A DNA stretch of 64,000 nt from positions 558,001-622,000 of the forward strand of contig NZMW01000001.1 of assembly GCA_002694685.1 (NCBI GenBank), given 5' to 3'. Made by a program: the position numbers and the translations under genes. Positions within the stretch are counted from its first letter, which is position 1; every line of letters starts with the position of its first letter. The DNA is from Balneola sp. GTDB taxonomy: Bacteria > Bacteroidota > Rhodothermia > Balneolales > Balneolaceae. The notes beneath the pieces were generated by a model. It was not told the origin of the DNA and made no database searches. It worked only from the letters and a program-made list of their open reading frames with translations. Of the stretch, positions 1 to 64,000 are shown one piece after another.

Positions 1-1581
1 AATTACCGTTGTAACTTTTTCATCAGATAGGTTGGGATAATCCGTATTAAAATGCAGCCCCCTGCTTTCTTTTCTCTGCATAGCTGAACGCACAATCAAA
101 TGACCAACGCAAACCAGATTCCGCAATTCACAAAGTGGAACGCTTACCTTGGTTCTAAAATAGAAATCTTCGGTTTCTTCGAAAAGCAACTCTGTTCTGC
201 GCTGAGCTCTTTCTAATCTCAAATCACTTCGAACTATACCTACATAGTTAGACATCACACTACGTAACTCTTGCCGATTGTGAGAGATCAAGACCCACTC
301 TTCCGTATTAGCCGTCCCGCTCTCATCCCACTCAGGGATATCATCATTTAGGTGAAATTGATCCATTAATTGAATGGACTTTTTATACGCCTGGTCAGCA
401 AAGACAAGTGATTCTAACAAGCTGTTTGAAGCCAATCGATTTGCCCCATGTAGTCCGGTACAAGCCGTTTCACCACAGGCAAAAAGGCGATCTATAGTGG
501 TCTGACCATTTAAATCAGTGGCAATTCCACCACAAGTGTAGTGTGTGGCTGGAACTACTGGAATCTGATTTACGGTAATATCCAGTCCGTATTTTAGGCA
601 GGTTTCATAAATAGTCGGAAATTCTTCAATGATGGCTTCTGCATCAAGGTGAGTCACGTCCAGAAACACGTAATCGTCCCCGCGCTTTTTAAGCTGATCA
701 TCAATAGCGCGAGCAACAATATCACGAGGTGCCAGCTCTTTACGTTCGTCATACTTCTCCATAAAGGCTTCACCGGCAGTATTCCTTAGAATCCCTCCAA
801 AGCCACGTACGGCTTCTGAAATCAAAAAAGAACCTGCTTCAGGAATCGCTAAACTGGTGGGGTGAAATTGAACAAACTCCATATTTTCAACTCGAGCTTT
901 TGCCCGATAAGCCATCGCAATCCCATCTCCCGTAGCAACCGGTGGATTTGTGGTGTGAAGGTAAACTTCCCCGGCTCCTCCAGAAGCCAAAACAGTTACC
1001 TTTGCAAGCATTCGTTTTACTTCATCCCCTTTTTCGTCTAATACATAGGCTCCAAAACAGTGAATTTTATCCAGGTTTTTCACTTTTTGTCCTAGATGAT
1101 GCTCCGTTAAAAGCTCCATGGCAAAGTGGTGTTCAAAAATCTCAATGTTTGGATGGTTTCGAACTTGGTTCACCATTACGGATTCAATCTCAAATCCGGT
1201 AGCATCGGCAGCATGAACTATGCGGTTTTCGGAATGACCGCCTTCACGTCCTAAATCTAATTCCCCGTTTTTTTTGGTGAATTGAACGCCATAATCAATC
1301 AGTTCCTGTATAAGCCTTGGACCTTCTTTAACTACAAGCTCCACCGCATCCTGATTGCATAAACCCGCTCCAGCTTCAAGGGTATCAGCAATATGCTTGT
1401 CGAAGGAATCGTGCTTGGTAAGTACGCCCGCAATACCGCCCTGAGCATAAGCCGTATTGGCTTCCATGATCTCTTTTTTTGTTACAAGCGCTACATTTCC
1501 ATGTTGGGCCGCTTTCAATGCGAAAGTGAGCCCGGCAATACCACTGCCAATCACAAGAAAATCGTAGCTATACTTCGGCAT
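1..1581 (-). CDS. nadB: L-aspartate oxidase NadB (3' end cut by window edge)
   Basis: FAD-dependent oxidation of L-aspartate to iminoaspartate, the first step of bacterial de novo NAD synthesis. Reading the minus strand from the ATG at 1581 gives an uninterrupted frame of 527 codons to base 1. It starts [17 protein letters not shown], an FAD-binding GxGxxG motif, followed by [11 protein letters not shown]. Further on come the conserved [10 protein letters not shown], the substrate-loop sequence THYTCGGI and, near the cut end, [11 protein letters not shown]. The family is about 530-540 residues, so only a few C-terminal residues are missing. The start overlaps the last 14 nt of prfB, so the two genes are probably co-transcribed and translationally coupled. 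NadA/NadC are not in the window. The family call is firm. Confidence 0.95.
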
Positions 1582-2678
1582 CCTGTAAGAGATAAGCTTT
1601 AATGAATTCATCCAGATCACCGTCCATCACTCCACCCACATCGCTGGTTTCATAGTTGGTACGGTGATCTTTAACGCGCTGGTCGTCAAATACGTAGCTC
1701 CGGATTTGAGAACCCCATTCGTTTTTGCTTTTTGAGCCTTCAAGCTTAGCTTTTTCTGCTTCCTGAATTTCCTTCTCCAGCTCGTATATGCGCGACTTAA
1801 GCAATACCATGGCCTTTTCGCGATTCTGAAGTTGAGAACGCTCCTGCTGACATTCAGCAACAACCTTTTGTGTAGAGCCATCAGAAAGCTCTCCTTCCCA
1901 AATCAACCGAACTCCAGTTTCAACTTTGTTTACGTTCTGTCCACCGGCTCCACTGGAGTGAAAACGTTGAAGCTCAACTTCACTCTCGTTGATATTTACT
2001 TCAATCGTATCATCAATTAAAGGAGCTACAAAAACTGAACAAAATGAGGTATGACGTCGGGCATTGCTATCAAATGGCGAAACACGCACAAGACGGTGAA
2101 CCCCGCTTTCTGCTTTCAAAAAGCCATATGCATTATCACCCTGAACTTCGATAGTAGCACTTTTGAGTCCGGCAACATCTCCATCCTGATAATCAATTAC
2201 AGATATTTTAAAACCGGCTTTCTCAGCCCAGCGGGTGTGCATGCGATAGAGCATTTCTCCCCAATCCTGACTTTCTGTTCCTCCGGCTCCCGGATTAAAG
2301 GTTACAATAGCATCGCGGTGGTCATCCGGACCACTAAGCATATTGCGGAGCTCCATTTCATCCAGCGCTTTCTCGAGTTTTGTATACTCAGTTTGGATGT
2401 CGCTTTCAACATCTTCGCCCATCTCCTGAAACTCGAGGTAAACGTTGATGCTATCGCGAAGGTCATTCAGGTTATCCCAACCTTCAACAAGGCTCTTCTC
2501 ATGATTAAGCTCTTTCATAATTGACTGAGCTTTATCAGGGTCATTCCAAAATTCCGGATTCTGAGTCTGTTCGGTAAGTTCTATTATTCGGACTTTTCGT
2601 TTTTCGTAGTCAAAGGTACCCCCTGAGCGCGTCCACACGCTCATAGAGTTCATTAAGGTGATCTGTATTAATAGCCAT
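1568..2678 (-). CDS. prfB: Peptide chain release factor 2, with programmed +1 frameshift
   Basis: Class I release factor reading UGA and UAA. The protein contains the SPF stop-codon tripeptide ([13 protein letters not shown]) and the catalytic GGQ loop ([16 protein letters not shown]). The gene is in two frames. A 22-codon leader starts at the ATG at 2678 ([20 protein letters not shown]) and runs into an in-frame TGA at 2612-2610. The remaining 347 codons continue in the +1 frame from GAC at 2611. Joined, the product is 369 residues, normal for RF2. A simple ORF call would start inside the leader region at 2653 in the wrong frame and give a false N-terminus. nadB overlaps its 3' end, so the pair forms one transcription unit. 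Confidence 0.95.
2610..2624 (-). promoter_or_regulatory. prfB autoregulatory +1 frameshift site
   Basis: On the minus strand the sequence reads AGG GGG TAC CTT TGA C. A Shine-Dalgarno-like AGGGGG is followed three bases later by the slippery CTT and the in-frame TGA. This is the classic RF2 arrangement (in E. coli AGG GGG TAT CTT TGA C). In the known mechanism, low RF2 lets the ribosome pause at UGA and slip +1, making more RF2. The sequence match is direct; function is inferred from the known system. Confidence 0.95.
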
Positions 2679-2696
2679 CTGTGTACTTAAGTTCTT

Positions 2697-2966
2697 TTAT
2701 TTTCCAATTCTGGAAATGAGTGCTCCTACAAATAAGCCCGCTACAAAAGCAATTCCCAACCCTTGCTCAGGGTGAGCGCGTACATAGCGACGGGCATTTC
2801 TGTATTCATGCTTTAATTCACGCTCTAATCCATCACGCTCATACTTTAATCTGTCTAAAAGTACGTCGTATGTATCTTCAGCCTTACTTTGAAGAGCTTC
2901 AGTTGTGTCATAGATTGTGTCTTCAATATCTTTTTTCGAGATCGATTTTTTGTTTGATGCAGCCAT
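2697..2966 (-). CDS. DUF883/YqjD-ElaB-like small membrane-anchored protein
   Basis: An 89-residue protein. Residues 1-60 are charged and probably helical (DTTEALQSKAEDTYDVLLDRLKY). They are followed by the family hallmark R-x-Y-V-R-x-HPEQGLG and a C-terminal membrane helix rich in Gly/Ala (IAFVAGLFVGALISRIGK). This is the architecture of YqjD/ElaB/YgaM, C-tail-anchored proteins that bind ribosomes in stationary phase in E. coli. Function here is only inferred from that family. A good ribosome binding site (AGGAG, 6 nt before the ATG) supports the start at 2966. It sits 19 nt upstream of prfB on the same strand and may share its transcript. Confidence 0.8.
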   Translation of the reverse strand: MAASNKKSISKKDIEDTIYDTTEALQSKAEDTYDVLLDRLKYERDGLERELKHEYRNARRYVRAHPEQGLGIAFVAGLFVGALISRIGK

Positions 2967-3074
2967 AATATCTCCTGTTTAGTTACTCTGAAAATACAAA
3001 TTCGATTACTAAAATTTGGTGTGTTTTAATCAACTAACAATTTTAAAAAACAGAGGCTCCAAATTTGGTTCTCC

Positions 3075-3851
3075 TTATTCAAAGCGGTCTAAACTTCGAA
3101 TCCAGATATTCCGATAACTGACCTCAGAATTGTGATCTTGCAGTCGTATAGGAGCCTTTCCATGTGCTGAGTATTCAGGCAATCCGATATAAACGGTAGG
3201 TCCTTTTATCTCTGTATTATTTTGAACTACTACCCCATTCCAAACTACCGTCATTCGGGCTGAAGTTTTCACAGAACCGTCTTCATTAAACTCGGGTGCT
3301 GTATAAGAGATATTGTAAGACTGCCACTCTCCCGGTTTTTTTGCCGGATTTACTAAAGGAACAGATTGTTTATAAATACTTCCAGCCATGCCGTTTACAT
3401 AGGTTGGGTTTTCCCAGGCATCCAGTACTTGAAGTTCGTATCTGTTTTGAAGAAAAATTCCGCTATTGCCACGATCCTGACCTTTGTGCTCCATATTCAT
3501 TGGAGAACGCCACTCTACATAGAGCTGTACGCTACCAAATGTATCTTTACTAAGGATGGCTCCTGTTCCGGGTACAACGGTCATGTGCCCGTCTTCAACT
3601 TTCCATTTCACTTCCCCACCATCATTCATTGATTTCCACTGGCTTAAGTCAGAACCATCAAAAAGTACCGTCGCGTCTGATGGTGGTTTAAGAAAATGGT
3701 TTTCAGCCGGTGTTACTTTCGGTGGAACAGGTTCGTAAAATTCAGTGTCTTCCGGTTTCATATTTGCTGTATCCTGACTAAAAGCATTCAAGGTAAGTCC
3801 TACTAAAAATACCATTGATAAAAGGGCACACTTATTAAATAAAGAGTTCAT
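3075..3851 (-). CDS. Secreted DUF1080 (3-keto-disaccharide hydrolase-like) protein
   Basis: A 258-residue exported protein. The signal peptide covers about residues 1-25 (LVGLTLNAFS, then Gln at +1). The body is one DUF1080 domain from about residue 58 on, with the characteristic ATVLFDGSDLSQWKS opening, a GNSGIFLQNRYELQVLD core strand pair and the terminal strand VSYRNIWIRSL. The fold is laminin-G/concanavalin-like. Some relatives hydrolyse 3-keto-glycosides, but most are uncharacterised, so the substrate is not predicted. It probably acts in the periplasm or at the cell surface. It stands 56 nt downstream of nothing recognisable as a partner; the next gene upstream on the strand is an ABC exporter half. 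Confidence 0.8.
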   Translation of the reverse strand: MNSLFNKCALLSMVFLVGLTLNAFSQDTANMKPEDTEFYEPVPPKVTPAENHFLKPPSDATVLFDGSDLSQWKSMNDGGEVKWKVEDGHMTVVPGTGAILSKDTFGSVQLYVEWRSPMNMEHKGQDRGNSGIFLQNRYELQVLDAWENPTYVNGMAGSIYKQSVPLVNPAKKPGEWQSYNISYTAPEFNEDGSVKTSARMTVVWNGVVVQNNTEIKGPTVYIGLPEYSAHGKAPIRLQDHNSEVSYRNIWIRSLDRFE

Positions 3852-3907
3852 ACGATTACTTTTGAGGTTAACATCCCAACCAAAATAAATGGTTTGTTTG
3901 TAGAATA

Positions 3908-5683
3908 CTATTCGGCTACCAGTTGATCTTTATACTGTAGCTCATAGAGCTTCTTGTAAATTCCAACGTCCTGAGATATAAGTTCCTGATGACTTCCTGA
4001 CTCCCTTATTTCTCCTTTATGCATTACCAAAATTCGATCTGCATGCTGAATGGTTGAAAGCCGGTGTGCAACTACAACGGATGTTCTTCCTTCCATCATG
4101 AGTTTACTCGATTCTGTTACCAATGCCTCAGTCTCGGAATCAACACTTGAGGTTGCTTCATCTAAGATCAAAATTTCAGGGTCATAGACTAAAGCTCTCA
4201 CAAAACAAATTAGTTGGCGTTGGCCCATAGAAAGTGACGCTCCTCGCTCCTGAAGAACGTAATCGTAAGCGTCTGGCAATTTTTCGATGAAACGGTGAGC
4301 TTCAACTTTATGCGCTGCCTCTCTTACTTGTTCACGGGTTATTTCAGGGTGACCAAGAGTAATGTTTTCAAATATAGAACCGGAGAATAGTGCATTATCC
4401 TGAAGCACAAGACCGAAGTGTGAACGTAGGTCACTCAGCGTTAGGTCTCTGATATCTGTGCCATCTAAAAATATGGTTCCTTTTTGGATATCGTAGAATC
4501 TCATCAACAAGTTAATGATGGTAGTTTTACCAGCACCGGTAGCTCCTACAATGGCAATATCATCTCCGGGTTCAGCTGTAAAGGAAACATCTTTTAATAC
4601 CCAGCTTTCTTCATCATTATATTTAAACCAGACATTCCTGAACTCAATTTTACCCTGCGGGTTTTCAATTGTCTTAGGTGATTTAGTCTCCTCAACATCA
4701 GTTTCTGTATCTAACACATTAAATATTCGTTCTGAAGATGCCAATGCCGACTGGAGCGTATTGAACTTTTCGGAGAGCCCTTGGATTGGACGGAAAAACT
4801 GGCGTGCGTATTGAATAAAAGCCAGTAATACACCAAAAGTGACCCCATCCATGAGCGCCCTGGCTCCACCATACCAAACAATAAGAGCCATAGCCAAACT
4901 AGCCGTTACTTCAACAATCGGCCAAAAAATGGCGAAGTAGAAAATGGTTTCGATATACGCATCGCGGTGACCGGCATTAATTTTCTCGAATTTCTCTCGC
5001 TGCTTTTCTTCCCTGTTAAACAGCTGAACTACATCCATCCCATTAATATGCTCCTGAACGAATGAATTGAGCTGGGAGATTTTGTCTCTGACTTCAAGAA
5101 AAGTAACCCTGACTTTAGCTTTGAACCAAAAAGTAGCGTAAAACAGAATTGGCAGAACCGTCAGCGTAACCAGCGTTAACTCCCAATTCATGCTAAACAT
5201 GAAATACAGGATAAATATGATCCTAAATAAATCTCCAATAATGGTTACCACCCCATCTGATAGAAGCTCACTGAGTGCTTCAATATCACTGGTTGTACGG
5301 GTGATTAGGCGACCAATTGGGTTCTTATCAAAGAACTGAACATTCAGGGTTTGAATCTTTTTGAATACGGTATTCCTGAGTGAATACAAAGAATTTTGAC
5401 CAAACCAGCGGGTGATATAGGTATTGAAAACCAATAGTATAAATTCCCCGAGCAAAGCCCCTCCGAGTAGCGTAATAATCCACCAGAGCCCTTCAAAATC
5501 ATCCGTGGCAATGTACTCATCAACTGCAATTTGAGTCAGTTTAGGGCGGATAGTCCCCAGGTATGACGCAGAAAGCGTTAGAGCGATGGCTAATAATACA
5601 TACCATCGGTAGGGTTTTAGGAAAAAATAAAGCCGCCGAATGAGAGTGCTATCGACGGCTTCTGAGTTTTGTTTTTTACTCAC
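3908..5683 (-). CDS. ABC exporter half-transporter, MdlB-like subunit (canonical NBD)
   Basis: A 591-residue type IV ABC exporter half: an N-terminal six-helix membrane domain (about residues 20-315) fused to a nucleotide-binding domain. Visible motifs are Walker A GATGAGKT near residue 378, signature LSMGQRQ near 482 (Gly replaced by Met relative to LSGGQ), Walker B ILILDEATSSVD near 503 with the catalytic Glu intact, and H-loop VVAHRLST. It pairs logically with the half-transporter at 7068-8861, whose NBD lacks the catalytic Glu; together they look like an asymmetric heterodimer of the MdlAB/TM287-288 type. Substrate is unknown; lipids or drugs are usual. It starts 12 nt after the rnz stop. 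Confidence 0.9.
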   Translation of the reverse strand: MSKKQNSEAVDSTLIRRLYFFLKPYRWYVLLAIALTLSASYLGTIRPKLTQIAVDEYIATDDFEGLWWIITLLGGALLGEFILLVFNTYITRWFGQNSLYSLRNTVFKKIQTLNVQFFDKNPIGRLITRTTSDIEALSELLSDGVVTIIGDLFRIIFILYFMFSMNWELTLVTLTVLPILFYATFWFKAKVRVTFLEVRDKISQLNSFVQEHINGMDVVQLFNREEKQREKFEKINAGHRDAYIETIFYFAIFWPIVEVTASLAMALIVWYGGARALMDGVTFGVLLAFIQYARQFFRPIQGLSEKFNTLQSALASSERIFNVLDTETDVEETKSPKTIENPQGKIEFRNVWFKYNDEESWVLKDVSFTAEPGDDIAIVGATGAGKTTIINLLMRFYDIQKGTIFLDGTDIRDLTLSDLRSHFGLVLQDNALFSGSIFENITLGHPEITREQVREAAHKVEAHRFIEKLPDAYDYVLQERGASLSMGQRQLICFVRALVYDPEILILDEATSSVDSETEALVTESSKLMMEGRTSVVVAHRLSTIQHADRILVMHKGEIRESGSHQELISQDVGIYKKLYELQYKDQLVAE

Positions 5684-5695
5684 AAGTAAGTTTAA

Positions 5696-7000
5696 TTAAA
5701 ATCTGTCGAAGTCATCATAAGAAGATCTTGGAGTGATCTTTCTAGGTGAACTTGAGGATGAATCGGAGTCATCTTTCTTGCTCTTAATGTTGGAGCTGTA
5801 GGTGCTGCTTCCATATGTTTTGCGTTTATAATTTCCGCTTTTCCCACTGTTGCTTCCTGAGCGACTTGATCCGCTGCTTCCTCGGCTATCCCGTGAACTA
5901 CCACTGCGGCTGTCTCGTGAGCTACTTCGGCTACGGCTTGAACTTCCACCTTTTCGGCTTCGGAAATTTTTCTTCCCTCCACTTTTGTGGTTCTTACGCC
6001 CTTTATAGTTGCTTTTACCACCACCGGATTTATTATCCAGCTCTGTAATCTCAACTTTAGGTGTAATAATTCCACGCTCGTGAGTTGGATCTGTAAAGAT
6101 CGGTCGAAGTTCATTTGCTAGCCAGGCAGGGTAAAAACCTTCCCGAGCTTCCTTCAATAAATCATGGGCGTTGGTATATCGAGCAGAAAAATGACCAATC
6201 ACCAATAATTTTGTCTGAGCTTCTGTAGCTACACGTGCCGCATCTGCAGTGGATGAATGCCCGGTTTCACTAGCCTTGTCGTCTAAATCTTTACCAAAAG
6301 TTGCTTCGTGATAAAGGATATTAGTATTCATTGCCAGTTTAACAGCATTGGGCGCGTATTCAGTATCAGTTACATAGGCAAAACTATCACCTGGTCGTGG
6401 ATGCCCAACAATATCTTGAGATTTTACAACGGTTCCATCCTCAAGAGTAACGTCGTTTCCATCTTTGAGCTCTTTATACTGCTCATCCTTTGAGACGCCC
6501 ATCTTCTTAGCCTTATCGGCGTCGACTTTTCCGGGACGATCTTTCTCCTGAAAGCGAAATCCAACACAAAACTTAGTGTGATTTAATGGACGTGCTTCCA
6601 CGTAATATTCTTCTGCATCAAAGACCCGTTCTTCTTCAATATCTTCTTCAATTTCATGGAAATTGATCTCGTAAACAGGATCTATCTTAGAGAACTTTAG
6701 ATTCCATTCAACATATTCTTTGATGCCTTTCGGACCTATAATTGCAAGTGGCTTATCTCTTCTTTGTAATTGAAGCGTGGCTAGCAGGCCCAATAATCCT
6801 GAAAAGTGATCAACATCAAAATGTGAAATAAAAATTGCTTCAATTTTTGATCTTTTGATACCGGCTTGCAACATGCGCATTTGTGAGTTTTCACCACAAT
6901 CGAAGAGGAATACACTGCCTTCTCTCCATAGCGCTACTGAGGGTAAATGCCTTACGGCTGTTGGGGTTGCCGATGCTACTCCTAAAGGTACTACAATCAT
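5696..7000 (-). CDS. rnz: Ribonuclease Z-like metallo-beta-lactamase with variant metal site and RS-rich tail
   Basis: Related to tRNase Z, which trims the 3' ends of tRNA precursors. Family landmarks are present: an N-terminal LGVASATPT, DCGENSQMRMLQAGIKRSKI, the metal loop at 60-65, HEATFGKDLDDKASETGHSS and IGHFSARY. Two features are odd. The metal loop reads H60-F-D62-V-D64-H65 instead of HxHxDH, so the second His ligand is Asp (codon GAT; one base from CAT). Residues 323-434 form a low-complexity tail very rich in Ser, Arg, Gly and Lys, absent from the usual 300-310-residue enzyme. The tail ends in acidic DDFDRF. It sits between two half-ABC-exporter genes, 12 nt from one and 67 nt from the other. 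Confidence 0.85.
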   Translation of the reverse strand: MIVVPLGVASATPTAVRHLPSVALWREGSVFLFDCGENSQMRMLQAGIKRSKIEAIFISHFDVDHFSGLLGLLATLQLQRRDKPLAIIGPKGIKEYVEWNLKFSKIDPVYEINFHEIEEDIEEERVFDAEEYYVEARPLNHTKFCVGFRFQEKDRPGKVDADKAKKMGVSKDEQYKELKDGNDVTLEDGTVVKSQDIVGHPRPGDSFAYVTDTEYAPNAVKLAMNTNILYHEATFGKDLDDKASETGHSSTADAARVATEAQTKLLVIGHFSARYTNAHDLLKEAREGFYPAWLANELRPIFTDPTHERGIITPKVEITELDNKSGGGKSNYKGRKNHKSGGKKNFRSRKGGSSSRSRSSSRDSRSGSSRDSRGSSGSSRSGSNSGKSGNYKRKTYGSSTYSSNIKSKKDDSDSSSSSPRKITPRSSYDDFDRF

Positions 7001-7067
7001 TGTTTTTCTCCCGTAATGTATGATTTTGCCGGGGCTTTGCTTTCATACAAATGGCCCCGATGAATTT

Positions 7068-8861
7068 TTATATTTCTGCCAATTCTTGTTCTAGTATTTG
7101 CTTGTTGTACATAGCAGTATATCTGCCTTCGTTCGCCAACAATTTCTCGTGTGTTCCTGATTCTACAATTTGTCCATCTTCCAGGTAATAAATTTTATCC
7201 GCATCTTTGATTGTAGAAATCCGGTGACTAATCATAATAGTCGTCCTTCCGTTTAACTCTTGCCTGAGGTGCTTTAGTATCGCTTCTTCTGTTTTTGTAT
7301 CGACTGCACTCAGTGAATCATCAAATATTAAGATTTTGGGGTCTTTAATCAAAGCTCTTGCGATGGCTGTCCTCTGCTTTTGGCCACCCGATAATGTTAT
7401 GCCCCGCTCGCCAAGCATAGTCTTAAATTTTTTCTCAAAATCCAAAATATTATCTTTTACCTGTGCTTTTTCTGCAGCGGTCTCAATCTCCACTTCTGAG
7501 GCGTCTGTAGCTCCAAAAGCAATGTTATCACCTATGGTGTCAGAGAATAGGAAAGTTTCTTGTGGCACAAAGCCAATGGCATTCCTTAAACTAGCTAAAG
7601 ACCAACTTTTTATATTCTCACCATCCAAAAGAACTTCTCCCTCTACAGGATCAAATAATCTTGGGATGAGCTGAACGAGGCTGGTTTTTCCGGAGCCAGT
7701 TCTGCCTACAATGGCAATATTTTCACCGGACTTCACTTCAAAACTCAAGTTCTTAAGAACCATTTCATCCATACCCGGATATTTGAACCCTACATTTTTG
7801 AATTCCAGATGACCTTTAACTTCCTCGTCAATTTTATCTTCAGTATTCTTGATTTCAATCGGTTCTTCCATCAGTTCCTGAATACGGTTCCAAGATGCTA
7901 AAGAACGCTGAAAACGATTCGTGGTGTAACCCAGAGCAGCAACAGGCCAGGTTAGATAAGCTACATAAATGAGGAATTCAGCAATATTACCTATCGTTAT
8001 GGTTCCTTCAATAACCATCTCTCCGCCTTTCCAAATCACAATTAATAGAGAGGCGCCGATCAGGAAATTAAGTGCAGGATGGAAAAGGGATTCAATCATG
8101 TCCAGACGAAGCTTCTTCTTGCGATAGCTTTCGCTTTGTTCTTCAAACCGCTGTTGCTCATGCTCAATACGGTTATAAGCTTTGATAAGTCGAATAGCTG
8201 AAAAAGTCTCTTTAGCCCGACCGGCTAACACCGAGTATTGCTCCTGAATGATAGTAGAGTGATCATGAATATATCCGGTAATCCAGTAAGCGAATACAGA
8301 AATTAGAGGAAGCGGTATAAGTGCCCACAGGGTAAGCTCAGGATTCACCAGAAACATCATTGTAAGTACAAATCCGGCTCTTGTGATAGTATTGATGCTA
8401 TACATGATAACCGGACCATAATAATCTCTCACCTTACCCACATCTTCCGTTGCCCTTACATACGTTTCTCCGGATGAATTTTCCGCAAAATAACGTTGAG
8501 GTAAGTTCATCAGCTTTTTAACAATATCATTCCTGATATCAAACTCTACCTTTCGAGAAGTAACGATAAGAGTCTGACGGGTAGCAAAGAGCAGAATACC
8601 GTAAAGCATCACAGTCCCAATCAGAATTAAGGAATTGGTAGCCAGTATTTGTGAAGCTTCTGTAGAGAATAAGGTTTCTACGATACTTGACGGAACTTCG
8701 AAGCCTTCTTCCCCAAGCGCTTCAACCTGATCCATAGTTCGGCGGATAAGAACGGGAATCCAAACCAGGAAAAAATTAGATGCCGTCAAAAACAGAGCTC
8801 CGAATATCATCGTGCTCTTGTACTTTTTTAAATACTTATTCAGTTCTTTTACAGCACCCAA
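7068..8861 (-). CDS. ABC exporter half-transporter, MdlA-like subunit (degenerate catalytic Glu)
   Basis: A 597-residue ABC exporter half with six predicted membrane helices (about residues 15-320) and an NBD. Motifs: Walker A GRTGSGKTS near 384, a perfect signature LSGGQKQR near 488, Walker B ILIFDDSLSAVD near 507 and H-loop ISHRIST. The residue after the Walker B Asp is Asp rather than the catalytic Glu, the hallmark of the non-hydrolysing site in heterodimeric exporters such as MdlA or TM287. The partner at 3908-5683 has the Glu but a degenerate signature, so the two complement each other. Probably first gene of a unit with rnz and the second half. Confidence 0.9.
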   Translation of the reverse strand: MGAVKELNKYLKKYKSTMIFGALFLTASNFFLVWIPVLIRRTMDQVEALGEEGFEVPSSIVETLFSTEASQILATNSLILIGTVMLYGILLFATRQTLIVTSRKVEFDIRNDIVKKLMNLPQRYFAENSSGETYVRATEDVGKVRDYYGPVIMYSINTITRAGFVLTMMFLVNPELTLWALIPLPLISVFAYWITGYIHDHSTIIQEQYSVLAGRAKETFSAIRLIKAYNRIEHEQQRFEEQSESYRKKKLRLDMIESLFHPALNFLIGASLLIVIWKGGEMVIEGTITIGNIAEFLIYVAYLTWPVAALGYTTNRFQRSLASWNRIQELMEEPIEIKNTEDKIDEEVKGHLEFKNVGFKYPGMDEMVLKNLSFEVKSGENIAIVGRTGSGKTSLVQLIPRLFDPVEGEVLLDGENIKSWSLASLRNAIGFVPQETFLFSDTIGDNIAFGATDASEVEIETAAEKAQVKDNILDFEKKFKTMLGERGITLSGGQKQRTAIARALIKDPKILIFDDSLSAVDTKTEEAILKHLRQELNGRTTIMISHRISTIKDADKIYYLEDGQIVESGTHEKLLANEGRYTAMYNKQILEQELAEI

Positions 8862-8904
8862 ACCTAATCCGGTTTTATGGCTTTAATTGTTTAATCCTTC
8901 CAAA

Positions 8905-9936
8905 CTAATCAGCGTATTGCTCGACCCAATGTCTTCCGAGTTTCAGCCCGGATAGGTAAGCCGATTCAACGGTGTTACCATTCATATATCCACCAACCAA
9001 GGCTAGCGCTGTGTCGTTTCCTTTAATTTCCATAAAATCGTGAGGAAGCGGGTTTACTGCTCGGCTGTATCTCCAAAAGTGAAGTTGTTTCCAGTCGGCC
9101 AATGCTACCCAGCCTCCCAAGATCTCAGTGAGTCGATCAATGATGATCTCTTCTACCTTTACACGGTCGCTGTTGATATGTTTTTTAGCAAATTCTGAGG
9201 TGGTATGAATGACCAATGAATGAGCATTACCATTCTCTCTTTTTGTTGATTCGTTTGAAATAAACTGAATGATATCATCTTCGCATTCAAGTGCATTCCA
9301 GTCAGGCATTTCAGTACCATCAAACCCGGCAAGCAGTGAAAATTGTGACTCATAGACCACTTCATCAATTTCTCGAACCAATTTCAGTGTTTCGATTTCA
9401 TCTATTGTAGTGTTCAACAGTGCATAAGCCTGACGAGCTGGTGCTGAGATAATGACTGCATCTGCACTTTCTGTCAATGCTGTTGGGAAGTTCAACATCC
9501 AGCTTTTCTTTTTGCGTCTGTTTTCGCCGATATGCGTTAACCCACCTACCTTTTCTTTGAGGTGAATATCAAGATTACGCCCCAGATATTTACCGATGGT
9601 ATTCATCCCTTTGGGCGCATAATAATATGGGGATTCGTTGTCTCGGAAGGTTATTTCCCCTTCTTCATCTCTATGAGCATAATTTCCTTCCCATGCTGTT
9701 AAAATCCCTTTCGAAGATAATTCACTAACAAGACCCTTAAATTCTTGTGATTCTGCAGTAAAGAATGAAACTCCGTGGTCTAACTTTTCCTGGTTATTCT
9801 TACCGGCATATCGTGTGGCTAAGCGTCCGCCGTAGCCACCACTTTTTTCATATACCACCACTTCATGGCCGGCATTAGCTAACTCTCGTCCTGCTGTTAA
9901 TCCTGAGATTCCTGCTCCTATTACCGCAATTTTCAT
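8905..9936 (-). CDS. FAD-dependent oxidoreductase, renalase-like
   Basis: A 343-residue cytosolic flavoprotein. The N-terminus is a Rossmann FAD-binding motif, MKIAVIGAGISGLTAGREL, followed by VVVYEKSGGYGGRLATR, typical of amine-oxidase/renalase-type proteins. A second FAD region with the pattern LALVGGYMNGNTVESAYLSG lies near the C-terminus. Bacterial relatives oxidise dihydro-beta-NAD(P) isomers or amines; the substrate here cannot be told. There is a 43-nt gap to the ABC gene downstream and a 45-nt gap to the AtuA-like gene upstream, all on the same strand. Confidence 0.8.
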   Translation of the reverse strand: MKIAVIGAGISGLTAGRELANAGHEVVVYEKSGGYGGRLATRYAGKNNQEKLDHGVSFFTAESQEFKGLVSELSSKGILTAWEGNYAHRDEEGEITFRDNESPYYYAPKGMNTIGKYLGRNLDIHLKEKVGGLTHIGENRRKKKSWMLNFPTALTESADAVIISAPARQAYALLNTTIDEIETLKLVREIDEVVYESQFSLLAGFDGTEMPDWNALECEDDIIQFISNESTKRENGNAHSLVIHTTSEFAKKHINSDRVKVEEIIIDRLTEILGGWVALADWKQLHFWRYSRAVNPLPHDFMEIKGNDTALALVGGYMNGNTVESAYLSGLKLGRHWVEQYAD

Positions 9937-9981
9937 CTTTATCTAATTGTGTTGAACCGAATATGGATTCAACGGTTATCT

Positions 9982-11352
9982 TTATTCAATTTCAAAAACT
10001 GTAACTCTTGGCGTAACGGCTTTCTTATCCAAAAGTGCCGGCCAATATGCTACAACATCGCTGGCTTTTGGCCGCCCTCCGGCAAAACCGGTGACACCAC
10101 TCGGGCCAGTTAAGATAAGAGGTGCAATCTCCATCCCAAAGCGATTTAAATCATTTTTGCTTTGCCCAGAAACCGATACCCTCATCTGAATTTCATCATA
10201 CTCTGTATCAAGAGCTTCTTTAGTTATCGGTTCTTCGCTATTTCCATTAAAGCCAATATACTCTTTATTGAATTCTGTAAATGATAAGCCGAGTGCCTCT
10301 GCCCTTTTCTCAAGTATTTCGGCGCCTTTAATTGCTTTCTTTAGAGCGTCAGGCCAACAGTAAACTAACGTGGAGGATAGCTTATAGCCATCATTGTAGC
10401 TTGCTGATACTTTATAGGTCGGAGTATCGGGATGCCCTTTGATGCCGGTTATCTTAACGCGATTCTTCCCAGTCTCTTCTACCTTAACAGAAGTGAAATC
10501 AGCAATCACATCGGGTGTGATGTATTCGGCCGGATTCCCGATTTCATACAAAAGCTGTTCCTTTACGGTCATCTCGCTAACAAGTCCGCCGGTGTTCTCG
10601 TGCTTGGTTACAAAAAAGTCTCCGCTCGGGTACGCTTCAATTATTGGAAACCCGATATCGGTGAAGTCTTCTACTTTTTCCCAATCTGTGAAATTACCAC
10701 CTGATACCTGAGCTCCACATTCTATGATATGTCCTGCAATAGTTCCAATTGCCATCTTGTCAAAATCATTGGCTTCCCATCCAAATTCGTGAATCATTGG
10801 AGCAAGAGTGAGACCCGTATCTGTTACCCTTCCCGTAATAATTACATCAGCTCCTTCCTTAAGAGCCTTTACAATGGGCTGACATCCAAAGTAGACGTTA
10901 GCACTGAGCAAGTCTTCTTTCACTTCTGAAATTGGACGGTCATCATCCATGTTCTTCAAAGTGTGCCCATCAGCAATTAGTTCATCAATATTACTGAGGA
11001 TATCATCACCGTCAACTACTGCAACTTTTAAACCTGTATAGCCTTTCTCTTTGGCGATTTTAAGAATTTCATCTTTACAAGCTAAAGGATTTACCCCGCC
11101 GGCATTGCTAATAACTTTAATACCGTCATTCTTAATTTCAGGTAAAACCTGTTCAACCACGTTTACAAAATCTCTTGCATACCCCCACTCAGGGTTTCGC
11201 ATGCGCTGTTTTTGCATGATGGACATGGTTACCTCAGCCAGGTAATCCATTACTAAATAATCAATAGGTCCTTTTTTAGCTTGATTGACGGGGGCGTTGG
11301 GAAGATCACCCCAAAAACCTTGTCCCGATGCAATACGAATAAATTCTTTCAT
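9982..11352 (-). CDS. AtuA-like (DUF1446) protein
   Basis: A 456-residue protein of the acyclic-terpene-utilisation AtuA family. It starts MKEFIRIASGQGFWGDLP, the usual family opening, and contains LVMDYLAEVTMSIMQ, ISNAGGVNPLAC, DVIITGRVTDTGLTLAPM and the conserved GHIIECGAQVSGGNF. AtuA is required for citronellol/geraniol catabolism in Pseudomonas, but its biochemical role is unsettled, and many relatives occur outside terpene pathways. The frame extends 30 codons further upstream (to 11442), but that stretch is a transcription terminator hairpin of the preceding genes, so I place the start at 11352. A methylcrotonyl-CoA-carboxylase-like gene lies 21 kb away (32769-34400). Confidence 0.82.
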   Translation of the reverse strand: MKEFIRIASGQGFWGDLPNAPVNQAKKGPIDYLVMDYLAEVTMSIMQKQRMRNPEWGYARDFVNVVEQVLPEIKNDGIKVISNAGGVNPLACKDEILKIAKEKGYTGLKVAVVDGDDILSNIDELIADGHTLKNMDDDRPISEVKEDLLSANVYFGCQPIVKALKEGADVIITGRVTDTGLTLAPMIHEFGWEANDFDKMAIGTIAGHIIECGAQVSGGNFTDWEKVEDFTDIGFPIIEAYPSGDFFVTKHENTGGLVSEMTVKEQLLYEIGNPAEYITPDVIADFTSVKVEETGKNRVKITGIKGHPDTPTYKVSASYNDGYKLSSTLVYCWPDALKKAIKGAEILEKRAEALGLSFTEFNKEYIGFNGNSEEPITKEALDTEYDEIQMRVSVSGQSKNDLNRFGMEIAPLILTGPSGVTGFAGGRPKASDVVAYWPALLDKKAVTPRVTVFEIE

Positions 11353-11420
11353 AAAAGCTGCGTGGTTGATACATCTGAAATTCGCGTTGAATATCGGGAT
11401 ATTTTCACTGCATGTGAAAT

Positions 11421-11454
11421 AAAAAAACCCCGCCTTTTTCAAAAAGCAGGGTTT
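11421..11454 (-). terminator. Rho-independent terminator of the propeller two-component genes
   Basis: On the minus strand AAACCCTGCTTTTTG pairs with AAAAAGGCGGGGTTT (one mismatch), followed by a run of T. It lies downstream of the response regulator at 11598-12236 and stops its transcript before the AtuA-like gene. Confidence 0.85.
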
Positions 11455-11597
11455 AATCTATTAGGTTAGTTATGTCTTGGAAGGACTAACTGATTCAACA
11501 TAAAAAAACTGTGGCGTTTAATAACCGCATGATGATGTGGTTTTGAGAAAATAACTGAATTTAAACAGCCTGAATACCTAAGAAATAGCTTCTTATT

Positions 11598-12236
11598 CTA
11601 ATTCGTACCAGGATTAATTAACTTTTTGCTGATGCCTTTTGCAATTGCTTCAGAGCGTGAATGAACTTCCAGTTTTTGATAGATATTGCGGATATGGTGG
11701 CGAACTCCATCAACCGATAAAAATATCTTCTTCCCTATTGCAGCATATGATCGGCCTGTTGCAAGCTGTTCTAAAATCTGGAGCTCTCTATCGGAAAGTT
11801 CTTCTTCTAAATCTGCGGCTCTTTGGAAAGTAGCAATAACCTTCCGTGCTATATTAGGTGTAATGGGTGAGCCTCCGTTTTGGGCATCACGAATAGCGTG
11901 TACTAGTTCATCAGGAGTAACTTTTTTCATCAGGTAGCCAACAGCTCCTGCTTTTAGCGCGTCAAAGATGTGGTCATCATCGTCATGTACAGTAGCCATT
12001 ATAATGTTAACATCGGGATGATGCTCCCGCATGTATTTTACACCCTCGATGCCTGTCATTCCAGGCAAGCCAATATCCATAATTGCCAAATCAATCTTAT
12101 TGATTTGTTCAGATTCAAAGGCCTCTTCACACGATCCAAAAGTTCCTATAACCGTTAAGTCTTTTTCATGATCAATAAACGTTTCCCATCCCTCTCGCAT
12201 GTATTCATTGTCTTCAATTATTCCAACTTTTATCAC
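11598..12236 (-). CDS. LuxR/NarL-family response regulator (partner of propeller kinase)
   Basis: A 212-residue two-domain transcription regulator. Receiver domain residues 1-120: acidic pocket E8-D9, phospho-acceptor D54 (IDLAIMDIGLPG), T82 (MATVHDD) and K104 (LMKKVTP). The C-terminal LuxR helix-turn-helix spans about 146-205 (LSDRELQILEQLATG, recognition helix SVDGVRHHIRNIYQKLEV). The start codon is GTG. It is clearly paralogous to the regulator at 22250-22870, with nearly identical recognition helices, so the two should read similar DNA. The gene is separated from its kinase by 85 nt that hold an 18-bp palindrome and a -10-like box, implying its own, probably autoregulated, promoter. Confidence 0.93.
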   Translation of the reverse strand: MIKVGIIEDNEYMREGWETFIDHEKDLTVIGTFGSCEEAFESEQINKIDLAIMDIGLPGMTGIEGVKYMREHHPDVNIIMATVHDDDDHIFDALKAGAVGYLMKKVTPDELVHAIRDAQNGGSPITPNIARKVIATFQRAADLEEELSDRELQILEQLATGRSYAAIGKKIFLSVDGVRHHIRNIYQKLEVHSRSEAIAKGISKKLINPGTN

Positions 12237-12270
12237 GGTAAGCTTATTTGTATTAATGTTTTCCCTGTTT

Positions 12271-12317
12271 CAAATATAGGATGTAATGCTACGAATCCCA
12301 CTACATACCTATGTGGT
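12271..12317 (-). promoter_or_regulatory. Putative operator/promoter of response regulator 1
   Basis: The 18-bp near-palindrome ACTACATACCTATGTGGT lies at 12300-12317 (7 of 8 arm positions pair). Read on the minus strand, exactly 21 nt later comes TATATTTG (12278-12271), a full match to the Bacteroidota -7 element TAnnTTTG. The start codon follows 34 nt after the box. The same operator-to-box spacing occurs at two other loci in this window. Binding by a response regulator is inferred. Confidence 0.65.
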
Positions 12318-12321
12318 CTTA

Positions 12322-15207
12322 CTACAAAGGGACTTTCAGAATCCAGCGTGTTCCAAAACCTTCCGAAGTTTTTAAGGAGATCTCACCCTTAATCTGATCT
12401 ACTCTTTTTTGAATATTAACCAATCCGTTTCCTTTTTTCACTTTATCGACATCCATTCCCTGCCCATCATCTTGTACAACAAGCTTAAGTGTTCCTTGTT
12501 CATTTTTCAGGATCACATCCAGGTTCTTTGCATCAGAATGACGAACTGCATTGGTTACCATTTCCTTAAAAATCAGCCAGAGGTGCTGGCGAAACTGCAT
12601 ATCCAGTTTTCCCGGAATGTATTCATCAATTTTAAGACTGTATTCTATTTCTTTGCTTTCTAAAAGGTCGGAAGCAAATCGCCGGCATTTAGATAAGAAT
12701 CCCTGCCAGTCATCATGTTCAGGGTTAATTGCCCATACAATATCTGAGATCTTCTCTTTGGCATCTCCCGCACTGTTGGCAATAAGATCCACGAACCGAT
12801 TTTTGTCCTTGGTGACAGAATCACTTTTTATAGCTTGTGCAAAATAGCTGATACTGCTCAGGGTGGCACTAACCTCATCATGAAGGTCGCTGGCAATATT
12901 GTTTCGAATACGCTGAACCCTCATAATTTGGTTAATCCTGATTTTATAAAGCATATATAAAAACCCGGCAACCCCGAAAGTATAGAGTAAATACGCCCAC
13001 CATGTTCGATACCATGGGGGTAATACTTCAAAGGAGAAGGACTCCGATTCACTCACAACATCAAAAATATTACGTGCCTGTACTTTAAAACTGTATTCTC
13101 CTTCAGGAATATTGGTATAGTCTTTTTGCGTTTCAGAGGTCCAATTAGACCACGTTTGATCAAACCCTTCTAGTCTAAATCTATATTCGGTATCCTCCGC
13201 TTTAAAGTAAGAAGCGGCAGCATAGGTAAACCGGAGTTCATTTTCACTGTATCTAAGAACAGGCTTCTCAGTTTCACTCCCTCCATTAATCAAAGAGTCG
13301 TTGCGTACTAACACTTCATTTATTTGAAGATGATCTTTTTCCAAGGAATCAAACCTGTCGTTCTTTTTAAAGCTAACTAACCCGTCTCCGGTTACATACC
13401 AAATAACTCCAGTTCCGTCTGCATAAATTCCATTACTCTGGGGTTTATCAATTAACTTGAGAGCTGCTTCATACATCTTATAAGTCCCATCAGGTTGTAA
13501 CAAAGCTCCTTGATACTCTCCTGCAGCCCTAAACCATATATCTCCATCAACGTCCTCTTCTGCCCAGAAAAATTGGTTTGTGGTATCCGAAAAAAATTCT
13601 CCATATCGCTTATCCTGAACAAATTCTCCAGTTTCAGGATCTAAAGTTTGTATACCCTTACCCCAGGTTAAAAAAGCAGGAGCACCATTTAAATCAGTTA
13701 CGTGAATTCTCCGATCATCTTCACCATTCTCTATGTCCAGAAAAAATGAATCAACTTTATGGCTAATAACTTGATCACCCTCCCATTCCAGCACAACTTT
13801 AGTCAATCCCGAAGTTGTACTTCCAACCCAAATTTGGTTAAGGTCATCTACATAAACAGAAACCGGTATAGAAACATCTGCATCAATTTCATAGATCGGC
13901 TCAATGCTATTTCCTGTTTCTTTTCCAATCCATATTCCCCCTTCATACGCTAATACAAAAACATCTTTATCACTAAGCTTATCGAATTTTAACACATCTT
14001 TATTTACAATTTCTTGGTACCCATCTAAAGACTTTTTGTAAAGGTTCTCACCACAAACAACATATAGCGCATTTTCTATCTCTTTTATCTGTCCACAACT
14101 TGCACTAAACTCTGTCTTCTCAACTATACCTTTCTGATCAAATTGATACATGCCTTCCGATGAAGAAATGAAGAAAGAGTTGTTAAATTTCAAAATATCA
14201 TACATAGAGCCTTCAATACCCATTCTCTCATCGAAACTTCTTAATGGAAGTCCAAAATCAATTCTTGAAATCCCAGCCACTGTAGCCGCCCAAACACTAC
14301 CATTTCTATCTTCATAGACTCCATAAACGGTATTGCTAATTAGACCACTTTCAGTATCAATAATATTTAATATTTCTCCCTCTGCACTAAGATGTACAAC
14401 CCCACCTGTTCGGGTAGCAATAGCAATTGTACTGTCCTGAAGGGCGATGGCTTCATCTAGAAAGTTATCTTCAAAATACTGATCAGCCTCTGTATGAAAG
14501 GGTTCAAAGTTTTGCCCATCATAAACAAAGCATTTTGAGCTACTGCAGTAGAAGTCAGAATCCCCAATTTCAAAGAACCCAAAAAAACTTCTTTCAGCGA
14601 AGTATTCTCCACCGGGAACGAGGCTAAGAGTATTGCCTTTTAATTCTTTTATACCCTCTAAGGCATCCCGTACAAAAACACGATTGGCTCTGGTATGGAT
14701 AGACGAAAACCAGACATTGGGTTTGATTGTTTGAAGAGAATCACCGTCATAAGTAATTAACACTGATCCGGATTGGAAGTAAAGATTGTCACCCTGAGAA
14801 GCTAGATCAAAGATTCGACCAATATCCAGAGAATCCGGCACCAGATTTCTAAGTGAGAAATACTCAGTGGTTGCTTCACCGGCTGATGTTGGTTTACCTA
14901 AGTATCCAAACTCATCCGTACCACCAACAAATACTTTGCCGGAGCTGGTAGCACTAATTGAGTAAGATCGCCCATTGGGAATACTGATTTTTTTCCAGTT
15001 TACCCCGTCATACCGAATGACGTTCTGAAGGTTTGAAAAGTACAGCACTCCATTTGAATCTTCAGCAAATGCCCAATTCTGACTATGCCCATCATATTCT
15101 TCCGGGGCATAGTTTCGAATATTTGGCAATCCCTCTTTAAACCCTTGTGCCGTAGTAAAAAGAGGGAATAAAAGGAACATTGTAAAAACAGATAGAAGTG
15201 CTTTCAT
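12322..15207 (-). CDS. Sensor histidine kinase with periplasmic beta-propeller and Y_Y_Y domain
   Basis: A 961-residue membrane kinase. A signal peptide (residues 1-20, TTA then Gln) leads into a long periplasmic region (about 25-660) with propeller-type repeats such as WAFAEDSNGVLYFSN and GVYEDRNGSVWAATVAGI, the Reg_prop pattern. A Y_Y_Y beta-sandwich follows (about 665-730: YRFRLEGFDQTWSNW ... FKVQARN). One membrane helix spans about 736-756. The cytoplasmic HisKA_3-type core has H776 in DLHDEVSATLSSIS. The ATPase domain has an N-box (VTNAVRHSD), DDGQGM and GNGLVNI. This layout matches the sensor half of Bacteroidota hybrid systems that sense glycans or breakdown products, but the regulator is a separate protein here. 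The ligand is unknown. Confidence 0.92.
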   Translation of the reverse strand: MKALLSVFTMFLLFPLFTTAQGFKEGLPNIRNYAPEEYDGHSQNWAFAEDSNGVLYFSNLQNVIRYDGVNWKKISIPNGRSYSISATSSGKVFVGGTDEFGYLGKPTSAGEATTEYFSLRNLVPDSLDIGRIFDLASQGDNLYFQSGSVLITYDGDSLQTIKPNVWFSSIHTRANRVFVRDALEGIKELKGNTLSLVPGGEYFAERSFFGFFEIGDSDFYCSSSKCFVYDGQNFEPFHTEADQYFEDNFLDEAIALQDSTIAIATRTGGVVHLSAEGEILNIIDTESGLISNTVYGVYEDRNGSVWAATVAGISRIDFGLPLRSFDERMGIEGSMYDILKFNNSFFISSSEGMYQFDQKGIVEKTEFSASCGQIKEIENALYVVCGENLYKKSLDGYQEIVNKDVLKFDKLSDKDVFVLAYEGGIWIGKETGNSIEPIYEIDADVSIPVSVYVDDLNQIWVGSTTSGLTKVVLEWEGDQVISHKVDSFFLDIENGEDDRRIHVTDLNGAPAFLTWGKGIQTLDPETGEFVQDKRYGEFFSDTTNQFFWAEEDVDGDIWFRAAGEYQGALLQPDGTYKMYEAALKLIDKPQSNGIYADGTGVIWYVTGDGLVSFKKNDRFDSLEKDHLQINEVLVRNDSLINGGSETEKPVLRYSENELRFTYAAASYFKAEDTEYRFRLEGFDQTWSNWTSETQKDYTNIPEGEYSFKVQARNIFDVVSESESFSFEVLPPWYRTWWAYLLYTFGVAGFLYMLYKIRINQIMRVQRIRNNIASDLHDEVSATLSSISYFAQAIKSDSVTKDKNRFVDLIANSAGDAKEKISDIVWAINPEHDDWQGFLSKCRRFASDLLESKEIEYSLKIDEYIPGKLDMQFRQHLWLIFKEMVTNAVRHSDAKNLDVILKNEQGTLKLVVQDDGQGMDVDKVKKGNGLVNIQKRVDQIKGEISLKTSEGFGTRWILKVPL

Positions 15208-15248
15208 AAAAAGTAACCGTTGCTACTTATTTCCGGTTATTTTTCTCC

Positions 15249-15596
15249 TTATGGTCTACCTGATTGTGGTGGGTCTACATCCACATCATGACTGTCCAAA
15301 ACTTCCTTATTATTTTTACTTAATTGAAAGTTAGTAACCTGAAATATATAGGTATCCTTAAAATCATTATCAGGATCTTTGGGAATGCATTGAATGAATC
15401 GAAAGATGAGATTTGTGTTACAACTTAGTTCAAAACCCTGACCATTTGGTACTCTAAAAGCAACATATTTGTCTTTGTCTTGAAAATCACCATGTGTTTT
15501 TTTCTTTAGGTTTTTAAACTTGAATTTAGAACTCAAGCTACTGACCGCCCCGATCTCTATATCTGTATCTAGTTTATTAAATAAATCAATTTTCAT
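15249..15596 (-). CDS. Hypothetical protein, 115 residues
   Basis: No family recognised. The product is small, lysine- and aspartate-rich, with no signal peptide or membrane helix. It begins MKIDLFNKLDTDIEIG and ends with a polar, Pro/Asp-rich tail (DVDVDPPQSGRP). Its middle part alternates hydrophobic residues (YVAFRVPNGQGFELSC, LIFRFIQCIP), suggesting a small beta-rich domain. It lies just 41 nt upstream of the propeller kinase on the same strand and could be co-transcribed with it. The frame is clean, but coding status is only supported by length and position. Confidence 0.55.
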   Translation of the reverse strand: MKIDLFNKLDTDIEIGAVSSLSSKFKFKNLKKKTHGDFQDKDKYVAFRVPNGQGFELSCNTNLIFRFIQCIPKDPDNDFKDTYIFQVTNFQLSKNNKEVLDSHDVDVDPPQSGRP

Positions 15597-15969
15597 TGGT
15601 TCAATCTATTGTTTGGGTTGAATTAAGTGTCATGAAATTTGCAAGAACATTCAATACATGATTATGCGGTTGAAGTACGCTTTAAATTGGTAGTAAGTCA
15701 AGCGAATGCAAGAACCTATTTTTCACTACTCTTTCTAGCAAGCACCCTTTTTTGGTTGTTAGAGAACCAGAAAAGCGCTTACAAATTTAACTTGACTCAA
15801 TTAGTTAAGATTTACACATTGCAACATTATGTAATCATTAAACTACATAGTCAGGTAGTGAACCTTACATAATAAATTGTTATTTAATCGACGCCTTCCA
15901 CTTGTTACGGGGTTTTAAAAACATTTGGACAGGTACAAATAAAACATAAAATAATACAAAGGGGTAATC
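15597..15969. other. Intergenic region ahead of the giant secreted-protein gene
   Basis: A 373-nt AT-rich stretch between divergent genes. It holds a putative operator/promoter at 15842-15888 and a possible extra half-site (TTGGTAGT) at 15687-15694. I see no convincing gene; a 77-codon plus-strand frame here covers the operator and resembles nothing known. Confidence 0.6.
15842..15888 (+). promoter_or_regulatory. Putative operator/promoter of the giant secreted-protein gene
   Basis: ACTACATAGTCAGGTAGT at 15842-15859 matches the 18-bp pattern seen at both response regulator genes; its outer arms pair, with two inner mismatches. Exactly 21 nt downstream comes TATTTAAT (15881-15888), a -10-like box at the same spacing as at 12271-12317 and 22885-22931. 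The coding start is 81 nt further on, leaving a 5' leader of roughly 75 nt. Control by one or both LuxR-type regulators is inferred. Confidence 0.6.
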
Positions 15970-18900
15970 ATGAGATCTAGATTTCTACCATTTCTGTATG
16001 CAATAATTATGCTCTTTTTGGGAACGCAGTACGCGTATTCTCAGGATGGAGTATTTGACGACACATTTGTCGCACCAGATTCGGCTCAAATTTTGGGCAC
16101 TAATACATCGGTGTTTCAATTTGATATAGATCCTTCTGTTTTAACAGACAGCTTGGATTATATAGAGGTTGATGTATTCGCTCAAGGCGATACACTCAAT
16201 TTCGTTCAAATTTATCAAAAAGGGACTGATGCGGATGGTGCTTTTACACCTGCATTTGCTTCCGATGAATCTTTTTCAACTACCGGATTAGCAATAGAAA
16301 ATACCTACGAGGGTACTTTTGCACCGAATACATCTAATTTCTATACAATAAGAGCGCGAGCATATGTGGATGATGACAACGATCCAAATAATGCCTCTGT
16401 ACTTAACGGAGAAATTTACGTTGATGTATATATTGATGACGACAACCCAGTTGCTGCATCAACACAGTTAATCAATTATGTTAGCAATGAACCTAGAATT
16501 GGTGGTGACACCCTTAGTGTTCAAATCCAAGATGATTTTATCGACTATTCGAATGATGATTTTGAAATAGAGTTATCTGTATTTGATGGGCTTGATACTA
16601 CTTTTACTGCCTCCGGATCGATAACAGACCACTTTAATTCAGGAGCTCTGATTGATACTACAAGGAATGATTCTTTAGATTATACCTTCATTTTCTTGGT
16701 TGATTTCACAGAATATGTCCCTGACTCACCAACTAACCCAACCATCGATGTTGATATAACTGATGGAGCAGGAAATGAGACTGAAACTCAACTAACACCA
16801 CTTGTCAATGACAATACTGCTCCCACTGTAGAATTACTGACTATTGATGGTGCAGATCCTACGGAAGATGTTATTCCAAATGCGAACACGGGTACCAACA
16901 CTCTTATTTATGATGTTCGGGACACATATCTAAGTGCAGACAGTTTAAGGGATGACTACAACTTCGATCTCACACTTTTCGGAGAGAGTTTTTCCGGTAC
17001 TATTGAGGAACACGAAGATGCAGGAAGACTTACCGTAGTTGGAGATACAAGCTTTGTATTTAACGTGAATCTCAAACCTAATACACAAAGTAACGGTAAT
17101 ATCTCACTCGAGGTAACTGATGCAGCTGGTAACTCAGCTACTGATACTGATAATATCGATATCGCTGACTTTAACACAGATGATTACTATCTGATGCAGC
17201 CTTATCCACACACTGCATTCAATGATGATATTACTGTTCAGTTGACTCCAAATAAAGAAGGTGAGTATACCGGAGCCACTATTTATCTGTCAGCAAATGC
17301 AGATCTTAGTAGCCCTGATACCACTTATACTTTAGATGATGCGGATTTAAATGGTGTTTTTGATACTCCTGCTAGCCTTGGGCTAACTGATGGCGGAATG
17401 TATTATGTAGGTGCAGTTGTCACTAATGCTGATAACTCAACTTTCGATACCAGAGTAAACCCTGTATTCTACGATACTACCGCACCAAGCTTAACTATTG
17501 ATCTGCTTGATGCTATTGACTTTGGTGGAACAGATTATGTTACAGGAGATAACACCAGAATTCAGTTTAATTCTGATGATGATGATTTAAATGAGTTAGA
17601 TGTGGATGTTCAACGTGTGATAATTGACTCTACTACAAATTTCTTTAACCTCACTACATTAGAAGATTATCCTTTCCGGTTCTCATTCGATTCGGAAGAT
17701 TATGATGACGATGCCACTGATGAGTTGTTTGATGGAACCGTTGTATTTCGCGTAACATCTACCGATAACCTCGGTAACGAAAGCATGCCAATGTACTTCC
17801 CGGTTAATGTGGACAACGTTTCTGCTGATTATATCCTTTCCGAAGTTAATGGAATAGATATTCTGGCTGATAACGCTGATGGTAACTACCCTCCTATTAA
17901 CGCAGGTGAAACTCTCACTCTTGAGTTTACTCATTATGCAGATGACATTGCAGATGACGGAGCTGAGTTTGAATTGGAGTATGACGGCGAAACCCTCGTC
18001 GGTGTTATCACAGCTCAAACAACAGACACATATACTGTTGAGTTTGAAATACCAGATAATGATGGTGACGAAACTATCAATCTTACACCTGGCGGTGGCG
18101 ATTTAACGGTTAACTTCACTGATGTATTTGGAAATGAAAATGAAAATTACATCGGAACTCCTGATGTAGGAAGCATTCAAATTTTCAACAACGAGTTGCC
18201 TTGGATTGGTCTTGATGATGACTTTTCCGAAGAACTTGTAAGGGATACTCTCGAGCTCGAACTTACTGTAAACAGTACAGTAGAGTTAATCGATAGTGTG
18301 GCCCTGGAGTATGCAACGTACACTGACACGGATACAACTGCATTTACTCAAATAATGGTGTTTCCTTACGACTCTGTACAAGCAAATCCTATTTATGGTC
18401 TGCCAACTGCAGAATATGATGACGGGAAATACTTAATCCGAACAAGAACATATGGCTATCAGTACGATCGCTTTGACGGTGATCTTGTAGAAGTAGAAGA
18501 TAGTGCCTACGCCGTCCGTTTTGATAACACTCATAACGGAACCACAGAGCGCGTGGCTATTCTTGCACAACCTGATACGACCCTTCACGGTTCTGAAGAT
18601 ATTGAGCTTTATGCGGCCAATAACGGAGACGCATACGGAACTTTATTTGAAGGTATGTTTGTAGCAACCAACCCTACAGTTGAAGAAGATGCAGATACCT
18701 CATGGGTATTACTTGATTCTGTAGTTACTGAATCAAGTGATGGTATTTTCTCAACTACAGTTGACGAAACCACTCTTGAAACCTTATTTGACATAGATAA
18801 TGTTGAAGGTGTATTCACTTTCCGTGCTGTTGGTTTTGACTCTGCAGGTATCTACCAGAATATCAGCGGTAATATGGATGATCCATCTGAAGTAGCTACC

Positions 18901-21672
18901 ATTACGGTCTACTACGATGATATTCCAGCTACCGGGACAATCGCCGTAAACGGAATGTCTATTGAGCATCCCTCCTCTCCTGTCAACTCAGATAATTGGG
19001 CAGCTCAAGACTTTAGTGACTTTAACGTTTGGAGCGGAACGGTTAACATTGGTTTCGAACTGGATGAAGAAGAGAATAACTTTGACAGAGCTGTTCTCGA
19101 TATTCGAAGAAAAGCCGCCAGAGAACCTGGTGATTCTGATAACTTCCGATCTGAACAAGATCAGACCATTGCTACAATGGAAGGTGAAGGTGCAGAATAC
19201 GCACTTGATGTTGATGCTTTAGATCAAGGTGCTGTTTATGAACTAACCCTATATCTAGTTGATTCATATGGAAACCGATCTAATGCAGGTACTGTAGAAT
19301 TTGCTACTGTTGGACCAAGAGCACACATTACAGGTATGAGTGACGAGCATGGTGATATATACATCCAGGCTACTCCATATACCCGAAGTGTTATTCTGGA
19401 AGTTTCTGCCGATGGTGGAACCACCTATGAGCAAGTTTCTTACATTGAAGATGATGACTTCGATTACTTCACTTCTAATGGATACGATGCTTATAAATAT
19501 GACATGATGAATCTAGAAGATTTCCAGTTGCCACTGGGTGACCTGACTTTCAGATTGACAGCCGGTGAATCTGAAGAGCTTTACGAGTCAGAGTATCAAA
19601 ACTCTACTACACTTGTAATTAATCATGCAGAAAGCAATGATGTAAGAGCAAAAGCCGGACCTGAAGTAACTCAAATGCAGGGTACCTTCACCCCGGTCAC
19701 AACCACTGACATTGACTTATCTCTTTACAGAGAACGAGGAGATATCAATGACATCCGAGTTGAAATTGCTCCAATTAACACCAACGATAACATCAGCCTC
19801 TTCCTTCTTGCGGACGAGAACCCATTTTCTACTCTAAACAGTTTAGAATATGCTATGTATCCAAGATGGGCTGATTATGATTACTCTACCAACTTCGGTA
19901 TCACTTCCCCACTTGAGTCCATAGATGGCAACTATCTTGGATTCCTTGATGATGGAGATGCTATCGATCTTGATGGAAGTGTTGACATCACAGCCGGTGG
20001 TAAGTTTTACGCTTATGTCACCACGGTCATGCCTAATGGCGAAACCATTATGACTCGCCAAATGCTTGAAGTGAATCGTGTTGCTGCTCAGAATGGCGGT
20101 TCTGTTACCTCACCAAACGGTAACTTCGAACTTAACATTACCGAGAATACCCTTGAAAACAATGCTAACCTCATTATTGAGGAAGATCCTTCAAGCTTAT
20201 TCTTTACACATGACAGCGAAGCTCAATACGGACAAATAGGTACTGCTTATTACCTCCGCGCATTTAAAGGAGATGTACGTGATGGAAGAAGGGTAAACTT
20301 CTCTATTACATATGATCCTAACGATGTTATGGATTTAAATGAGGATGGATCTATTGAAGACGAATTAGCACAGTTATGTGTGGGTTATTCTGAACTGAAT
20401 GATACCGAAATAGTATTCTTGGATATTCTTGAAAAAGAAGTCGATACCGAGAATAACATGGTTCATTTCAGTATGGAGAATCTGCCATCAAATACACAGA
20501 GGTTTGCTCTAGTACTTGAAGGTGCGGTTGTAAACAATCCGGGTTCTATTTCGGTTGTTAATACTTCCCTAATGGCTGCTGATAAGCCTTATGTTAACGA
20601 AGATCATGAACTATCAATCACGGTAACTGATGACAAAGTGAATAGCTTTGATGATTACTGGGTAATAGTTGACGGTTCAGTTGTTAGTGCAGATACATAT
20701 TCTGCTGATGGCTTCCAGAATGGTTGGAAAATCGTAGTTGATAATTCAATTGAAGACTTGAACCTGAATGAAGGGTTACACACCGTTCGCTTCGTAATCA
20801 CCAATGAAAATGGTAACCGATTAGACGTTACTTACGATTTCATTGTGGATAAGAAGAAACCAGTTATTTCACAAGGTGCTGTACAGTTTGTGGATATGAT
20901 TGAGTCAGGTCATAAGAATACCCTCTCCTTCAATGTAACCGATGCGATGGCTGGAGATCAGCCTGGATCTGGCGTTTCATTAGATGAGATCTTTGTAGAT
21001 GTGTATTTAGTAGAGCCGGATGTTAGATTCGGAGTTTACGACACAACTACTGGAACCTGGCATTATTCTCAGGACGTCTTCAAGCGCTACTTCAAGCAGT
21101 ACAGTGAAGGTGACTTCATTGTAGATGAGGGTAGCACTGCCGATTCCTTGGGAATTATGTTTGAGGTAGTATTCAATCAGGAGCTGGATGTTTCCGGATA
21201 TGAATTCGTTGTTCATAATGGAGACTTTGTCTTTGATGAAGATTCTCTGAATGAATGCGAAACTGTATGTCGAAAAGATGACTTCGAGATTGAGAACTAT
21301 TACGAAGGTGGCATTTCAGATATGGCCCTTAACCAGGCAAATGCTGTATCCTTCTCTGTAGGTATCGATCCGACCGTAACATCTAACGAAGGTGAAAGTG
21401 TGATTCCTGAAGAGTTCCATTTAGATCAGAACTATCCGAATCCATTCAACCCATCGACAACTATTCAGTACGGTATTCCCGAAGCAAGCGAAGTAACCAT
21501 GAAGGTCTATAACGCTCTTGGGCAAGAAGTAATGACACTCGTGAATGATCAGAAGAGCGCTGGTACTTATAAAGTCCAGTTCGATGCTGCAAACCTCGCT
21601 AGTGGAATGTACATCTACCGAATAGTTGCCGGAGATTTCGTACAAACCAAAAAACTAATGCTGATTAAGTAA
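15970..21672 (+). CDS. Giant secreted repeat protein with C-terminal sorting (type IX-like) domain
   Basis: A 1900-residue exported protein, very rich in Asp, Thr, Glu and Asn. The signal peptide is residues 1-24 (GTQYAYS, Gln at +1). The body consists of many beta-sandwich-like segments with recurring openings such as [26 protein letters not shown] and [12 protein letters not shown], as in Ig-like or bacterial cadherin-like surface proteins. The abundant DxDxD-type acidic loops suggest Ca2+ binding. A Cys pair (NECETVC) lies near residue 1760. The last 85 residues are a sorting domain starting [17 protein letters not shown] and ending KKLMLIK, as in substrates of the type IX system. A strong SD-like AAAGGGG precedes the ATG. 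It is flanked by two sensor/regulator pairs and carries their presumed operator. Adhesin or matrix role is a guess. Confidence 0.88.
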
Positions 21673-21700
21673 AGTTAACTTAACTTAGTAACAACCTTTA

Positions 21701-21730
21701 AGGGGGCTGTCTTTTGGCAGCCCCTTTTTT
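21701..21730 (+). terminator. Rho-independent terminator of the giant gene
   Basis: GGGGCTG (21703-21709) pairs with CAGCCCC (21718-21724) around an 8-nt loop, followed by six T. It lies 28 nt after the stop codon. Confidence 0.93.
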
Positions 21731-21733
21731 AAT

Positions 21734-22040
21734 GGCCTGAACTTCACAACTATCCTGTCTTAAATAATATTAAGACTAAGAAATAATGAATGAGTTTTAC
21801 TTTTATTCCCCTATTCCCCCTATTAAGGGATCTGCTTTTCTAATAGTCACAATAATATCTCTGCAACAGTAAGATAACTTCTCTTATTTGAGGACCTTAG
21901 TTTATCTAAGGCTTGAACTTTAATTGTTAAGCTATATGTTTTCCTTTACTTGCCTTCCCGTTGAGCCTTCTTTAGTCATAGAAGTTTTAAAGAAGCATAG
22001 CACAAAAGGCTCTCATTGCTAACTAATAGATAAGCGAAAT
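21734..22040. other. Gene-free region with several inverted repeats
   Basis: No coding frame is supported here. Three hairpins are visible: GTCTTAA/TTAAGAC at 21757-21776, CCTTAG/CTAAGG with a 5-nt loop at 21895-21911, and CTTCTTTA/TAAAGAAG at 21967-21995. None is a typical terminator. It lies between the giant gene's terminator and the terminator of the TPR-kinase regulator. Confidence 0.5.
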
Positions 22041-22073
22041 AAAAAAGCCTGTCATATTCAATGACAGGCTTTT
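22041..22073 (-). terminator. Strong terminator behind response regulator 2 and the orphan operator
   Basis: A perfect 13-bp stem (AAAAGCCTGTCAT at 22043-22055 with ATGACAGGCTTTT at 22061-22073) and a 5-nt loop. On the minus strand it is followed by six T; on the plus strand by four, so it may also work weakly in that direction. It lies 177 nt beyond the response regulator stop. Confidence 0.92.
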
Positions 22074-22193
22074 AGCAGTTCTTTAGGTTAGTATAGATGT
22101 ATAAAATCGATTTGGTAATCTGTACCCCAAAAAACCCAAACCTGATTTATACTTTGATACTTTCTTAGTATCGATATTTTTTTTCTACCAAAC

Positions 22194-22211
22194 ACTGCAT
22201 ACTTATGCAGT
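22194..22211. promoter_or_regulatory. Perfect 18-bp palindrome, orphan copy of the regulator operator
   Basis: ACTGCATACTTATGCAGT: both 8-nt arms are fully complementary around CT. It matches the operator pattern found upstream of the two regulators and of the giant gene. It lies 38 nt behind the regulator stop at 22250, ahead of 120 nt without an ORF and a strong minus-strand terminator. Toward the minus side TATCGATA begins 18 nt away. It may drive a short untranslated RNA, or be a storage site. Confidence 0.55.
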
Positions 22212-22249
22212 ATTTAAAAGCTCTTTCCAGATGACCAATTCCAGAAAAA

Positions 22250-22870
22250 TCAAATAAGCTTATATCGCAAAGCTTTAGCAACAGCTTCACTTTTGTTACT
22301 TACCTCTAGTTTATTGTAGATATTTCTTATGTGGTACCTTACACCATCTACCGAAAGGAACACTTCTTTAGATATCCCTTTATAAGAAGAGCCTTCAGCT
22401 AAAAGTTTTAAAATGTCCGTCTCTGCTTCTGAAAGCTCGATCCCTGACTTATCACCATGAAATGAATTAATAACCTTACGGGCAATATTTGGACTCATGG
22501 GAGAGCCTCCTTCATTCGCTACGTGTACGGCATCAATTAGCTCTTCAGGGGATACTTTCTTTGAAAGATATCCAATAGCACCGTTTTTAAGAGCTTTAAA
22601 GATTCGCTCGTCATCATCGTGAATGGTAACCATCATCACGGTAATATCAGGGTGCTTCTTTCTAATAATCTTTACTCCTTCTGTACCCAGAATACCGGGT
22701 AACTGTATATCCAAAAGGACCACATTTGCTTTCTGCAGCTGAGTATCTTCAAATGCATCTTCGCAACTTTCATAATCAGCTATCACGCATAGGTCGGGCT
22801 CGAAATCAAGAATGGTTTTCCATCCTTCCCTCATATACTTGTTGTCTTCTATGATTACAATATTGATCAT
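22250..22870 (-). CDS. LuxR/NarL-family response regulator (partner of TPR kinase)
   Basis: A 206-residue regulator. Receiver: acidic E8-D9, phospho-acceptor D54 (VVLLDIQLPG), T82 (VTIHDDDERIF) and K104 (LSKKVSPEEL). The LuxR-type HTH covers about 140-200 with recognition helix SVDGVRYHIRNIYNKLEV, which differs from that of the regulator at 11598-12236 at only two positions (H/Y and Q/N). The full lengths are also clearly paralogous (IEDNxYMREGW, NGGSPxxPNIARKVI-type segments). Start ATG at 22870. A 94-nt gap to the upstream kinase gene contains an operator-like palindrome and a -10-like box, implying an independent promoter. Confidence 0.93.
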   Translation of the reverse strand: MINIVIIEDNKYMREGWKTILDFEPDLCVIADYESCEDAFEDTQLQKANVVLLDIQLPGILGTEGVKIIRKKHPDITVMMVTIHDDDERIFKALKNGAIGYLSKKVSPEELIDAVHVANEGGSPMSPNIARKVINSFHGDKSGIELSEAETDILKLLAEGSSYKGISKEVFLSVDGVRYHIRNIYNKLEVSNKSEAVAKALRYKLI

Positions 22871-22884
22871 CAGTAATTTTTAAT

Positions 22885-22931
22885 GATATATAGAAAAAGC
22901 TTCTGAGAAAACAACCACCTAAATAGGTAGT
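22885..22931 (-). promoter_or_regulatory. Putative operator/promoter of response regulator 2
   Basis: ACCACCTAAATAGGTAGT at 22914-22931 is an 18-bp palindrome with 7 of 8 arm positions paired. On the minus strand TATATATC (22892-22885) follows after exactly 21 nt, and the ATG comes 14 nt later. Spacing and motif agree with 12271-12317 and 15842-15888. With the box as -10, the palindrome is centred near -42, replacing the -35, as for a class II activator. Confidence 0.65.
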
Positions 22932-22964
22932 ATTCTCTTCATTTTTCAATTATAAATGAATAAC

Positions 22965-24938
22965 TCAGGATACATTGAAGGTAAAAGACCACGTAGTCCC
23001 GGCTCCTTCATCAGTGATAAGTTCAACTTCACCGTCAATTTGTTCGGCTCGATATCTGATATTCTTTATTCCATTCCCATTCTTGATTTTATCAGGATCA
23101 AAACCTACCCCATTGTCTATTATTTTCATATAAACTACATCGCCTTCTTCCGTCAGCGTAATTTCAACTTCTGTAGCTCTTGAATGCTTACTTAAATTCG
23201 TAACACATTCTTTGAAAATGAGCCATAAATTTTGCCTGACCTCGAGCTTTACTGGAAAGCTAAAGCTATCATCAATATTCATAGAGTAGGTTATATCGTT
23301 GCTATCTAAAACATCTGCTGCAAAACGTTTACACTTCTTTAGAAATATAGACCAATCGTCTTTAGATGGATCGATAGCCCAAATGATATCATTAATCTTC
23401 TCTTTGGCTTCGACAGCACTTTTGGTGATTACCTCTAAAAACCGTTGAGATTCATTGGGGTCTTTTCTAACCCTTTGTGCAGCTTCACTAAAGAAGCTGA
23501 TACTGCTAAGGGTACCGCTTAAATCGTCATGAAGATCTCTAGCAATTTGATTCCTTGTCCGTTCTTCTTTTAATAAATAATACACCCGATACCTGTAAAG
23601 GATATACCCTGCTGTCAATATCATACAAATGATGATGGCCATATTTCTTAGCCTGATGTTCTGTATTTCAAGATTGGCTGTATTCAACGCATCCTCTTTA
23701 TTCTGCAATTGATACCGCACTGTCATCATGGAAAGTCTCTTCTCTTTTTCAGATTTAAATTTTTCTTCATCCCGGATTCTTTGCTGTCTTTCAGCTTTCA
23801 GAGCCTCATCCATTCGTCCTAATCCCGCTAAAGCGTCAGACTTCAGGGCGTAGATTTCCTGTAGTATCAAGTTAAGGTTATGCTGGTTAGCTAAATCAAT
23901 CGCTTTTTCTGCATACTCCAAACTTTCAGAGTAATTCTTCTTCTTGAGTTCTACAGCCGATAAAAACTCATACTTTGTTATTTCTTCATTTGGCCTTGAA
24001 TAAGGTAAGACCGGGTTCTTGATTTTTGTAGCCATCGAATCAGCTTCTTCCAGTCTATCTAAGTCTAAATAAAACTTTCCTAGCCGAACCAGGTGACTAT
24101 TCGCCAAATTTGGAATACGATACTGACTGCTTACAGAAGCCCCTCTTTCCATAAGCTCTAGTGACTGTAATGTATCTCCAGTGAGCTTATACATTTGGCT
24201 TAAATTTGTATAAGTGATAGCCTTAATTGGTGGCGGGAGGTTTTCTATCTCCAAACAAGGGCTGAGCGTTTCTATGGCTTTTGTGTACTGCTGGAGTTCT
24301 ATAAAGCTCGCTCCTAATTTTGCCATTATGTTGCATCTTGAACCTGGATTATCTTCGAACTCCATGAACTTTTCAAACATGTCGATGGCTAAATCATGAG
24401 CCCCTACTCGTACATAAAGATTTCCAAGGTTAGCGTATAAAAAATGAATAGGAAACTCTGACTTTTCGCCAAGCTCAAGTCTGTAATTAATGGCATTTAA
24501 ATACAAAGACTCAGCTTTTATATAGGAGTTTTGGCGTTCATACTGTGATGCTTTCAGGTTCTCCATTGCCAAGTAGGAGTTATGCTCCCTGATGCTCTTT
24601 AGTGAAATAGAAGCCTTTTCAGCATAATAAATTGTAGAATCGGCGTTAAGAATCCGCCAAGCATTAGCCTTCAACAGAGAAGAAAAAGCCAATTTCTGAT
24701 CATCCTCTATTCCCTCCAGAGCATAAATATCATCAACCATTTTAAAAAGTGAATCGGGGGTATTCCTAAGGTACCTATTCCCCATTTCTACATACTTTCT
24801 GAGTTTCTCTTCAGGTTGCTCTACTTCTTGGATTTGCTTCCTTATATCACCCAGACTCATGGCGGGCATTCTTTGTTGGGCATGTGCTACCACAGTACAA
24901 CCCCAAATAAGTACCCCAAGACTAATCAACAACTTCAT
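22965..24938 (-). CDS. Sensor histidine kinase with periplasmic TPR repeats
   Basis: A 657-residue kinase. Signal peptide about 1-21 (VVAHA, Gln at +1). The extracytoplasmic part (about 25-425) is helical with TPR-type repeats, e.g. YANLGNLYVRVGAHDLAIDM, AITYTNLSQMYKLTGDTLQS and SLEYAEKAIDLA, followed by a coiled-coil stretch (ERQQRIRDEEKFKSEKEKR). One membrane helix lies at about 430-448. The HisKA_3 core has H470 in DLHDDLSGTLSSISF. The ATPase domain has VTNLSKHSR, DNGVGF and GNGIKNI. From the membrane inwards it is paralogous to the propeller kinase, so the two differ mainly in their sensor module. It lies upstream of, and with, its regulator. Confidence 0.92.
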   Translation of the reverse strand: MKLLISLGVLIWGCTVVAHAQQRMPAMSLGDIRKQIQEVEQPEEKLRKYVEMGNRYLRNTPDSLFKMVDDIYALEGIEDDQKLAFSSLLKANAWRILNADSTIYYAEKASISLKSIREHNSYLAMENLKASQYERQNSYIKAESLYLNAINYRLELGEKSEFPIHFLYANLGNLYVRVGAHDLAIDMFEKFMEFEDNPGSRCNIMAKLGASFIELQQYTKAIETLSPCLEIENLPPPIKAITYTNLSQMYKLTGDTLQSLELMERGASVSSQYRIPNLANSHLVRLGKFYLDLDRLEEADSMATKIKNPVLPYSRPNEEITKYEFLSAVELKKKNYSESLEYAEKAIDLANQHNLNLILQEIYALKSDALAGLGRMDEALKAERQQRIRDEEKFKSEKEKRLSMMTVRYQLQNKEDALNTANLEIQNIRLRNMAIIICMILTAGYILYRYRVYYLLKEERTRNQIARDLHDDLSGTLSSISFFSEAAQRVRKDPNESQRFLEVITKSAVEAKEKINDIIWAIDPSKDDWSIFLKKCKRFAADVLDSNDITYSMNIDDSFSFPVKLEVRQNLWLIFKECVTNLSKHSRATEVEITLTEEGDVVYMKIIDNGVGFDPDKIKNGNGIKNIRYRAEQIDGEVELITDEGAGTTWSFTFNVS

Positions 24939-25061
24939 TTACATCTCATATGTTAATACAAATGCCCTTCAAAGAATCTCTAACTTCTTACCCTAAACTT
25001 CAAATTAAAATAAATATCCCAACGGATATTAAAACATCCTGCTGGTAAAAAGTTCAGGTAT

Positions 25062-25092
25062 AAAAAAAGCCCACTTAAAAAAGCGGGCTTTT
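25062..25092 (-). terminator. Terminator behind the amidohydrolase operon
   Basis: AAAAGCCCaCTT (25065-25076) pairs with AAGcGGGCTTTT (25081-25092) with one A-C mismatch. On the minus strand a run of seven T follows. It lies 23 nt after the last amidohydrolase stop and separates it from the TPR kinase gene. Confidence 0.85.
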
Positions 25093-25114
25093 AAAACATT
25101 AAATCTATTGAGTT

Positions 25115-26431
25115 CTACTCGTTTACAGCATCACGATCTAAAAACTCATCGTAAAGCTGAGTGTGACGGCTTGTCATCGGGATTTTATATCCTTTGATGA
25201 ACACATGCTCAATATTAGTCATTGGCTCAAGCGGATCACCATCGGAGATAAACAGGTTAGCCTGCTTTCCGACTTCCAGAGAACCGATCATATCATCTAC
25301 ACCGAATATCTCGGCCGGATTAATAGTAAGTGCCTTAATGGCTTCTTCCTTTCCAAGACCATACGCTGCGGCATATCCAGCCTCAAACGGAGCGTTCCTG
25401 GAGTTTTCGGTATCGTCAGAAACGATAGCTACTTTAACGCCAGCAGCTGCCATGAGACCCGGGTTTTCGTACGGTCTTCGGTAGTTATCATAATCCCGTG
25501 CAGGTGTGTATAATGTAGTTGTAAGAACCGGAATCCCTGCCTCAGCAATCTCTTCAGCAACTCTCCATCCTTCTTCTACTCCCGCAAATACGAAGTTCAT
25601 GTTCTCATGAGATTTTGTCCATTCAATAGCGTCCAAAATGGCTTGCTCACGATTCACTGAAATTACAACCGGAACATCTCCGGAAAGAACTTCACGCATA
25701 GCATCCATTCTTGGATCGAAATCTGGCTTTGTTTTGCCTGATGGATTGGCTTCGTAGGCATTCATCATTTGATCATAGAAATGAGCCTTGTCAATGAAAT
25801 CATTGATTGCTTTAATTTCCCGATCATATTGTTCTTTGATCTCTTTTTCAGAACGGTCGTCCCACCATCCTCCTCCTGCTGATGAAGGCAGAGACATTAC
25901 CAAAGCTCCACTCTTTTTAACAGCCATGGAATCCGGAGAATATCCCCAAAGGTCCATAACAGCAGCTTTACCAGCAATTGTGCCTGAGCTTGGATGAGAT
26001 AGCACAGTTGTAACTCCACTAACCCTGGTCACCGGTACAGAAGCACTGTGTGGGTTGAAAGCTGTAAAGGCAAACATATGTGGATTGAACTGACCTAACT
26101 CGCGATTATCAACCGTTACTGCCACAGCTGATACTTCTACCAGGCCTAAAGCAGTCCAGCTGTCAATAAATCCTGGATAAACGTGTTTACCCGTAGCATC
26201 TATTTGTTTGTAGTCTGGAGTGATTTTAGCATTCTGACCGACTTGGACTATCTTTTTCCCGTCGATAAGAATGACCCCACCTTCAATTGTTCCGTTGGTT
26301 ACGGTATGAATGGTAGCTCCTGTAATGGCAAATTTACCAAATTCAGGTTTCTCTGTAATCTGTGCATCGGCTGTGGCCGTTAAACCAAACAGCAGAGCAG
26401 CTATAAAAACAAAAATATTGAGTTTCTTCAT
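25115..26431 (-). CDS. Secreted amidohydrolase-fold protein lacking the HxH metal motif
   Basis: A 438-residue exported protein (signal peptide about 1-23, TATADA then Gln). It has the amidohydrolase fold: a small beta domain (GVILIDGKKIVQVG), a TIM barrel and the closing pattern LTINPAEIFGVDDMIGSLEVGKQANLFI. At the place where active enzymes have DxHxH after PGFID it reads YPGFIDSWTALGL, and the later barrel His ligands are also not evident (VVISVNREQAI, FAGVEEGWRV). An Asp remains in IVSDDTEN. It is therefore probably a pseudoenzyme or has a different chemistry. Last of three tandem paralogues, 15 nt after the second. A good SD (AGGAGA) precedes the ATG. Confidence 0.82.
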   Translation of the reverse strand: MKKLNIFVFIAALLFGLTATADAQITEKPEFGKFAITGATIHTVTNGTIEGGVILIDGKKIVQVGQNAKITPDYKQIDATGKHVYPGFIDSWTALGLVEVSAVAVTVDNRELGQFNPHMFAFTAFNPHSASVPVTRVSGVTTVLSHPSSGTIAGKAAVMDLWGYSPDSMAVKKSGALVMSLPSSAGGGWWDDRSEKEIKEQYDREIKAINDFIDKAHFYDQMMNAYEANPSGKTKPDFDPRMDAMREVLSGDVPVVISVNREQAILDAIEWTKSHENMNFVFAGVEEGWRVAEEIAEAGIPVLTTTLYTPARDYDNYRRPYENPGLMAAAGVKVAIVSDDTENSRNAPFEAGYAAAYGLGKEEAIKALTINPAEIFGVDDMIGSLEVGKQANLFISDGDPLEPMTNIEHVFIKGYKIPMTSRHTQLYDEFLDRDAVNE

Positions 26432-26446
26432 GATTCTGTCTCCTGT

Positions 26447-27823
26447 TTAGTTTTGAAATAAAATGAATGCATCTTGCATGCAGGCATCTTCATCTCGACT
26501 TGAAACGATTTCCCGATAGTTTGAACCATCCTCGAAGTCGGTGCCCGGATTGACTTGGATACGCATGTCATCGGAATCATTTTCCAGATCGAAATACTTT
26601 GTCCCGTCTACAAAGGTCATTTCAGCTTTGCTGTAGATACTGAATGGATGTCCACTCCAAACTACAACATCACCGTCTTTGCCTTCTTCAATACTGCCTA
26701 CCCGATCGTCAATACCAAGTTGAATGGCTGGGTGAAGCGTGATCATTTTAAGCGCATCATTTACTGAAGTGTTTCCATATCGAACTACTTTAGAAGCTTC
26801 ATGATTAAGCGTACGCAGTAGCTGATTATTATCACTGTTGATCGAATTGATAACGCCATTAGCATTCAAAATAGAAGCGTTATAAGCGGTTGAGTAATAC
26901 ACCTCAAACTTATAGGCCCACCAATCAGAGAAAACAGAAGTGTGAGCTCCGTTCTTAGCTAACTCGGGAGCTACTTTAAAAGCTTCATTCGCATGCTGGA
27001 AAGTGTAGTTTTCAACACCGTAGTCTTTAAAAACACGCATCAGCATTAGTATTTCATCTGAACGGTAAGAGTGACAGTGAACAAGTATCTCACCCTCAAT
27101 AATGTCGTTTAGAACTTCAAACCGAAGGTTTTCGGCAACTGGTACCGGTGGCGTTCCGCGCCCTCTTCTGTCATATTGTTCTTTTGCACTGAGGTAAGCT
27201 TCTCGTTTACGTTTGTAATCAAGTGCTTCATCAAAGTGACCACGAATTACTTGCTCAACACCCATTCGGGTTCTTGGCTGAACACCGTTGCCCTGACCAT
27301 GTACCCGAGTCGGGTTTTCGCCTAGCGCAAATTTGATGGTACGAGGGGCATCCTCAAACTTCATACCTTCTTGTGTTGCACCGTAGCGAAGCTTAAGTGT
27401 CTCACCCTGTCCACCAATTACATTGGCAGAGCCGTGCATTAAGTGAATGGTTGTAGCGCCTCCTGCAAGCGCGTGATAAATTCCCACTTCATTGGGATCT
27501 ACCGACTCTTCCATGGTAACTTCAGCAGTAACCACATTTCTTCCTTCATTAATATCTACACCGTTTAGGTGAGAATGAGCATCAATAATGCCGGGCATCA
27601 GGTATTTACCGGTAGCGTCTATAGTTTCCACGCCGCGGGGTGCTCTAAGGTCTTTTCCAATTTCCTGGATAACACCGTCTCTGATCAACACATCAGTGTC
27701 TTCGAGATCACCATCTGTTATGCTTATAACCGTTGCATTTTGGATAAGTACTGAGCCTTTTTCCTGAGCTTCAGCATTGAATCCAAAGGCGACGAAAACA
27801 AAAAGTATAATTAGTTTCTTCAT
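26447..27823 (-). CDS. Secreted metal-dependent amidohydrolase (imidazolonepropionase-like)
   Basis: A 458-residue exported enzyme. The start is placed at the ATG at 27823 because it opens a signal peptide (MKKLIILFVFVAFGFNAEA, then Gln at +1); an upstream in-frame extension to 27925 lies inside the preceding gene. The metal-site motif is complete: PGIIDAHSHLNG gives HxH, followed by LVHCHSYRSDE, TFQHANEAF and the catalytic Asp region SINSDNN. The C-terminus has the usual LHPAIQLGIDDRVGSIEEGKDGDVVVW. The substrate is not predictable; hydrolysis of cyclic amides or dipeptides is typical. The upstream gene stops 1 nt before this start, so the two are co-translated. Confidence 0.85.
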   Translation of the reverse strand: MKKLIILFVFVAFGFNAEAQEKGSVLIQNATVISITDGDLEDTDVLIRDGVIQEIGKDLRAPRGVETIDATGKYLMPGIIDAHSHLNGVDINEGRNVVTAEVTMEESVDPNEVGIYHALAGGATTIHLMHGSANVIGGQGETLKLRYGATQEGMKFEDAPRTIKFALGENPTRVHGQGNGVQPRTRMGVEQVIRGHFDEALDYKRKREAYLSAKEQYDRRGRGTPPVPVAENLRFEVLNDIIEGEILVHCHSYRSDEILMLMRVFKDYGVENYTFQHANEAFKVAPELAKNGAHTSVFSDWWAYKFEVYYSTAYNASILNANGVINSINSDNNQLLRTLNHEASKVVRYGNTSVNDALKMITLHPAIQLGIDDRVGSIEEGKDGDVVVWSGHPFSIYSKAEMTFVDGTKYFDLENDSDDMRIQVNPGTDFEDGSNYREIVSSRDEDACMQDAFILFQN

Positions 27824-27824
27824 C

Positions 27825-29177
27825 TTAGTTTCCCTCAAATTCATGAATAGTTCCGTTTGAAATACTGTGCAGCACTTTTGCTTTGTCTTCAGACATCGCT
27901 TTGTCAAACACAGTAAAGCTGGCATTTTTACCTTTTGTAAGAGTTCCCAAGGTATTGCCTAACCCAAGTATTGAAGCTGTATTTGAAGTCATAAGTTTTA
28001 CAGCATCTGATTCTGAAAGCCCTCCTTCATCAAGCAGGATCTCCAGTTTTTTAGAGAGATCTTTAAGTTCAAGTCCTGCAGAGGCATAACCAACTGAAAC
28101 ACCAGCGTCCATCAACTTCTTAATGTTGGTGACTTCAGCTTTCCAGGCTTCCAATCGCTTATCACGATAAGACTGCTCTTCTTCCGAAATTTCTTCCATC
28201 TCTTCAGCAGACTCTTCCTCTTCTTTGTCAGATTCTTCTGCTTTTTTCATTTTTGTGTACCAGTCTGGAGCTTCAGTAAAATCTATACTTGCCAAAACCG
28301 GAATATTGCGTCTCTTAAGCTCAGCTGATTTTGCATAGGCTTCTTTACCGGAGACAATTACAGCATTAAAACCGAATTCATCCTGAAGTTTCAGTAAACG
28401 CTCGATGTGTTCTTTCGTATCAACTTCGAAATAAAGCGGAGTTGTTTTATTTACTAAAGGAAACATTGCTTCCAAAACCTGATCGCGCTTAGGAGCAGGC
28501 ATTTCAGGATTCTGAGTGTAATACTTCATGTGTTGCTGAAGAGCAGTGGCATCAAACATAACTTGTCGGAATTGTGCCATCACCCCCATCATTGTGGAAG
28601 GATATGCTCCATTTCCCCAACCGCCTGGCGCTTCTTCAAAAGAACCGGCTAATGCTAAATTTTCTTTTAGCAGACCTATACTTTCAATTGCTGGGGCAAG
28701 GTAAAAAACCTCGACCTGACCCGGGAGCATGTATCCATTTGGATAAAGGGCCGCAGATGTAAATCCTGCTTTCATTCCAGCTTCAAAGGACTTGTCTTCC
28801 GTTAATAGAACCGAAGGTTTGCGTTCAGGTTGAATTCCTGCGCGGTCGTAAGGGGGATCTCCTGGATTATCGAGTTCCGGAAGATTCCTTGGTGGTTCTG
28901 GGCTTCCCCAAGTAGAAAAGCCGTCAATGAATCCGGGATATACGTGGAGACTATCTCCGCCATCTATCTCAAATGCATCAAAAGGTATCGTTACGTTTCT
29001 TCCGACAGCCTCAATCACTCCATCTCGCCAAACAATAGTAGCGGATTCGGTAACTGAACCATCAGCATTATGAATAGTAATATTTTTAAGCGCGTGTGCG
29101 GGTGTAGTCTGGGCTTGTATTGCCTGAAGACTAAAGCCCGAAAACAGCAACGCCAACAAAAGAATGTGTTTTCTCAT
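27825..29177 (-). CDS. Secreted amidohydrolase-fold protein without metal ligands, acidic insert
   Basis: A 450-residue exported protein (signal peptide about 1-22, QAIQA then Gln). It shares the family frame: ATIVWRDGVIEAVGRNV at the start, VYPGFIDGFSTWG where the DxHxH motif should be, and SILGLGNTLGTLTKGKNASFTVF at the end. Both metal His are missing, as in the third gene of the row. An unusual acidic, coiled-coil-like insert lies at about residues 312-335 (EESDKEEEESAEEMEEIS). First gene of the three-gene unit, so transcription probably starts upstream of 29177. A scaffold or partner role for the active paralogue is possible but not shown. Confidence 0.78.
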   Translation of the reverse strand: MRKHILLLALLFSGFSLQAIQAQTTPAHALKNITIHNADGSVTESATIVWRDGVIEAVGRNVTIPFDAFEIDGGDSLHVYPGFIDGFSTWGSPEPPRNLPELDNPGDPPYDRAGIQPERKPSVLLTEDKSFEAGMKAGFTSAALYPNGYMLPGQVEVFYLAPAIESIGLLKENLALAGSFEEAPGGWGNGAYPSTMMGVMAQFRQVMFDATALQQHMKYYTQNPEMPAPKRDQVLEAMFPLVNKTTPLYFEVDTKEHIERLLKLQDEFGFNAVIVSGKEAYAKSAELKRRNIPVLASIDFTEAPDWYTKMKKAEESDKEEEESAEEMEEISEEEQSYRDKRLEAWKAEVTNIKKLMDAGVSVGYASAGLELKDLSKKLEILLDEGGLSESDAVKLMTSNTASILGLGNTLGTLTKGKNASFTVFDKAMSEDKAKVLHSISNGTIHEFEGN

Positions 29178-29178
29178 A

Positions 29179-29207
29179 GCACCTGTACTGATTATGGGTT
29201 AAGGTGC
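29179..29207. repeat. Inverted repeat directly upstream of the amidohydrolase operon
   Basis: GCACCT (29179-29184) and AGGTGC (29202-29207) flank 17 nt and end just before the ATG at 29177. In the mRNA this would be a hairpin right at the translation start, so it could influence initiation. Six paired bases only, so chance is possible. Confidence 0.4.
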
Positions 29208-29315
29208 CGAAATAACTGAATTAATTAGCTATTATAAAAGCGGAGCTGATCTAAATTTTGTAAATAAAGATTGTAGTCTAATTAGAGCTCGTCTTCAGGT
29301 ACCGATAAGCAAAAA

Positions 29316-29858
29316 TCAATTCATTTCCTGTGTAAAAGCTGCTGAAGAACTTAGTGCATTCCAATAGCTGGTTTTTCCAGTAAATCCAGATTCTAAGAGA
29401 GTCTTCAATTCACTTTTGGTGATGGATACTTTTGAGTAGCCCGTAAAGTACCCTGCTTTAGACCTTGCTTCTCCCTCTTCTTCTATTGCAGCTTCTTGTA
29501 CCGCATTGTGTGCGTTTCTGAGAGCAAGAATGAAATCAGTTCTGGTAGCAACTGAGTTACCATCTTCCTCGAGGGATATTCGTACTTCTTCCAATTTCTC
29601 GGCAATGGCACTTTCAAGATTGGCTCTAGCCTGAAGTTCTGCATTAGCAATTGCGATGGTTGAATCAGAGGAAATTGCGGTTGCAAATCCATGGAATGAG
29701 GCGGAATCAGAGCTAAATCCAGATGGTGAATACCAGGCTGGATAGATAGAACTTACATCGCCAGTATCACCTGAGGTAGATTTTTGTGAAGATGAACAGG
29801 CAGTAAAAATTCCTGCAAATAAGAGTATGAAGAGCAGATTCCTAACTTTGTTGGACAT
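29316..29858 (-). CDS. LPP20-like lipoprotein
   Basis: A 180-residue lipoprotein: LLFILLFAGIFTAC is a signal peptide with lipobox, Cys at 21. After a Ser/Gly-rich linker, the mature domain starts YPAWYSPSGF and runs through FHGFATAISSDSTIAIANAELQARANL, matching the LPP20/FlgP-like fold in which an N-terminal PxW is followed by a long A-rich helix. The role is unknown; outer-membrane association is likely. Its ATG (29858) follows directly on the last base of the HtrA stop codon (29859), so it is translationally coupled to the protease. Confidence 0.72.
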   Translation of the reverse strand: MSNKVRNLLFILLFAGIFTACSSSQKSTSGDTGDVSSIYPAWYSPSGFSSDSASFHGFATAISSDSTIAIANAELQARANLESAIAEKLEEVRISLEEDGNSVATRTDFILALRNAHNAVQEAAIEEEGEARSKAGYFTGYSKVSITKSELKTLLESGFTGKTSYWNALSSSAAFTQEMN

Positions 29859-31397
29859 TCAATTCCTTTTTAATTCGATAAACCCTTTTGCATTATCCTT
29901 GTTGATAATCTCGAGGGTGACCGTTCCTTTATCATTTAGATTTCGGCCGATAAGTTCTTCTAAAGTTGAGAGATCTTCAACCTTTTCTTCTTCTATTTTC
30001 ATTATTTGCTGATCTTCTCTTAAACCCCGATTCCAGGCCTCTGAATATTTATAGACCTGATCAACAATTAAGTCAAACTTCTCAGGATTTTCTGCTGTAG
30101 CCAATGCCATAATGCGGAAGCCTAAATCAAATTCCTGATACATCACCCCGCCATTATCTCCTTCAGGAATTTCCATTGTTTCAATCGGTTCTTCATTAGC
30201 GGAGATTTCAGGAATGGGTTCCGTCTCAAGAAGTTTCAAAGTGACGTTTTTCTGTAGCTCCTTCCCATTTCTAAGAATGTTTAACTTAACTACTTCACCC
30301 GGGCGCATAACCGCCACCTGCTGCTGAAGTTGATTGGCCTCATACACTTCTTTTCCATTTACGCTGAGCACCACATCACCGGGTTCAATTCCTGCTTCCG
30401 CTGCGGCTCCGTCCGTTGATGCACTTAAAATCTCAACTCCCCGAACAGTTTTCATACCTTTTTCCAGAGCTCTGTCATAGTCAACCCCAGCAATTGAAAC
30501 CCCAAGCAGTGCACGTTGTACCTGACCATGTTCAATCAAATCTCGCGCTACTTTAATAGCCAGATTACTCGGAACTGCAAACCCATAGCCTTGATAAGAA
30601 CCTGTTTGAGACGCTATAGCCGTATTAACACCTATCAACTGTCCGCTGGTATTTACCAAAGCTCCGCCACTATTTCCTTTATTAATGGCTGCATCTGTTT
30701 GAATAAAGCTTTCAATTCTCATCTGGTCATCAATGATTTGCACATCCCTGCTTAAGGCACTTACTATACCTGCGGTAACCGTAGAGCGAAGCCTGAAAGG
30801 ATTTCCAATAGCTAATACCCATTCTCCAACATCCAGTGATTCTGAATCGCCAATAGTTACTTTAGGAAGATCTTCTCCATTGATTTTAATAACAGCCAGA
30901 TCAGTACTCGAGTCGATACCTACCACTTTCGCGGGATACTCCCTTTTATCATTCAGAACAACTCTTAATCCCTTTTCAACAGCACCTTCAATAACGTGGT
31001 AATTCGTAAGGATATAACCATCACCCGTAATCAACACTCCTGACCCAACCGTTCGGGCACGCCTTGGCATTAAACGATCCCAAATACTTTCTCCCTCTTC
31101 CTCATCAAATTCTTGGCCATTATTAGGAATGGCATCGTCGATGGGTACAATAGCTTCGATATAAACTACAGTAGGGGTAACTTCTTCGGCTATTTTTTTA
31201 AACAAAAACCGTGCATCAGCTCCTTCTAATTCTTCGTCAGTTATAAATGGTGATTCACTTCGGGTGATTTCTGTGGTTCTGACTTCAGCCAATGGAGCAA
31301 GCTCTTCATTGATTGTATATAACGCGATAAGCGTGCCAGCCGTTATGCCAATCATGATTAGCAAAATTGCAGTAAGTACTAAATCTTTTCTCTTCAT
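29859..31397 (-). CDS. HtrA/Deg-family serine protease with two PDZ domains
   Basis: A 512-residue periplasmic protease/chaperone anchored by an N-terminal helix (about 7-28). The trypsin-like domain has the full triad: H134 (TNYHVI), D166 (STDLAVIKI) and S243 (GNSGGAL). PDZ1 (about 295-390) has LLGVSIAGVD as carboxylate loop and AAEAGIEPGDVVLSVNG; PDZ2 covers about 425-512. Proteins of this type degrade misfolded envelope proteins and are often under envelope stress control; no such site is visible here. The recO gene lies 8 nt upstream and the LPP20-like gene overlaps at its stop, so the three form one transcription unit. Confidence 0.93.
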   Translation of the reverse strand: MKRKDLVLTAILLIMIGITAGTLIALYTINEELAPLAEVRTTEITRSESPFITDEELEGADARFLFKKIAEEVTPTVVYIEAIVPIDDAIPNNGQEFDEEEGESIWDRLMPRRARTVGSGVLITGDGYILTNYHVIEGAVEKGLRVVLNDKREYPAKVVGIDSSTDLAVIKINGEDLPKVTIGDSESLDVGEWVLAIGNPFRLRSTVTAGIVSALSRDVQIIDDQMRIESFIQTDAAINKGNSGGALVNTSGQLIGVNTAIASQTGSYQGYGFAVPSNLAIKVARDLIEHGQVQRALLGVSIAGVDYDRALEKGMKTVRGVEILSASTDGAAAEAGIEPGDVVLSVNGKEVYEANQLQQQVAVMRPGEVVKLNILRNGKELQKNVTLKLLETEPIPEISANEEPIETMEIPEGDNGGVMYQEFDLGFRIMALATAENPEKFDLIVDQVYKYSEAWNRGLREDQQIMKIEEEKVEDLSTLEELIGRNLNDKGTVTLEIINKDNAKGFIELKRN

Positions 31398-31405
31398 AAA
31401 ATTAC

Positions 31406-32134
31406 CTATAGCATCTGTTCAAAAATAGCGTCCGACCTTCTTTCCTGATATCCATCAATATGATATTTAAAATAGACATCTAAATGATGAACAAGTTGCT
31501 TGAGCTCAGCATTCTCTAATCCTACTTTAAATATATTTTTACTCTTAGTGGACATTCCTAAAATCAGAAAACGAGTTTGTGCCTCTGTTAGTTTGTAAGA
31601 CAATTCTTCTTCCGACTGTTCCGAAATATTTCCACTGGAAACGTTTAAATAAGCAATCTTTGGAATCTCGGTTAATCCGCTGATTAATCCAATACCTGAA
31701 ATTTCTGCCAAACGCAGCTGCACGTACGCAAAAACTGAAGGGTAAGTTTCTTCAGCATCACCTAACCACTCTATAAAGTTTAGCGTGAATTCAAAAACGG
31801 CGTCATTAACTTCATGCTCGTGCACTAACTGGGAAACAATCTCAAGCGTTGCATATAGGACAGCGGCTCTTTCGAAATCTTTTCTGAAGTTATTGGTGCT
31901 ATAATGGATAGAAGCTTCTGTTAAGGTCTGTACACCTCTGGTCTGTTTATAATAATAAACCACATCCAGAACTGCTCCAATTTCAAGAATACCAGCCAGC
32001 TTGTTTTTTGGCTTTTTAGCCCCCTTTGCAATAAGGGCAATCTTACCATGTTCTGCAGACAAAACTGTTAAGATTTTGCTGGATTCCTGGTAATCTATAG
32101 CCCGTAAAATAATAGCTTGGGTGTGTGTAATCAT
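31406..32134 (-). CDS. recO: DNA repair protein RecO
   Basis: A 242-residue RecO. The N-terminal OB fold is recognisable (HTQAIILRAIDYQESSKILTVLS, then IALIAKGAKKPKNKLAGIL), followed by a helical domain (ATLEIVSQLVHEHEVNDAVFEF) and a C-terminal LDVYFKYHIDGY. In recombinational repair RecO works with RecR to load RecA on SSB-coated gaps. No zinc-finger Cys cluster is visible. First gene of the recO-htrA-lipoprotein unit; 60 nt separate it from the membrane protein upstream. Confidence 0.9.
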   Translation of the reverse strand: MITHTQAIILRAIDYQESSKILTVLSAEHGKIALIAKGAKKPKNKLAGILEIGAVLDVVYYYKQTRGVQTLTEASIHYSTNNFRKDFERAAVLYATLEIVSQLVHEHEVNDAVFEFTLNFIEWLGDAEETYPSVFAYVQLRLAEISGIGLISGLTEIPKIAYLNVSSGNISEQSEEELSYKLTEAQTRFLILGMSTKSKNIFKVGLENAELKQLVHHLDVYFKYHIDGYQERRSDAIFEQML

Positions 32135-32194
32135 CTTATTGGAACATATATCCGTGGTTGCACAAAAGAAACTCTTATTACGCTTTGGGCTGGT

Positions 32195-32680
32195 TTATTC
32201 GAAGTCCATTTTGAATTTAAAATACAGATCCAGCCTATCTTCGAGTAATTGAAATAATTCAAAGAGTTGATCCAATTCGTCCCTCTCTGATTTCACCAAC
32301 CTCATGTATCCGTTATCCATCATAATATCAAGGGTAAACCAATCTTTCCTTTCCATTCCTTTACTGAAAAGTGCCTCTCCGGAATCATGATCTGAAAACA
32401 AAAACTCTTCTACTTCCTCAAAACCAATTGTCCTCATTCTAAAACGAAAATAACTGAAAAAGCGGTAGTACTTTGAGATAGTGTAGTCATCGGTATTGAA
32501 TTCAAATTCATACCTCGAAAATATCTTAATCAAAACAGCAATTGCGAAGATCAAAAAGAATAGAGCGAATACGAATCCCAATAAGAAGCTCGCAAAAAAC
32601 AGCAGAAAATCAATAAGTGTGAAGCTCGCTTCCACTCCCAGAAATACTAAATTATTTTGTTTGTGCAGGTCGTAGTACAA
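32195..32680 (-). CDS. Hypothetical membrane protein, 161 residues
   Basis: Not recognised. Residues 20-52 are strongly hydrophobic (FTLIDFLLFFASFLLGFVFA then LFFLIFAIAVLIKIF) and form two membrane helices with a tight turn. The rest is a soluble domain with alternating strands (YEFEFNTDDYTISKYYRFF, FRMRTIGFEEVEEF, DWFTLDIMM) ending in a helix (LDQLFELFQLLEDRLDLYF). This resembles small PH-like/DUF domains attached to a membrane hairpin. It lies between recO and the carboxylase gene, same strand, with no obvious functional link. Confidence 0.6.
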   Translation of the reverse strand: MYYDLHKQNNLVFLGVEASFTLIDFLLFFASFLLGFVFALFFLIFAIAVLIKIFSRYEFEFNTDDYTISKYYRFFSYFRFRMRTIGFEEVEEFLFSDHDSGEALFSKGMERKDWFTLDIMMDNGYMRLVKSERDELDQLFELFQLLEDRLDLYFKFKMDFE

Positions 32681-32768
32681 TCTGAGAGTTTTTAGCGATT
32701 TGAATTCTTACTGTGGTACGTGTCCGGGAACCCATAAGATTCCCATAAATCATAAGAAAGCAGATATT

Positions 32769-34400
32769 TTAGGTCTGCATCACTCCGGTCTTAAACTCTT
32801 CGATGTTGGGGTTCAGGTTTGCACATTCAATCGCACTCGAAATCCGCTCACGTGTTTCCAGTGGATTTATGATACCATCAACCCATAAACGAGAAGCTGC
32901 ATACCGAACGTCTGTTTGCTTATCGTAGCGGTCACTAATTTTCTTCATGATCTTTTCCTGATCCTCTTCGCTGACTTCTTTTCCTTTTTTCTTCATGGCA
33001 GCTACTTGAATTTGCATCAGGGTTTTCGAAGCCGAAGCACCGCTCATCACGGCAATATTAGCTGTTGGCCAGGCATACATGAATCGCGGATCATAAGCTC
33101 GCCCACACATGGCATAGTTACCTGCTCCATAGCTGTTACCCACAACAATAGTGATTTTAGGTACGGTGCTATTGCTCATCGCATTAACCATTTTGGCACC
33201 ATCTTTTATGATACCTCCATGCTCACTTCGTTTGCCAATCATAAATCCGGATACATCCTGGAAAAAGATTAACGGGATCTTCTTCTGGTTACAATTCATA
33301 ATAAATCGGGCAGCTTTGTCTGCACTGTCAGAATAGATCACTCCCCCAATCTGCATTTCTCCTTTTTTGGTACGACTCACCGTACGTTGGTTAGCGACAA
33401 TTCCTACCGACCATCCGTCAATGCGAGCAAAACCAGTAATAATAGTTTGCCCAAATCCTTTCTTGAATTCTGTGAAGCTATCCTCATCAATAATACACTT
33501 GAGAAGCTCATTCATATCATAAGGACTTGTCCGAGCCTCAGGTAAAATCTCAAAAACGTCACTTGCTGGACGTTCAGGCTCTTTACTTTCAGATCTATTG
33601 AATCCTGCCGTTTCAAAGGGCCCGAACTTATCAACCAAATCTCTGATGGTAGAAAGGCATTCTTGATCATCTTCTACTTTATAATCAGTAACTCCAGAAA
33701 TTTCTGTGTGAGTTGATGCTCCACCCAGTGTTTCATTATCCACTTCTTCACCAATAGCCGCCTTCACTAAATAGCTTCCGGCTAAAAAGACACTTCCTGT
33801 TCCATCAACAATCAGAGCTTCGTCACTCATAATGGGTAAGTAAGCGCCACCGGCCACACAGCTTCCCATAATGGCCGCGATTTGCGGGATTCCTTTTGCG
33901 GAAATGATGGCATTATTCCTAAACATGCGTCCAAAGTGATCTTTGTCAGGAAAGATCTCATCCTGCATTGGCAGAAAAACTCCTGCAGAGTCTACCAGAT
34001 AGATTAAAGGAATGTGGTTTTCGATGGCAATTTCCTGAGCGCGTAAATTTTTCTTCGCCGTTATTGGAAACCAGGCTCCTGCCTTAACCGTCGCATCGTT
34101 GGCAACGATCATACATTTTCGCCCACTTACTTCTCCAATTCCAGTGACAACACCACCGGAAGGACATCCGCCTTGTTCCTCATACATCTCATAACCAGCC
34201 CAAAGCCCCAGTTCATAAAATCGTGAGCCTTTATCAGTGAGAGTCTCGATTCGCTCACGAGCAGTTAATTTTCCTTTGCCGTGTTCTTTGTCAATTCTCT
34301 TTTGACCGCCTCCGAGCTTTATTTCACCTTCCTGTTCTCCAAATTCTTCAATTATTTTATGTAACCAATGCTTGGTAGCGCTTCCGGATTCACTGCTCAT
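32769..34400 (-). CDS. Acyl-CoA carboxylase carboxyltransferase (methylcrotonyl-CoA carboxylase beta-like)
   Basis: A 543-residue biotin-dependent carboxyltransferase. The two crotonase-like halves are clear: GKLTARERIETL, CMIVANDATVKAG, FPDKDHFGRMFRNNAI, MGSCVAGGAYLP in the first, and FITG-type FARIDGWSVGIVANQ, FMIGKRSEHGGIIKDGAKM and VGNSYGAGNYAMCGRAYDPRFMYAWP in the second. The FPD-DHFGR and AYDPRFMYAWPTA stretches favour the methylcrotonyl- or geranyl-CoA branch over propionyl-CoA carboxylase, i.e. leucine or terpene breakdown. The biotin-carrying alpha subunit is not in the window. Independent gene, with divergent GWxTD gene upstream. Confidence 0.88.
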   Translation of the reverse strand: MSSESGSATKHWLHKIIEEFGEQEGEIKLGGGQKRIDKEHGKGKLTARERIETLTDKGSRFYELGLWAGYEMYEEQGGCPSGGVVTGIGEVSGRKCMIVANDATVKAGAWFPITAKKNLRAQEIAIENHIPLIYLVDSAGVFLPMQDEIFPDKDHFGRMFRNNAIISAKGIPQIAAIMGSCVAGGAYLPIMSDEALIVDGTGSVFLAGSYLVKAAIGEEVDNETLGGASTHTEISGVTDYKVEDDQECLSTIRDLVDKFGPFETAGFNRSESKEPERPASDVFEILPEARTSPYDMNELLKCIIDEDSFTEFKKGFGQTIITGFARIDGWSVGIVANQRTVSRTKKGEMQIGGVIYSDSADKAARFIMNCNQKKIPLIFFQDVSGFMIGKRSEHGGIIKDGAKMVNAMSNSTVPKITIVVGNSYGAGNYAMCGRAYDPRFMYAWPTANIAVMSGASASKTLMQIQVAAMKKKGKEVSEEDQEKIMKKISDRYDKQTDVRYAASRLWVDGIINPLETRERISSAIECANLNPNIEEFKTGVMQT

Positions 34401-34516
34401 GTTCTATTATCTTTATTGTTTGTATAATGTTGATTCGAATGCTGCGTTGAAAATAGGGATTATATTTAATGAGTAAACCCCGATATTTACCTAATTCATT
34501 CAAAAAAGCGACTTTC

Positions 34517-35881
34517 ATGAGCAAGCGGTTAATAGTATTATTTCTTTTTATTGGAATTTCCACCTCAATTTTTGCGCAAAGAGTATCTTATCGCCAGCTG
34601 GTAATGAGATCGCAAAGCCCTACAATATTTATAGATGATATTATTCTTCCCGGTGAGAATGGAAATTCAACCCTTGCCTTCGTCTTCAGATTCAATAATG
34701 ATTTTATTCCATTTAAGAAATTGCCCTTAAATAATAATCTGGATGCTCCCGAGGGATCTGAATTTTATTCAACTATTCGGTTAAGCAATGAGATTTTTGA
34801 AGGCAAACTAAAGCGAAGAGGCGAACCTTCAGCAAATTCGGTATCCAGAGATGTCTGGACGGACACCCTATTTGCATCGAATTTTGATCAAACTCAATCT
34901 GCTAAACAATATGCTTCCGGATATCTAACCTCTCAACTGGCGCCAGGTAACTATAACTACATCTTACAGCTTGCAATGATGCAGGAAGTAAATGAGAGAA
35001 ACACGACCAGACAAGGAATTAGCATCCCTGACCTTTCAACCAAAGAAACAGGCGAGATCATCTTCATCAGGTCCAGAAATAACAATCAGCTGGAATTATT
35101 GAATATGGAAGATAATGTTCCTTTTGGTGATGACTTTATTGTTCTTGTTCGCCTGCCTAAGTATTCAGAATCAGACGAATACCAGGTTAAAGTCAATCGA
35201 GCAAGAACTTCCAGAAAAGACACTACTTCGGGTAACAATATCTTTTCATCTGATTTAAAAACGGAGAATATTTTTACCAATTCTATCGTGAAATTAATCA
35301 ATAAAGACCGGCCAACTCTTCAGTTGACTCAAGGGAATAATGATTACACCTATGCAGTCATCAATATTCCAGGAAGTACTTTAGAAAATGACTCCTACTT
35401 TTTATCTGTAAGCAAGAAAGGCGATGAAAATCCTGTAGCCAGAAAATTCTTCCGTTCCTACTGGCCGGATATGCCTGCAAGTCTCTACAACCTTGATGTA
35501 GCCATTAGCAACCTTCATTATATAATTCCGGAGAAAGAAGTTGAGAAACTAAATGAAGGCAACGACAGGAAAAGAGAAGAAAAATTCAGAGAGTTTTGGG
35601 ATAGCAAAGATCCCACTCCCAAGACAGTCTACAATGAATTAATGGCTGAATATTACCGCCGTATCGACTATGCCTTTAAAGAATTTGGAAGCCAGGAAAA
35701 CCCATTAGGTCATGAAAGTGATCAGGGTGAAGTGTACATCAAATACGGCCCTCCATCAGATAAAGAACGCAGATTTCCTGAAAGTGGTAAAACGCTGGAA
35801 GTATGGAAATATCCTAGCCGTACCTTTGTATTTGAAGCAAGTACAGGCTTTGGGGATTTCGTTTTAGTTGCTACTCGTTAA
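34517..35881 (+). CDS. Secreted GWxTD-domain protein
   Basis: A 454-residue exported protein. The start at 34517 is preferred over 34469 because it opens a signal peptide (RLIVLFLFIGISTSIFA, Gln at +1). The C-terminal part is a GWxTD-type domain: KFREFWDSKDPTP, NELMAEYYRRIDYAF, then GHESDQGEVYIKYGPPSDKE and LEVWKYPSRTFVFE. The G-W of the name is G-H here. Such proteins are common and unexplained in Bacteroidota, Balneolota and related phyla. First gene of a plus-strand run into pdxA (41-nt gap). Confidence 0.78.
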   Translation: MSKRLIVLFLFIGISTSIFAQRVSYRQLVMRSQSPTIFIDDIILPGENGNSTLAFVFRFNNDFIPFKKLPLNNNLDAPEGSEFYSTIRLSNEIFEGKLKRRGEPSANSVSRDVWTDTLFASNFDQTQSAKQYASGYLTSQLAPGNYNYILQLAMMQEVNERNTTRQGISIPDLSTKETGEIIFIRSRNNNQLELLNMEDNVPFGDDFIVLVRLPKYSESDEYQVKVNRARTSRKDTTSGNNIFSSDLKTENIFTNSIVKLINKDRPTLQLTQGNNDYTYAVINIPGSTLENDSYFLSVSKKGDENPVARKFFRSYWPDMPASLYNLDVAISNLHYIIPEKEVEKLNEGNDRKREEKFREFWDSKDPTPKTVYNELMAEYYRRIDYAFKEFGSQENPLGHESDQGEVYIKYGPPSDKERRFPESGKTLEVWKYPSRTFVFEASTGFGDFVLVATR

Positions 35882-35922
35882 TTCTGTTTATTGCTTTCAA
35901 TTAGCTGTAATTTACAGGTGCA

Positions 35923-36933
35923 ATGAGTACACAAAGAATACCACGTATCGCAATTTCTGTTGGTGATTTCAATGGAATTGGTCCTGAAATCATTTTAAAA
36001 AGTCTCGCTCAGAAAGACTTAGACAAGTCTACACCCATAGTAGCGTGCCCTAAGCAAGTTCTTCAGGAAGCTTCAGAGTTATTATCTACTCCCATCAACT
36101 TTCATCTAACCACTGACAGCTCCGACATAAAAGATGGCGCTATAAATATTCTGGAAATTGAAACTGATCAGCTTGAAAGCACTCCCGGTGTTCTTACAGC
36201 TCAAAGCGGTTTGGTAGCAATGAAATCCATTGAAAAATGTATTGAGCTTTGTATTTCAAACTCATCTGATGCAATGGTAACGGCCCCCATTTCGAAAGAA
36301 GCTATAAACCTGGCCGGATATAAAATTCCGGGACATACTGAATTTCTTGCAGAGCAAACTAATACAGAGTCCGTCTTAATGATGTTGGTAAGTGGAAACC
36401 TTCGAGTTGCCCTGGTAACGGCTCATACCCCTATCCGCAAGGTTGCCCAAACAATTACTGGGGAGCTAATACAAACGAAACTTGAACTTTTGGCTGATAG
36501 TTTGATTAGGGATTTTGGCATCAGTAAGCCAAAAATTGCAGTACTTGGTTTAAATCCCCATGCTGGAGATGGAGGTGTGATTGGCACTGAGGAAATTGAA
36601 ACCATCTCACCCCTTCTCAAGGAAATTAAAGCCAATCGGAGTGATGTTGTGATTCATGGTCCGTACCCGGCAGATGGTTTTTTCGGGCAACAGCTTCACA
36701 ACGAACATGATGCTATTTTAGCAATGTATCATGATCAGGGACTGGCTCCTTTTAAACTTCTTTCTTTTGGCAAAGGGGTGAACTTTACTGCCGGACTCCC
36801 TATCATCCGCACTTCACCGGATCATGGCACTGCTTTTGATATAGCGGGAAAAGGCGTCGCCAATCCATCCTCATTTAATGAAGCCTTTACGTTGGCTGTT
36901 GAACTTGCAAACAAACGAATTCGTGAAAACTGA
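35923..36933 (+). CDS. pdxA: 4-hydroxythreonine-4-phosphate dehydrogenase PdxA
   Basis: A 336-residue NAD-dependent enzyme of the DXP-dependent pyridoxal phosphate pathway; its product is condensed by PdxJ. Signature stretches: GDFNGIGPEIILKSL at the start, TAPISKEAINLAGY with the substrate-binding Lys, GHTEFLAEQT, the zinc ligand segments VALVTAHTPIRKV and DGFFG, and MYHDQGLAPFKLLSF near the end with DHGTAFDIAGKG. Length is normal. The following methyltransferase gene starts inside its 3' end. Confidence 0.95.
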   Translation: MSTQRIPRIAISVGDFNGIGPEIILKSLAQKDLDKSTPIVACPKQVLQEASELLSTPINFHLTTDSSDIKDGAINILEIETDQLESTPGVLTAQSGLVAMKSIEKCIELCISNSSDAMVTAPISKEAINLAGYKIPGHTEFLAEQTNTESVLMMLVSGNLRVALVTAHTPIRKVAQTITGELIQTKLELLADSLIRDFGISKPKIAVLGLNPHAGDGGVIGTEEIETISPLLKEIKANRSDVVIHGPYPADGFFGQQLHNEHDAILAMYHDQGLAPFKLLSFGKGVNFTAGLPIIRTSPDHGTAFDIAGKGVANPSSFNEAFTLAVELANKRIREN

Positions 36934-37705
36934 ACAGACAGAAATTTATTCCGTCTTGGCTCATTTATATGACACTCTCATGCAAGATGTGGATTATGAG
37001 ATGTGGGCCGATTTTATCGATGAAGTCATCCAAACACACCACCCCGACCCTCTGGATGTTTTAGAGTTAGCCTGCGGAACCGGAGCCATTTCCCTGCACT
37101 TAGCTTCTTTTGATGAATACAACATCACCGCCACTGACCAATCTGCAGCTATGGTTGAGAAAGCCCGCCAGAAAGCTGCTGAACAAGAAGCCGATATCCA
37201 ATTTCATACACTGGACTTTACCCGAATCGAGAGCACTCAAACCTACGATATCATATTTTCTGTTTTCGACAGTGTGAATTACCTCCATTCTAAAGAGGAC
37301 ATTCTAAAAATGCTGGCCGGTTGCTGGGATATTCTAAATCCGGGGGGATTGCTAATTTTCGATTTCTCAACTCCGCAAAACTCTCTTGAAGCAGTAGATT
37401 ATCTCAATAATGAAGAAGGCAGCTTCCAGAATTATCGCTATTTCAGAGAAAGCCGCTACGAACCGGGCGAGAATTTTCATTTTAATGAATTCGAAATTGA
37501 TAAGATGGCTAAAGACGGTAAAACCGTATTGGAGAGCTATCATGAGATTCACAAACAACGCATTTATCCTTTAAAGGAAATGCTGTCAATTTTGGAACAA
37601 ACATCCTATCATCAGGTAGCCAAATATGAGGGCTTTGATTTAGTAGATGCAGACGATAACAGCACACGAGTAACGATGGTACTTAGATGTCAGAAACAGC
37701 AGTAA
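36923..37705 (+). CDS. Class I SAM-dependent methyltransferase
   Basis: About 260 residues. Motif I VLELACGTGAISLHLA binds SAM; further on come ITATDQSAAMVEKARQKA and IIFSVFDSVNYLHSKEDILK. This is the common UbiE/TylM1-like type (YSVLAHLYDTLMQDVDYEMW at the start), substrate unknown. The start is ambiguous: an ATG at 36878 lies well inside pdxA, while the GTG at 36923 gives an 11-nt overlap and begins close to the conserved YSVLAHLYD; I prefer the GTG. The gene overlaps ftsE by 19 nt, so all three are translationally linked. Confidence 0.82.
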   Translation: MKTEQTEIYSVLAHLYDTLMQDVDYEMWADFIDEVIQTHHPDPLDVLELACGTGAISLHLASFDEYNITATDQSAAMVEKARQKAAEQEADIQFHTLDFTRIESTQTYDIIFSVFDSVNYLHSKEDILKMLAGCWDILNPGGLLIFDFSTPQNSLEAVDYLNNEEGSFQNYRYFRESRYEPGENFHFNEFEIDKMAKDGKTVLESYHEIHKQRIYPLKEMLSILEQTSYHQVAKYEGFDLVDADDNSTRVTMVLRCQKQQ

Positions 37706-38391
37706 TTGAACTTAAGAATGTAACCCTGAGATTTGACCATAACAGGGTTTTAGACGATGTAAACTTCAAGCTTCACAACGGTGAGTTTGCATACTTAATT
37801 GGTCCAACCGGGGTTGGAAAAAGCACCTTTCTGAAATTGTTATATAGAGATGTTGTACCAGATACGGGTGTTGTTCGTGTAACTGAGTATCCGGTTAACA
37901 AAATATCAGAACGTGAAGTCCCCATGCTTCGCCGGCGGCTTGGTATCGTTTTTCAGGATTTCCAACTTTTGCCCGACCGTAATGTTCACGACAATGTAGC
38001 TTTTGCCCTTCAGGTTACCGGAGAGAAGCCAAAGTTTATCAAACAAAGAGTGCTGGAAGTTTTAACAATGGTTGGCCTTAGTCACCGCAGAAAACATATG
38101 CCAAGAGACCTTTCCGGCGGGGAGCAACAACGTGTCGTTATTGCACGAGCTTTAGCAAATGAACCACGCATATTATTGGCGGATGAGCCTACGGGAAACC
38201 TTGATCCCAAAGCCACCAAAGAAATTATGGAGCTGCTGAGAAGTATTAACAACCGTGGAATGGCCGTCCTGATGGTCACTCATGATTATGCAGTTGTCAA
38301 AAAGTACCGGGCACGAACCGTTAGAATGGTTGATGGCAAGACTCAAAACTTAATCTGGAAAGGGGAAAAACTGGTTCCGGATAAATCTTAA
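37687..38391 (+). CDS. ftsE: FtsE-like ABC ATPase
   Basis: A 234-residue stand-alone ABC ATPase. Walker A GPTGVGKSTFLKLLYRD, Q-loop FQDFQLLPDRNVHDNVAFAL, signature LSGGEQQRV, Walker B ILLADEPTGNLD and H-loop MVTHDY. The FQDFxLLPDR-NVxDNVAFAL stretch is diagnostic for FtsE, which with FtsX controls cell-wall hydrolases at the division site. No ftsX gene is adjacent (queG follows after 6 nt), so either ftsX lies elsewhere or this ATPase serves another permease. Confidence 0.87.
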   Translation: MSETAVIELKNVTLRFDHNRVLDDVNFKLHNGEFAYLIGPTGVGKSTFLKLLYRDVVPDTGVVRVTEYPVNKISEREVPMLRRRLGIVFQDFQLLPDRNVHDNVAFALQVTGEKPKFIKQRVLEVLTMVGLSHRRKHMPRDLSGGEQQRVVIARALANEPRILLADEPTGNLDPKATKEIMELLRSINNRGMAVLMVTHDYAVVKKYRARTVRMVDGKTQNLIWKGEKLVPDKS

Positions 38392-38397
38392 TTCGGA

Positions 38398-39357
38398 ATG
38401 CTTCAACAACAAAAGTTCACAGAAAGAATCAGATCCCAAGCTCTTCAGTTAGGATTCGATGCCTGTGGTTTTGCCCAAGCCCAACATCTGCCTGATGAAG
38501 CCCGCCGCCTGGATGAATGGCTTACCCAAAATAAGAACGGCTCTATGAGTTGGATGGAAAATCACTTTGAAAAAAGAGTGGATCCTACCCTCCTTGTTCC
38601 CGGTTCAAAAACGGTGGTTTCTGTTTTAGCAAGCTATTATCACCCCTCTCACGACAAGCAAATTGGAGTTAAGAATGAGCCTCTGATTGCCAAGTACGCG
38701 CACGGCAGGGATTATCACAAAGTCCTTAAGAAAAAGCTGAAGAAATTATTCAATTTTACAGAAGAACTTTTGGGTGGACTTGAAGGAAGAATATTCGTCG
38801 ACTCCGCTCCGGTGTTAGATAAAGTATGGGCACAGCGAGCTGGGCTTGGCTGGATTGGGAAGAATTCAAACCTGCTTAATAAAAACATCGGTTCTTTCTT
38901 TTTTATCGGGGAGATGATTATTGATGCCGAATTAAGCTACGATGCTCCCGTAACCGATCACTGCGGCTCTTGCACCAATTGTATTGATGCCTGCCCTACA
39001 GATGCCATTTACGAGCCTTATCGTGTGGATGCGACCAAATGCATCTCTTACCTAACCATCGAGCTAAAGGAAGAAATTGATAAGCAATATCAAACCAACA
39101 TTGAAAACTGGATCTATGGGTGTGATATCTGTCAGGATGTTTGTCCCTGGAATAGTAAATCGGTAATCGCTCAGTTTGAGGATTTACATCCAAGAGAATA
39201 TGTAGTAGATCGTGACTTAGACTTCTGGAAAAACCTTACACCCAAACAATATGATGAGACTTTTGAAGGGAGTGCAATTCGACGGGCCAAGTATGATAAG
39301 TTCAAATCCACCGTTTCAATTGTCTCCAATAACTTGCAAAATAAAAAAGCCGACTAA
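38398..39357 (+). CDS. queG: Epoxyqueuosine reductase QueG
   Basis: A 319-residue cobalamin- and Fe-S-dependent enzyme that makes queuosine from epoxyqueuosine in tRNA. The N-terminal half has GFDACGFAQAQ, and the conserved GWIGKNSNLLNKNIGSFFFIGE. The ferredoxin-type region carries both [4Fe-4S] motifs, CGSCTNCIDACPTDAI and CDICQDVCPW. The C-terminal extension is short (no HEAT repeats). Last gene of the GWxTD-pdxA-methyltransferase-ftsE-queG run; its stop codon is embedded in the terminator stem. Confidence 0.95.
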   Translation: MLQQQKFTERIRSQALQLGFDACGFAQAQHLPDEARRLDEWLTQNKNGSMSWMENHFEKRVDPTLLVPGSKTVVSVLASYYHPSHDKQIGVKNEPLIAKYAHGRDYHKVLKKKLKKLFNFTEELLGGLEGRIFVDSAPVLDKVWAQRAGLGWIGKNSNLLNKNIGSFFFIGEMIIDAELSYDAPVTDHCGSCTNCIDACPTDAIYEPYRVDATKCISYLTIELKEEIDKQYQTNIENWIYGCDICQDVCPWNSKSVIAQFEDLHPREYVVDRDLDFWKNLTPKQYDETFEGSAIRRAKYDKFKSTVSIVSNNLQNKKAD

Positions 39358-39370
39358 TTAGTCGGCTTTT
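39343..39370. terminator. Bidirectional terminator between queG and the lipoprotein gene
   Basis: AAAAGCCGACTAA (39345-39357) and TTAGTCGGCTTTT (39358-39370) form a perfect 26-nt palindrome with A and T runs at both ends, so it can stop the converging transcripts from both sides. The TAA of queG (39355-39357) lies in its centre. Confidence 0.92.
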
Positions 39371-39398
39371 ACAATTATTTAGAACAGTAAATCTTCTC

Positions 39399-40202
39399 TT
39401 AGTAACCTACCGTTGCACAAAGCACATCTTCGAAATTACTATCCCAGCATCTTCTGGAAGTAGGATCAGATTCTTCCTGAAGGTAGCCTGTCATGGCTTC
39501 ATCATCCCAAAAGACTACGAAATCTTCTTGCTCTGATTCATTGGAAAGTGTAATCATGAACTCATTGTCGTTCTGAGAATATGTGTAGGTGCTTTCCAGA
39601 GTTCCGTCGGTGTAGAAATCTGACTGGGTTTCAAGATTATCATCTCCTGAACTACTCCATTCCGTTATCAGCACCGGCTCTTCTTCTCCTGAATCAGGGT
39701 CGAGGGAGTTAAAGGTCCAGCTTCCGGAATCCCCATCTTTTGCTATGCTTCCTTCGATAATCCTATAATCTGTATAAGAATTACCCTGCCCATCGTCGAA
39801 AGACCAAAGCATTTCCCAATTGATAGAATTTCCGTTTTCTTCCGCTATTAGTTTTACTGAACCGGATTGACCTTGTGCTGAAAAGCTGTACTCCCAGGTC
39901 CACTTACCGTCTTTAAAGTCTACGTCTTCAGAGTTAGCCTGTGCAAAAAACCCGGTATATCCCTGTATTAAAGTAGCAAAACTACTCAGACCTAATCCAT
40001 AATAATAGGCTTCGTAATAGGTTGAATTGCTGTTTTGAGGAGTATTATTCTGAAAATAGGAAATATCTGGTTCTGCGGTCTGAAACTCAGGTAACTGCGG
40101 TGGATCTTCATTTGAAGAGGCCGGATCATCACTACATGAAATAGTGACTAGCGATATGATTAATATTCCTGATAATAATTTAATGATTCTTGATTGCTTC
40201 AT
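39399..40202 (-). CDS. Hypothetical lipoprotein, 267 residues
   Basis: The N-terminus LLSGILIISLVTISCSDD is a lipoprotein signal with Cys at 23, followed by Asp and Ser/Asn linker (outer-membrane-type sorting). The mature part is beta-rich with repeated W/Y motifs: GKWTWEYSFSAQGQSGSVKLI, INWEMLWSFDDGQGNSYTDYR, GSWTFNSLDPDSGEE. It ends with two Cys (SRRCWDSNFEDVLCATVGY) that may form a disulfide. No family name can be assigned. Just downstream of the ECF sigma gene on the same strand (74-nt gap), so it may be part of its regulon. Confidence 0.65.
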   Translation of the reverse strand: MKQSRIIKLLSGILIISLVTISCSDDPASSNEDPPQLPEFQTAEPDISYFQNNTPQNSNSTYYEAYYYGLGLSSFATLIQGYTGFFAQANSEDVDFKDGKWTWEYSFSAQGQSGSVKLIAEENGNSINWEMLWSFDDGQGNSYTDYRIIEGSIAKDGDSGSWTFNSLDPDSGEEEPVLITEWSSSGDDNLETQSDFYTDGTLESTYTYSQNDNEFMITLSNESEQEDFVVFWDDEAMTGYLQEESDPTSRRCWDSNFEDVLCATVGY

Positions 40203-40276
40203 CTCTCTGCATTTAATGTTTATGTTTAATTTTTCATCTAATGCGTAAAAACTATCAAAATCCGGTCAAAAAACTT

Positions 40277-40909
40277 TTAAAACTTATCTCTTTTATCAAT
40301 TAAAGCTTTGTAGAGCAGCTCTCTTGCCCGAAAAATATGAGCTTTCACAGTACCCAATGGAAGATCTAAAACGTCCGCAATTTCCTGATATGACTTTTCT
40401 TCCATATGCCGCATTTCAATCACAGCTTTATATTTCTCCGGAAGATTTTCAATGGCATGCTGAACAATAGCCTTCCTCTCCTTTTTGATGACCGGACTGT
40501 CGGTTGAAAAGCTTTCATCCGGCAGCTGAATTTCCATATCCCCGTCTTTGGTTTTATATGGTTCGTTGATAGAAAGCGTCTTCAGTTTCTTCTTGCGGAG
40601 ATAATCGATCGTGTGGTTTGTAGCGATTCTATACAGCCAGGTTGAGAATGCATATTCATTGCTGTAGGAAGACAAATTATGAAAAGCTTTCATAAAGACT
40701 TCCTGTACCAAGTCTTCAACCAGTTCTACTTCCTTAATCATTTTCCTAATATGGAAGTACAGTGGTTTCTGATACTTATCGACTAATTTCTTGTACGATT
40801 TTTCCTTTCCGGCTAATGCCTCCGTCACAAATTTGTCGTCTTCGAGACTACTTGCGGACGCATTTTCGCGCGGTGAATTATTTTTAATTTCAGACTTTTC
40901 TTCAGACAT
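40277..40909 (-). CDS. ECF-type RNA polymerase sigma factor
   Basis: A 210-residue sigma-70 family group 4 factor. Region 2 is visible as YFHIRKMIKEVELVEDLVQE and FSTWLYRIATNHTIDYLRKKK; region 4 as LPEKYKAVIEMRHMEEKSYQ followed by DVLDLPLGTVKAHIFRARELL. It has a disordered N-terminal extension rich in Glu, Ser and Asn. No anti-sigma gene lies next to it; the downstream gene is a lipoprotein. A beta-barrel protein is divergently transcribed 142 nt away. RpoE/SigW-like envelope stress factors are the nearest type. Confidence 0.92.
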   Translation of the reverse strand: MSEEKSEIKNNSPRENASASSLEDDKFVTEALAGKEKSYKKLVDKYQKPLYFHIRKMIKEVELVEDLVQEVFMKAFHNLSSYSNEYAFSTWLYRIATNHTIDYLRKKKLKTLSINEPYKTKDGDMEIQLPDESFSTDSPVIKKERKAIVQHAIENLPEKYKAVIEMRHMEEKSYQEIADVLDLPLGTVKAHIFRARELLYKALIDKRDKF

Positions 40910-41050
40910 ATCGAATATTATTCAGCCCTTAAAATACAAAGCCTGAGACAAATGAAAATATCTTTTTTGACCCTTTTTTGTTCTCTATCCCGCATATACT
41001 GATGAAGACCATCTTTTTTGAGTAAAACAACCATCATAAAAATCAATCCT

Positions 41051-41593
41051 ATGAAAAAAATCATCTTATTAATAACGGCTATACTTATTTCATTGTCTTT
41101 GACAAATTACACCTATGCACAAGAAACCGAGAATTCTTACGGAGGAATTCAAGTAGGTGCTGGACTTATGTTTGGTACTGAAGTTGAACAACCGGGTTTA
41201 CGACTAGATGGCTCCTATCAAATCAATGAAGATATTAGAGTCACCACAGATTTAGGCCTATACTTGCCTGACAAACAAACTTTTAACTTTTTTGGGAGTT
41301 CTACTACGGTTACGTCAAACTTTTTAGAGTTTAATGTAAATGGAAACTATTTCTACTATAAAGATTCAGAAAAAGGGTTAATGGCTTATGCTCTAGCTGG
41401 GTTAAATATTGCCCGTGTGAGTGTTGACGGCGGAGGGAACAACACCTCTGACAGTGAAGTGGGAATTAATATTGGTACTGGTGGAGAGTATGCTCTCGAC
41501 TTTGCTAAGCTATTCGCAGAGATAAAGTATGATATCGGTGGATTCGAACAACTGAATATTGGTTTTGGGCTTCGCTTTGCTGTCGGTGAATAA
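41051..41593 (+). CDS. Outer-membrane beta-barrel protein
   Basis: A 180-residue exported protein; the start at 41051 opens a signal peptide (IILLITAILISLSLTNYTYA, Gln at +1), whereas the upstream ATG at 41018 would add a charged stretch. The mature part is built of alternating amphipathic strands: YGGIQVGAGLMFGTE, GLRLDGSYQINEDIRVTTDL, FLEFNVNGNYFYY, AKLFAEIKYDIGG and ends IGFGLRFAVGE, consistent with an 8-stranded OmpA/OmpW-like barrel. Function unknown. Divergent from the ECF sigma gene, and followed by a terminator. Confidence 0.75.
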   Translation: MKKIILLITAILISLSLTNYTYAQETENSYGGIQVGAGLMFGTEVEQPGLRLDGSYQINEDIRVTTDLGLYLPDKQTFNFFGSSTTVTSNFLEFNVNGNYFYYKDSEKGLMAYALAGLNIARVSVDGGGNNTSDSEVGINIGTGGEYALDFAKLFAEIKYDIGGFEQLNIGFGLRFAVGE

Positions 41594-41616
41594 AGTGGAT
41601 TCCTGAATTAGGAACT

Positions 41617-41649
41617 AAGCATCATTTCTAAAGAGATGGTGCTTTTTTT
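41617..41649 (+). terminator. Terminator behind the beta-barrel gene
   Basis: AGCATCATTTC (41618-41628) pairs with GAGATGGTGCT (41633-41643), including two G-T wobbles, around a 4-nt loop, then seven T. The T-run overlaps the stop codon of the converging ppx gene. Confidence 0.85.
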
Positions 41650-42559
41650 ATAGGGTAATAATAGCTCCGTGGCGAATTCCACCCGTTGACACTACAATTT
41701 CTTTTAGCTGAAATTGATTAATGAATCCTTCCAGGATAAGCATGCCGGCTAGGAATATATCTTCTCTCCCCTGCAAGTACACAGGATTTCGAGCCAACAT
41801 TTCCTGGTGAGTATGTTTTTTAAATTCATCAATAAAACTATTCACGTGATCCGGCAGCAATGTATATCCATTTAATTTTTCCGGTTGATACGTTGTGAGA
41901 TCTAAAACCATTGCTGCTAATGTAGTAACCGTTCCTGCAACACCAACTGCTTTACAGTCTGCTCCGGTTTCAAACAACCGGCTTTCGAAAAACTCCTTAA
42001 CTTGTTCACGGCATTCCGAGATTTCTAAAGCAGATGGAGGATTATCGGACATAAAACGTTCTGTAAAACGAACAGAGCCCATATCAAAAGAATGACCGTC
42101 TATAACTTTTCCATCCTTAAACTGGGCTACTTCAGTACTCCCTCCGCCAATATCCAAAATCAGCGTTTCTTGATTCTCAATATCCGGCAAAACAGATAAG
42201 GCTCCGGCTGCGGTACATTCGGCTTCTTCTTTTCCCGAAAGGAGTCGTACTTCAAAACCTGTGGCTTCCTTTATCTCGGCAATGAAGTCGTCTCTGTTGT
42301 TTGCATCACGCACAGCACTTGTAGCTGTTACTATAACTTCTTCAACCTTTGGGAAGTCGGCATCTAATATTTTTTTATAGGCCGAAAGTGCATCAATGAC
42401 ACGGTCAGTTGCAGCTTGATTAATATTCTTATCCGCATCAACACCTTTGCCTAGCCGGGGAATTCGGTGTTCTTCATGAACATTCTTGATCACCCCGTTC
42501 TCGTATTCAGCAACCAGGAGTAAAACCGTATTTGTACCTATATCGATGGCTGCTTTCAT
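41648..42559 (-). CDS. Ppx/GppA-family phosphatase
   Basis: A 303-residue member of the exopolyphosphatase/guanosine pentaphosphate phosphatase family of the actin-like ATPase fold. It begins AAIDIGTNTVLLLVAEYENG (phosphate-1 loop), has VTATSAVRDANNRDDF, then ILDIGGGSTEVAQF (phosphate-2 loop) and GVAGTVTTLAAM. The short form lacks the C-terminal HD-like domain. Likely hydrolyses polyphosphate or pppGpp. Last gene of the tatA-to-ppx operon; the start overlaps the prmA stop by 4 nt (ATGA). Confidence 0.92.
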   Translation of the reverse strand: MKAAIDIGTNTVLLLVAEYENGVIKNVHEEHRIPRLGKGVDADKNINQAATDRVIDALSAYKKILDADFPKVEEVIVTATSAVRDANNRDDFIAEIKEATGFEVRLLSGKEEAECTAAGALSVLPDIENQETLILDIGGGSTEVAQFKDGKVIDGHSFDMGSVRFTERFMSDNPPSALEISECREQVKEFFESRLFETGADCKAVGVAGTVTTLAAMVLDLTTYQPEKLNGYTLLPDHVNSFIDEFKKHTHQEMLARNPVYLQGREDIFLAGMLILEGFINQFQLKEIVVSTGGIRHGAIITL

Positions 42560-43392
42560 GATTCAAATAGTATTGCAATCCATTCTTTGTGTTGATGGGT
42601 GCCTTTATGATTTAACTTCTGCAGGGAATCCTGTTTTAATATAACAGGCTCATCTTCCTCAAGGAGTCCTGATAGTAGTAGCTTTCCGCCTTCGTTAAGA
42701 AATGTCAGGAGAACCGGAACTAAATCAATCAATGCATTTCGATTGATGTTAGCTAAAATCACATCGTACTTCTCTCCTTCCGGAATGACTTCTGTTGAGC
42801 CAAGTTTCACATCAAAATTCTCAACTTCATTCAACAGAATATTTTCATGAGCATTGGTTTCGCTCCACTCATCAATATCAAAACCAAAAGCTGATTTAGC
42901 TCCCAATTTCAAAGCTGCAATAGCAAGAATACCTGTCCCCGTTCCGGCATCCAGTACCTTATCTCCTTCCTCAATAACTTCAGGAAGCCATTCTAGCATA
43001 ACCCTTGTTGTGGCATGATAACCGGTTCCAAAAGCCATTTTGGGATCAATCATCAATTCGATTTTGTCTGCTGTATCCGGGATGGAAGCTGACCAAGTTG
43101 GGTGAATGTAAAATTCACCGATTATTTGAGGCTGTATAGTTTTCTCCCACGTCTCATTCCAATTCTGATCGGGAATGATCTTCTCACTTAAGACGGAGGA
43201 TTCACCGCCAAACTTCATCAACATTTTCTCAATGTCTTCCCTCTTGGTATCATCAAATCGTTGGGTAGGGATAGTGGCTACCAACAGATCATCTTCCTGC
43301 TCAAAACCTTCAAAATCAAGATCAAACAGCTCGGCAATCAGCAGTTCATGAAAATCATCCTTAAGGGATATTCGAAGCTCAACATATTCCAT
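42556..43392 (-). CDS. prmA: Ribosomal protein L11 methyltransferase PrmA
   Basis: A 278-residue SAM-dependent methyltransferase that trimethylates ribosomal protein L11. The N-terminal substrate-recognition domain is followed by DPKMAFGTGYHATTRVMLEWL, then motif I VLDAGTGTGILAIAALKLGA and the catalytic-region VILANINRNALIDL, all typical for PrmA. It overlaps the neighbours by 1 nt (TAATG) upstream and 4 nt downstream, so expression is tightly coupled to the cyclase and ppx genes. Confidence 0.93.
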   Translation of the reverse strand: MEYVELRISLKDDFHELLIAELFDLDFEGFEQEDDLLVATIPTQRFDDTKREDIEKMLMKFGGESSVLSEKIIPDQNWNETWEKTIQPQIIGEFYIHPTWSASIPDTADKIELMIDPKMAFGTGYHATTRVMLEWLPEVIEEGDKVLDAGTGTGILAIAALKLGAKSAFGFDIDEWSETNAHENILLNEVENFDVKLGSTEVIPEGEKYDVILANINRNALIDLVPVLLTFLNEGGKLLLSGLLEEDEPVILKQDSLQKLNHKGTHQHKEWIAILFES

Positions 43393-44354
43393 TATAATCG
43401 ATTATAAATGAGTTCAGCCACAACATCGCCAACAGCTTGCATAGTTTCCCGGCTGATTATATCCATATTATCGCCGTGAGTATGCCAGTGGGGTGCAAAT
43501 GCCGTGCCTCCACGCTCAGTGCGACTATGGTTTATGATATTAATAATGGGAATTTTGGCTTGTTCATTCACAATAACATGGTCGTCTGAAACTGCGGCTC
43601 CCTGTTCATTTAAAAAGTAATTATCATAACCTTTCTCTTCTGCAATATTCCAAACTTCATCCACTAGGTTCGGGGCATATCGAACAGAGTATTGTTCTTT
43701 GGGAAATTTAGCCCCTTCTGCGCCAACCATATCAAGCAAAATCCCAAAACGCGGACTGTAGCCGGGTACCGGAGGATTGTTAGACCAATACCGAGATCCT
43801 AAAAAGTATTTCTCTAAGCTTCCCGACTCGCCATAGTCCTCCCCATCAAACAAAACAATGTCAACACCAATTGGTGGTGGGTTGTCACGAAACATTCTTG
43901 CCAATTCTAATAAAACAGCTACTCCGCTACCTCCATCATCAGCGCCAAGAATACCTTCATCTTTTCGGGTTGAATCCATATCAGCCCGAGGACGGCTATC
44001 CCAATGTGCACTTAGCATGATCCGGTCAGGAGAAGTCAGATTAAATGCTGCAATTACATTTCCAAGCTCCAGATCTTCATCATAACCTTCTGCATTAAAT
44101 TCCTGAACAAAAACAGCATTATTTCCTGCATAGCTCTGCAACTTTTCCTTAAAAAAGTTCATCGCTTCTTTATGGGCTTCAGAATTAGGAACACGGGGCC
44201 CAAAATCTACTTGCTGCTGTACAAAGTGATAAGCTGAGTCAGAATTAAAACTCGGAACCTCTCTTCCCTTTTCTGAAAACTTAAGTCCGGGGTTATCTGA
44301 ATTTGAACATCCAAAAAAGAGAAAAAGCAGAGCAACTAAAAACCATTTATTCAT
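43392..44354 (-). CDS. Lipoprotein M28-family enzyme, probable glutaminyl-peptide cyclotransferase
   Basis: A 320-residue lipoprotein; start at 44354 because it opens a lipoprotein signal (WFLVALLFLFFGC, Cys at 16). The catalytic domain has the M28/type II QC pattern: LSAHWDSRPRAD, GADDGGSGVAVLLELARMF (metal Asp), IVLFDGEDYG (metal Glu), YFLGSRYWSNNPP, GILLDMVGAEGA, VSDDH and HWHTHGDNMDII (metal His). It closely resembles the periplasmic glutaminyl cyclase of Porphyromonas gingivalis rather than aminopeptidases. It would convert N-terminal Gln of exported proteins to pyroglutamate; many exported proteins here have Gln at +1. Alternative: a plain M28 peptidase. Overlaps the SDR gene by 8 nt. 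Confidence 0.82.
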   Translation of the reverse strand: MNKWFLVALLFLFFGCSNSDNPGLKFSEKGREVPSFNSDSAYHFVQQQVDFGPRVPNSEAHKEAMNFFKEKLQSYAGNNAVFVQEFNAEGYDEDLELGNVIAAFNLTSPDRIMLSAHWDSRPRADMDSTRKDEGILGADDGGSGVAVLLELARMFRDNPPPIGVDIVLFDGEDYGESGSLEKYFLGSRYWSNNPPVPGYSPRFGILLDMVGAEGAKFPKEQYSVRYAPNLVDEVWNIAEEKGYDNYFLNEQGAAVSDDHVIVNEQAKIPIINIINHSRTERGGTAFAPHWHTHGDNMDIISRETMQAVGDVVAELIYNRL

Positions 44355-45111
44355 TTCGATATACCATAGTGGCTGAGGATTGAGCAACAGGATAAATAAT
44401 TGTATCCATAATATTCACGTGGGCAGGCCGGTTTGCAACGAACACAATAATTTCGGCGATATCCTGGGCTACGAGGGGATCAAGACCTTTATAAACACTT
44501 GCCGCCTTTTCCTTATCCCCATCAAACCGGACTTCACTGAATTCAGTTTCTACCAAACCCGGGGAAACCATACTTACACGAACATTCGTGCCATGGAGGT
44601 CTTTCTTGGTTGATTCGGTAACCGCCTTCACCGCATGTTTTGTTGCTGAGTAAACAACTCCCCCTGCATAAGATTCATGTCCCGCTGTTGAGCCAATATT
44701 AATGATATGCCCGGTATTACGCTCTTTCATTTGCGGAATAATCAAACGAGACAGATACAACAATCCTTTCACATTGGTATCAATCATGGTGTTCCAGTCA
44801 TCTAGGTCGGCGTCAAATACCGGATCAGTACCTTTTGCTAGTCCTGCATTATTTATCAAGATATCTACAGATCCGGATAATGACTCCACAAAATCTTCGC
44901 AAGCTGTAGGATCTTGTACATCAAAGGAAGCAATCTGAACATTTACAGAGTACGCTGCTTCAAATTCTTTCTTAATCTCTTGAAGACGATTCTCTCTGCG
45001 TCCTGTCAGGGCCAAGTGCACGCCCTGTTCAGCAAGCAACTCAGCTGTTTTGTAACCGATTCCTGCTGTAGCTCCTGTTACAATTGCCGTTTTGCCTTTA
45101 AGCCTGTTCAT
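44347..45111 (-). CDS. SDR-family NAD(P)-dependent oxidoreductase (YdfG-like)
   Basis: A 254-residue short-chain dehydrogenase. TGATAGIGYKTAELLAEQG is the cofactor-binding TGxxxGxG; ALTGRRENR suggests NADP preference through the Arg pair. INNAGLAKGT and the catalytic Ser-Tyr-Lys set are visible: S in INIGSTAGHES, Y-x3-K in VVYSATKHAVKAVTES. YdfG-like enzymes reduce 3-hydroxy acids or malonic semialdehyde. Within the tatA-to-ppx operon, 12 nt from gatA. Confidence 0.9.
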   Translation of the reverse strand: MNRLKGKTAIVTGATAGIGYKTAELLAEQGVHLALTGRRENRLQEIKKEFEAAYSVNVQIASFDVQDPTACEDFVESLSGSVDILINNAGLAKGTDPVFDADLDDWNTMIDTNVKGLLYLSRLIIPQMKERNTGHIINIGSTAGHESYAGGVVYSATKHAVKAVTESTKKDLHGTNVRVSMVSPGLVETEFSEVRFDGDKEKAASVYKGLDPLVAQDIAEIIVFVANRPAHVNIMDTIIYPVAQSSATMVYRNE

Positions 45112-45123
45112 AAAGAATAAAAT

Positions 45124-46650
45124 TTATTCGGATTGAAGTTCTACCAACCGGGCTGCATTCAGAATTTTAGCTTCCTGAAAGCTATCTCCCATAAATTGAA
45201 TTCCATATGGAAGTCCGTTGCTATGGGTGCCCGCAGGTACGCTAATGCCACAAATCCCAGCAAGATTTGCCGTAATTGTATAAACATCGTTCAGATACAT
45301 TTGAACCGGATCATCAACCTTGGCTCCAATATCAAAAGCCGTTGTGGGTGCAGTTGGGGTAACTACCACGTCCACTTCTTTAAAGGCTTCTTTATAATCA
45401 TTTTGAATGAGGCGGCGAACTTTCTGTGCTTTGCCATAGTAGGCGTCATAATACCCGGCACTCAATACATAAGTCCCTAACATAATCCGCCGTTTTACTT
45501 CGGTTCCAAATCCTTCAGTACGAGACTTCTTATAGAGACGTACTAAAGGGGAATCCAGCTTAGCCAATTTCTGCTGAAGTTCGATTTTCTCTTCGCCTTC
45601 CGCTATTTCAAAAGCCTCTTTAAGTGCTTTTTCTTCTTTCTTCAGGCCGTCAAGCATTTCATCTTTATCAGCACGGTGGCCATAACGGATACCGTCAAAC
45701 CGAGCTAAATTACTGGATGCCTCTGCTGTAGCAAGAATATAGTAAGTAGCAATTCCGTACTTGGTATGTGGTAAGTGAATCGGAACCAGTTCCGCTCCAT
45801 CAGCTTCCAGTTTGTTTAAGACATTCTCGATACCCTCTTTAATTTCAGCATCAAGTCCTTCACCAAAAAACTCTTCAGGAACGCCAATCTTAATTTTCTT
45901 ATCGGGATTTTGAACTGCGGCTATATAATCATCCTTTTCGCGATGTGAAGAAGTGTTATCACGCTCATCAAATCCTGCAATCACGTCAAGCACCCTTGCA
46001 GCATCTTCGGCTGAGTGAGCAAGTGGTCCAATACAGTCAAATGAAGATGCATATGCTACCAAACCATAGCGAGAAACTCGTCCGTATGTTGGTTTCAATC
46101 CCACAACACCGCAGTAAGAAGCCGGCTGGCGAATGGAGCCTCCGGTATCAGAGCCGAGTGTAGTCATAGCCATTCCTGAAGCCACAGCGGCAGCACTTCC
46201 TCCTGAAGAACCACCGGGCACTTTACTAGTGTTTCGTGGATTCTTCACCGGACCAAAATTGCTGTACTCATTGGTTGAGCCCATGGCAAATTCATCCATG
46301 TTAAGACGGCCAATTAGGATGGCATCTTCGGAGTGAAGTCGTTCGATAACCGTGGCATCATACACACTTTCAAAGTTCTCAAGTATCTTTGACGCACAAG
46401 TTACCTTCTTCCCTCGCTCAGAAATTACATCTTTTATACCCATAACCACACCGGCAAGCTTCCCGGCGGTGCCATTATCGATCTTTTTTTGGATCTCCTC
46501 GGCACGGGTTAAAGACGCTTCAAAATCGGTAGCTACGAAAGCATTTATCTCCGAATTTTGGACTTCAATTTCTTTGATATACTGTTCTACAATTTCGCGA
46601 AGTTTTAGTTCTCCTGATAAGACTTTTTCTCGAGTCTCTGAAATAGTCAT
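45124..46650 (-). CDS. gatA: Asp-tRNA(Asn)/Glu-tRNA(Gln) amidotransferase subunit A
   Basis: A 508-residue amidase-signature protein of GatCAB, which makes Gln-tRNA(Gln) or Asn-tRNA(Asn) from misacylated tRNA. The Ser-cisSer-Lys triad is K73 (MGIKDVI), S148 (VPGGSSGGSAAAVA) and S172 (GSDTGGSIRQPAS). LKPTYGRVSRYGLVAYASS follows, as in all GatA. The start at the ATG at 46650 is preferred over the TTG at 46659. GatB and GatC are not nearby. Second gene of a six-gene operon, 18 nt behind tatA. Confidence 0.96.
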   Translation of the reverse strand: MTISETREKVLSGELKLREIVEQYIKEIEVQNSEINAFVATDFEASLTRAEEIQKKIDNGTAGKLAGVVMGIKDVISERGKKVTCASKILENFESVYDATVIERLHSEDAILIGRLNMDEFAMGSTNEYSNFGPVKNPRNTSKVPGGSSGGSAAAVASGMAMTTLGSDTGGSIRQPASYCGVVGLKPTYGRVSRYGLVAYASSFDCIGPLAHSAEDAARVLDVIAGFDERDNTSSHREKDDYIAAVQNPDKKIKIGVPEEFFGEGLDAEIKEGIENVLNKLEADGAELVPIHLPHTKYGIATYYILATAEASSNLARFDGIRYGHRADKDEMLDGLKKEEKALKEAFEIAEGEEKIELQQKLAKLDSPLVRLYKKSRTEGFGTEVKRRIMLGTYVLSAGYYDAYYGKAQKVRRLIQNDYKEAFKEVDVVVTPTAPTTAFDIGAKVDDPVQMYLNDVYTITANLAGICGISVPAGTHSNGLPYGIQFMGDSFQEAKILNAARLVELQSE

Positions 46651-46668
46651 GTAATCCAATTTATTGAT

Positions 46669-46887
46669 TTACTTACTTTTAGATGAGGTTTCTTCGTGAT
46701 TGGCAGCATCGTTGATGTCACGAGAACTGTCTTCAATTTCTTTCTTAATATCTTTGGAAGCCTGGCGGAATTCTTTAATACCTTGCCCTAATCCACGAGC
46801 CAGTTCGGGAATTCTTTTTGCACCGAATAATACAAGTATTACGATAGCAATTATGAGAATTTCAGGGGCGCCTAAACTATTAAACAT
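46669..46887 (-). CDS. tatA: Sec-independent translocase subunit TatA/TatE
   Basis: A 72-residue pore subunit of the twin-arginine system, which exports folded proteins. It has a short membrane helix (PEILIIAIVILVLFGAKRIPEL), the conserved FGxxxxPEL hinge, an amphipathic helix (ARGLGQGIKEFRQASKDIKK) and a charged, disordered tail. No tatC in the window. First gene of the operon that continues into gatA, so the promoter should lie in the 150 nt upstream, shared with the divergent DUF2795 gene. Confidence 0.93.
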   Translation of the reverse strand: MFNSLGAPEILIIAIVILVLFGAKRIPELARGLGQGIKEFRQASKDIKKEIEDSSRDINDAANHEETSSKSK

Positions 46888-47038
46888 AAAATAATCCTCT
46901 TAGGATTTAGTTGATGTATTTGTGCGAAGATAACAATATTTTCGGCACGAATTTGGAACAAAAATTTTATTTATTCACTTGTGTTTGTTCAACACATTCG
47001 TTTATTACACTCATTCATTTTAAAATAATTACTTAACT

Positions 47039-47293
47039 ATGATTTGGACCGTTGAATTAGCCGCAGCTTTAGATGATGCCCCATTCCCGGCTACCCGGGA
47101 GGAACTTATTGAATGGGCAGAGCGCAATGGCCTGCCTACTCAGGTTATTGTGAACCTTGAAGAACTTGAAGAAATTGAACAAGGCGAAGAACCTACTTAC
47201 GAAGGAATTGAAGATATCTGGCCGGATTATATCCGAAAAGAGGATTTCTTCCATAATGAGGAAGATGAAGGTTTTGACTACGACGACGTATAA
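47039..47293 (+). CDS. DUF2795-family small acidic protein
   Basis: An 84-residue protein. The family pattern is seen in VELAAALDDAPFPATREELIEWAERNGLP and IVNLEELEEIEQGEEPTYEGIEDIWPDYI, typical of DUF2795 members, which have a short helix-rich fold and are often found in Bacteroidota and Actinobacteria. The C-terminus is strongly acidic (FFHNEEDEGFDYDDV). No biochemical role is known. It lies 26 nt upstream of the BamA/TamA-like gene, and could be co-transcribed. Confidence 0.78.
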   Translation: MIWTVELAAALDDAPFPATREELIEWAERNGLPTQVIVNLEELEEIEQGEEPTYEGIEDIWPDYIRKEDFFHNEEDEGFDYDDV

Positions 47294-47319
47294 TCTATAA
47301 ACCATCAGCAGAGGCCCGG

Positions 47320-49767
47320 TTGTTTCAGAATAAGGAATGGCCGCTTTTCTGTATTATCTTGTTTGAAAATATCTATAGCCTACTTAAAGTCACCTTTTTA
47401 CTATGTGCTTTTACATGGGTGGGAATTATTTACCCAACCGATATTTATGCACAGCAGACTTCTGACAATTCAAACACGGAAGATGTAGTTCGACGCATTC
47501 GCTTTTCCGGCAATGCCAATGTTAAGGATCGAACACTCACGACCTTAGTAAGAACACGAACGAATAGGGAATTATTAGGGATCCCCCGCTTCACTCCCTG
47601 GTACTACATGTGGAATATCTCCAACGGTCGATTTGGGGAAGAACCCACTTACCTCAATAAACAAACCGTGGCTAACGATATGGAGCGCATTGCACTTTAT
47701 TATGAATCGTTGGGTTTTCTGGATGTACAGGTAGACACCACTATTGTAGAATACCGTACCGATAAGATTGAAGTATCTTTTATCATTGATGAGGGTGATG
47801 CTTATACCATAAACACTATTTCCTACAAAGGAATGCCTGACTTCAGAAACCCTCAAAAGAAAATTAATTTTCTCGAGGAGAGCATTCTTACCAGAGGAAG
47901 AATCAATGACACGACCTATACCGTAAATCGTCAGTATAATTCTCAAGAATTAAGTAACGAACAACAGCGAATAATTACTTTTTTAAAGAATAATGGATAT
48001 GCTTCTGTTCAAAGAGATTCAGTAATTGCCTTAGTAAAAACGGACTCCTCAGCCGCTAATGCATTAGACATCCGGTATCGGGTAACTCCAGGCGATATTT
48101 ATAGGTTTGGAGATATTAGGGTTCAGCTAAGTGATGAAGAGCCTCCAGTAAATTTCACACAGCGTGATACCCTTTCCGGAAAACCCTTTACCACAGATTC
48201 TTCCAATTCCATTTACTTGGCTAAAGAACCTGGAACGCAGTCTACCTTCAATCTGCTATCGAGCCAGCTGCTTTTCAAACCGGGGTCTGTCTATAATCAC
48301 TCCTTGTATTTAGAAACTATTAACGAGTTTCAGAACCTTGGAATGCTTTATATACAACGATTTGGGCAAAATGAGAATCAGGCAATTGCCGATTATTCCA
48401 GAGAAGAAATTCCTGTTTATTTTGATCTTCAAACGCTGACCAAACATAGTATATCCACTGAACTATTTGGGATGAAGAGGTATGGCTATGGTACCGGTTT
48501 TGGTGTTGACTACAACAATAATAACGTGTTCGGAAATGCAGAGAATCTCGTTATTGGAGCCAATGCAAGCTTTGAGTTTGTGAGTCCGGCCGTTCTGGAA
48601 GAAATTGATACGACCGCAACTCAATCCTCCGTATTCAGAAGCTACGAGTTGCGAACTGAGTATTCGGTGCCACGGCTTAACTTCCCCTTCCGATCTCTTG
48701 ACAACCGCCCGGGCTTTACCAGTGGTGTTACGAGATACTTGTTATCATACAGCAGATCTGATCAACTACTTTTCGATATTAACTCTGACGTTGGATTTAA
48801 TATGCGGTATGAAGTTAATCACACCCAGAAATTTTCAAGTTTCCTTGATTTGATTGAGCTGGATCTGGTTGATACAAACCCCTCAGATTCCTACATCCGA
48901 AATCTTAGAAATGAGTTTGGAACCGATACCCTGCAAGACGGGACTATTGTAGACGCATTTGAGCTTCAACGAATTTTGGAGGACTTCAATCCTCAGGTCT
49001 CCTCTATTGTTCGTTACACATTCCGTAGCCAGAATACAGACCTCATCAAGCGCAATAGAGGCTATTTCAGTGAGTACTCCTTCTCCATTGGCGGGAACAT
49101 TCCCTATGCCATTGATAACTATTTATCAACTCCTGATACTCTGGAAGGAAATCTACCTTCTCTGTTTGGACTCAGTGAAAACAACCTTAGCTACAGTCGA
49201 TTTATTAAACTTTCGGCCGATTATCGCAGATACTATCCTATTTCAAATTCTGGTGTTTTTGCGTGGAGGTTATTTGGCGGATTTGCTCAACCTTATGGGG
49301 GCTCCACTTCAATTCCACTTAACCGAAGGTTTTTTGCCGGAGGAAGTAATGACATTCGTGGCTGGGCTCCTTTTCAGTTAGGTCCGGGTGATATTTCCAC
49401 AGACAATGTTAACATACCCGGTGGTGAAATTAAACTCGCAGCTTTTACTGAAATCAGGCAAACTTTTATTCGGGATTTTTTAGGAGCTAACTGGATGGCT
49501 GCCTTATATATGGACGCCGGAAATGTTTGGTATGGTCCTGAAAATGATTTCCGTGACCAAAACAATCAGGATAGGCTGGAAAGAGGACGTTTTCGTTTTG
49601 ATAATTTTTATAACCAAGTTGCTGTGGGCAGCGGACCCGGCCTCCGATTAGATTGGGAATATGTGGTAGTTCGGTTTGATTTTACCTTCCGCCTGCACGA
49701 CCTTCAAGCTGGTTGGTTAAATAATAAGCAACTATATTTCAGCTTTGGTATTGGTCACTCCTTTTAA
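47320..49767 (+). CDS. BamA/TamA-family outer-membrane protein
   Basis: About 815 residues. An export signal precedes YAQ, with Gln at +1 (GIIYPTDIYAQQTSDN). The periplasmic part has POTRA-like segments (VVRRIRFSGNANVKDRTLTTLV, VEVSF-type YRTDKIEVSFIIDEGDAYTI, IRYRVTPGDIYRFGDIRV). The C-terminal 400 residues form the Omp85 barrel with the RGW-type element (GGSNDIRGWAPFQLGPGD; VRGF/Y motif in BamA) and a final Phe (YFSFGIGHSF), as recognised by the BAM machine. TamA-like transport or lipid transfer is more likely than BamA itself, as no chaperones are adjacent. The only in-frame start is TTG (47320), so the N-terminus is uncertain. Confidence 0.83.
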   Translation: MFQNKEWPLFCIILFENIYSLLKVTFLLCAFTWVGIIYPTDIYAQQTSDNSNTEDVVRRIRFSGNANVKDRTLTTLVRTRTNRELLGIPRFTPWYYMWNISNGRFGEEPTYLNKQTVANDMERIALYYESLGFLDVQVDTTIVEYRTDKIEVSFIIDEGDAYTINTISYKGMPDFRNPQKKINFLEESILTRGRINDTTYTVNRQYNSQELSNEQQRIITFLKNNGYASVQRDSVIALVKTDSSAANALDIRYRVTPGDIYRFGDIRVQLSDEEPPVNFTQRDTLSGKPFTTDSSNSIYLAKEPGTQSTFNLLSSQLLFKPGSVYNHSLYLETINEFQNLGMLYIQRFGQNENQAIADYSREEIPVYFDLQTLTKHSISTELFGMKRYGYGTGFGVDYNNNNVFGNAENLVIGANASFEFVSPAVLEEIDTTATQSSVFRSYELRTEYSVPRLNFPFRSLDNRPGFTSGVTRYLLSYSRSDQLLFDINSDVGFNMRYEVNHTQKFSSFLDLIELDLVDTNPSDSYIRNLRNEFGTDTLQDGTIVDAFELQRILEDFNPQVSSIVRYTFRSQNTDLIKRNRGYFSEYSFSIGGNIPYAIDNYLSTPDTLEGNLPSLFGLSENNLSYSRFIKLSADYRRYYPISNSGVFAWRLFGGFAQPYGGSTSIPLNRRFFAGGSNDIRGWAPFQLGPGDISTDNVNIPGGEIKLAAFTEIRQTFIRDFLGANWMAALYMDAGNVWYGPENDFRDQNNQDRLERGRFRFDNFYNQVAVGSGPGLRLDWEYVVVRFDFTFRLHDLQAGWLNNKQLYFSFGIGHSF

Positions 49768-49782
49768 CCTTAATTGCATGTC

Positions 49783-50331
49783 ATGTTTGATAAAGTAAAA
49801 CGACTTAAAGATCAGTCGAACATCGTCTTCAAATCGAAGTTCCTGGCAAATCTAAACCCAGCCGAGCGGTACGAGTTTTTGCAGCTTTGCCACCGCAGAA
49901 GCTATAAAGAGGGTGAGTTTGTATTCTATAAAAACGATCCCGGAACAGGCATGTATTTTATTGAGAATGGAACCATAGAGCTTACCATTGGTACTCCCGA
50001 TGAAAACACTACGGAAGATATCATTTCTCAGCTTACTTTGGAGTCCCCTGATAGTTTTGGAGCTTTGTCTATCGGGTACAATCTTCGCAGAAAGTCATCA
50101 GCTAAATGTGTTACGGATTGTGACTTGATGGGGTTTTTCAAACCTGATTTTGAGGTTTTAAGAGACCGTCATCCACAAATTGCAGTTAAGTTTCTTCAGA
50201 CACTTACCAATATTGCACTACGCCAGCTTGAGACTACCTCAAAAAAACTAGCCGAAGTTTCGAGTGAACAACTCGCTCTTAACATTCAATTTCAAACGTA
50301 TTACGAAGCTAACAGAGAAGAAAAAGTATAA
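49783..50331 (+). CDS. Cyclic-nucleotide-binding-domain protein
   Basis: A 182-residue protein consisting of a single CRP/FNR-type cNMP-binding beta-roll: FLQLCHRRSYKEGEFVFYKN, GTGMYFIENGTIELTIGT and FGALSIGYNLRRKSSAKCVT, followed by a long helix (VKFLQTLTNIALRQLETTS). The phosphate-binding FGExAL-RxA element is only loosely kept (FGALSIGYNLRRKS), so nucleotide binding is uncertain. There is no DNA-binding domain, unlike CRP. Start ATG at 49783 is preferred to the TTG at 49774. Sits between the Omp85-like gene and the RlmD-like gene, 2 nt ahead of the latter. Confidence 0.8.
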   Translation: MFDKVKRLKDQSNIVFKSKFLANLNPAERYEFLQLCHRRSYKEGEFVFYKNDPGTGMYFIENGTIELTIGTPDENTTEDIISQLTLESPDSFGALSIGYNLRRKSSAKCVTDCDLMGFFKPDFEVLRDRHPQIAVKFLQTLTNIALRQLETTSKKLAEVSSEQLALNIQFQTYYEANREEKV

Positions 50332-50333
50332 AT

Positions 50334-51746
50334 ATGTCGCTTAAAAAAGGTCAGGAAGTAGAATTAGATATAATTGAAGCGGCATTTAAAGGGAAAGGTT
50401 TAGCAAAAGTTGACGGGCTCGCAGTTTTTGTACCGGGAACCACCCCTGGTGACAAAGTGAAAGCTCGGATCGTCAAAAAGAAAAAGAATTACCGGGAAGC
50501 TAAACTTCTCGAGCTGCTGGAACCAAGCGCCCATCGTATCGACCCAAAGTGCCAACATGCTAAAGTATGTGGCGGATGCAGCTGGCAGCATATTCCCTAC
50601 TCTAAACAACTAGAGTTTAAAAGTCAGCAGGTTCGTGATCATATTGAACGAATTGGTGGACTTGACGGCAGTATTGTTAAGGAAGGCGTTGGTGCAGACC
50701 AAGAATTTTATTATCGCAATAAGATGGAGTACAGCATCTGTTCTCGCAGGTGGCTTACTGAAGAAGAAGTCCGGCGGGATGAATATGTAGATGACTCTGC
50801 CTTTGCAGCAGGCCTCCACGCGCCGGGGCGATTTGATAAAATTCTGAATATCAAAGAGTGCCATCTTCAGGTAAAGGAGTCTTATGAAATTCTCGATTTT
50901 GTGCGCAATTACTGCATCAAAGAAGGAATTGAGCCTTATGATACTTTTGAGAATACAGGCTTCATGCGCCACGTTATGATTCGTAATTCTCATCATACCG
51001 ATGATTTTATGGTGAATCTGGTCACCTATCAAGACGATCAGGAAGTCATGAAAAAGATGACTGATGCGTTGCTTGAGGAATTTCCATTCATCACAACCGT
51101 GGTGAATAATGTGAACGACACCAAAAGTCCTACTGCCGTTGGGCGAATTGAAAAAGTATTATATGGCCCCGGTTTCATTGTTGATGAAATCGGTGAATTC
51201 ACCTTCAAAATACACCCTAATGCTTTCTTCCAGACTAATACTGCACAGGCTGAAAATCTTTATGAGATTGCCCGCGACTATGCTGAACTGAAAGAAGGCG
51301 ATGTGGTGTACGACTTGTACTGTGGGGTCGGCACGTTAAGCTTATTCATGAGCAAACCGGCTAAAAGCGTTCTTGGCATTGAGCTTGTTGATGTGGCCGT
51401 AGAAAATGCCAAATTCAACGCTAAAGAGAACAAGGTTGATAATGTCTCTTTCATTAAAGGCGATATGAAAGACGTATTTACGCAGGAAATGGTGGATAAA
51501 TACGGGGCTCCAAATGTCCTTATTACAGATCCTCCCCGTGCCGGAATGCACCCTGATGTAGTTGAAAGGCTATCCGAGTTGAAAGTCCCGCGCATCGTCT
51601 ATGTAAGCTGTAACAGTTCAACTATGGCTCGTGATTTGAAAGAACTTAACAAGGTCTACGAAATTGAAGAAGTGCAGCCTGTAGATATGTTTCCACAGAC
51701 TTACCACATTGAGGCTGTGGCAAAGCTTAAGCTCAGAGACAGTTAA
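50334..51746 (+). CDS. 23S rRNA uracil-C5 methyltransferase, RlmD/RumA-type
   Basis: A 470-residue TrmA-family enzyme. N-terminal TRAM domain (VELDIIEAAFKGKGLAKVDG, VPGTTPGDKVKARI), a Cys-rich Fe-S cluster region (CQHAKVCGGCSWQHIPY), then the class I methyltransferase with VYDLYCGVGTLSLFM (SAM), LITDPPRAGMHPDVV and the catalytic-Cys motif VYVSCNSSTMARDL. It methylates uracil C5 in 23S rRNA; whether U1939 (RlmD) or U747 (RlmC) cannot be decided. Only 2 nt separate the stop from the converging UbiA-like gene. Confidence 0.9.
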   Translation: MSLKKGQEVELDIIEAAFKGKGLAKVDGLAVFVPGTTPGDKVKARIVKKKKNYREAKLLELLEPSAHRIDPKCQHAKVCGGCSWQHIPYSKQLEFKSQQVRDHIERIGGLDGSIVKEGVGADQEFYYRNKMEYSICSRRWLTEEEVRRDEYVDDSAFAAGLHAPGRFDKILNIKECHLQVKESYEILDFVRNYCIKEGIEPYDTFENTGFMRHVMIRNSHHTDDFMVNLVTYQDDQEVMKKMTDALLEEFPFITTVVNNVNDTKSPTAVGRIEKVLYGPGFIVDEIGEFTFKIHPNAFFQTNTAQAENLYEIARDYAELKEGDVVYDLYCGVGTLSLFMSKPAKSVLGIELVDVAVENAKFNAKENKVDNVSFIKGDMKDVFTQEMVDKYGAPNVLITDPPRAGMHPDVVERLSELKVPRIVYVSCNSSTMARDLKELNKVYEIEEVQPVDMFPQTYHIEAVAKLKLRDS

Positions 51747-51748
51747 AA

Positions 51749-52558
51749 CTAAGTATACAGATAAGCAATTAGCCACGCTATAGGTATGCCTTCTACCCAA
51801 AACGAAGCATAATAATTACCCTGATTTTTACTGCTTAACCAGACAAAAAGTAGCGCAACGGCAACTACTGTCAGGTTAACGGGCAGGTAGTTTTCGTACA
51901 CGTATTGCTGAGATAGAATTATCACGGCTAAAACAACGGCTAAAAAAGTACCCAGCCACTTGGTCTTCTTTACTCCAAGAACTTGTGGAATGGTTGCAAG
52001 CTCCGGCTCATCATATTTCAAGTCCCGGATTTCAAATGGAAGCATTAACATCACTACAAACAAAAATATCTCGGCCATTTGATAAAGTGTACGTTCTCCA
52101 AAGCCCATATGATGATATTGAAGCGGAACTACCACTGCCATTCCCACCCAAACGGTCGCGATTATAAATATTTTGAGTCCTTTTATGCTTCTGAGGTTTC
52201 TTTTCCAGAGAAATGGAATCGCATAGAGTCCCGTTAATGCTCCAAAAAAACCAGAAGTGTACCAAACCTCTGACGGCAAAAATTGACCGAAATACAAAAA
52301 GCCGGCAAAGCAGCAAACCGAAAAAAGGCGAATGAGCAGAATGTTATTGGTCTTCTGAAGATGATGCCGATTGGAGATACCGGCATACTTCACAAAATTA
52401 TAACCGCATATGGTTCCCAGCCATATAAACAGCAATAAAGTCGGCTCGGGTACAAAGCCAAGCTGCATAACAGAAAGCACGGCTATCGACATCACAGCAA
52501 GCCCAACATGGATACTGCTCTGTATATAGAAATCTAATATTGATCGTAAAAATTTCAT
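51749..52558 (-). CDS. UbiA-like polytopic membrane protein
   Basis: A 269-residue integral membrane protein with about eight helices (e.g. SSIHVGLAVMSIAVLSVMQ, ITGLYAIPFLW region, EIFLFVVMLMLPFEI). The second Asp-rich segment of UbiA prenyltransferases is recognisable in PFEIRDLKYDEPELATIPQ, but the first NDxxDxxxD motif is not: the matching place reads YNFVKYAGISNRHH. Such UbiA-like proteins occur widely in Bacteroidota without known substrate; prenyl transfer is doubtful. Start ATG at 52558 follows from MKFLRSIL; the ATG at 52570 is possible. Confidence 0.65.
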   Translation of the reverse strand: MKFLRSILDFYIQSSIHVGLAVMSIAVLSVMQLGFVPEPTLLLFIWLGTICGYNFVKYAGISNRHHLQKTNNILLIRLFSVCCFAGFLYFGQFLPSEVWYTSGFFGALTGLYAIPFLWKRNLRSIKGLKIFIIATVWVGMAVVVPLQYHHMGFGERTLYQMAEIFLFVVMLMLPFEIRDLKYDEPELATIPQVLGVKKTKWLGTFLAVVLAVIILSQQYVYENYLPVNLTVVAVALLFVWLSSKNQGNYYASFWVEGIPIAWLIAYLYT

Positions 52559-52736
52559 CGCGGTTAACATAGACAGGCTTTCCTTCTTAAGAAACTCTTT
52601 TTTAAATGATTTCTTAAAACAGCTTTCCTTGAAACAAATTTAGTGTATCCTCCTCTTTACCCTACAACCTTTTACTTGAAGAATTATGATGATTCTCTAT
52701 ATTCGCAATACTTCAAAAAATTAAATCACCTTTCGA

Positions 52737-55073
52737 ATGCACTTGTTTTCTCAACGTTCCTCATCTGTAGTATTTGCTATCATATCTCTTCTTATAATTT
52801 CTTCGGGTTGCAAAATGTATTCCGAAAAAGTAACAGAAGAAGATTATAAAAGAGCTGAAAAATTTCTATCCAGTCATACCAACTCTCTGGTTTATGGTAA
52901 CATTTCCGGGGAAGAGTGGCTCGAGGACCAGCGATTAGTTTATCGCCATTCTTTGGAAGAAGGAACAGAAATTATGATTGCTCATCCCGCCGAGGGAACT
53001 GCAGAGCGAGCTTTTGATCACGAGCGCCTGGCTGATGTTCTTTCCGGAATGATGGATGAGGAAGTAACCCCTCTAGAACTCCCATTCCGAAGCTTTGAGT
53101 TTAGTGATGAAGGTTCAGCCATTACCTTCTCTTCCGCCGGTGATGATTATCGCTGTGGGTTATCAAACTACAACTGCGAAGTCACCGGGGAAACAGAACG
53201 GCCCAATTGGAATGAATCAGTTTCTCCTGATGGTAAAAAAGCCGTATTCATTGAGGACTATAACCTCTACATGCGAAATCTGGAAACCGGGCAAGTGACT
53301 CAACTAACTACCGATGGTCAGGAAGACTTTGGCTATGCAACCAATAATGCCGGCTGGGTGAAAAGAGACGGACCGGTTTTGCTGTGGTCTCCCGATTCAA
53401 AACGAATATCTACTTTTCAACAGGATGCTCGCGGTGTTGGTGAAATGTATCTGGCTTCCACAAAGGTAGGACATCCAAACTTACAGGCATGGAAATATCC
53501 CCTTCCGGGAGACAGTCTGATTTTCAGAATACACCGGGTTGTTATTAATCTTGAGCCTTCACCTCGTGTGGTCAGGCTTAGAAAAGATCCCGATCCACAG
53601 CGTTCAACAATCACTGATCATATAGCTGGTTGGGGCGGTAATTTTTTGGATAATGAATGGAGTGATGACAGCAACACGCTGGCTTTTGCTTCCGTCTCCC
53701 GGGATCATCAGGATGTTCATCTTCAAACAGCTGATCCAAATACCGGACGTGTTCGTTCTGTGCTGAAGGAAGGAACAGATACGTTTTTTGAATCCGGTAA
53801 TGATTTGATCAATTGGCATGTACTGAATGAAAGCAATGAAGTCATCTGGTTTTCTGAGCGGGATAACTGGGGACATTTATATCTGTATGACCTTCAAACC
53901 GGAAAACTAAAAAACCAAATAACCTCCGGAAATTGGGCTGTCCATCAGGTTCGGCATATAGATGAAGAGAATCGGGTTATATACTTTACCGGAGCTAACC
54001 GCGAAGAAGGCGATCCCTATTTTGAATATTTTTATCGCATCAATTTTGATGGTTCGGAACTACAGTTACTCACTCCAGAAGAGGCAAATCATGAGATAGA
54101 AATGGACGAATCAGGGAGCTATTTCGTAGATACCTATTCTACACCAACCACTCCTCCCGTTTCGGTAATCAGAGATCATAATGGTGAAGAACTTGTCAAT
54201 CTTGCTACCGCCGACATCTCCAAATTGCAGGCAAATGGTTGGGTGCCTCCTGTTCCCTTTTCCGTGAAGGCACGTGATGGCGAGACTGATTTATATGGAT
54301 TGATGTATAAGCCTTCGAACTTCAGCTCCTCCAGCTCTTACCCCGTATTGAATTACCTATATCCGGGCCCCCAATCTGGCAGCGTTGGCAGCCGTTCTTT
54401 CCGCGCCTCCAGATCTGATAAACAAGCACTGGCAGAACTTGGCTTTATCGTGGTTGAAGTTGATGCTATGGGCACACCGGGACGATCTAAGTCATTTCAT
54501 GAGTTTTACTACGGCAACATGGGCGACAACGGTCTTCCCGACCAAATCACCACCATCAAACAGCTTGGCGAACGCCACTCCTGGATGGATATAGACCGAG
54601 TTGGAATTTTTGGTCACTCCGGCGGTGGCTTTGCTTCTACCCGTGCACTTTTTGCTTATCCTGAATTTTATGATGTGGCTGTATCGGGTGCAGGAAATCA
54701 CGATAACAGAAACTATGCTGACCCTTGGGGAGAGAAATGGCAGGGATTACTGAAAGCCACCAACATAGACGGCGCTACAGACGATCAATCCACCAACTAC
54801 GACAACCAAGCCAACCAACTAGTGGCAGATAGCTTACAAGGCAAGCTGCTTATCACGCATGGCACTTTGGACACCAACGTCCCTCCTTACAACACGCTGT
54901 TAGTTGTGAATGCTCTTATTGAAGCCAATAAAGATTTTGATATGATTATGTTTCCTAATCGCGGGCATGGTTATTATGGTGAAGATTACATGATGCGGAA
55001 GCGATGGGATTACTTTGTGGAGCATCTAAAAGGAGTGGAACCGCCTAAGGAATTTGAATTTGGGGTTGATTAG
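52737..55073 (+). CDS. S9-family (DPP4-like) serine peptidase, lipoprotein
   Basis: A 778-residue enzyme. The N-terminal signal ends in a lipobox (LLIISSGC, Cys at 25). Residues about 70-520 are the eight-bladed propeller (WNESVSPDGKKAVFIEDYN and LLWSPDSKRISTFQQDAR), the rest an alpha/beta hydrolase domain. The catalytic Ser lies in GIFGHSGGGFAS (GxSxGG), Asp in HGTLDTNVP and His in NRGHGYYGEDY. DPP4-type enzymes release Xaa-Pro dipeptides; the propeller's Glu pair for the N-terminus cannot be assigned here. Likely on the outer membrane or periplasmic. Monocistronic; seven 7-bp repeats follow the stop. Confidence 0.9.
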   Translation: MHLFSQRSSSVVFAIISLLIISSGCKMYSEKVTEEDYKRAEKFLSSHTNSLVYGNISGEEWLEDQRLVYRHSLEEGTEIMIAHPAEGTAERAFDHERLADVLSGMMDEEVTPLELPFRSFEFSDEGSAITFSSAGDDYRCGLSNYNCEVTGETERPNWNESVSPDGKKAVFIEDYNLYMRNLETGQVTQLTTDGQEDFGYATNNAGWVKRDGPVLLWSPDSKRISTFQQDARGVGEMYLASTKVGHPNLQAWKYPLPGDSLIFRIHRVVINLEPSPRVVRLRKDPDPQRSTITDHIAGWGGNFLDNEWSDDSNTLAFASVSRDHQDVHLQTADPNTGRVRSVLKEGTDTFFESGNDLINWHVLNESNEVIWFSERDNWGHLYLYDLQTGKLKNQITSGNWAVHQVRHIDEENRVIYFTGANREEGDPYFEYFYRINFDGSELQLLTPEEANHEIEMDESGSYFVDTYSTPTTPPVSVIRDHNGEELVNLATADISKLQANGWVPPVPFSVKARDGETDLYGLMYKPSNFSSSSSYPVLNYLYPGPQSGSVGSRSFRASRSDKQALAELGFIVVEVDAMGTPGRSKSFHEFYYGNMGDNGLPDQITTIKQLGERHSWMDIDRVGIFGHSGGGFASTRALFAYPEFYDVAVSGAGNHDNRNYADPWGEKWQGLLKATNIDGATDDQSTNYDNQANQLVADSLQGKLLITHGTLDTNVPPYNTLLVVNALIEANKDFDMIMFPNRGHGYYGEDYMMRKRWDYFVEHLKGVEPPKEFEFGVD

Positions 55074-55122
55074 TTTTGAGTATTGAGTATTGAGTATTGA
55101 GTAATGAGATTTGAGTTCTGAG
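55074..55122 (+). repeat. Tandem heptamer repeat (TATTGAG type)
   Basis: Seven consecutive 7-bp units ending in TGAG start directly at the S9 peptidase stop: TTTTGAG, then TATTGAG three times, TAATGAG, ATTTGAG and TTCTGAG. It is the only tandem heptamer array I see. Intergenic, 8 nt before the next ATG. Possibly a slippage-prone or mobile short repeat. Confidence 0.9.
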
Positions 55123-55130
55123 TTATATTT

Positions 55131-55544
55131 ATGCATGAAATTGAACATAGCGGGGTTAAAGAAAAATTCAGCGGTTATCCGGATCATATTAGGCCGAAGA
55201 TGGATCGGCTTCGGGAACTTATTTATGAAGTGGCTGACCAAACCGAAGGTGTGGGTGAGCTCGAAGAAACCCTGAAGTGGAGCGAGCCGGCTTATCTAAC
55301 CAAACGTCCTAAAAGTGGAACCACCGTTCGTATTGACTGGAAAGAGAAAAATCCTGAACAGATTGGAGTGTACGTAAGCTGCAATACATCGCTTATTGAA
55401 AGCTACCGAACGATGTTTCGTGATGAACTGAATTTTGAAGGTAACCGAGCTATACTTTTACCTGCAGATGCCCCACTCCCAGAGAAGGAGCTCAGAATTT
55501 GTTTACAAATGGCACTTCGGTATCATTTGGATAAGAAAAAGTAA
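55131..55544 (+). CDS. DUF1801-family protein
   Basis: A 137-residue cytosolic protein of the DUF1801 (YdhG-like) fold. IRPKMDRLRELIYEVADQTEG is the opening helix pair, then ETLKWSEPAYLTKRPKSGTTVRIDWKEKN, where the WxxPxY motif is the family hallmark, and VYVSCNTSLIESYRTMF. The function of the family is not known; other members stand next to DUF1801 genes as here (55882-56463). The heptamer repeat array ends 8 nt ahead of its ATG. Confidence 0.82.
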   Translation: MHEIEHSGVKEKFSGYPDHIRPKMDRLRELIYEVADQTEGVGELEETLKWSEPAYLTKRPKSGTTVRIDWKEKNPEQIGVYVSCNTSLIESYRTMFRDELNFEGNRAILLPADAPLPEKELRICLQMALRYHLDKKK

Positions 55545-55636
55545 AAACTTTAATTCCGATCGGTAATGAATTAGACACTTATTTAGTCTTATAAATTTTA
55601 TCTATCAGAATCCATCTCCTAAATTTAATTTCCATT

Positions 55637-55825
55637 ATGAGTCGAAACTCAAAGGGTAAAAAAAATTATACCAATATTGGTATTGCGTTAGGCATTTCAA
55701 TTGGAGTTGCTCTTGGGGTAGTTCTCGATAATTTAGGTCTTTGGCTGGGACTTGGTATAGCGATTGGAATTGGAGTTGGAACTGCTTTGGATGCTTCTAA
55801 CAAAGAAAAGGTGAGTAAGAACTAG
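55637..55825 (+). CDS. Small glycine-zipper-like membrane protein, 62 residues
   Basis: Not assigned to a named family. A charged N-terminus (SRNSKGKKNYTN) leads into two Gly/Ile/Leu-rich segments (IGIALGISIGVALGVVL, LGLWLGLGIAIGIGVGTAL) with G every second to fourth residue, as in glycine-zipper membrane helices, followed by a polar end. Likely a two-helix inner-membrane peptide. Similar small proteins accompany many Bacteroidota genes. Distinct transcription unit; ATG is preceded by a long AT-rich stretch with no clear SD. Confidence 0.7.
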   Translation: MSRNSKGKKNYTNIGIALGISIGVALGVVLDNLGLWLGLGIAIGIGVGTALDASNKEKVSKN

Positions 55826-55881
55826 GTGATTTACTATTTTTTAGGCATTAGTTAGAAAGGAAAACCCACTCAACAATTGTC

Positions 55882-56463
55882 ATGAATCCACAAGTTGATG
55901 AATTTTTAGACAAGGCCAAAAACTGGCCAAAAGAACTCCGCCAGCTCAGGCAGTATCTTCTGGAATCTGACCTTACTGAGGAGATTAAATGGTATCAGCC
56001 TTGCTATACCTACGAAGGAGCAAATGTTATTATTCTAAGTGCCTTTAAAGACTACTGTGCCCTTTCCTTCTTTAAGGGAGTATTGATAGAAGACCCTGAG
56101 AATAATCTCATTCAACCTACAAAAAACATGCAGGCAGGGAGACATCTGCGTTTTACTGATCTGCAGGAAATTATTGACCAAGAATCACTAATAAGAGAGT
56201 ACATACAAAGGGCTATAGACGTAGAGAAAGCCGGTTTGACTGTAGAGTATAAAAAAACCTCAGAATTTGATATGCCGGTAGAGTTACAAGAAAAGCTGCA
56301 TGAAGACCCTGATTTCAATAAAGCTTTTAATGCCCTCACACCAGGACGCCAACGCGGTTACATTCTCCACTTTTCGGGAGCCAAACAATCTAAAACCCGG
56401 ATAGATAGAATTGAACGATGCACCCCTAAGATCTTTGCCGGAAAAGGATTCAATGAACGATAA
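55882..56463 (+). CDS. YdeI/OmdA-type DUF1801 protein
   Basis: A 193-residue protein with two parts. The N-terminal DUF1801 domain shows LDKAKNWPKELRQLRQYLLE and EEIKWYQPCYTYEGANVIIL (WxxPxY). The C-terminal YdeI/OmdA module shows ELQEKLHEDPDFNKAFNAL and TPGRQRGYILHFSGAKQSKTR, then a characteristic RxxRIE-type end. B. subtilis YdeI is proposed to be a stress protein; the molecular function remains open. Same strand as the neighbours; the next gene starts 27 nt later. Confidence 0.85.
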   Translation: MNPQVDEFLDKAKNWPKELRQLRQYLLESDLTEEIKWYQPCYTYEGANVIILSAFKDYCALSFFKGVLIEDPENNLIQPTKNMQAGRHLRFTDLQEIIDQESLIREYIQRAIDVEKAGLTVEYKKTSEFDMPVELQEKLHEDPDFNKAFNALTPGRQRGYILHFSGAKQSKTRIDRIERCTPKIFAGKGFNER

Positions 56464-56490
56464 ATTATCATCGAGAAAGCAAGCAATAGA

Positions 56491-57126
56491 ATGAACCCTG
56501 ATTTTTGGCATCAAAAATGGAAAAACAATCAAATTGGTTTTCATAATCCCATTCCCCATCCTCTCTTGATTCAGTATGCTGATAAGCTTTCTCTGGATAA
56601 AGGTCAGCGAATCTTTCTTCCTCTTTGTGGAAAAACTCTGGATATCGGGTGGCTACTTTCTGAGGGATATCGAGTTGCCGGAGTTGAACTAAATGAAATG
56701 GCCGTTCTGCAATTGTTTGAAGAATTAGAGCTGGAACCAAACATCAAAATTGATGATAAACTTAAACACTACACAGCCAATAATATCGATATCTTTGTTG
56801 GTGATGTTTTTGATTTAACAAAAGAAATGCTCGGTGAGATTGATGCTATTTATGATCGCGCTGCATTGGTAGCCCTTCCCTATGAAATGCGCAAACAATA
56901 CTCGGTTCACTTACTGAATATCACTCATAAAGCTCCACAACTTATTCTATCCTTCGAATATGATCAGGAGCTTGCTAGTGGTCCGCCCTTTTCTATTTCG
57001 GAAGATGAGATTCATGAGCACTACAGCAACAGCTATAAGGTGAATCATTTGACTACTAAACATCTGCCTTCTTTTTTGGGTGGAATCTCCGCAAAAGAAC
57101 ATGTTTGGCTACTAAACCGGAATTAG
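56491..57126 (+). CDS. Thiopurine S-methyltransferase-like protein
   Basis: A 211-residue SAM-dependent methyltransferase of the TPMT family, which in bacteria acts on thiopurines, selenium or tellurium compounds. Landmark stretches are DFWHQKWKNNQIGFHNPIPH, FLPLCGKTLDIGWLLSEGY (SAM site), VAGVELNEMAVLQLFEE and IFVGDVFDLTKE plus YDRAALVALPYEMR. Length is normal. Its stop overlaps the next frame, but the real start of the acetyltransferase at 57138 is 11 nt later. Confidence 0.9.
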   Translation: MNPDFWHQKWKNNQIGFHNPIPHPLLIQYADKLSLDKGQRIFLPLCGKTLDIGWLLSEGYRVAGVELNEMAVLQLFEELELEPNIKIDDKLKHYTANNIDIFVGDVFDLTKEMLGEIDAIYDRAALVALPYEMRKQYSVHLLNITHKAPQLILSFEYDQELASGPPFSISEDEIHEHYSNSYKVNHLTTKHLPSFLGGISAKEHVWLLNRN

Positions 57127-57137
57127 CTCTTCTATTT

Positions 57138-57623
57138 ATGATACGTCCTGTCCAAGACACTGATCTCTCTTCTATCATAGATATTTATAACTACTACATC
57201 CGCGAGACTACGGTCTCTTTCGAAGAACAGGAAATCAGCGAAAAAGAACTTGATCATCGAATTCATAAGGTTAAATCGGAGGGGCTTCCATGGCTAGTGG
57301 CAGAAAAAGGTCGCAAGCTCATCGGGTATGCCTACGCAACCAAATGGAAAGAGCGTTCTGCTTATCGCTATTCTGTAGAGATTTCCGTTTATATAGATCA
57401 ATCTTCACAAGGCCAAGGCTGGGGCACCAAATTGTATCAAGCGTTATTTACAGAGCTTCAAAAACTTGATATACATCTTGTTATCGGTGGAATCACGCTT
57501 CCGAATAACGCCAGTATTGCGTTGCATGAGAAGTTTGGGATGGAAAAAGTCGCACACTTTAAGGAAGTGGGATTCAAATTTGGAGAATGGCGGGATGTCG
57601 GATATTGGCAAATGAAGCTATAA
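57138..57623 (+). CDS. GNAT N-acetyltransferase, phosphinothricin-acetyltransferase-like
   Basis: A 161-residue GNAT enzyme. The opening MIRPVQDTDLSSIIDIYNYY and TVSFEEQEISEKELDHRI match the PAT/BAR subgroup; the acetyl-CoA loop is SSQGQGWGTKLYQALF (Q/RxxGxG/A). NNASIALHEKFGMEKVAHF is the usual C-terminal element. Substrate may be phosphinothricin, methionine sulfone or another amino acid. The start at 57138 (MIRPV) is preferred over 57105, which lies in the TPMT gene. Confidence 0.85.
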   Translation: MIRPVQDTDLSSIIDIYNYYIRETTVSFEEQEISEKELDHRIHKVKSEGLPWLVAEKGRKLIGYAYATKWKERSAYRYSVEISVYIDQSSQGQGWGTKLYQALFTELQKLDIHLVIGGITLPNNASIALHEKFGMEKVAHFKEVGFKFGEWRDVGYWQMKL

Positions 57624-57685
57624 ATTACCCTCTTGTTTATAATTCAATAATTACGCTAATTCAGCTAAACAACCTAATTACAAAA

Positions 57686-58030
57686 ATGGCTTACGATGAA
57701 GGTCTGGCTCATAGAATACGTGAGCAGATTTCAGAAAGAACGGATGTAGTTGAAAAGAACATGTTTGGCGGACTTTGCTTTATGGTTGCCGGACATATGG
57801 CTTTTGGCATTGTTAAAAATCAGCTAATGGCTCGAGTTGGCCCAAATCAATATGAAGCATGTTTATCAAAACCTCATGCTAAAGAAATGGATTTTACCGG
57901 AAAAGCTATGAAGGGTATGATTTATGTCTCTCCTGATGGATTAAGTGACGACTCCGATTTAAAAAATTGGCTTGATACTTGTCTTAGTTTCATTGCCTCG
58001 CTTCCTCCTAAACAATATGAAGATCGCTGA
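57686..58030 (+). CDS. TfoX N-terminal-domain protein
   Basis: A 114-residue protein with only the TfoX_N domain. It starts MAYDEGLAHRIREQISERTD, then EKNMFGGLCFMVAGHMAFGIV, the family hallmark MFGG, and MDFTGKAMKGMIYVSP, and ends in LDTCLSFIASLPPK. TfoX in proteobacteria regulates competence; proteins with only this part are widespread and of unknown function. The start at 57686 excludes a 33-codon extension from 57587 that lies partly in the GNAT gene. Confidence 0.83.
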   Translation: MAYDEGLAHRIREQISERTDVVEKNMFGGLCFMVAGHMAFGIVKNQLMARVGPNQYEACLSKPHAKEMDFTGKAMKGMIYVSPDGLSDDSDLKNWLDTCLSFIASLPPKQYEDR

Positions 58031-58107
58031 TTTATGCAGGAAGATTACTTCCCGGAGGCTCATAAAGAAGTTTGGATACCTATTAAAGAAACGGAAATGG
58101 TCTACAC

Positions 58108-59619
58108 TTAGCTTTTTGCAGCTGCCTTGGTCTCACGTTGTGGCAATATCACCTTGAAAGTAGATCCAACCCCCGGTTCACTTTCTACTTCTACATCACC
58201 ATCCATGGCAAGGACCTGGTTCTTTGTAACAAACAGCCCTACACCCGATGAGTCTTCATGTTCATGAAAAGTAGTATGCAGGCCAAAAAGTTTTCTTCCG
58301 TGCTTATTTAGATCTATGCCTAATCCGTTATCCTCTATAGCGAACCAGATGTTCTGATTTCCTTTTTTACCAGCACTAATCTTCACAAATGGTGACTTTT
58401 CAGCATCCCGATACTTTATTGCGTTAGTGATGAGATTGTGCAAAATGCTTTCAACGTATCCCTCTATTCCATAAATAATGAAATCATTTGGAACCTGATT
58501 TTGAATTTCAATGGAATTGAGTTCTTCAAAAGTTACGATACTGTCTACACAGCTCTCTATAAGTGATCGTAGATTAAGAGGTACATAATCTTCTTCATTG
58601 AATTCGTCACCAACAGCAATTTCACTCAAGTGTACTACCGTTTCAGAAAGCTTTTTTGAGGCTAGTTTTAAATATTTGAATAATTCATCTTCAACAATAC
58701 TCGAGTTTTCCATCTCCATGAGCTCAACAAGAGAACTCACACCGCCTACTTGCGATCTAAGGTTATGAGAAATTGTATGGGCAAAATTCATCAGGCGGTC
58801 ATTTTGCTTTTCTGTTTTTTTGAGTAGCTCGTCAATCTTCATAGACGCCCTGACCCTCTCATCTATGTCCTGAAGTGTTCCAAATACTTTGGTGTAAGTG
58901 TCTGCCCGAAATTCAGGTATAATCAGAATCTCGACCCACTTCTCTGTTCCACTCTCAGTCATGATCAATGCTTCTCTTTGTTGCTCAGACTTTAGTTCTC
59001 TGGCAGTAGCGAAGGCATCTTCTACCTTAGAGCGTTCTTTTTCATTATGGAAATAGGCAATAGGACCTTTACGGTGTGGAGCATTTGATGCAGGCAGCCC
59101 TAGAATCTGCTTCATCATGTTACTAAATGTAACCTGATTCTTTTCTATGTTGATTTCCCAGTACCCAATATTCGCCGCTGTGTTACATCTCTCAAGTATC
59201 TTTTCCTTCTTTTTAACCGCTGTTATATCAGTATGTGCCCCCAGCATGCGTATGGGCGTTCCATCTTTTTCCCTCATAATCATACCGCGACAACGGATCC
59301 ATACGGTATGCCCATCAGCATGAGTATACCGGGTAATTTGGTCATATGGCCTATCAGGATATTCTATATGCTCGGCAACTTTTTGCTTGGCGACTTCAAG
59401 GTCTTCAGGATTGATGATATCCATCCAAGCGCTCGATTTATGAGGCATTTTATCCGGGTCATAACCCAGTCTTTCCCAAAAAGTATTATTCATCCATTCT
59501 TCTTCAGGGTTTGTTAAATCCCAGTACCAAAGTCCATCAAGGGACGATTCCTGAAGAAAATCAAAGATCTTATCGTCCTTCCTTACTAGATTCCGTAATT
59601 CGTTTTCGAGATAGTTCAT
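58108..59619 (-). CDS. Cytoplasmic PAS-domain sensor histidine kinase
   Basis: A 503-residue kinase without membrane segments. It has two PAS domains: the first about 15-140 (LDGLWYWDLTNPEEEWMNNTF, ITRYTHADGHTVWIRCRGMI), the second about 145-260. A coiled linker (IDELLKKTEKQNDRLMNFAH) precedes the HisKA core with the phospho-acceptor His near residue 285 (ISHNLRSQVGGVSSL). The ATPase domain has NLITNAIKYRD, IEDNGLGIDLNK and GVGLFVTKNQ. It follows 21 nt behind cheB, so it may phosphorylate the CheB receiver domain. The type IIISHNLR is typical for Bacteroidota kinases. Confidence 0.9.
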   Translation of the reverse strand: MNYLENELRNLVRKDDKIFDFLQESSLDGLWYWDLTNPEEEWMNNTFWERLGYDPDKMPHKSSAWMDIINPEDLEVAKQKVAEHIEYPDRPYDQITRYTHADGHTVWIRCRGMIMREKDGTPIRMLGAHTDITAVKKKEKILERCNTAANIGYWEINIEKNQVTFSNMMKQILGLPASNAPHRKGPIAYFHNEKERSKVEDAFATARELKSEQQREALIMTESGTEKWVEILIIPEFRADTYTKVFGTLQDIDERVRASMKIDELLKKTEKQNDRLMNFAHTISHNLRSQVGGVSSLVELMEMENSSIVEDELFKYLKLASKKLSETVVHLSEIAVGDEFNEEDYVPLNLRSLIESCVDSIVTFEELNSIEIQNQVPNDFIIYGIEGYVESILHNLITNAIKYRDAEKSPFVKISAGKKGNQNIWFAIEDNGLGIDLNKHGRKLFGLHTTFHEHEDSSGVGLFVTKNQVLAMDGDVEVESEPGVGSTFKVILPQRETKAAAKS

Positions 59620-59640
59620 TACAGTACTTCTTATATAATG

Positions 59641-60705
59641 TTAATTTAGATCTTGGCTTAAAGCAGTTTTTAATGAGCTGCTTTTTGGACTACTTACGGC
59701 TTCAATAATCTTGTCAGGAATTTCTTCCAAAGGTAATTGATTACTAACCGCACCAAGTTCATATGCTACTTTTGGCATCCCATATACTACACTTGATGTC
59801 TCATCCTGTCCAATAGTATAGGCTCCTTTTTCTCTCATCTTCAGTAAACCCTTTGCTCCATCTGAGCCCATTCCTGTCAATATTACTCCCGTTGCCATAG
59901 GTCCGAATTCTTCAGCCACTGAATTAAACAGAACATCAACACTGGGGCGGTGATAATGAATTTTCTCTCCACCAGTCACTCTTATATAGCTTTTCTCGCC
60001 CCTTTTCTGAACAACCATATGCTTGTTACCTTTTGCTATATGAACTGAACCGGGTTTTATTTCTACGTTATCAGTCGCTTCGCTTATATTTAATACAGAA
60101 TTTTTATTTAGCCTGTCTGCAAAACTTTTAGTGAAAGACTCTGGAAGGTGCTGTACAATCACAATTCCTGGTAGACCTGCAGGCAACTCATTCAGTAAAA
60201 ATTCAAGCGCCCTGGTCCCACCAGTTGAAGAACCGATAGCAATAATTTTATTGCCTGCATTACTTACCTTTGTTGAGACTTTATTAACTGTTCTGTTAAT
60301 ATTGGGTGACTGTATTCTGGCCGTTGAAGCCACACGTACGGTTTGGATCAGTCTTTTAGAAAACTCTTTGACGTCATACTCGAGTCCCGGCTTTGAAATC
60401 GTATCCAGGGCTCCCATACGAAGCGCTTTAAGAGCATAGGAACTATTCTTGGGAGTATAAGAACTGACAATGATTACCGGATAAGGATTCAGCTCCATGA
60501 TCTTAGCCAGAAAAGTCAATCCATCCATTCTGGGCATATGTAAATCCAGAGTGATGACATCCGGCTTCAAAAGCTTGATAAGGTCTTTGGCCACATAGGG
60601 ATTTTCGGCAGTCCCCACCACCTCAATTCCTGTTTCCTTATTTAGTGCATAGGAAATAAGTTTTCGGTCAATTTCTGAATCATCAACAATAAGCACTTTA
60701 ATCAT
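59641..60705 (-). CDS. cheB: CheB-type protein-glutamate methylesterase/response regulator
   Basis: A 354-residue protein. Receiver domain 1-120: VDDSEIDRKLISYAL, phospho-acceptor in DVITLDLHMPRMDG and VSSYTPKNSSYALKALRMG. The CheB methylesterase domain follows (about 160-345) with the catalytic Ser in IGSSTGGTRALEF, His in VIVQHLPESFTKSFADRLN and Asp in LTGMGSDGAKGLLKM. CheB removes methyl groups from chemoreceptor glutamates, with CheR as opposing enzyme. No CheR, CheA, receptor or flagellar gene is in the window, so it may act in a non-chemotaxis pathway together with the PAS kinase. Confidence 0.9.
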   Translation of the reverse strand: MIKVLIVDDSEIDRKLISYALNKETGIEVVGTAENPYVAKDLIKLLKPDVITLDLHMPRMDGLTFLAKIMELNPYPVIIVSSYTPKNSSYALKALRMGALDTISKPGLEYDVKEFSKRLIQTVRVASTARIQSPNINRTVNKVSTKVSNAGNKIIAIGSSTGGTRALEFLLNELPAGLPGIVIVQHLPESFTKSFADRLNKNSVLNISEATDNVEIKPGSVHIAKGNKHMVVQKRGEKSYIRVTGGEKIHYHRPSVDVLFNSVAEEFGPMATGVILTGMGSDGAKGLLKMREKGAYTIGQDETSSVVYGMPKVAYELGAVSNQLPLEEIPDKIIEAVSSPKSSSLKTALSQDLN

Positions 60706-61001
60706 AATGCTTTAACCTATTCTTACTGTATAGTTGATTTTAAAAGGCCATAGCTGTCACAACAGAACATTCATTTTTATTCAACCTGTTTGCTGAGTTA
60801 TGACTTCTTAAACCTTAGGATAATTATCGGCCTTTTAATCCAATTCTTAAGAATGAGATAGAACAAATACTTACCGAAATGAGCCTATAATTCTAAACTG
60901 CTTGTTATTTATGATTAGCTAGTTATTATTCTGGATAGCATACTTATGTGTACACCCGTTGCTGCTATAAAGTAGAGCGAGTTCTTTGTATCTTTGAGTT
61001 A
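60706..61001. other. Intergenic region between cheB and the secreted protein gene
   Basis: About 296 nt AT-rich, divergent promoters expected. It holds a partly matching copy of the regulator palindrome (core GCATACTTATGTG at 60938-60950), no gene and no terminator that I can see. Confidence 0.45.
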
Positions 61002-61379
61002 ATGAAATTGAAACTCTCCATATTTACTTTCCTTCTACTGCTTGTCTCAAGCAGTAGCTTCAATCTTTCGGCTGAGGCTGTACAAAAAACTCATTCAGCT
61101 GAAATTGAAGCCGTTTTAGGAGGTAGTGAAAATCCTTTTGGTCCGGAAAGTCAGGGGGTTCTTTTTTCTGATTCCAACACTGCCGAAAGCAGCACTCAAC
61201 TAAGAGAACATCTTCTTGAATCTAGCACAGAAGAAGAGACTCGTGAATACAGCTTCACTTATTTTCTGAATGATTCAGATTTAACGACACCCAGCTTAAG
61301 TTATCTGGGTTTTTCTGATTTGATTCATGGTAGCCAAACCATCAGAACGCTTATCTTTCCCTTCCACTCTCACTTATAG
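61002..61379 (+). CDS. Hypothetical exported protein, 125 residues
   Basis: Not recognised. The ATG at 61002 opens a signal peptide (KLSIFTFLLLLVSSSSFNLS, cleavage after AEA likely); the upstream in-frame start at 60948 adds 18 residues incompatible with it. The mature part is polar with SENPFGPESQGVLFSDSNT and a run of Glu (STEEETREYSF), and ends with hydrophobic RTLIFPFHSHL. Unlike the other exported proteins here, it has no Gln at +1. A perfect TAnnTTTG box lies only 5 nt upstream of the ATG. Confidence 0.55.
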   Translation: MKLKLSIFTFLLLLVSSSSFNLSAEAVQKTHSAEIEAVLGGSENPFGPESQGVLFSDSNTAESSTQLREHLLESSTEEETREYSFTYFLNDSDLTTPSLSYLGFSDLIHGSQTIRTLIFPFHSHL

Positions 61380-61497
61380 TCCATTTTGATTGGCTTTCCG
61401 GATTCTTCGGATGGCCCCAAAAGATACATCACCCGTTAAGTTGAGAACTTCAGTTCTGACCAAGATGGGATTCTATTTCACCAAATAATCTATCAAA

Positions 61498-61617
61498 ATG
61501 GAAATCGATCTATTTTCTGTGATCGTCGTAATTATTGCTTTCTCATTTTTCCTTGTCCCTATTGTTATTGACAAGATGAGAAACAAGAATCAGGACGAAT
61601 CACAACAAAGCAATTAA
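61498..61617 (+). CDS. Small single-pass membrane protein, 39 residues
   Basis: A short ORF with ATG at 61498 and TAA at 61615-61617. It encodes MEIDLFSVIVVIIAFSFFLV then PIVIDKMRNKNQDESQQSN: an N-terminal membrane helix and a polar, positively charged to Gln-rich tail. A strong terminator follows at 61620-61655, which fits a real short transcript. It converges with the NSS symporter gene (MetS-like small subunits are known partners of some NSS carriers, but orientation and sequence do not prove this). Confidence 0.55.
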   Translation: MEIDLFSVIVVIIAFSFFLVPIVIDKMRNKNQDESQQSN

Positions 61618-61619
61618 TT

Positions 61620-61655
61620 GAAAAAGCCCCGATTAGAAGTCGGGGCTTTTTTTTT
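61620..61655. terminator. Bidirectional terminator between the small protein and the symporter
   Basis: AAAAGCCCCGA (61622-61632) pairs with TCGGGGCTTTT (61640-61650) around a 7-nt loop, with T-runs on both strands (nine T on the plus strand). It sits between the converging ORFs at 61617 and 61665. Confidence 0.95.
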
Positions 61656-61664
61656 AATTCTATT

Positions 61665-63167
61665 TTAGAAATCTACGGTATCAGCTTCCTTGCTCGACAT
61701 CAATCGCTTTCTAAAGAACCATACAAGAGCTACAGCAAGCGCCCATTGTAACAGTACTGTTGCTACAGAAAATGCACTCAACGGGTTGTACCACGTATCC
61801 GGAGCGTATGAGGTTGCTGACAGATACATCCACCATCCTAAAAGAGTAACCACTTCGATAGGCACTACATACTTGATGATAATTTCCCACCAAGGGCCTA
61901 AAGTAGCTGAGCGTTCTTCGGTATTGATAAGTTCTTCCCGGAATTTGGTAGTTCCATATTTAATAACTGCATAAGAGATCAGGGCACCTGAAACCATCAA
62001 TCCTACTCCCCAAACGAAATCCTGATTGGCAAAGAAAGTGAGATTTAATGCTGATGGAATTCCAAACCCAAAACCGGCTCCACATATAATAAATGTGGCC
62101 TTCTTACGGTCGGTTCCCATATCTACAAATACTTTAACCGCCATTTCAATCATAGATATCAATGAGCTAAAGGCTGCAAACGTTAGACCAAGAAAGAATA
62201 GAATAGCAAAGATGCCGCCTCCTCCCATTTTAGCAAACAGCTGCGGCATCCAGATAAAGGTTAAACCTGTAGAGGCAGGGCCTGAAGTTTTCATAACCTC
62301 CAATATCTCTCCACTTCCCATTTGTGGGCTTAAAGTCCCAAATACCGTCGAGAAAATGATCATCGCTGATACCAGAGAAACGATGTTATTTCCAATACCC
62401 GTCTGAAAAGCACTAATGGTCACGTCATCAGATTTTCGCATGTAAGCCGCATAAGTAAGAATCAAACCCCACGCTGCTCCAGTGTCCCAGGCGTTCTGGG
62501 TTAGAGCTTCCAGCCAGATTTCAGGTTTCTTCAACGTTGCCCAGTCTGGGGTAAACAAATATTCCAGACCTAATCCACTGTTCTCCAGCGAAAGTGCTTT
62601 AATAAGTGATACTACAAGAACCAAGAGTAATGATGGAATCAGAACCTTATTCACTTTTTCAATAGAGGAGATTCCTTTAATTACAATAAAGCCTCCGACC
62701 CCCATCACAAAAGCGTGACCTATTATTGGGAAGTTAGATCCCTGAAAGCCTTCCCATATCATATTAGCCTGCTGCAGGTCTGCGGGTAAAGCTGAGGTAA
62801 TGGATGTGATTAGATAATAGACACACCAGCTGGCAACCACACTGTAGTAAAACATAATAGCGGTGGCAACAAATGCCACAAAACCACCAAGCCAGCCTTT
62901 TTTCTTTCCGATTAATTCAACAAAAGAACCTACAACCCCTTTCCGGCCATTACGTCCCATTCCATATTCAGCGATAATAAGAGGTATAGACCAGAGGATT
63001 AGAAAACAAGCCCAGGCAAACAGAAAAGCTCCTGCTCCTTCTTCTCCTCCGTTTTGAGCTGCGATTCTTGGAAATCTCCAAATATTACCCGTCCCAACTG
63101 CAATACCAAGTACACTTAATATCATACCTAGCTTAGAAGAAAAACGTTGTTTTGAATTTGCCGACAT
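61665..63167 (-). CDS. Sodium-dependent NSS-family transporter
   Basis: A 500-residue symporter of the SLC6/NSS family with 11-12 membrane helices. The hallmark is the TM1 stretch SKLGMILSVLGIAVGTGNIW followed by RFPRIAAQNGG, and further GAFLFAWACFLILWSIPLIIAEYGMGR. Central helices show DTGAAWGLILTYAAYM and GLTFAAFSSLISMIEMAV. Prokaryotic members carry amino acids (e.g. LeuT, MhsT, TnaT); the substrate cannot be decided. Monocistronic with the DUF2723 gene divergent upstream and the terminator downstream. Confidence 0.92.
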   Translation of the reverse strand: MSANSKQRFSSKLGMILSVLGIAVGTGNIWRFPRIAAQNGGEEGAGAFLFAWACFLILWSIPLIIAEYGMGRNGRKGVVGSFVELIGKKKGWLGGFVAFVATAIMFYYSVVASWCVYYLITSITSALPADLQQANMIWEGFQGSNFPIIGHAFVMGVGGFIVIKGISSIEKVNKVLIPSLLLVLVVSLIKALSLENSGLGLEYLFTPDWATLKKPEIWLEALTQNAWDTGAAWGLILTYAAYMRKSDDVTISAFQTGIGNNIVSLVSAMIIFSTVFGTLSPQMGSGEILEVMKTSGPASTGLTFIWMPQLFAKMGGGGIFAILFFLGLTFAAFSSLISMIEMAVKVFVDMGTDRKKATFIICGAGFGFGIPSALNLTFFANQDFVWGVGLMVSGALISYAVIKYGTTKFREELINTEERSATLGPWWEIIIKYVVPIEVVTLLGWWMYLSATSYAPDTWYNPLSAFSVATVLLQWALAVALVWFFRKRLMSSKEADTVDF

Positions 63168-63343
63168 AAAGATGTTTTAAAGTTTAAAATACCATTCGAA
63201 CTTTCCCGTTTTAGCTGCGAGAAGTTTAAATTCTTATGTATCTTAGATTTTGATTAGTATTAGGCTGTGCTTATAATTGCGAGCCTATCATAAAATGTTA
63301 TCCACGAATATCCAAACTTTTTTGAGCAGTTAAACAAGATTTC

Positions 63344-64000
63344 ATGTTTTCAGACCATAAAACAACCAACAAGTACCTCGCTCTCTTTACCTTTATTGTT
63401 TCACTTGTCATTTATACGCTAACACTCGCGCCTACGGCCAGTTTTTGGGATGCCGGTGAGTTTATAGCTGTAGCACATGGCCTTCAGGTTAATCACCCGC
63501 CGGGAGCACCTTTTTATTCTATAGTCGGTCGCATCTTCTCAATGTTCATGCCTACTGAATACATTGCCCTTAGCATCAACTTTATAAGTGCGCTGAGTTC
63601 TGCATTAACGGTGATGTTTTTATATCTGATTGTGGTACGACTTGTACGCGAATGGAAAGGCGATCCTGATGAAATGGATATCATGGATAAAATCGGGATG
63701 TATGGCGGTGCTTTGGTTGGCGCACTTAGCTTTATGGTTACCGACACCTTTTGGTTTAGTGCAGTTGAGGCCGAAGTGTATGCCATGTCGATGTTCTTCA
63801 CCTCTATTGTAGTTTGGATGGCATTAAAATGGGCTGAAAATTACGATAAGCCTTATAATGAAAGGTGGCTGGTTTTGATTGCCTACATGTTCGGTATAGC
63901 TATTGGAGTTCACTTGCTGAATTTGCTGGCCCTCTTCTTTGTAGCACTCATAGTGTACTTCAAGCTTAAAGAATTTGAGTGGAAATCGTTTTTGTTGATG
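63344..64000 (+). CDS. DUF2723 membrane protein (3' end cut by window edge)
   Basis: The first 219 codons are visible. The start MFSDHKTTNKYLALFTFIVS leads to the family signature TASFWDAGEFIAVAHGLQVN with HPPGAPFYSIVGRIFS, followed by membrane helices (YGGALVGALSFMVTDTFWFSAV, VEAEVYAMSMFFTSIVVWMAL). DUF2723 proteins are GT-C-like integral membrane proteins, common in Bacteroidota and relatives; the early Asp-Glu pair in WDAGEF resembles the catalytic acid of protein O-mannosyltransferases. The full gene is usually about 1000 residues. Start fixed by the ATG 176 nt from the divergent NSS gene. Confidence 0.88.
   Translation, partial: MFSDHKTTNKYLALFTFIVSLVIYTLTLAPTASFWDAGEFIAVAHGLQVNHPPGAPFYSIVGRIFSMFMPTEYIALSINFISALSSALTVMFLYLIVVRLVREWKGDPDEMDIMDKIGMYGGALVGALSFMVTDTFWFSAVEAEVYAMSMFFTSIVVWMALKWAENYDKPYNERWLVLIAYMFGIAIGVHLLNLLALFFVALIVYFKLKEFEWKSFLLM

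Follow-up and report, generated by a model that had tools for sequence, protein, structure and literature searches.

We find that an 18-letter dyad in an 11-kb island of a Balneola sp. genome appears to be a genuine activator site that evolution has preserved, and it would serve two response-regulator genes, a giant secreted protein and two predicted small RNAs. Judging from sequence, this dyad is very probably the binding site of a response-regulator dimer that works by class II activation at each of these promoters. Systems of this kind are already known, in that GacA/Rsm also joins a LuxR-type regulator to small RNAs; the operator, the small RNAs and the half-site classes are new. Positions below are those of the window, the whole 64,000-nucleotide stretch that we analysed.

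Operator sites and the regulator clade

Both sensor-regulator pairs of the island lie on the reverse strand. The regulators RR1 (11598..12236) and RR2 (22250..22870) each combine a receiver with a C-terminal GerE (LuxR) helix-turn-helix, both above the Pfam cut-off, which makes them NarL/LuxR-type; they are also members of one regulator clade. The kinase HK1 (12322..15207) carries a Reg_prop propeller, Y_Y_Y and HATPase domains, with a HisKA_3 match slightly under the Pfam cut-off, and HK2 (22965..24938) carries TPR and HisKA_3/HATPase domains. On the forward strand, a 1900-residue protein (15970..21672) ends in a type IX sorting domain (Por_Secre_tail, 43.7 bits against a cut-off of 27), as expected of type IX cargo, and is a predicted direct target from the operator and box upstream of it.

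The RR1 operator (12300..12317, reverse strand) lies between HK1 and RR1, 63 nt ahead of the RR1 start; relatives have it at the same place, and both of its halves are of the CAT type. Its counterpart in the HK2-RR2 gap (22914..22931, reverse strand) has two CCT-type halves. The giant-protein operator (15842..15859, forward strand) is a hybrid with a distal CAT half and a promoter-proximal CCT half, as it also is at L061, L062 and L063. These sites, together with a fourth (22194..22211, reverse strand), had been described in an earlier note on this DNA as intergenic, and indeed each lies between genes and matches ACYRCMTANNYAKGYRGT with 0 mismatches. The site at 22194 is a perfect palindrome, as described; it lies downstream of RR2 with no listed protein gene behind it, so it is not upstream of one, and the note had missed two one-mismatch sites in the same island (11524..11541 and 15653..15670).

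The exact pattern is rare. It occurs at 6 places in the 3.95-Mb genome, 4 of them inside this one island, while the reversed pattern occurs 0 times in the whole genome; by a rough estimate, the chance of 4 of 6 random places landing in a single 11-kb stretch is about 3e-7. With 2 mismatches permitted, the operator pattern is not commoner than its reversed control (60/58 vs 66/70), so only close matches carry weight.

Across the Balneolaceae, the operator follows the regulator clade. A widened pattern matches in 36 of 39 genomes with the clade and in 11 of 53 without it (Fisher 1.8e-12; the genomes are related, so these counts are not independent), with site totals of 99 and 11, against 12 and 7 for the reversed control. 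The pattern of the earlier note itself gives 32/39 vs 5/53, and within the genus the operator is present in 6/6 genomes with the clade and 0/4 without. Three clade genomes (G008, G015 and G077) have no exact match. Allowing up to 1 mismatch in a looser pattern, 44 of the 52 clade regulator genes have an operator within 250 bp and 8 have no nearby site; none of 20 other LuxR regulators has one within 2 kb. Operator sites are non-coding in 129/138 cases, despite 90% of the sequence being ORF; 3 of the 31 exact sites outside islands fall inside genes. Two of the three outcomes named as speaking against the earlier proposal, many random genomic matches and no conservation of the sites in relatives, are thus not what we see. 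Its idea of a compact regulon, in which LuxR/NarL-type response regulators have a dyad operator of their own, is supported as a clade-conserved feature.

Outside the family, a looser, uncontrolled pattern places a non-coding site within roughly 300 bp of the regulator at 15 of 20 loci; at a 16th (L220) the site is inside a mechanically extended ORF.

Promoter geometry

At 86 of 95 oriented sites, a TAnnTT box matched in 3 or all 4 of its defined letters stands exactly 21 nt past the operator, compared with 5 of 95 on the opposite side. In the window, the boxes read TATATT for RR1 (12278-12273, reverse strand), TATATA for RR2 (22892-22887, reverse strand), TATTTA for the giant protein (15881-15886, forward strand) and TATGTT for the site at 11524 (11502-11497, reverse strand); at 22194 the hexamer at this distance is GATACT, a weak match. 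The additional site at 15653..15670, to which no strand is assigned, lies in the gap between a 115-aa gene and the giant gene and has no box 21 nt away in either direction; it has counterparts about 180 bp from the giant-protein site in L061-L063 and is accessory or inactive. Among non-coding exact sites outside islands, 25 of 28 have a box in at least one direction and 3 do not.

Since the sigma-A box of Flavobacterium psychrophilum spans -12 to -5 (PMC9723704), a 21-nt spacing would put the operator centre at about -42, a figure that assumes the Flavobacterium box geometry. This is where class II activators bind, and the operator in the -35 place with a fixed distance to the box is the arrangement predicted for such promoters. 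NarL/LuxR response regulators bound near -42 are usually activators. In the mechanism we propose, a phosphorylated dimer of clade regulators would occupy the 18-bp dyad at about -42 relative to the start of transcription, take the place of a -33/-35 element and recruit RNA polymerase to the TAnnTT(TG) box exactly 21 nt away. RR1 and RR2 would be among their own targets, giving positive autoregulation, and the further targets in the window would be the giant type-IX-sorted protein and small RNA genes directly downstream of RR1 and RR2. These RNAs may then relay the signal to other mRNAs or proteins, with neither CsrA nor Hfq involved.

The same operator and regulators could instead repress, with the dimer covering the -35 region and blocking polymerase until a signal removes it. 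The operator does overlap the expected -33/-35 zone, where repressors also act; but the 21-nt spacer contains no conspicuous -35-like element, a repressor would have no need of the fixed box spacing, and the usual role of such regulators at this position speaks for activation, so we regard repression as unlikely. Still less probable is a role of the palindromes at the RNA level, as hairpins for attenuation, processing or termination, a reading suggested by their intergenic positions and by terminator-like hairpins close by. With the promoter box downstream of them, the sites fall outside the predicted transcript, and at positions 3, 4 and 8 one half varies independently of the other (34 of 84 sites are mixed at position 3), which creates many mismatched pairs and indicates a protein-dimer site rather than an RNA hairpin. 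Several alike palindromes within one island might also be a dispersed repeat of the REP/MITE kind or chance, yet the exact pattern occurs so rarely in the genome, and position, box spacing and clade co-occurrence are kept while the 21-nt spacer varies, that we give this explanation almost no weight.

Predicted small RNAs

Two sites, 11524 (reverse strand, downstream of RR1) and 22194, seem to act as promoters for conserved, terminator-bearing small RNAs, which the earlier note had passed over. Predicted sRNA1 (11416..11496, reverse strand, about 75-80 nt) comprises a CUUCC-loop hairpin, the stretch CUAACCUAA and an intrinsic terminator; predicted sRNA2 (22036..22166, reverse strand, about 130 nt) has a stem around GGUUUGG, the stretch ACUAACCUAAAGAACUGC and an intrinsic terminator. 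Both predictions draw on alignments, folding, pair counts and genome searches. Fold z-scores are -3.8 for sRNA1 and -5.6 for sRNA2. In 7 genomes sRNA1 is conserved with its operator and box, and the spacer between these two varies; its compensatory changes are chiefly in the terminator, and 2 of 5 covariation measures are equalled by shuffles too (25/500 and 147/500).

Other genera have different small-RNA-like units behind the same operator, some in tandem. For another small RNA, whose motif was built without the operator, the operator is upstream of 11 of 12 distinct copies and of 8 of the 9 copies left out of motif building. A single covariance family for all of these RNAs was rejected: the only loci that score above 80 bits with models R1 and R2 are those they were trained on (7 and 5), with next-best hits of 44.9 and 36.6 bits, and among 23 weaker R1 loci (L147-L169) one directly follows an operator (G035, 39 bits) and 22 have none. 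When 11 assorted small-RNA-like stretches were aligned (A5), they proved too diverse for use, and Rfam 15 gave 0 matches above gathering score in the window and 5 relatives, only sub-threshold ones. Outside the family we also set aside possible small RNAs behind the operator: at L223, L226-L228 and L234-L236 the downstream site faces an ORF that starts 75-134 nt on.

Could transcription from the downstream sites yield a leader (attenuator) RNA for the next gene rather than a free small RNA? In the genus, the sRNA1 terminator does precede AtuA on the same strand. Against this, no ORF of at least 90 aa follows sRNA2 on its strand before the 3' end of the giant gene, AtuA has its own conserved palindrome after the terminator, and the other small-RNA type is found as full units in tandem, every one with its own operator, RNA and terminator; we therefore think leader RNAs improbable and retain free small RNAs as the prediction. 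AtuA as a direct target was likewise dropped, as the sRNA1 terminator separates it from the operator in the genus; at L123 a box reaching 3/4 points toward a gene other than AtuA. For either predicted RNA, pairing with the HK2 translation start ranks 1 of 49 in the window, and it is best of 9 in L061 and L062, where the start codon is uncertain; it was rejected since it fails in L060 and L063, being no better there than background.

Half-site classes and known systems

Promoters of the regulator-1 clade have CAT half-sites (23 AA, 1 AG, 1 AT; 11 without a site), those of the regulator-2 clade have CCT half-sites (14 CC, 1 AC; 1 without a site), and the giant-protein promoter is a hybrid; the split may be a single evolutionary event. 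CCT halves away from RR2's own promoter make up 15/47 in genomes with RR2 vs 3/66 in RR1-only genomes (p 1e-4), and in hybrids the CCT half is promoter-adjacent in 14 and the other way in 3. The suggestion that all sites form one equivalent operator is not supported in that form, given the clade-specific half-sites, the hybrid giant-protein site, the two sites that appear to drive small RNAs in place of a protein gene, and the boxless site at 15653. The recognition helices are nearly identical as reported (SVDGVRHHIRNIYQKLEV and SVDGVRYHIRNIYNKLEV), but elsewhere in the DNA-binding domain the two clades differ. Regulator-1-clade members with Y in the helix keep CAT sites, so the H/Y position was rejected as determinant; with H or Y both found in this clade, the helix itself fails to separate the clades. 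The clades differ wholly at residues 150 and 192 and largely at 165 and 193 (RR1 numbering), our favoured candidates. RR1 would then prefer CAT and RR2 CCT halves, and hybrid sites, the giant-protein one among them, could receive input from both sensors. A stricter two-letter code, with an RR1-RR2 heterodimer on hybrids, is conceivable but doubtful; if true, single 18-bp hybrids would be a two-sensor gate for secreted proteins, and pure sites would drive each regulator and the small RNAs.

For the Balneolaceae, this yields two predicted small RNA genes along with a defined operator and its promoter geometry, and the paralogous regulators with two half-site classes are a natural set for studying specificity residues of LuxR-type DNA-binding domains and the meaning of hybrid operators. 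Our search of the Balneolaceae/Balneolota literature found one published regulon, that of LexA, whose motif as given there is a direct repeat, TTACACATATTTTWTACATA, unlike the dyad (PMC7739468). Open-licence papers under the name 'Balneolota' included none on small RNAs. In Porphyromonas gingivalis, another Bacteroidota response regulator, PG0720, binds the promoter of the regulatory RNA asSuGR and activates it; that system differs in having one 550-nt antisense RNA and a partner kinase with a HAMP domain, and 'palindrom' and 'LuxR' are absent from the main text (PMC8757827).

The nearest solved full-length regulators by sequence, at only 81-115 bits, are VraR, DevR, NarL and DesR, which share the receiver and GerE layout of RR1. 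Their operators differ from the dyad found here. LuxO of Vibrio is likewise a response regulator that drives several redundant small RNAs, the Qrr RNAs; it is a sigma-54 activator, and the Qrr RNAs require Hfq, unlike here, where Hfq was found in 0 of 6 genomes (5 of 14 control genomes had it). GacA is itself a LuxR/NarL-type response regulator. In GacA/Rsm, a palindromic upstream activating sequence precedes the small RNA genes (PMC7911923, PMC2375449), and the Rsm RNAs use GGA motifs to sequester RsmA/E (PMC7911923). No CsrA/RsmA was detected in our six genomes (0/6 at E 0.001; the same search was positive in 3 of 14 control genomes), so titration of the Rsm type was not found. The operator sequence differs from the GacA site quoted in PMC7911923 and, unlike that site, the dyad also precedes regulators and secreted proteins. 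The island thus suggests a Gac/Rsm-like layout, a LuxR-type regulator placed ahead of small RNAs and surface proteins, in genomes where neither CsrA nor Hfq was detected, and it resembles the gammaproteobacterial GacA/RsmX-RsmY-RsmZ system in placing the palindromic site of such a regulator before several predicted small RNAs.

Operator sites and the regulator clade

The earlier note had proposed that one 18-bp dyad, ACYRCMTA-NN-YAKGYRGT, is shared by two paired LuxR/NarL-type response regulators (RR1 and RR2) and the gene of a 1900-residue type IX-sorted secreted protein (the giant gene). All four sites it named, starting at window positions 12300, 15842, 22194 and 22914, match the pattern exactly and are intergenic. 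Scanning the genome for random matches, we find the exact pattern in 6 places, 4 of them inside this island, and no exact match to a reversed control pattern; with two mismatches allowed, the operator pattern is not commoner than the control. The island also holds one-mismatch sites at 11524 and 15653.

We searched 92 Balneolaceae genomes with RR1 as the query, setting membership of its clade at E below 1e-55, and took 40 stretches surrounding the best RR1/RR2 relatives for inspection. There, sites again stand right after the kinase stop and ahead of the regulator, on the regulator's downstream side, and before a giant secreted protein. The pattern widened at position 8 (A to R), a change made after these loci had been seen, is matched in 36/39 clade-bearing genomes versus 11/53 that lack the clade, and the unwidened pattern in 32/39 versus 5/53. 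Clade-less genomes carry 0.21 sites per genome, near the reversed control (7 sites in the 53 genomes without the clade, 12 in the 39 with it) and near the uniform-base expectation of 0.24 per 3.95-Mb genome. Within the genus, sites are present in 6/6 genomes with the clade (3-6 each) and 0/4 without. Allowing up to 1 mismatch, a looser pattern places a site within 250 bp of 44 of 52 clade genes and within 2 kb of none of 20 other LuxR regulators. The sites are conserved in relatives. In other families of the phylum, an operator-like non-coding site lies near a related regulator in 15 of 20 loci (L220-L239); such sites in L220-L237 are often downstream of the regulator, facing secreted or small proteins.

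Across the window and 70 loci, 129 non-coding sites fall in 94 kb versus 9 coding sites in 876 kb (widened pattern, up to 1 mismatch, ORFs called mechanically), and three control patterns give 3, 0 and 0 matches. Site density is biased by the 30 loci chosen for holding a match (L100-L129), but the coding/non-coding contrast is still informative. A site of this symmetry might act in DNA or in RNA; because the two halves vary independently at positions 3, 4 and 8 among 84 exact non-coding sites (observed counts near expected), the sequences indicate a DNA element, not an RNA one. At position 6 the halves are not independent (AA 63, AC 12, CC 9 versus 56.7, 24.6 and 2.7 expected).

Half-site classes and promoter geometry

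Half-sites fall into class A (CAT) and class C (CCT). On a midpoint-rooted tree of 52 regulator rows, the class at the regulator's own promoter is CC in 14 of the 16 RR2-clade rows (AC 1, none 1) and AA in 23 of the 36 RR1-clade rows (AG 1, AT 1, none 11), counts that, like all half-site class counts here, share ancestry. Excluding RR2's own promoters, 15/47 sites in RR2 genomes have C-type halves versus 3/66 in RR1-only genomes, and in hybrid sites, with one half of each class, the C half adjoins the promoter in 14/17 (p 0.013).

At 95 sites flanked by a gene on just one side, we scored a TAnnTT promoter box at no fewer than 3 of 4 positions. Towards the gene, 86 sites have the box 21 nt past the operator (30 with 4 of 4) versus 5 on the gene-less side (0 with 4 of 4); other gene-side offsets from 8 to 39 nt give 3-26 sites. 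Of the 28 exact non-coding sites listed away from the regulator islands, 25 have a box on one side or both. In the window the box reads TATATT at the RR1 site (12300), TATATA at the RR2 site (22914), TATTTA at the giant-gene site (15842) and TATGTT at site 11524; the hexamer in its place at site 22194 is GATACT. The second site near the giant gene (15653-15670) has no box in either direction, and in L061-L063 its counterpart is kept at ~180 bp from the promoter of the giant gene.

PMC9723704 places the Flavobacterium psychrophilum sigma-A box at -12 to -5; the operator would be centred near -42 if the same box geometry applies. Among RR2 relatives from other genera, 32-33 nt separate the operator from the start codon; upstream of RR2 in L074, L078, L080, L096 and L098 the box ends ~5 nt before an ATG that lies 32 nt after the operator. 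Because of these distances, the sequences suggest, and are consistent with, leaderless regulator mRNAs in those genera that would share the same start point.

Predicted small RNAs

The predicted sRNA1 region, after site 11524, is kept in seven genomes and runs operator, variable 21-nt spacer, box, AGUCCUUCC, CUAACCU, terminator. Both-sided changes affect 5 terminator pairs and 1 pair in the first hairpin; three of five covariation measures exceed all 500 shuffles and two do not. Predicted sRNA2, after site 22194, comprises a 130-nt conserved element and a terminator in five genomes, of which two have the same sequence over this stretch. Neither has an Rfam match over threshold. In genome searches run with stricter filters, their covariance models (R1 and R2) score above 80 bits only in their own 7 and 5 loci, respectively, which confirms that they are specific and gives no sign of a wider distribution.

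Other genera carry operator-box-RNA-terminator units of different sequence between the regulator and AtuA, the gene beyond the sRNA1 terminator (e.g. L076, L091, L094). A small RNA of genus g11, sought with a motif excluding the operator, occurs at 13 places; these lie in 3 of the 92 genomes, one of which (G048, 57% complete) had been counted as clade-less. An operator stands at most 130 nt upstream in 11 of 12 distinct copies, including four tandem units, and in 8 of the 9 copies outside motif building, the other 3 having served to write the motif. At locus L248 (G047 contig C262), a unit of operator, GAGAAC-repeat small RNA and terminator occurs four times in tandem. Searches of 6 genomes, of which one is 84% complete, found neither CsrA nor Hfq in any.

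The RR1 mRNA leader in L067, L068, L069 and L070 has GTCCTTC and then a hairpin-like stretch, sRNA1-like but upstream of RR1; it is possibly an attenuator or a fused small RNA. A 14-bp palindrome, AATATCGGGATATT (plus strand, window 11390-11403), separates the sRNA1 terminator from the start of AtuA; it is identical in L060-L065 and probably the operator of another regulator, that of the AtuA operon.

Candidate targets outside the islands

Among the matches listed, at least 31 exact sites in at least 30 loci fall outside the islands, at least 28 of them non-coding; two of these loci, L117 and L119, come from genomes without the clade. At 21 of these listed sites a box is followed by a gene within 400 nt, and 4 of the 21 genes (18 scanned) encode a type IX sorting domain: L108, L112, L113 and L120, with the L112 domain scoring under the cut-off in an ORF that continues past the locus end. 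Five genomes hold 56-76 such domains each; assuming 65 in 3400 genes, the chance of the count seen at the listed sites is 6e-4. In four genomes of the genus the predicted target is a PEGA-domain protein or one closely related to it, the domain being seen in the two that were scanned and the others assigned by cluster.

The shared-operator circuit of the earlier note is right in outline; it is incomplete in its targets, the predicted small RNAs being additional, and in its half-site classes, mostly CC in the RR2 clade and mostly AA in the RR1 clade. The open-licence PMC literature searched on the subject includes no paper on this operator, and the circuit belongs to a familiar type of regulon, with new components.
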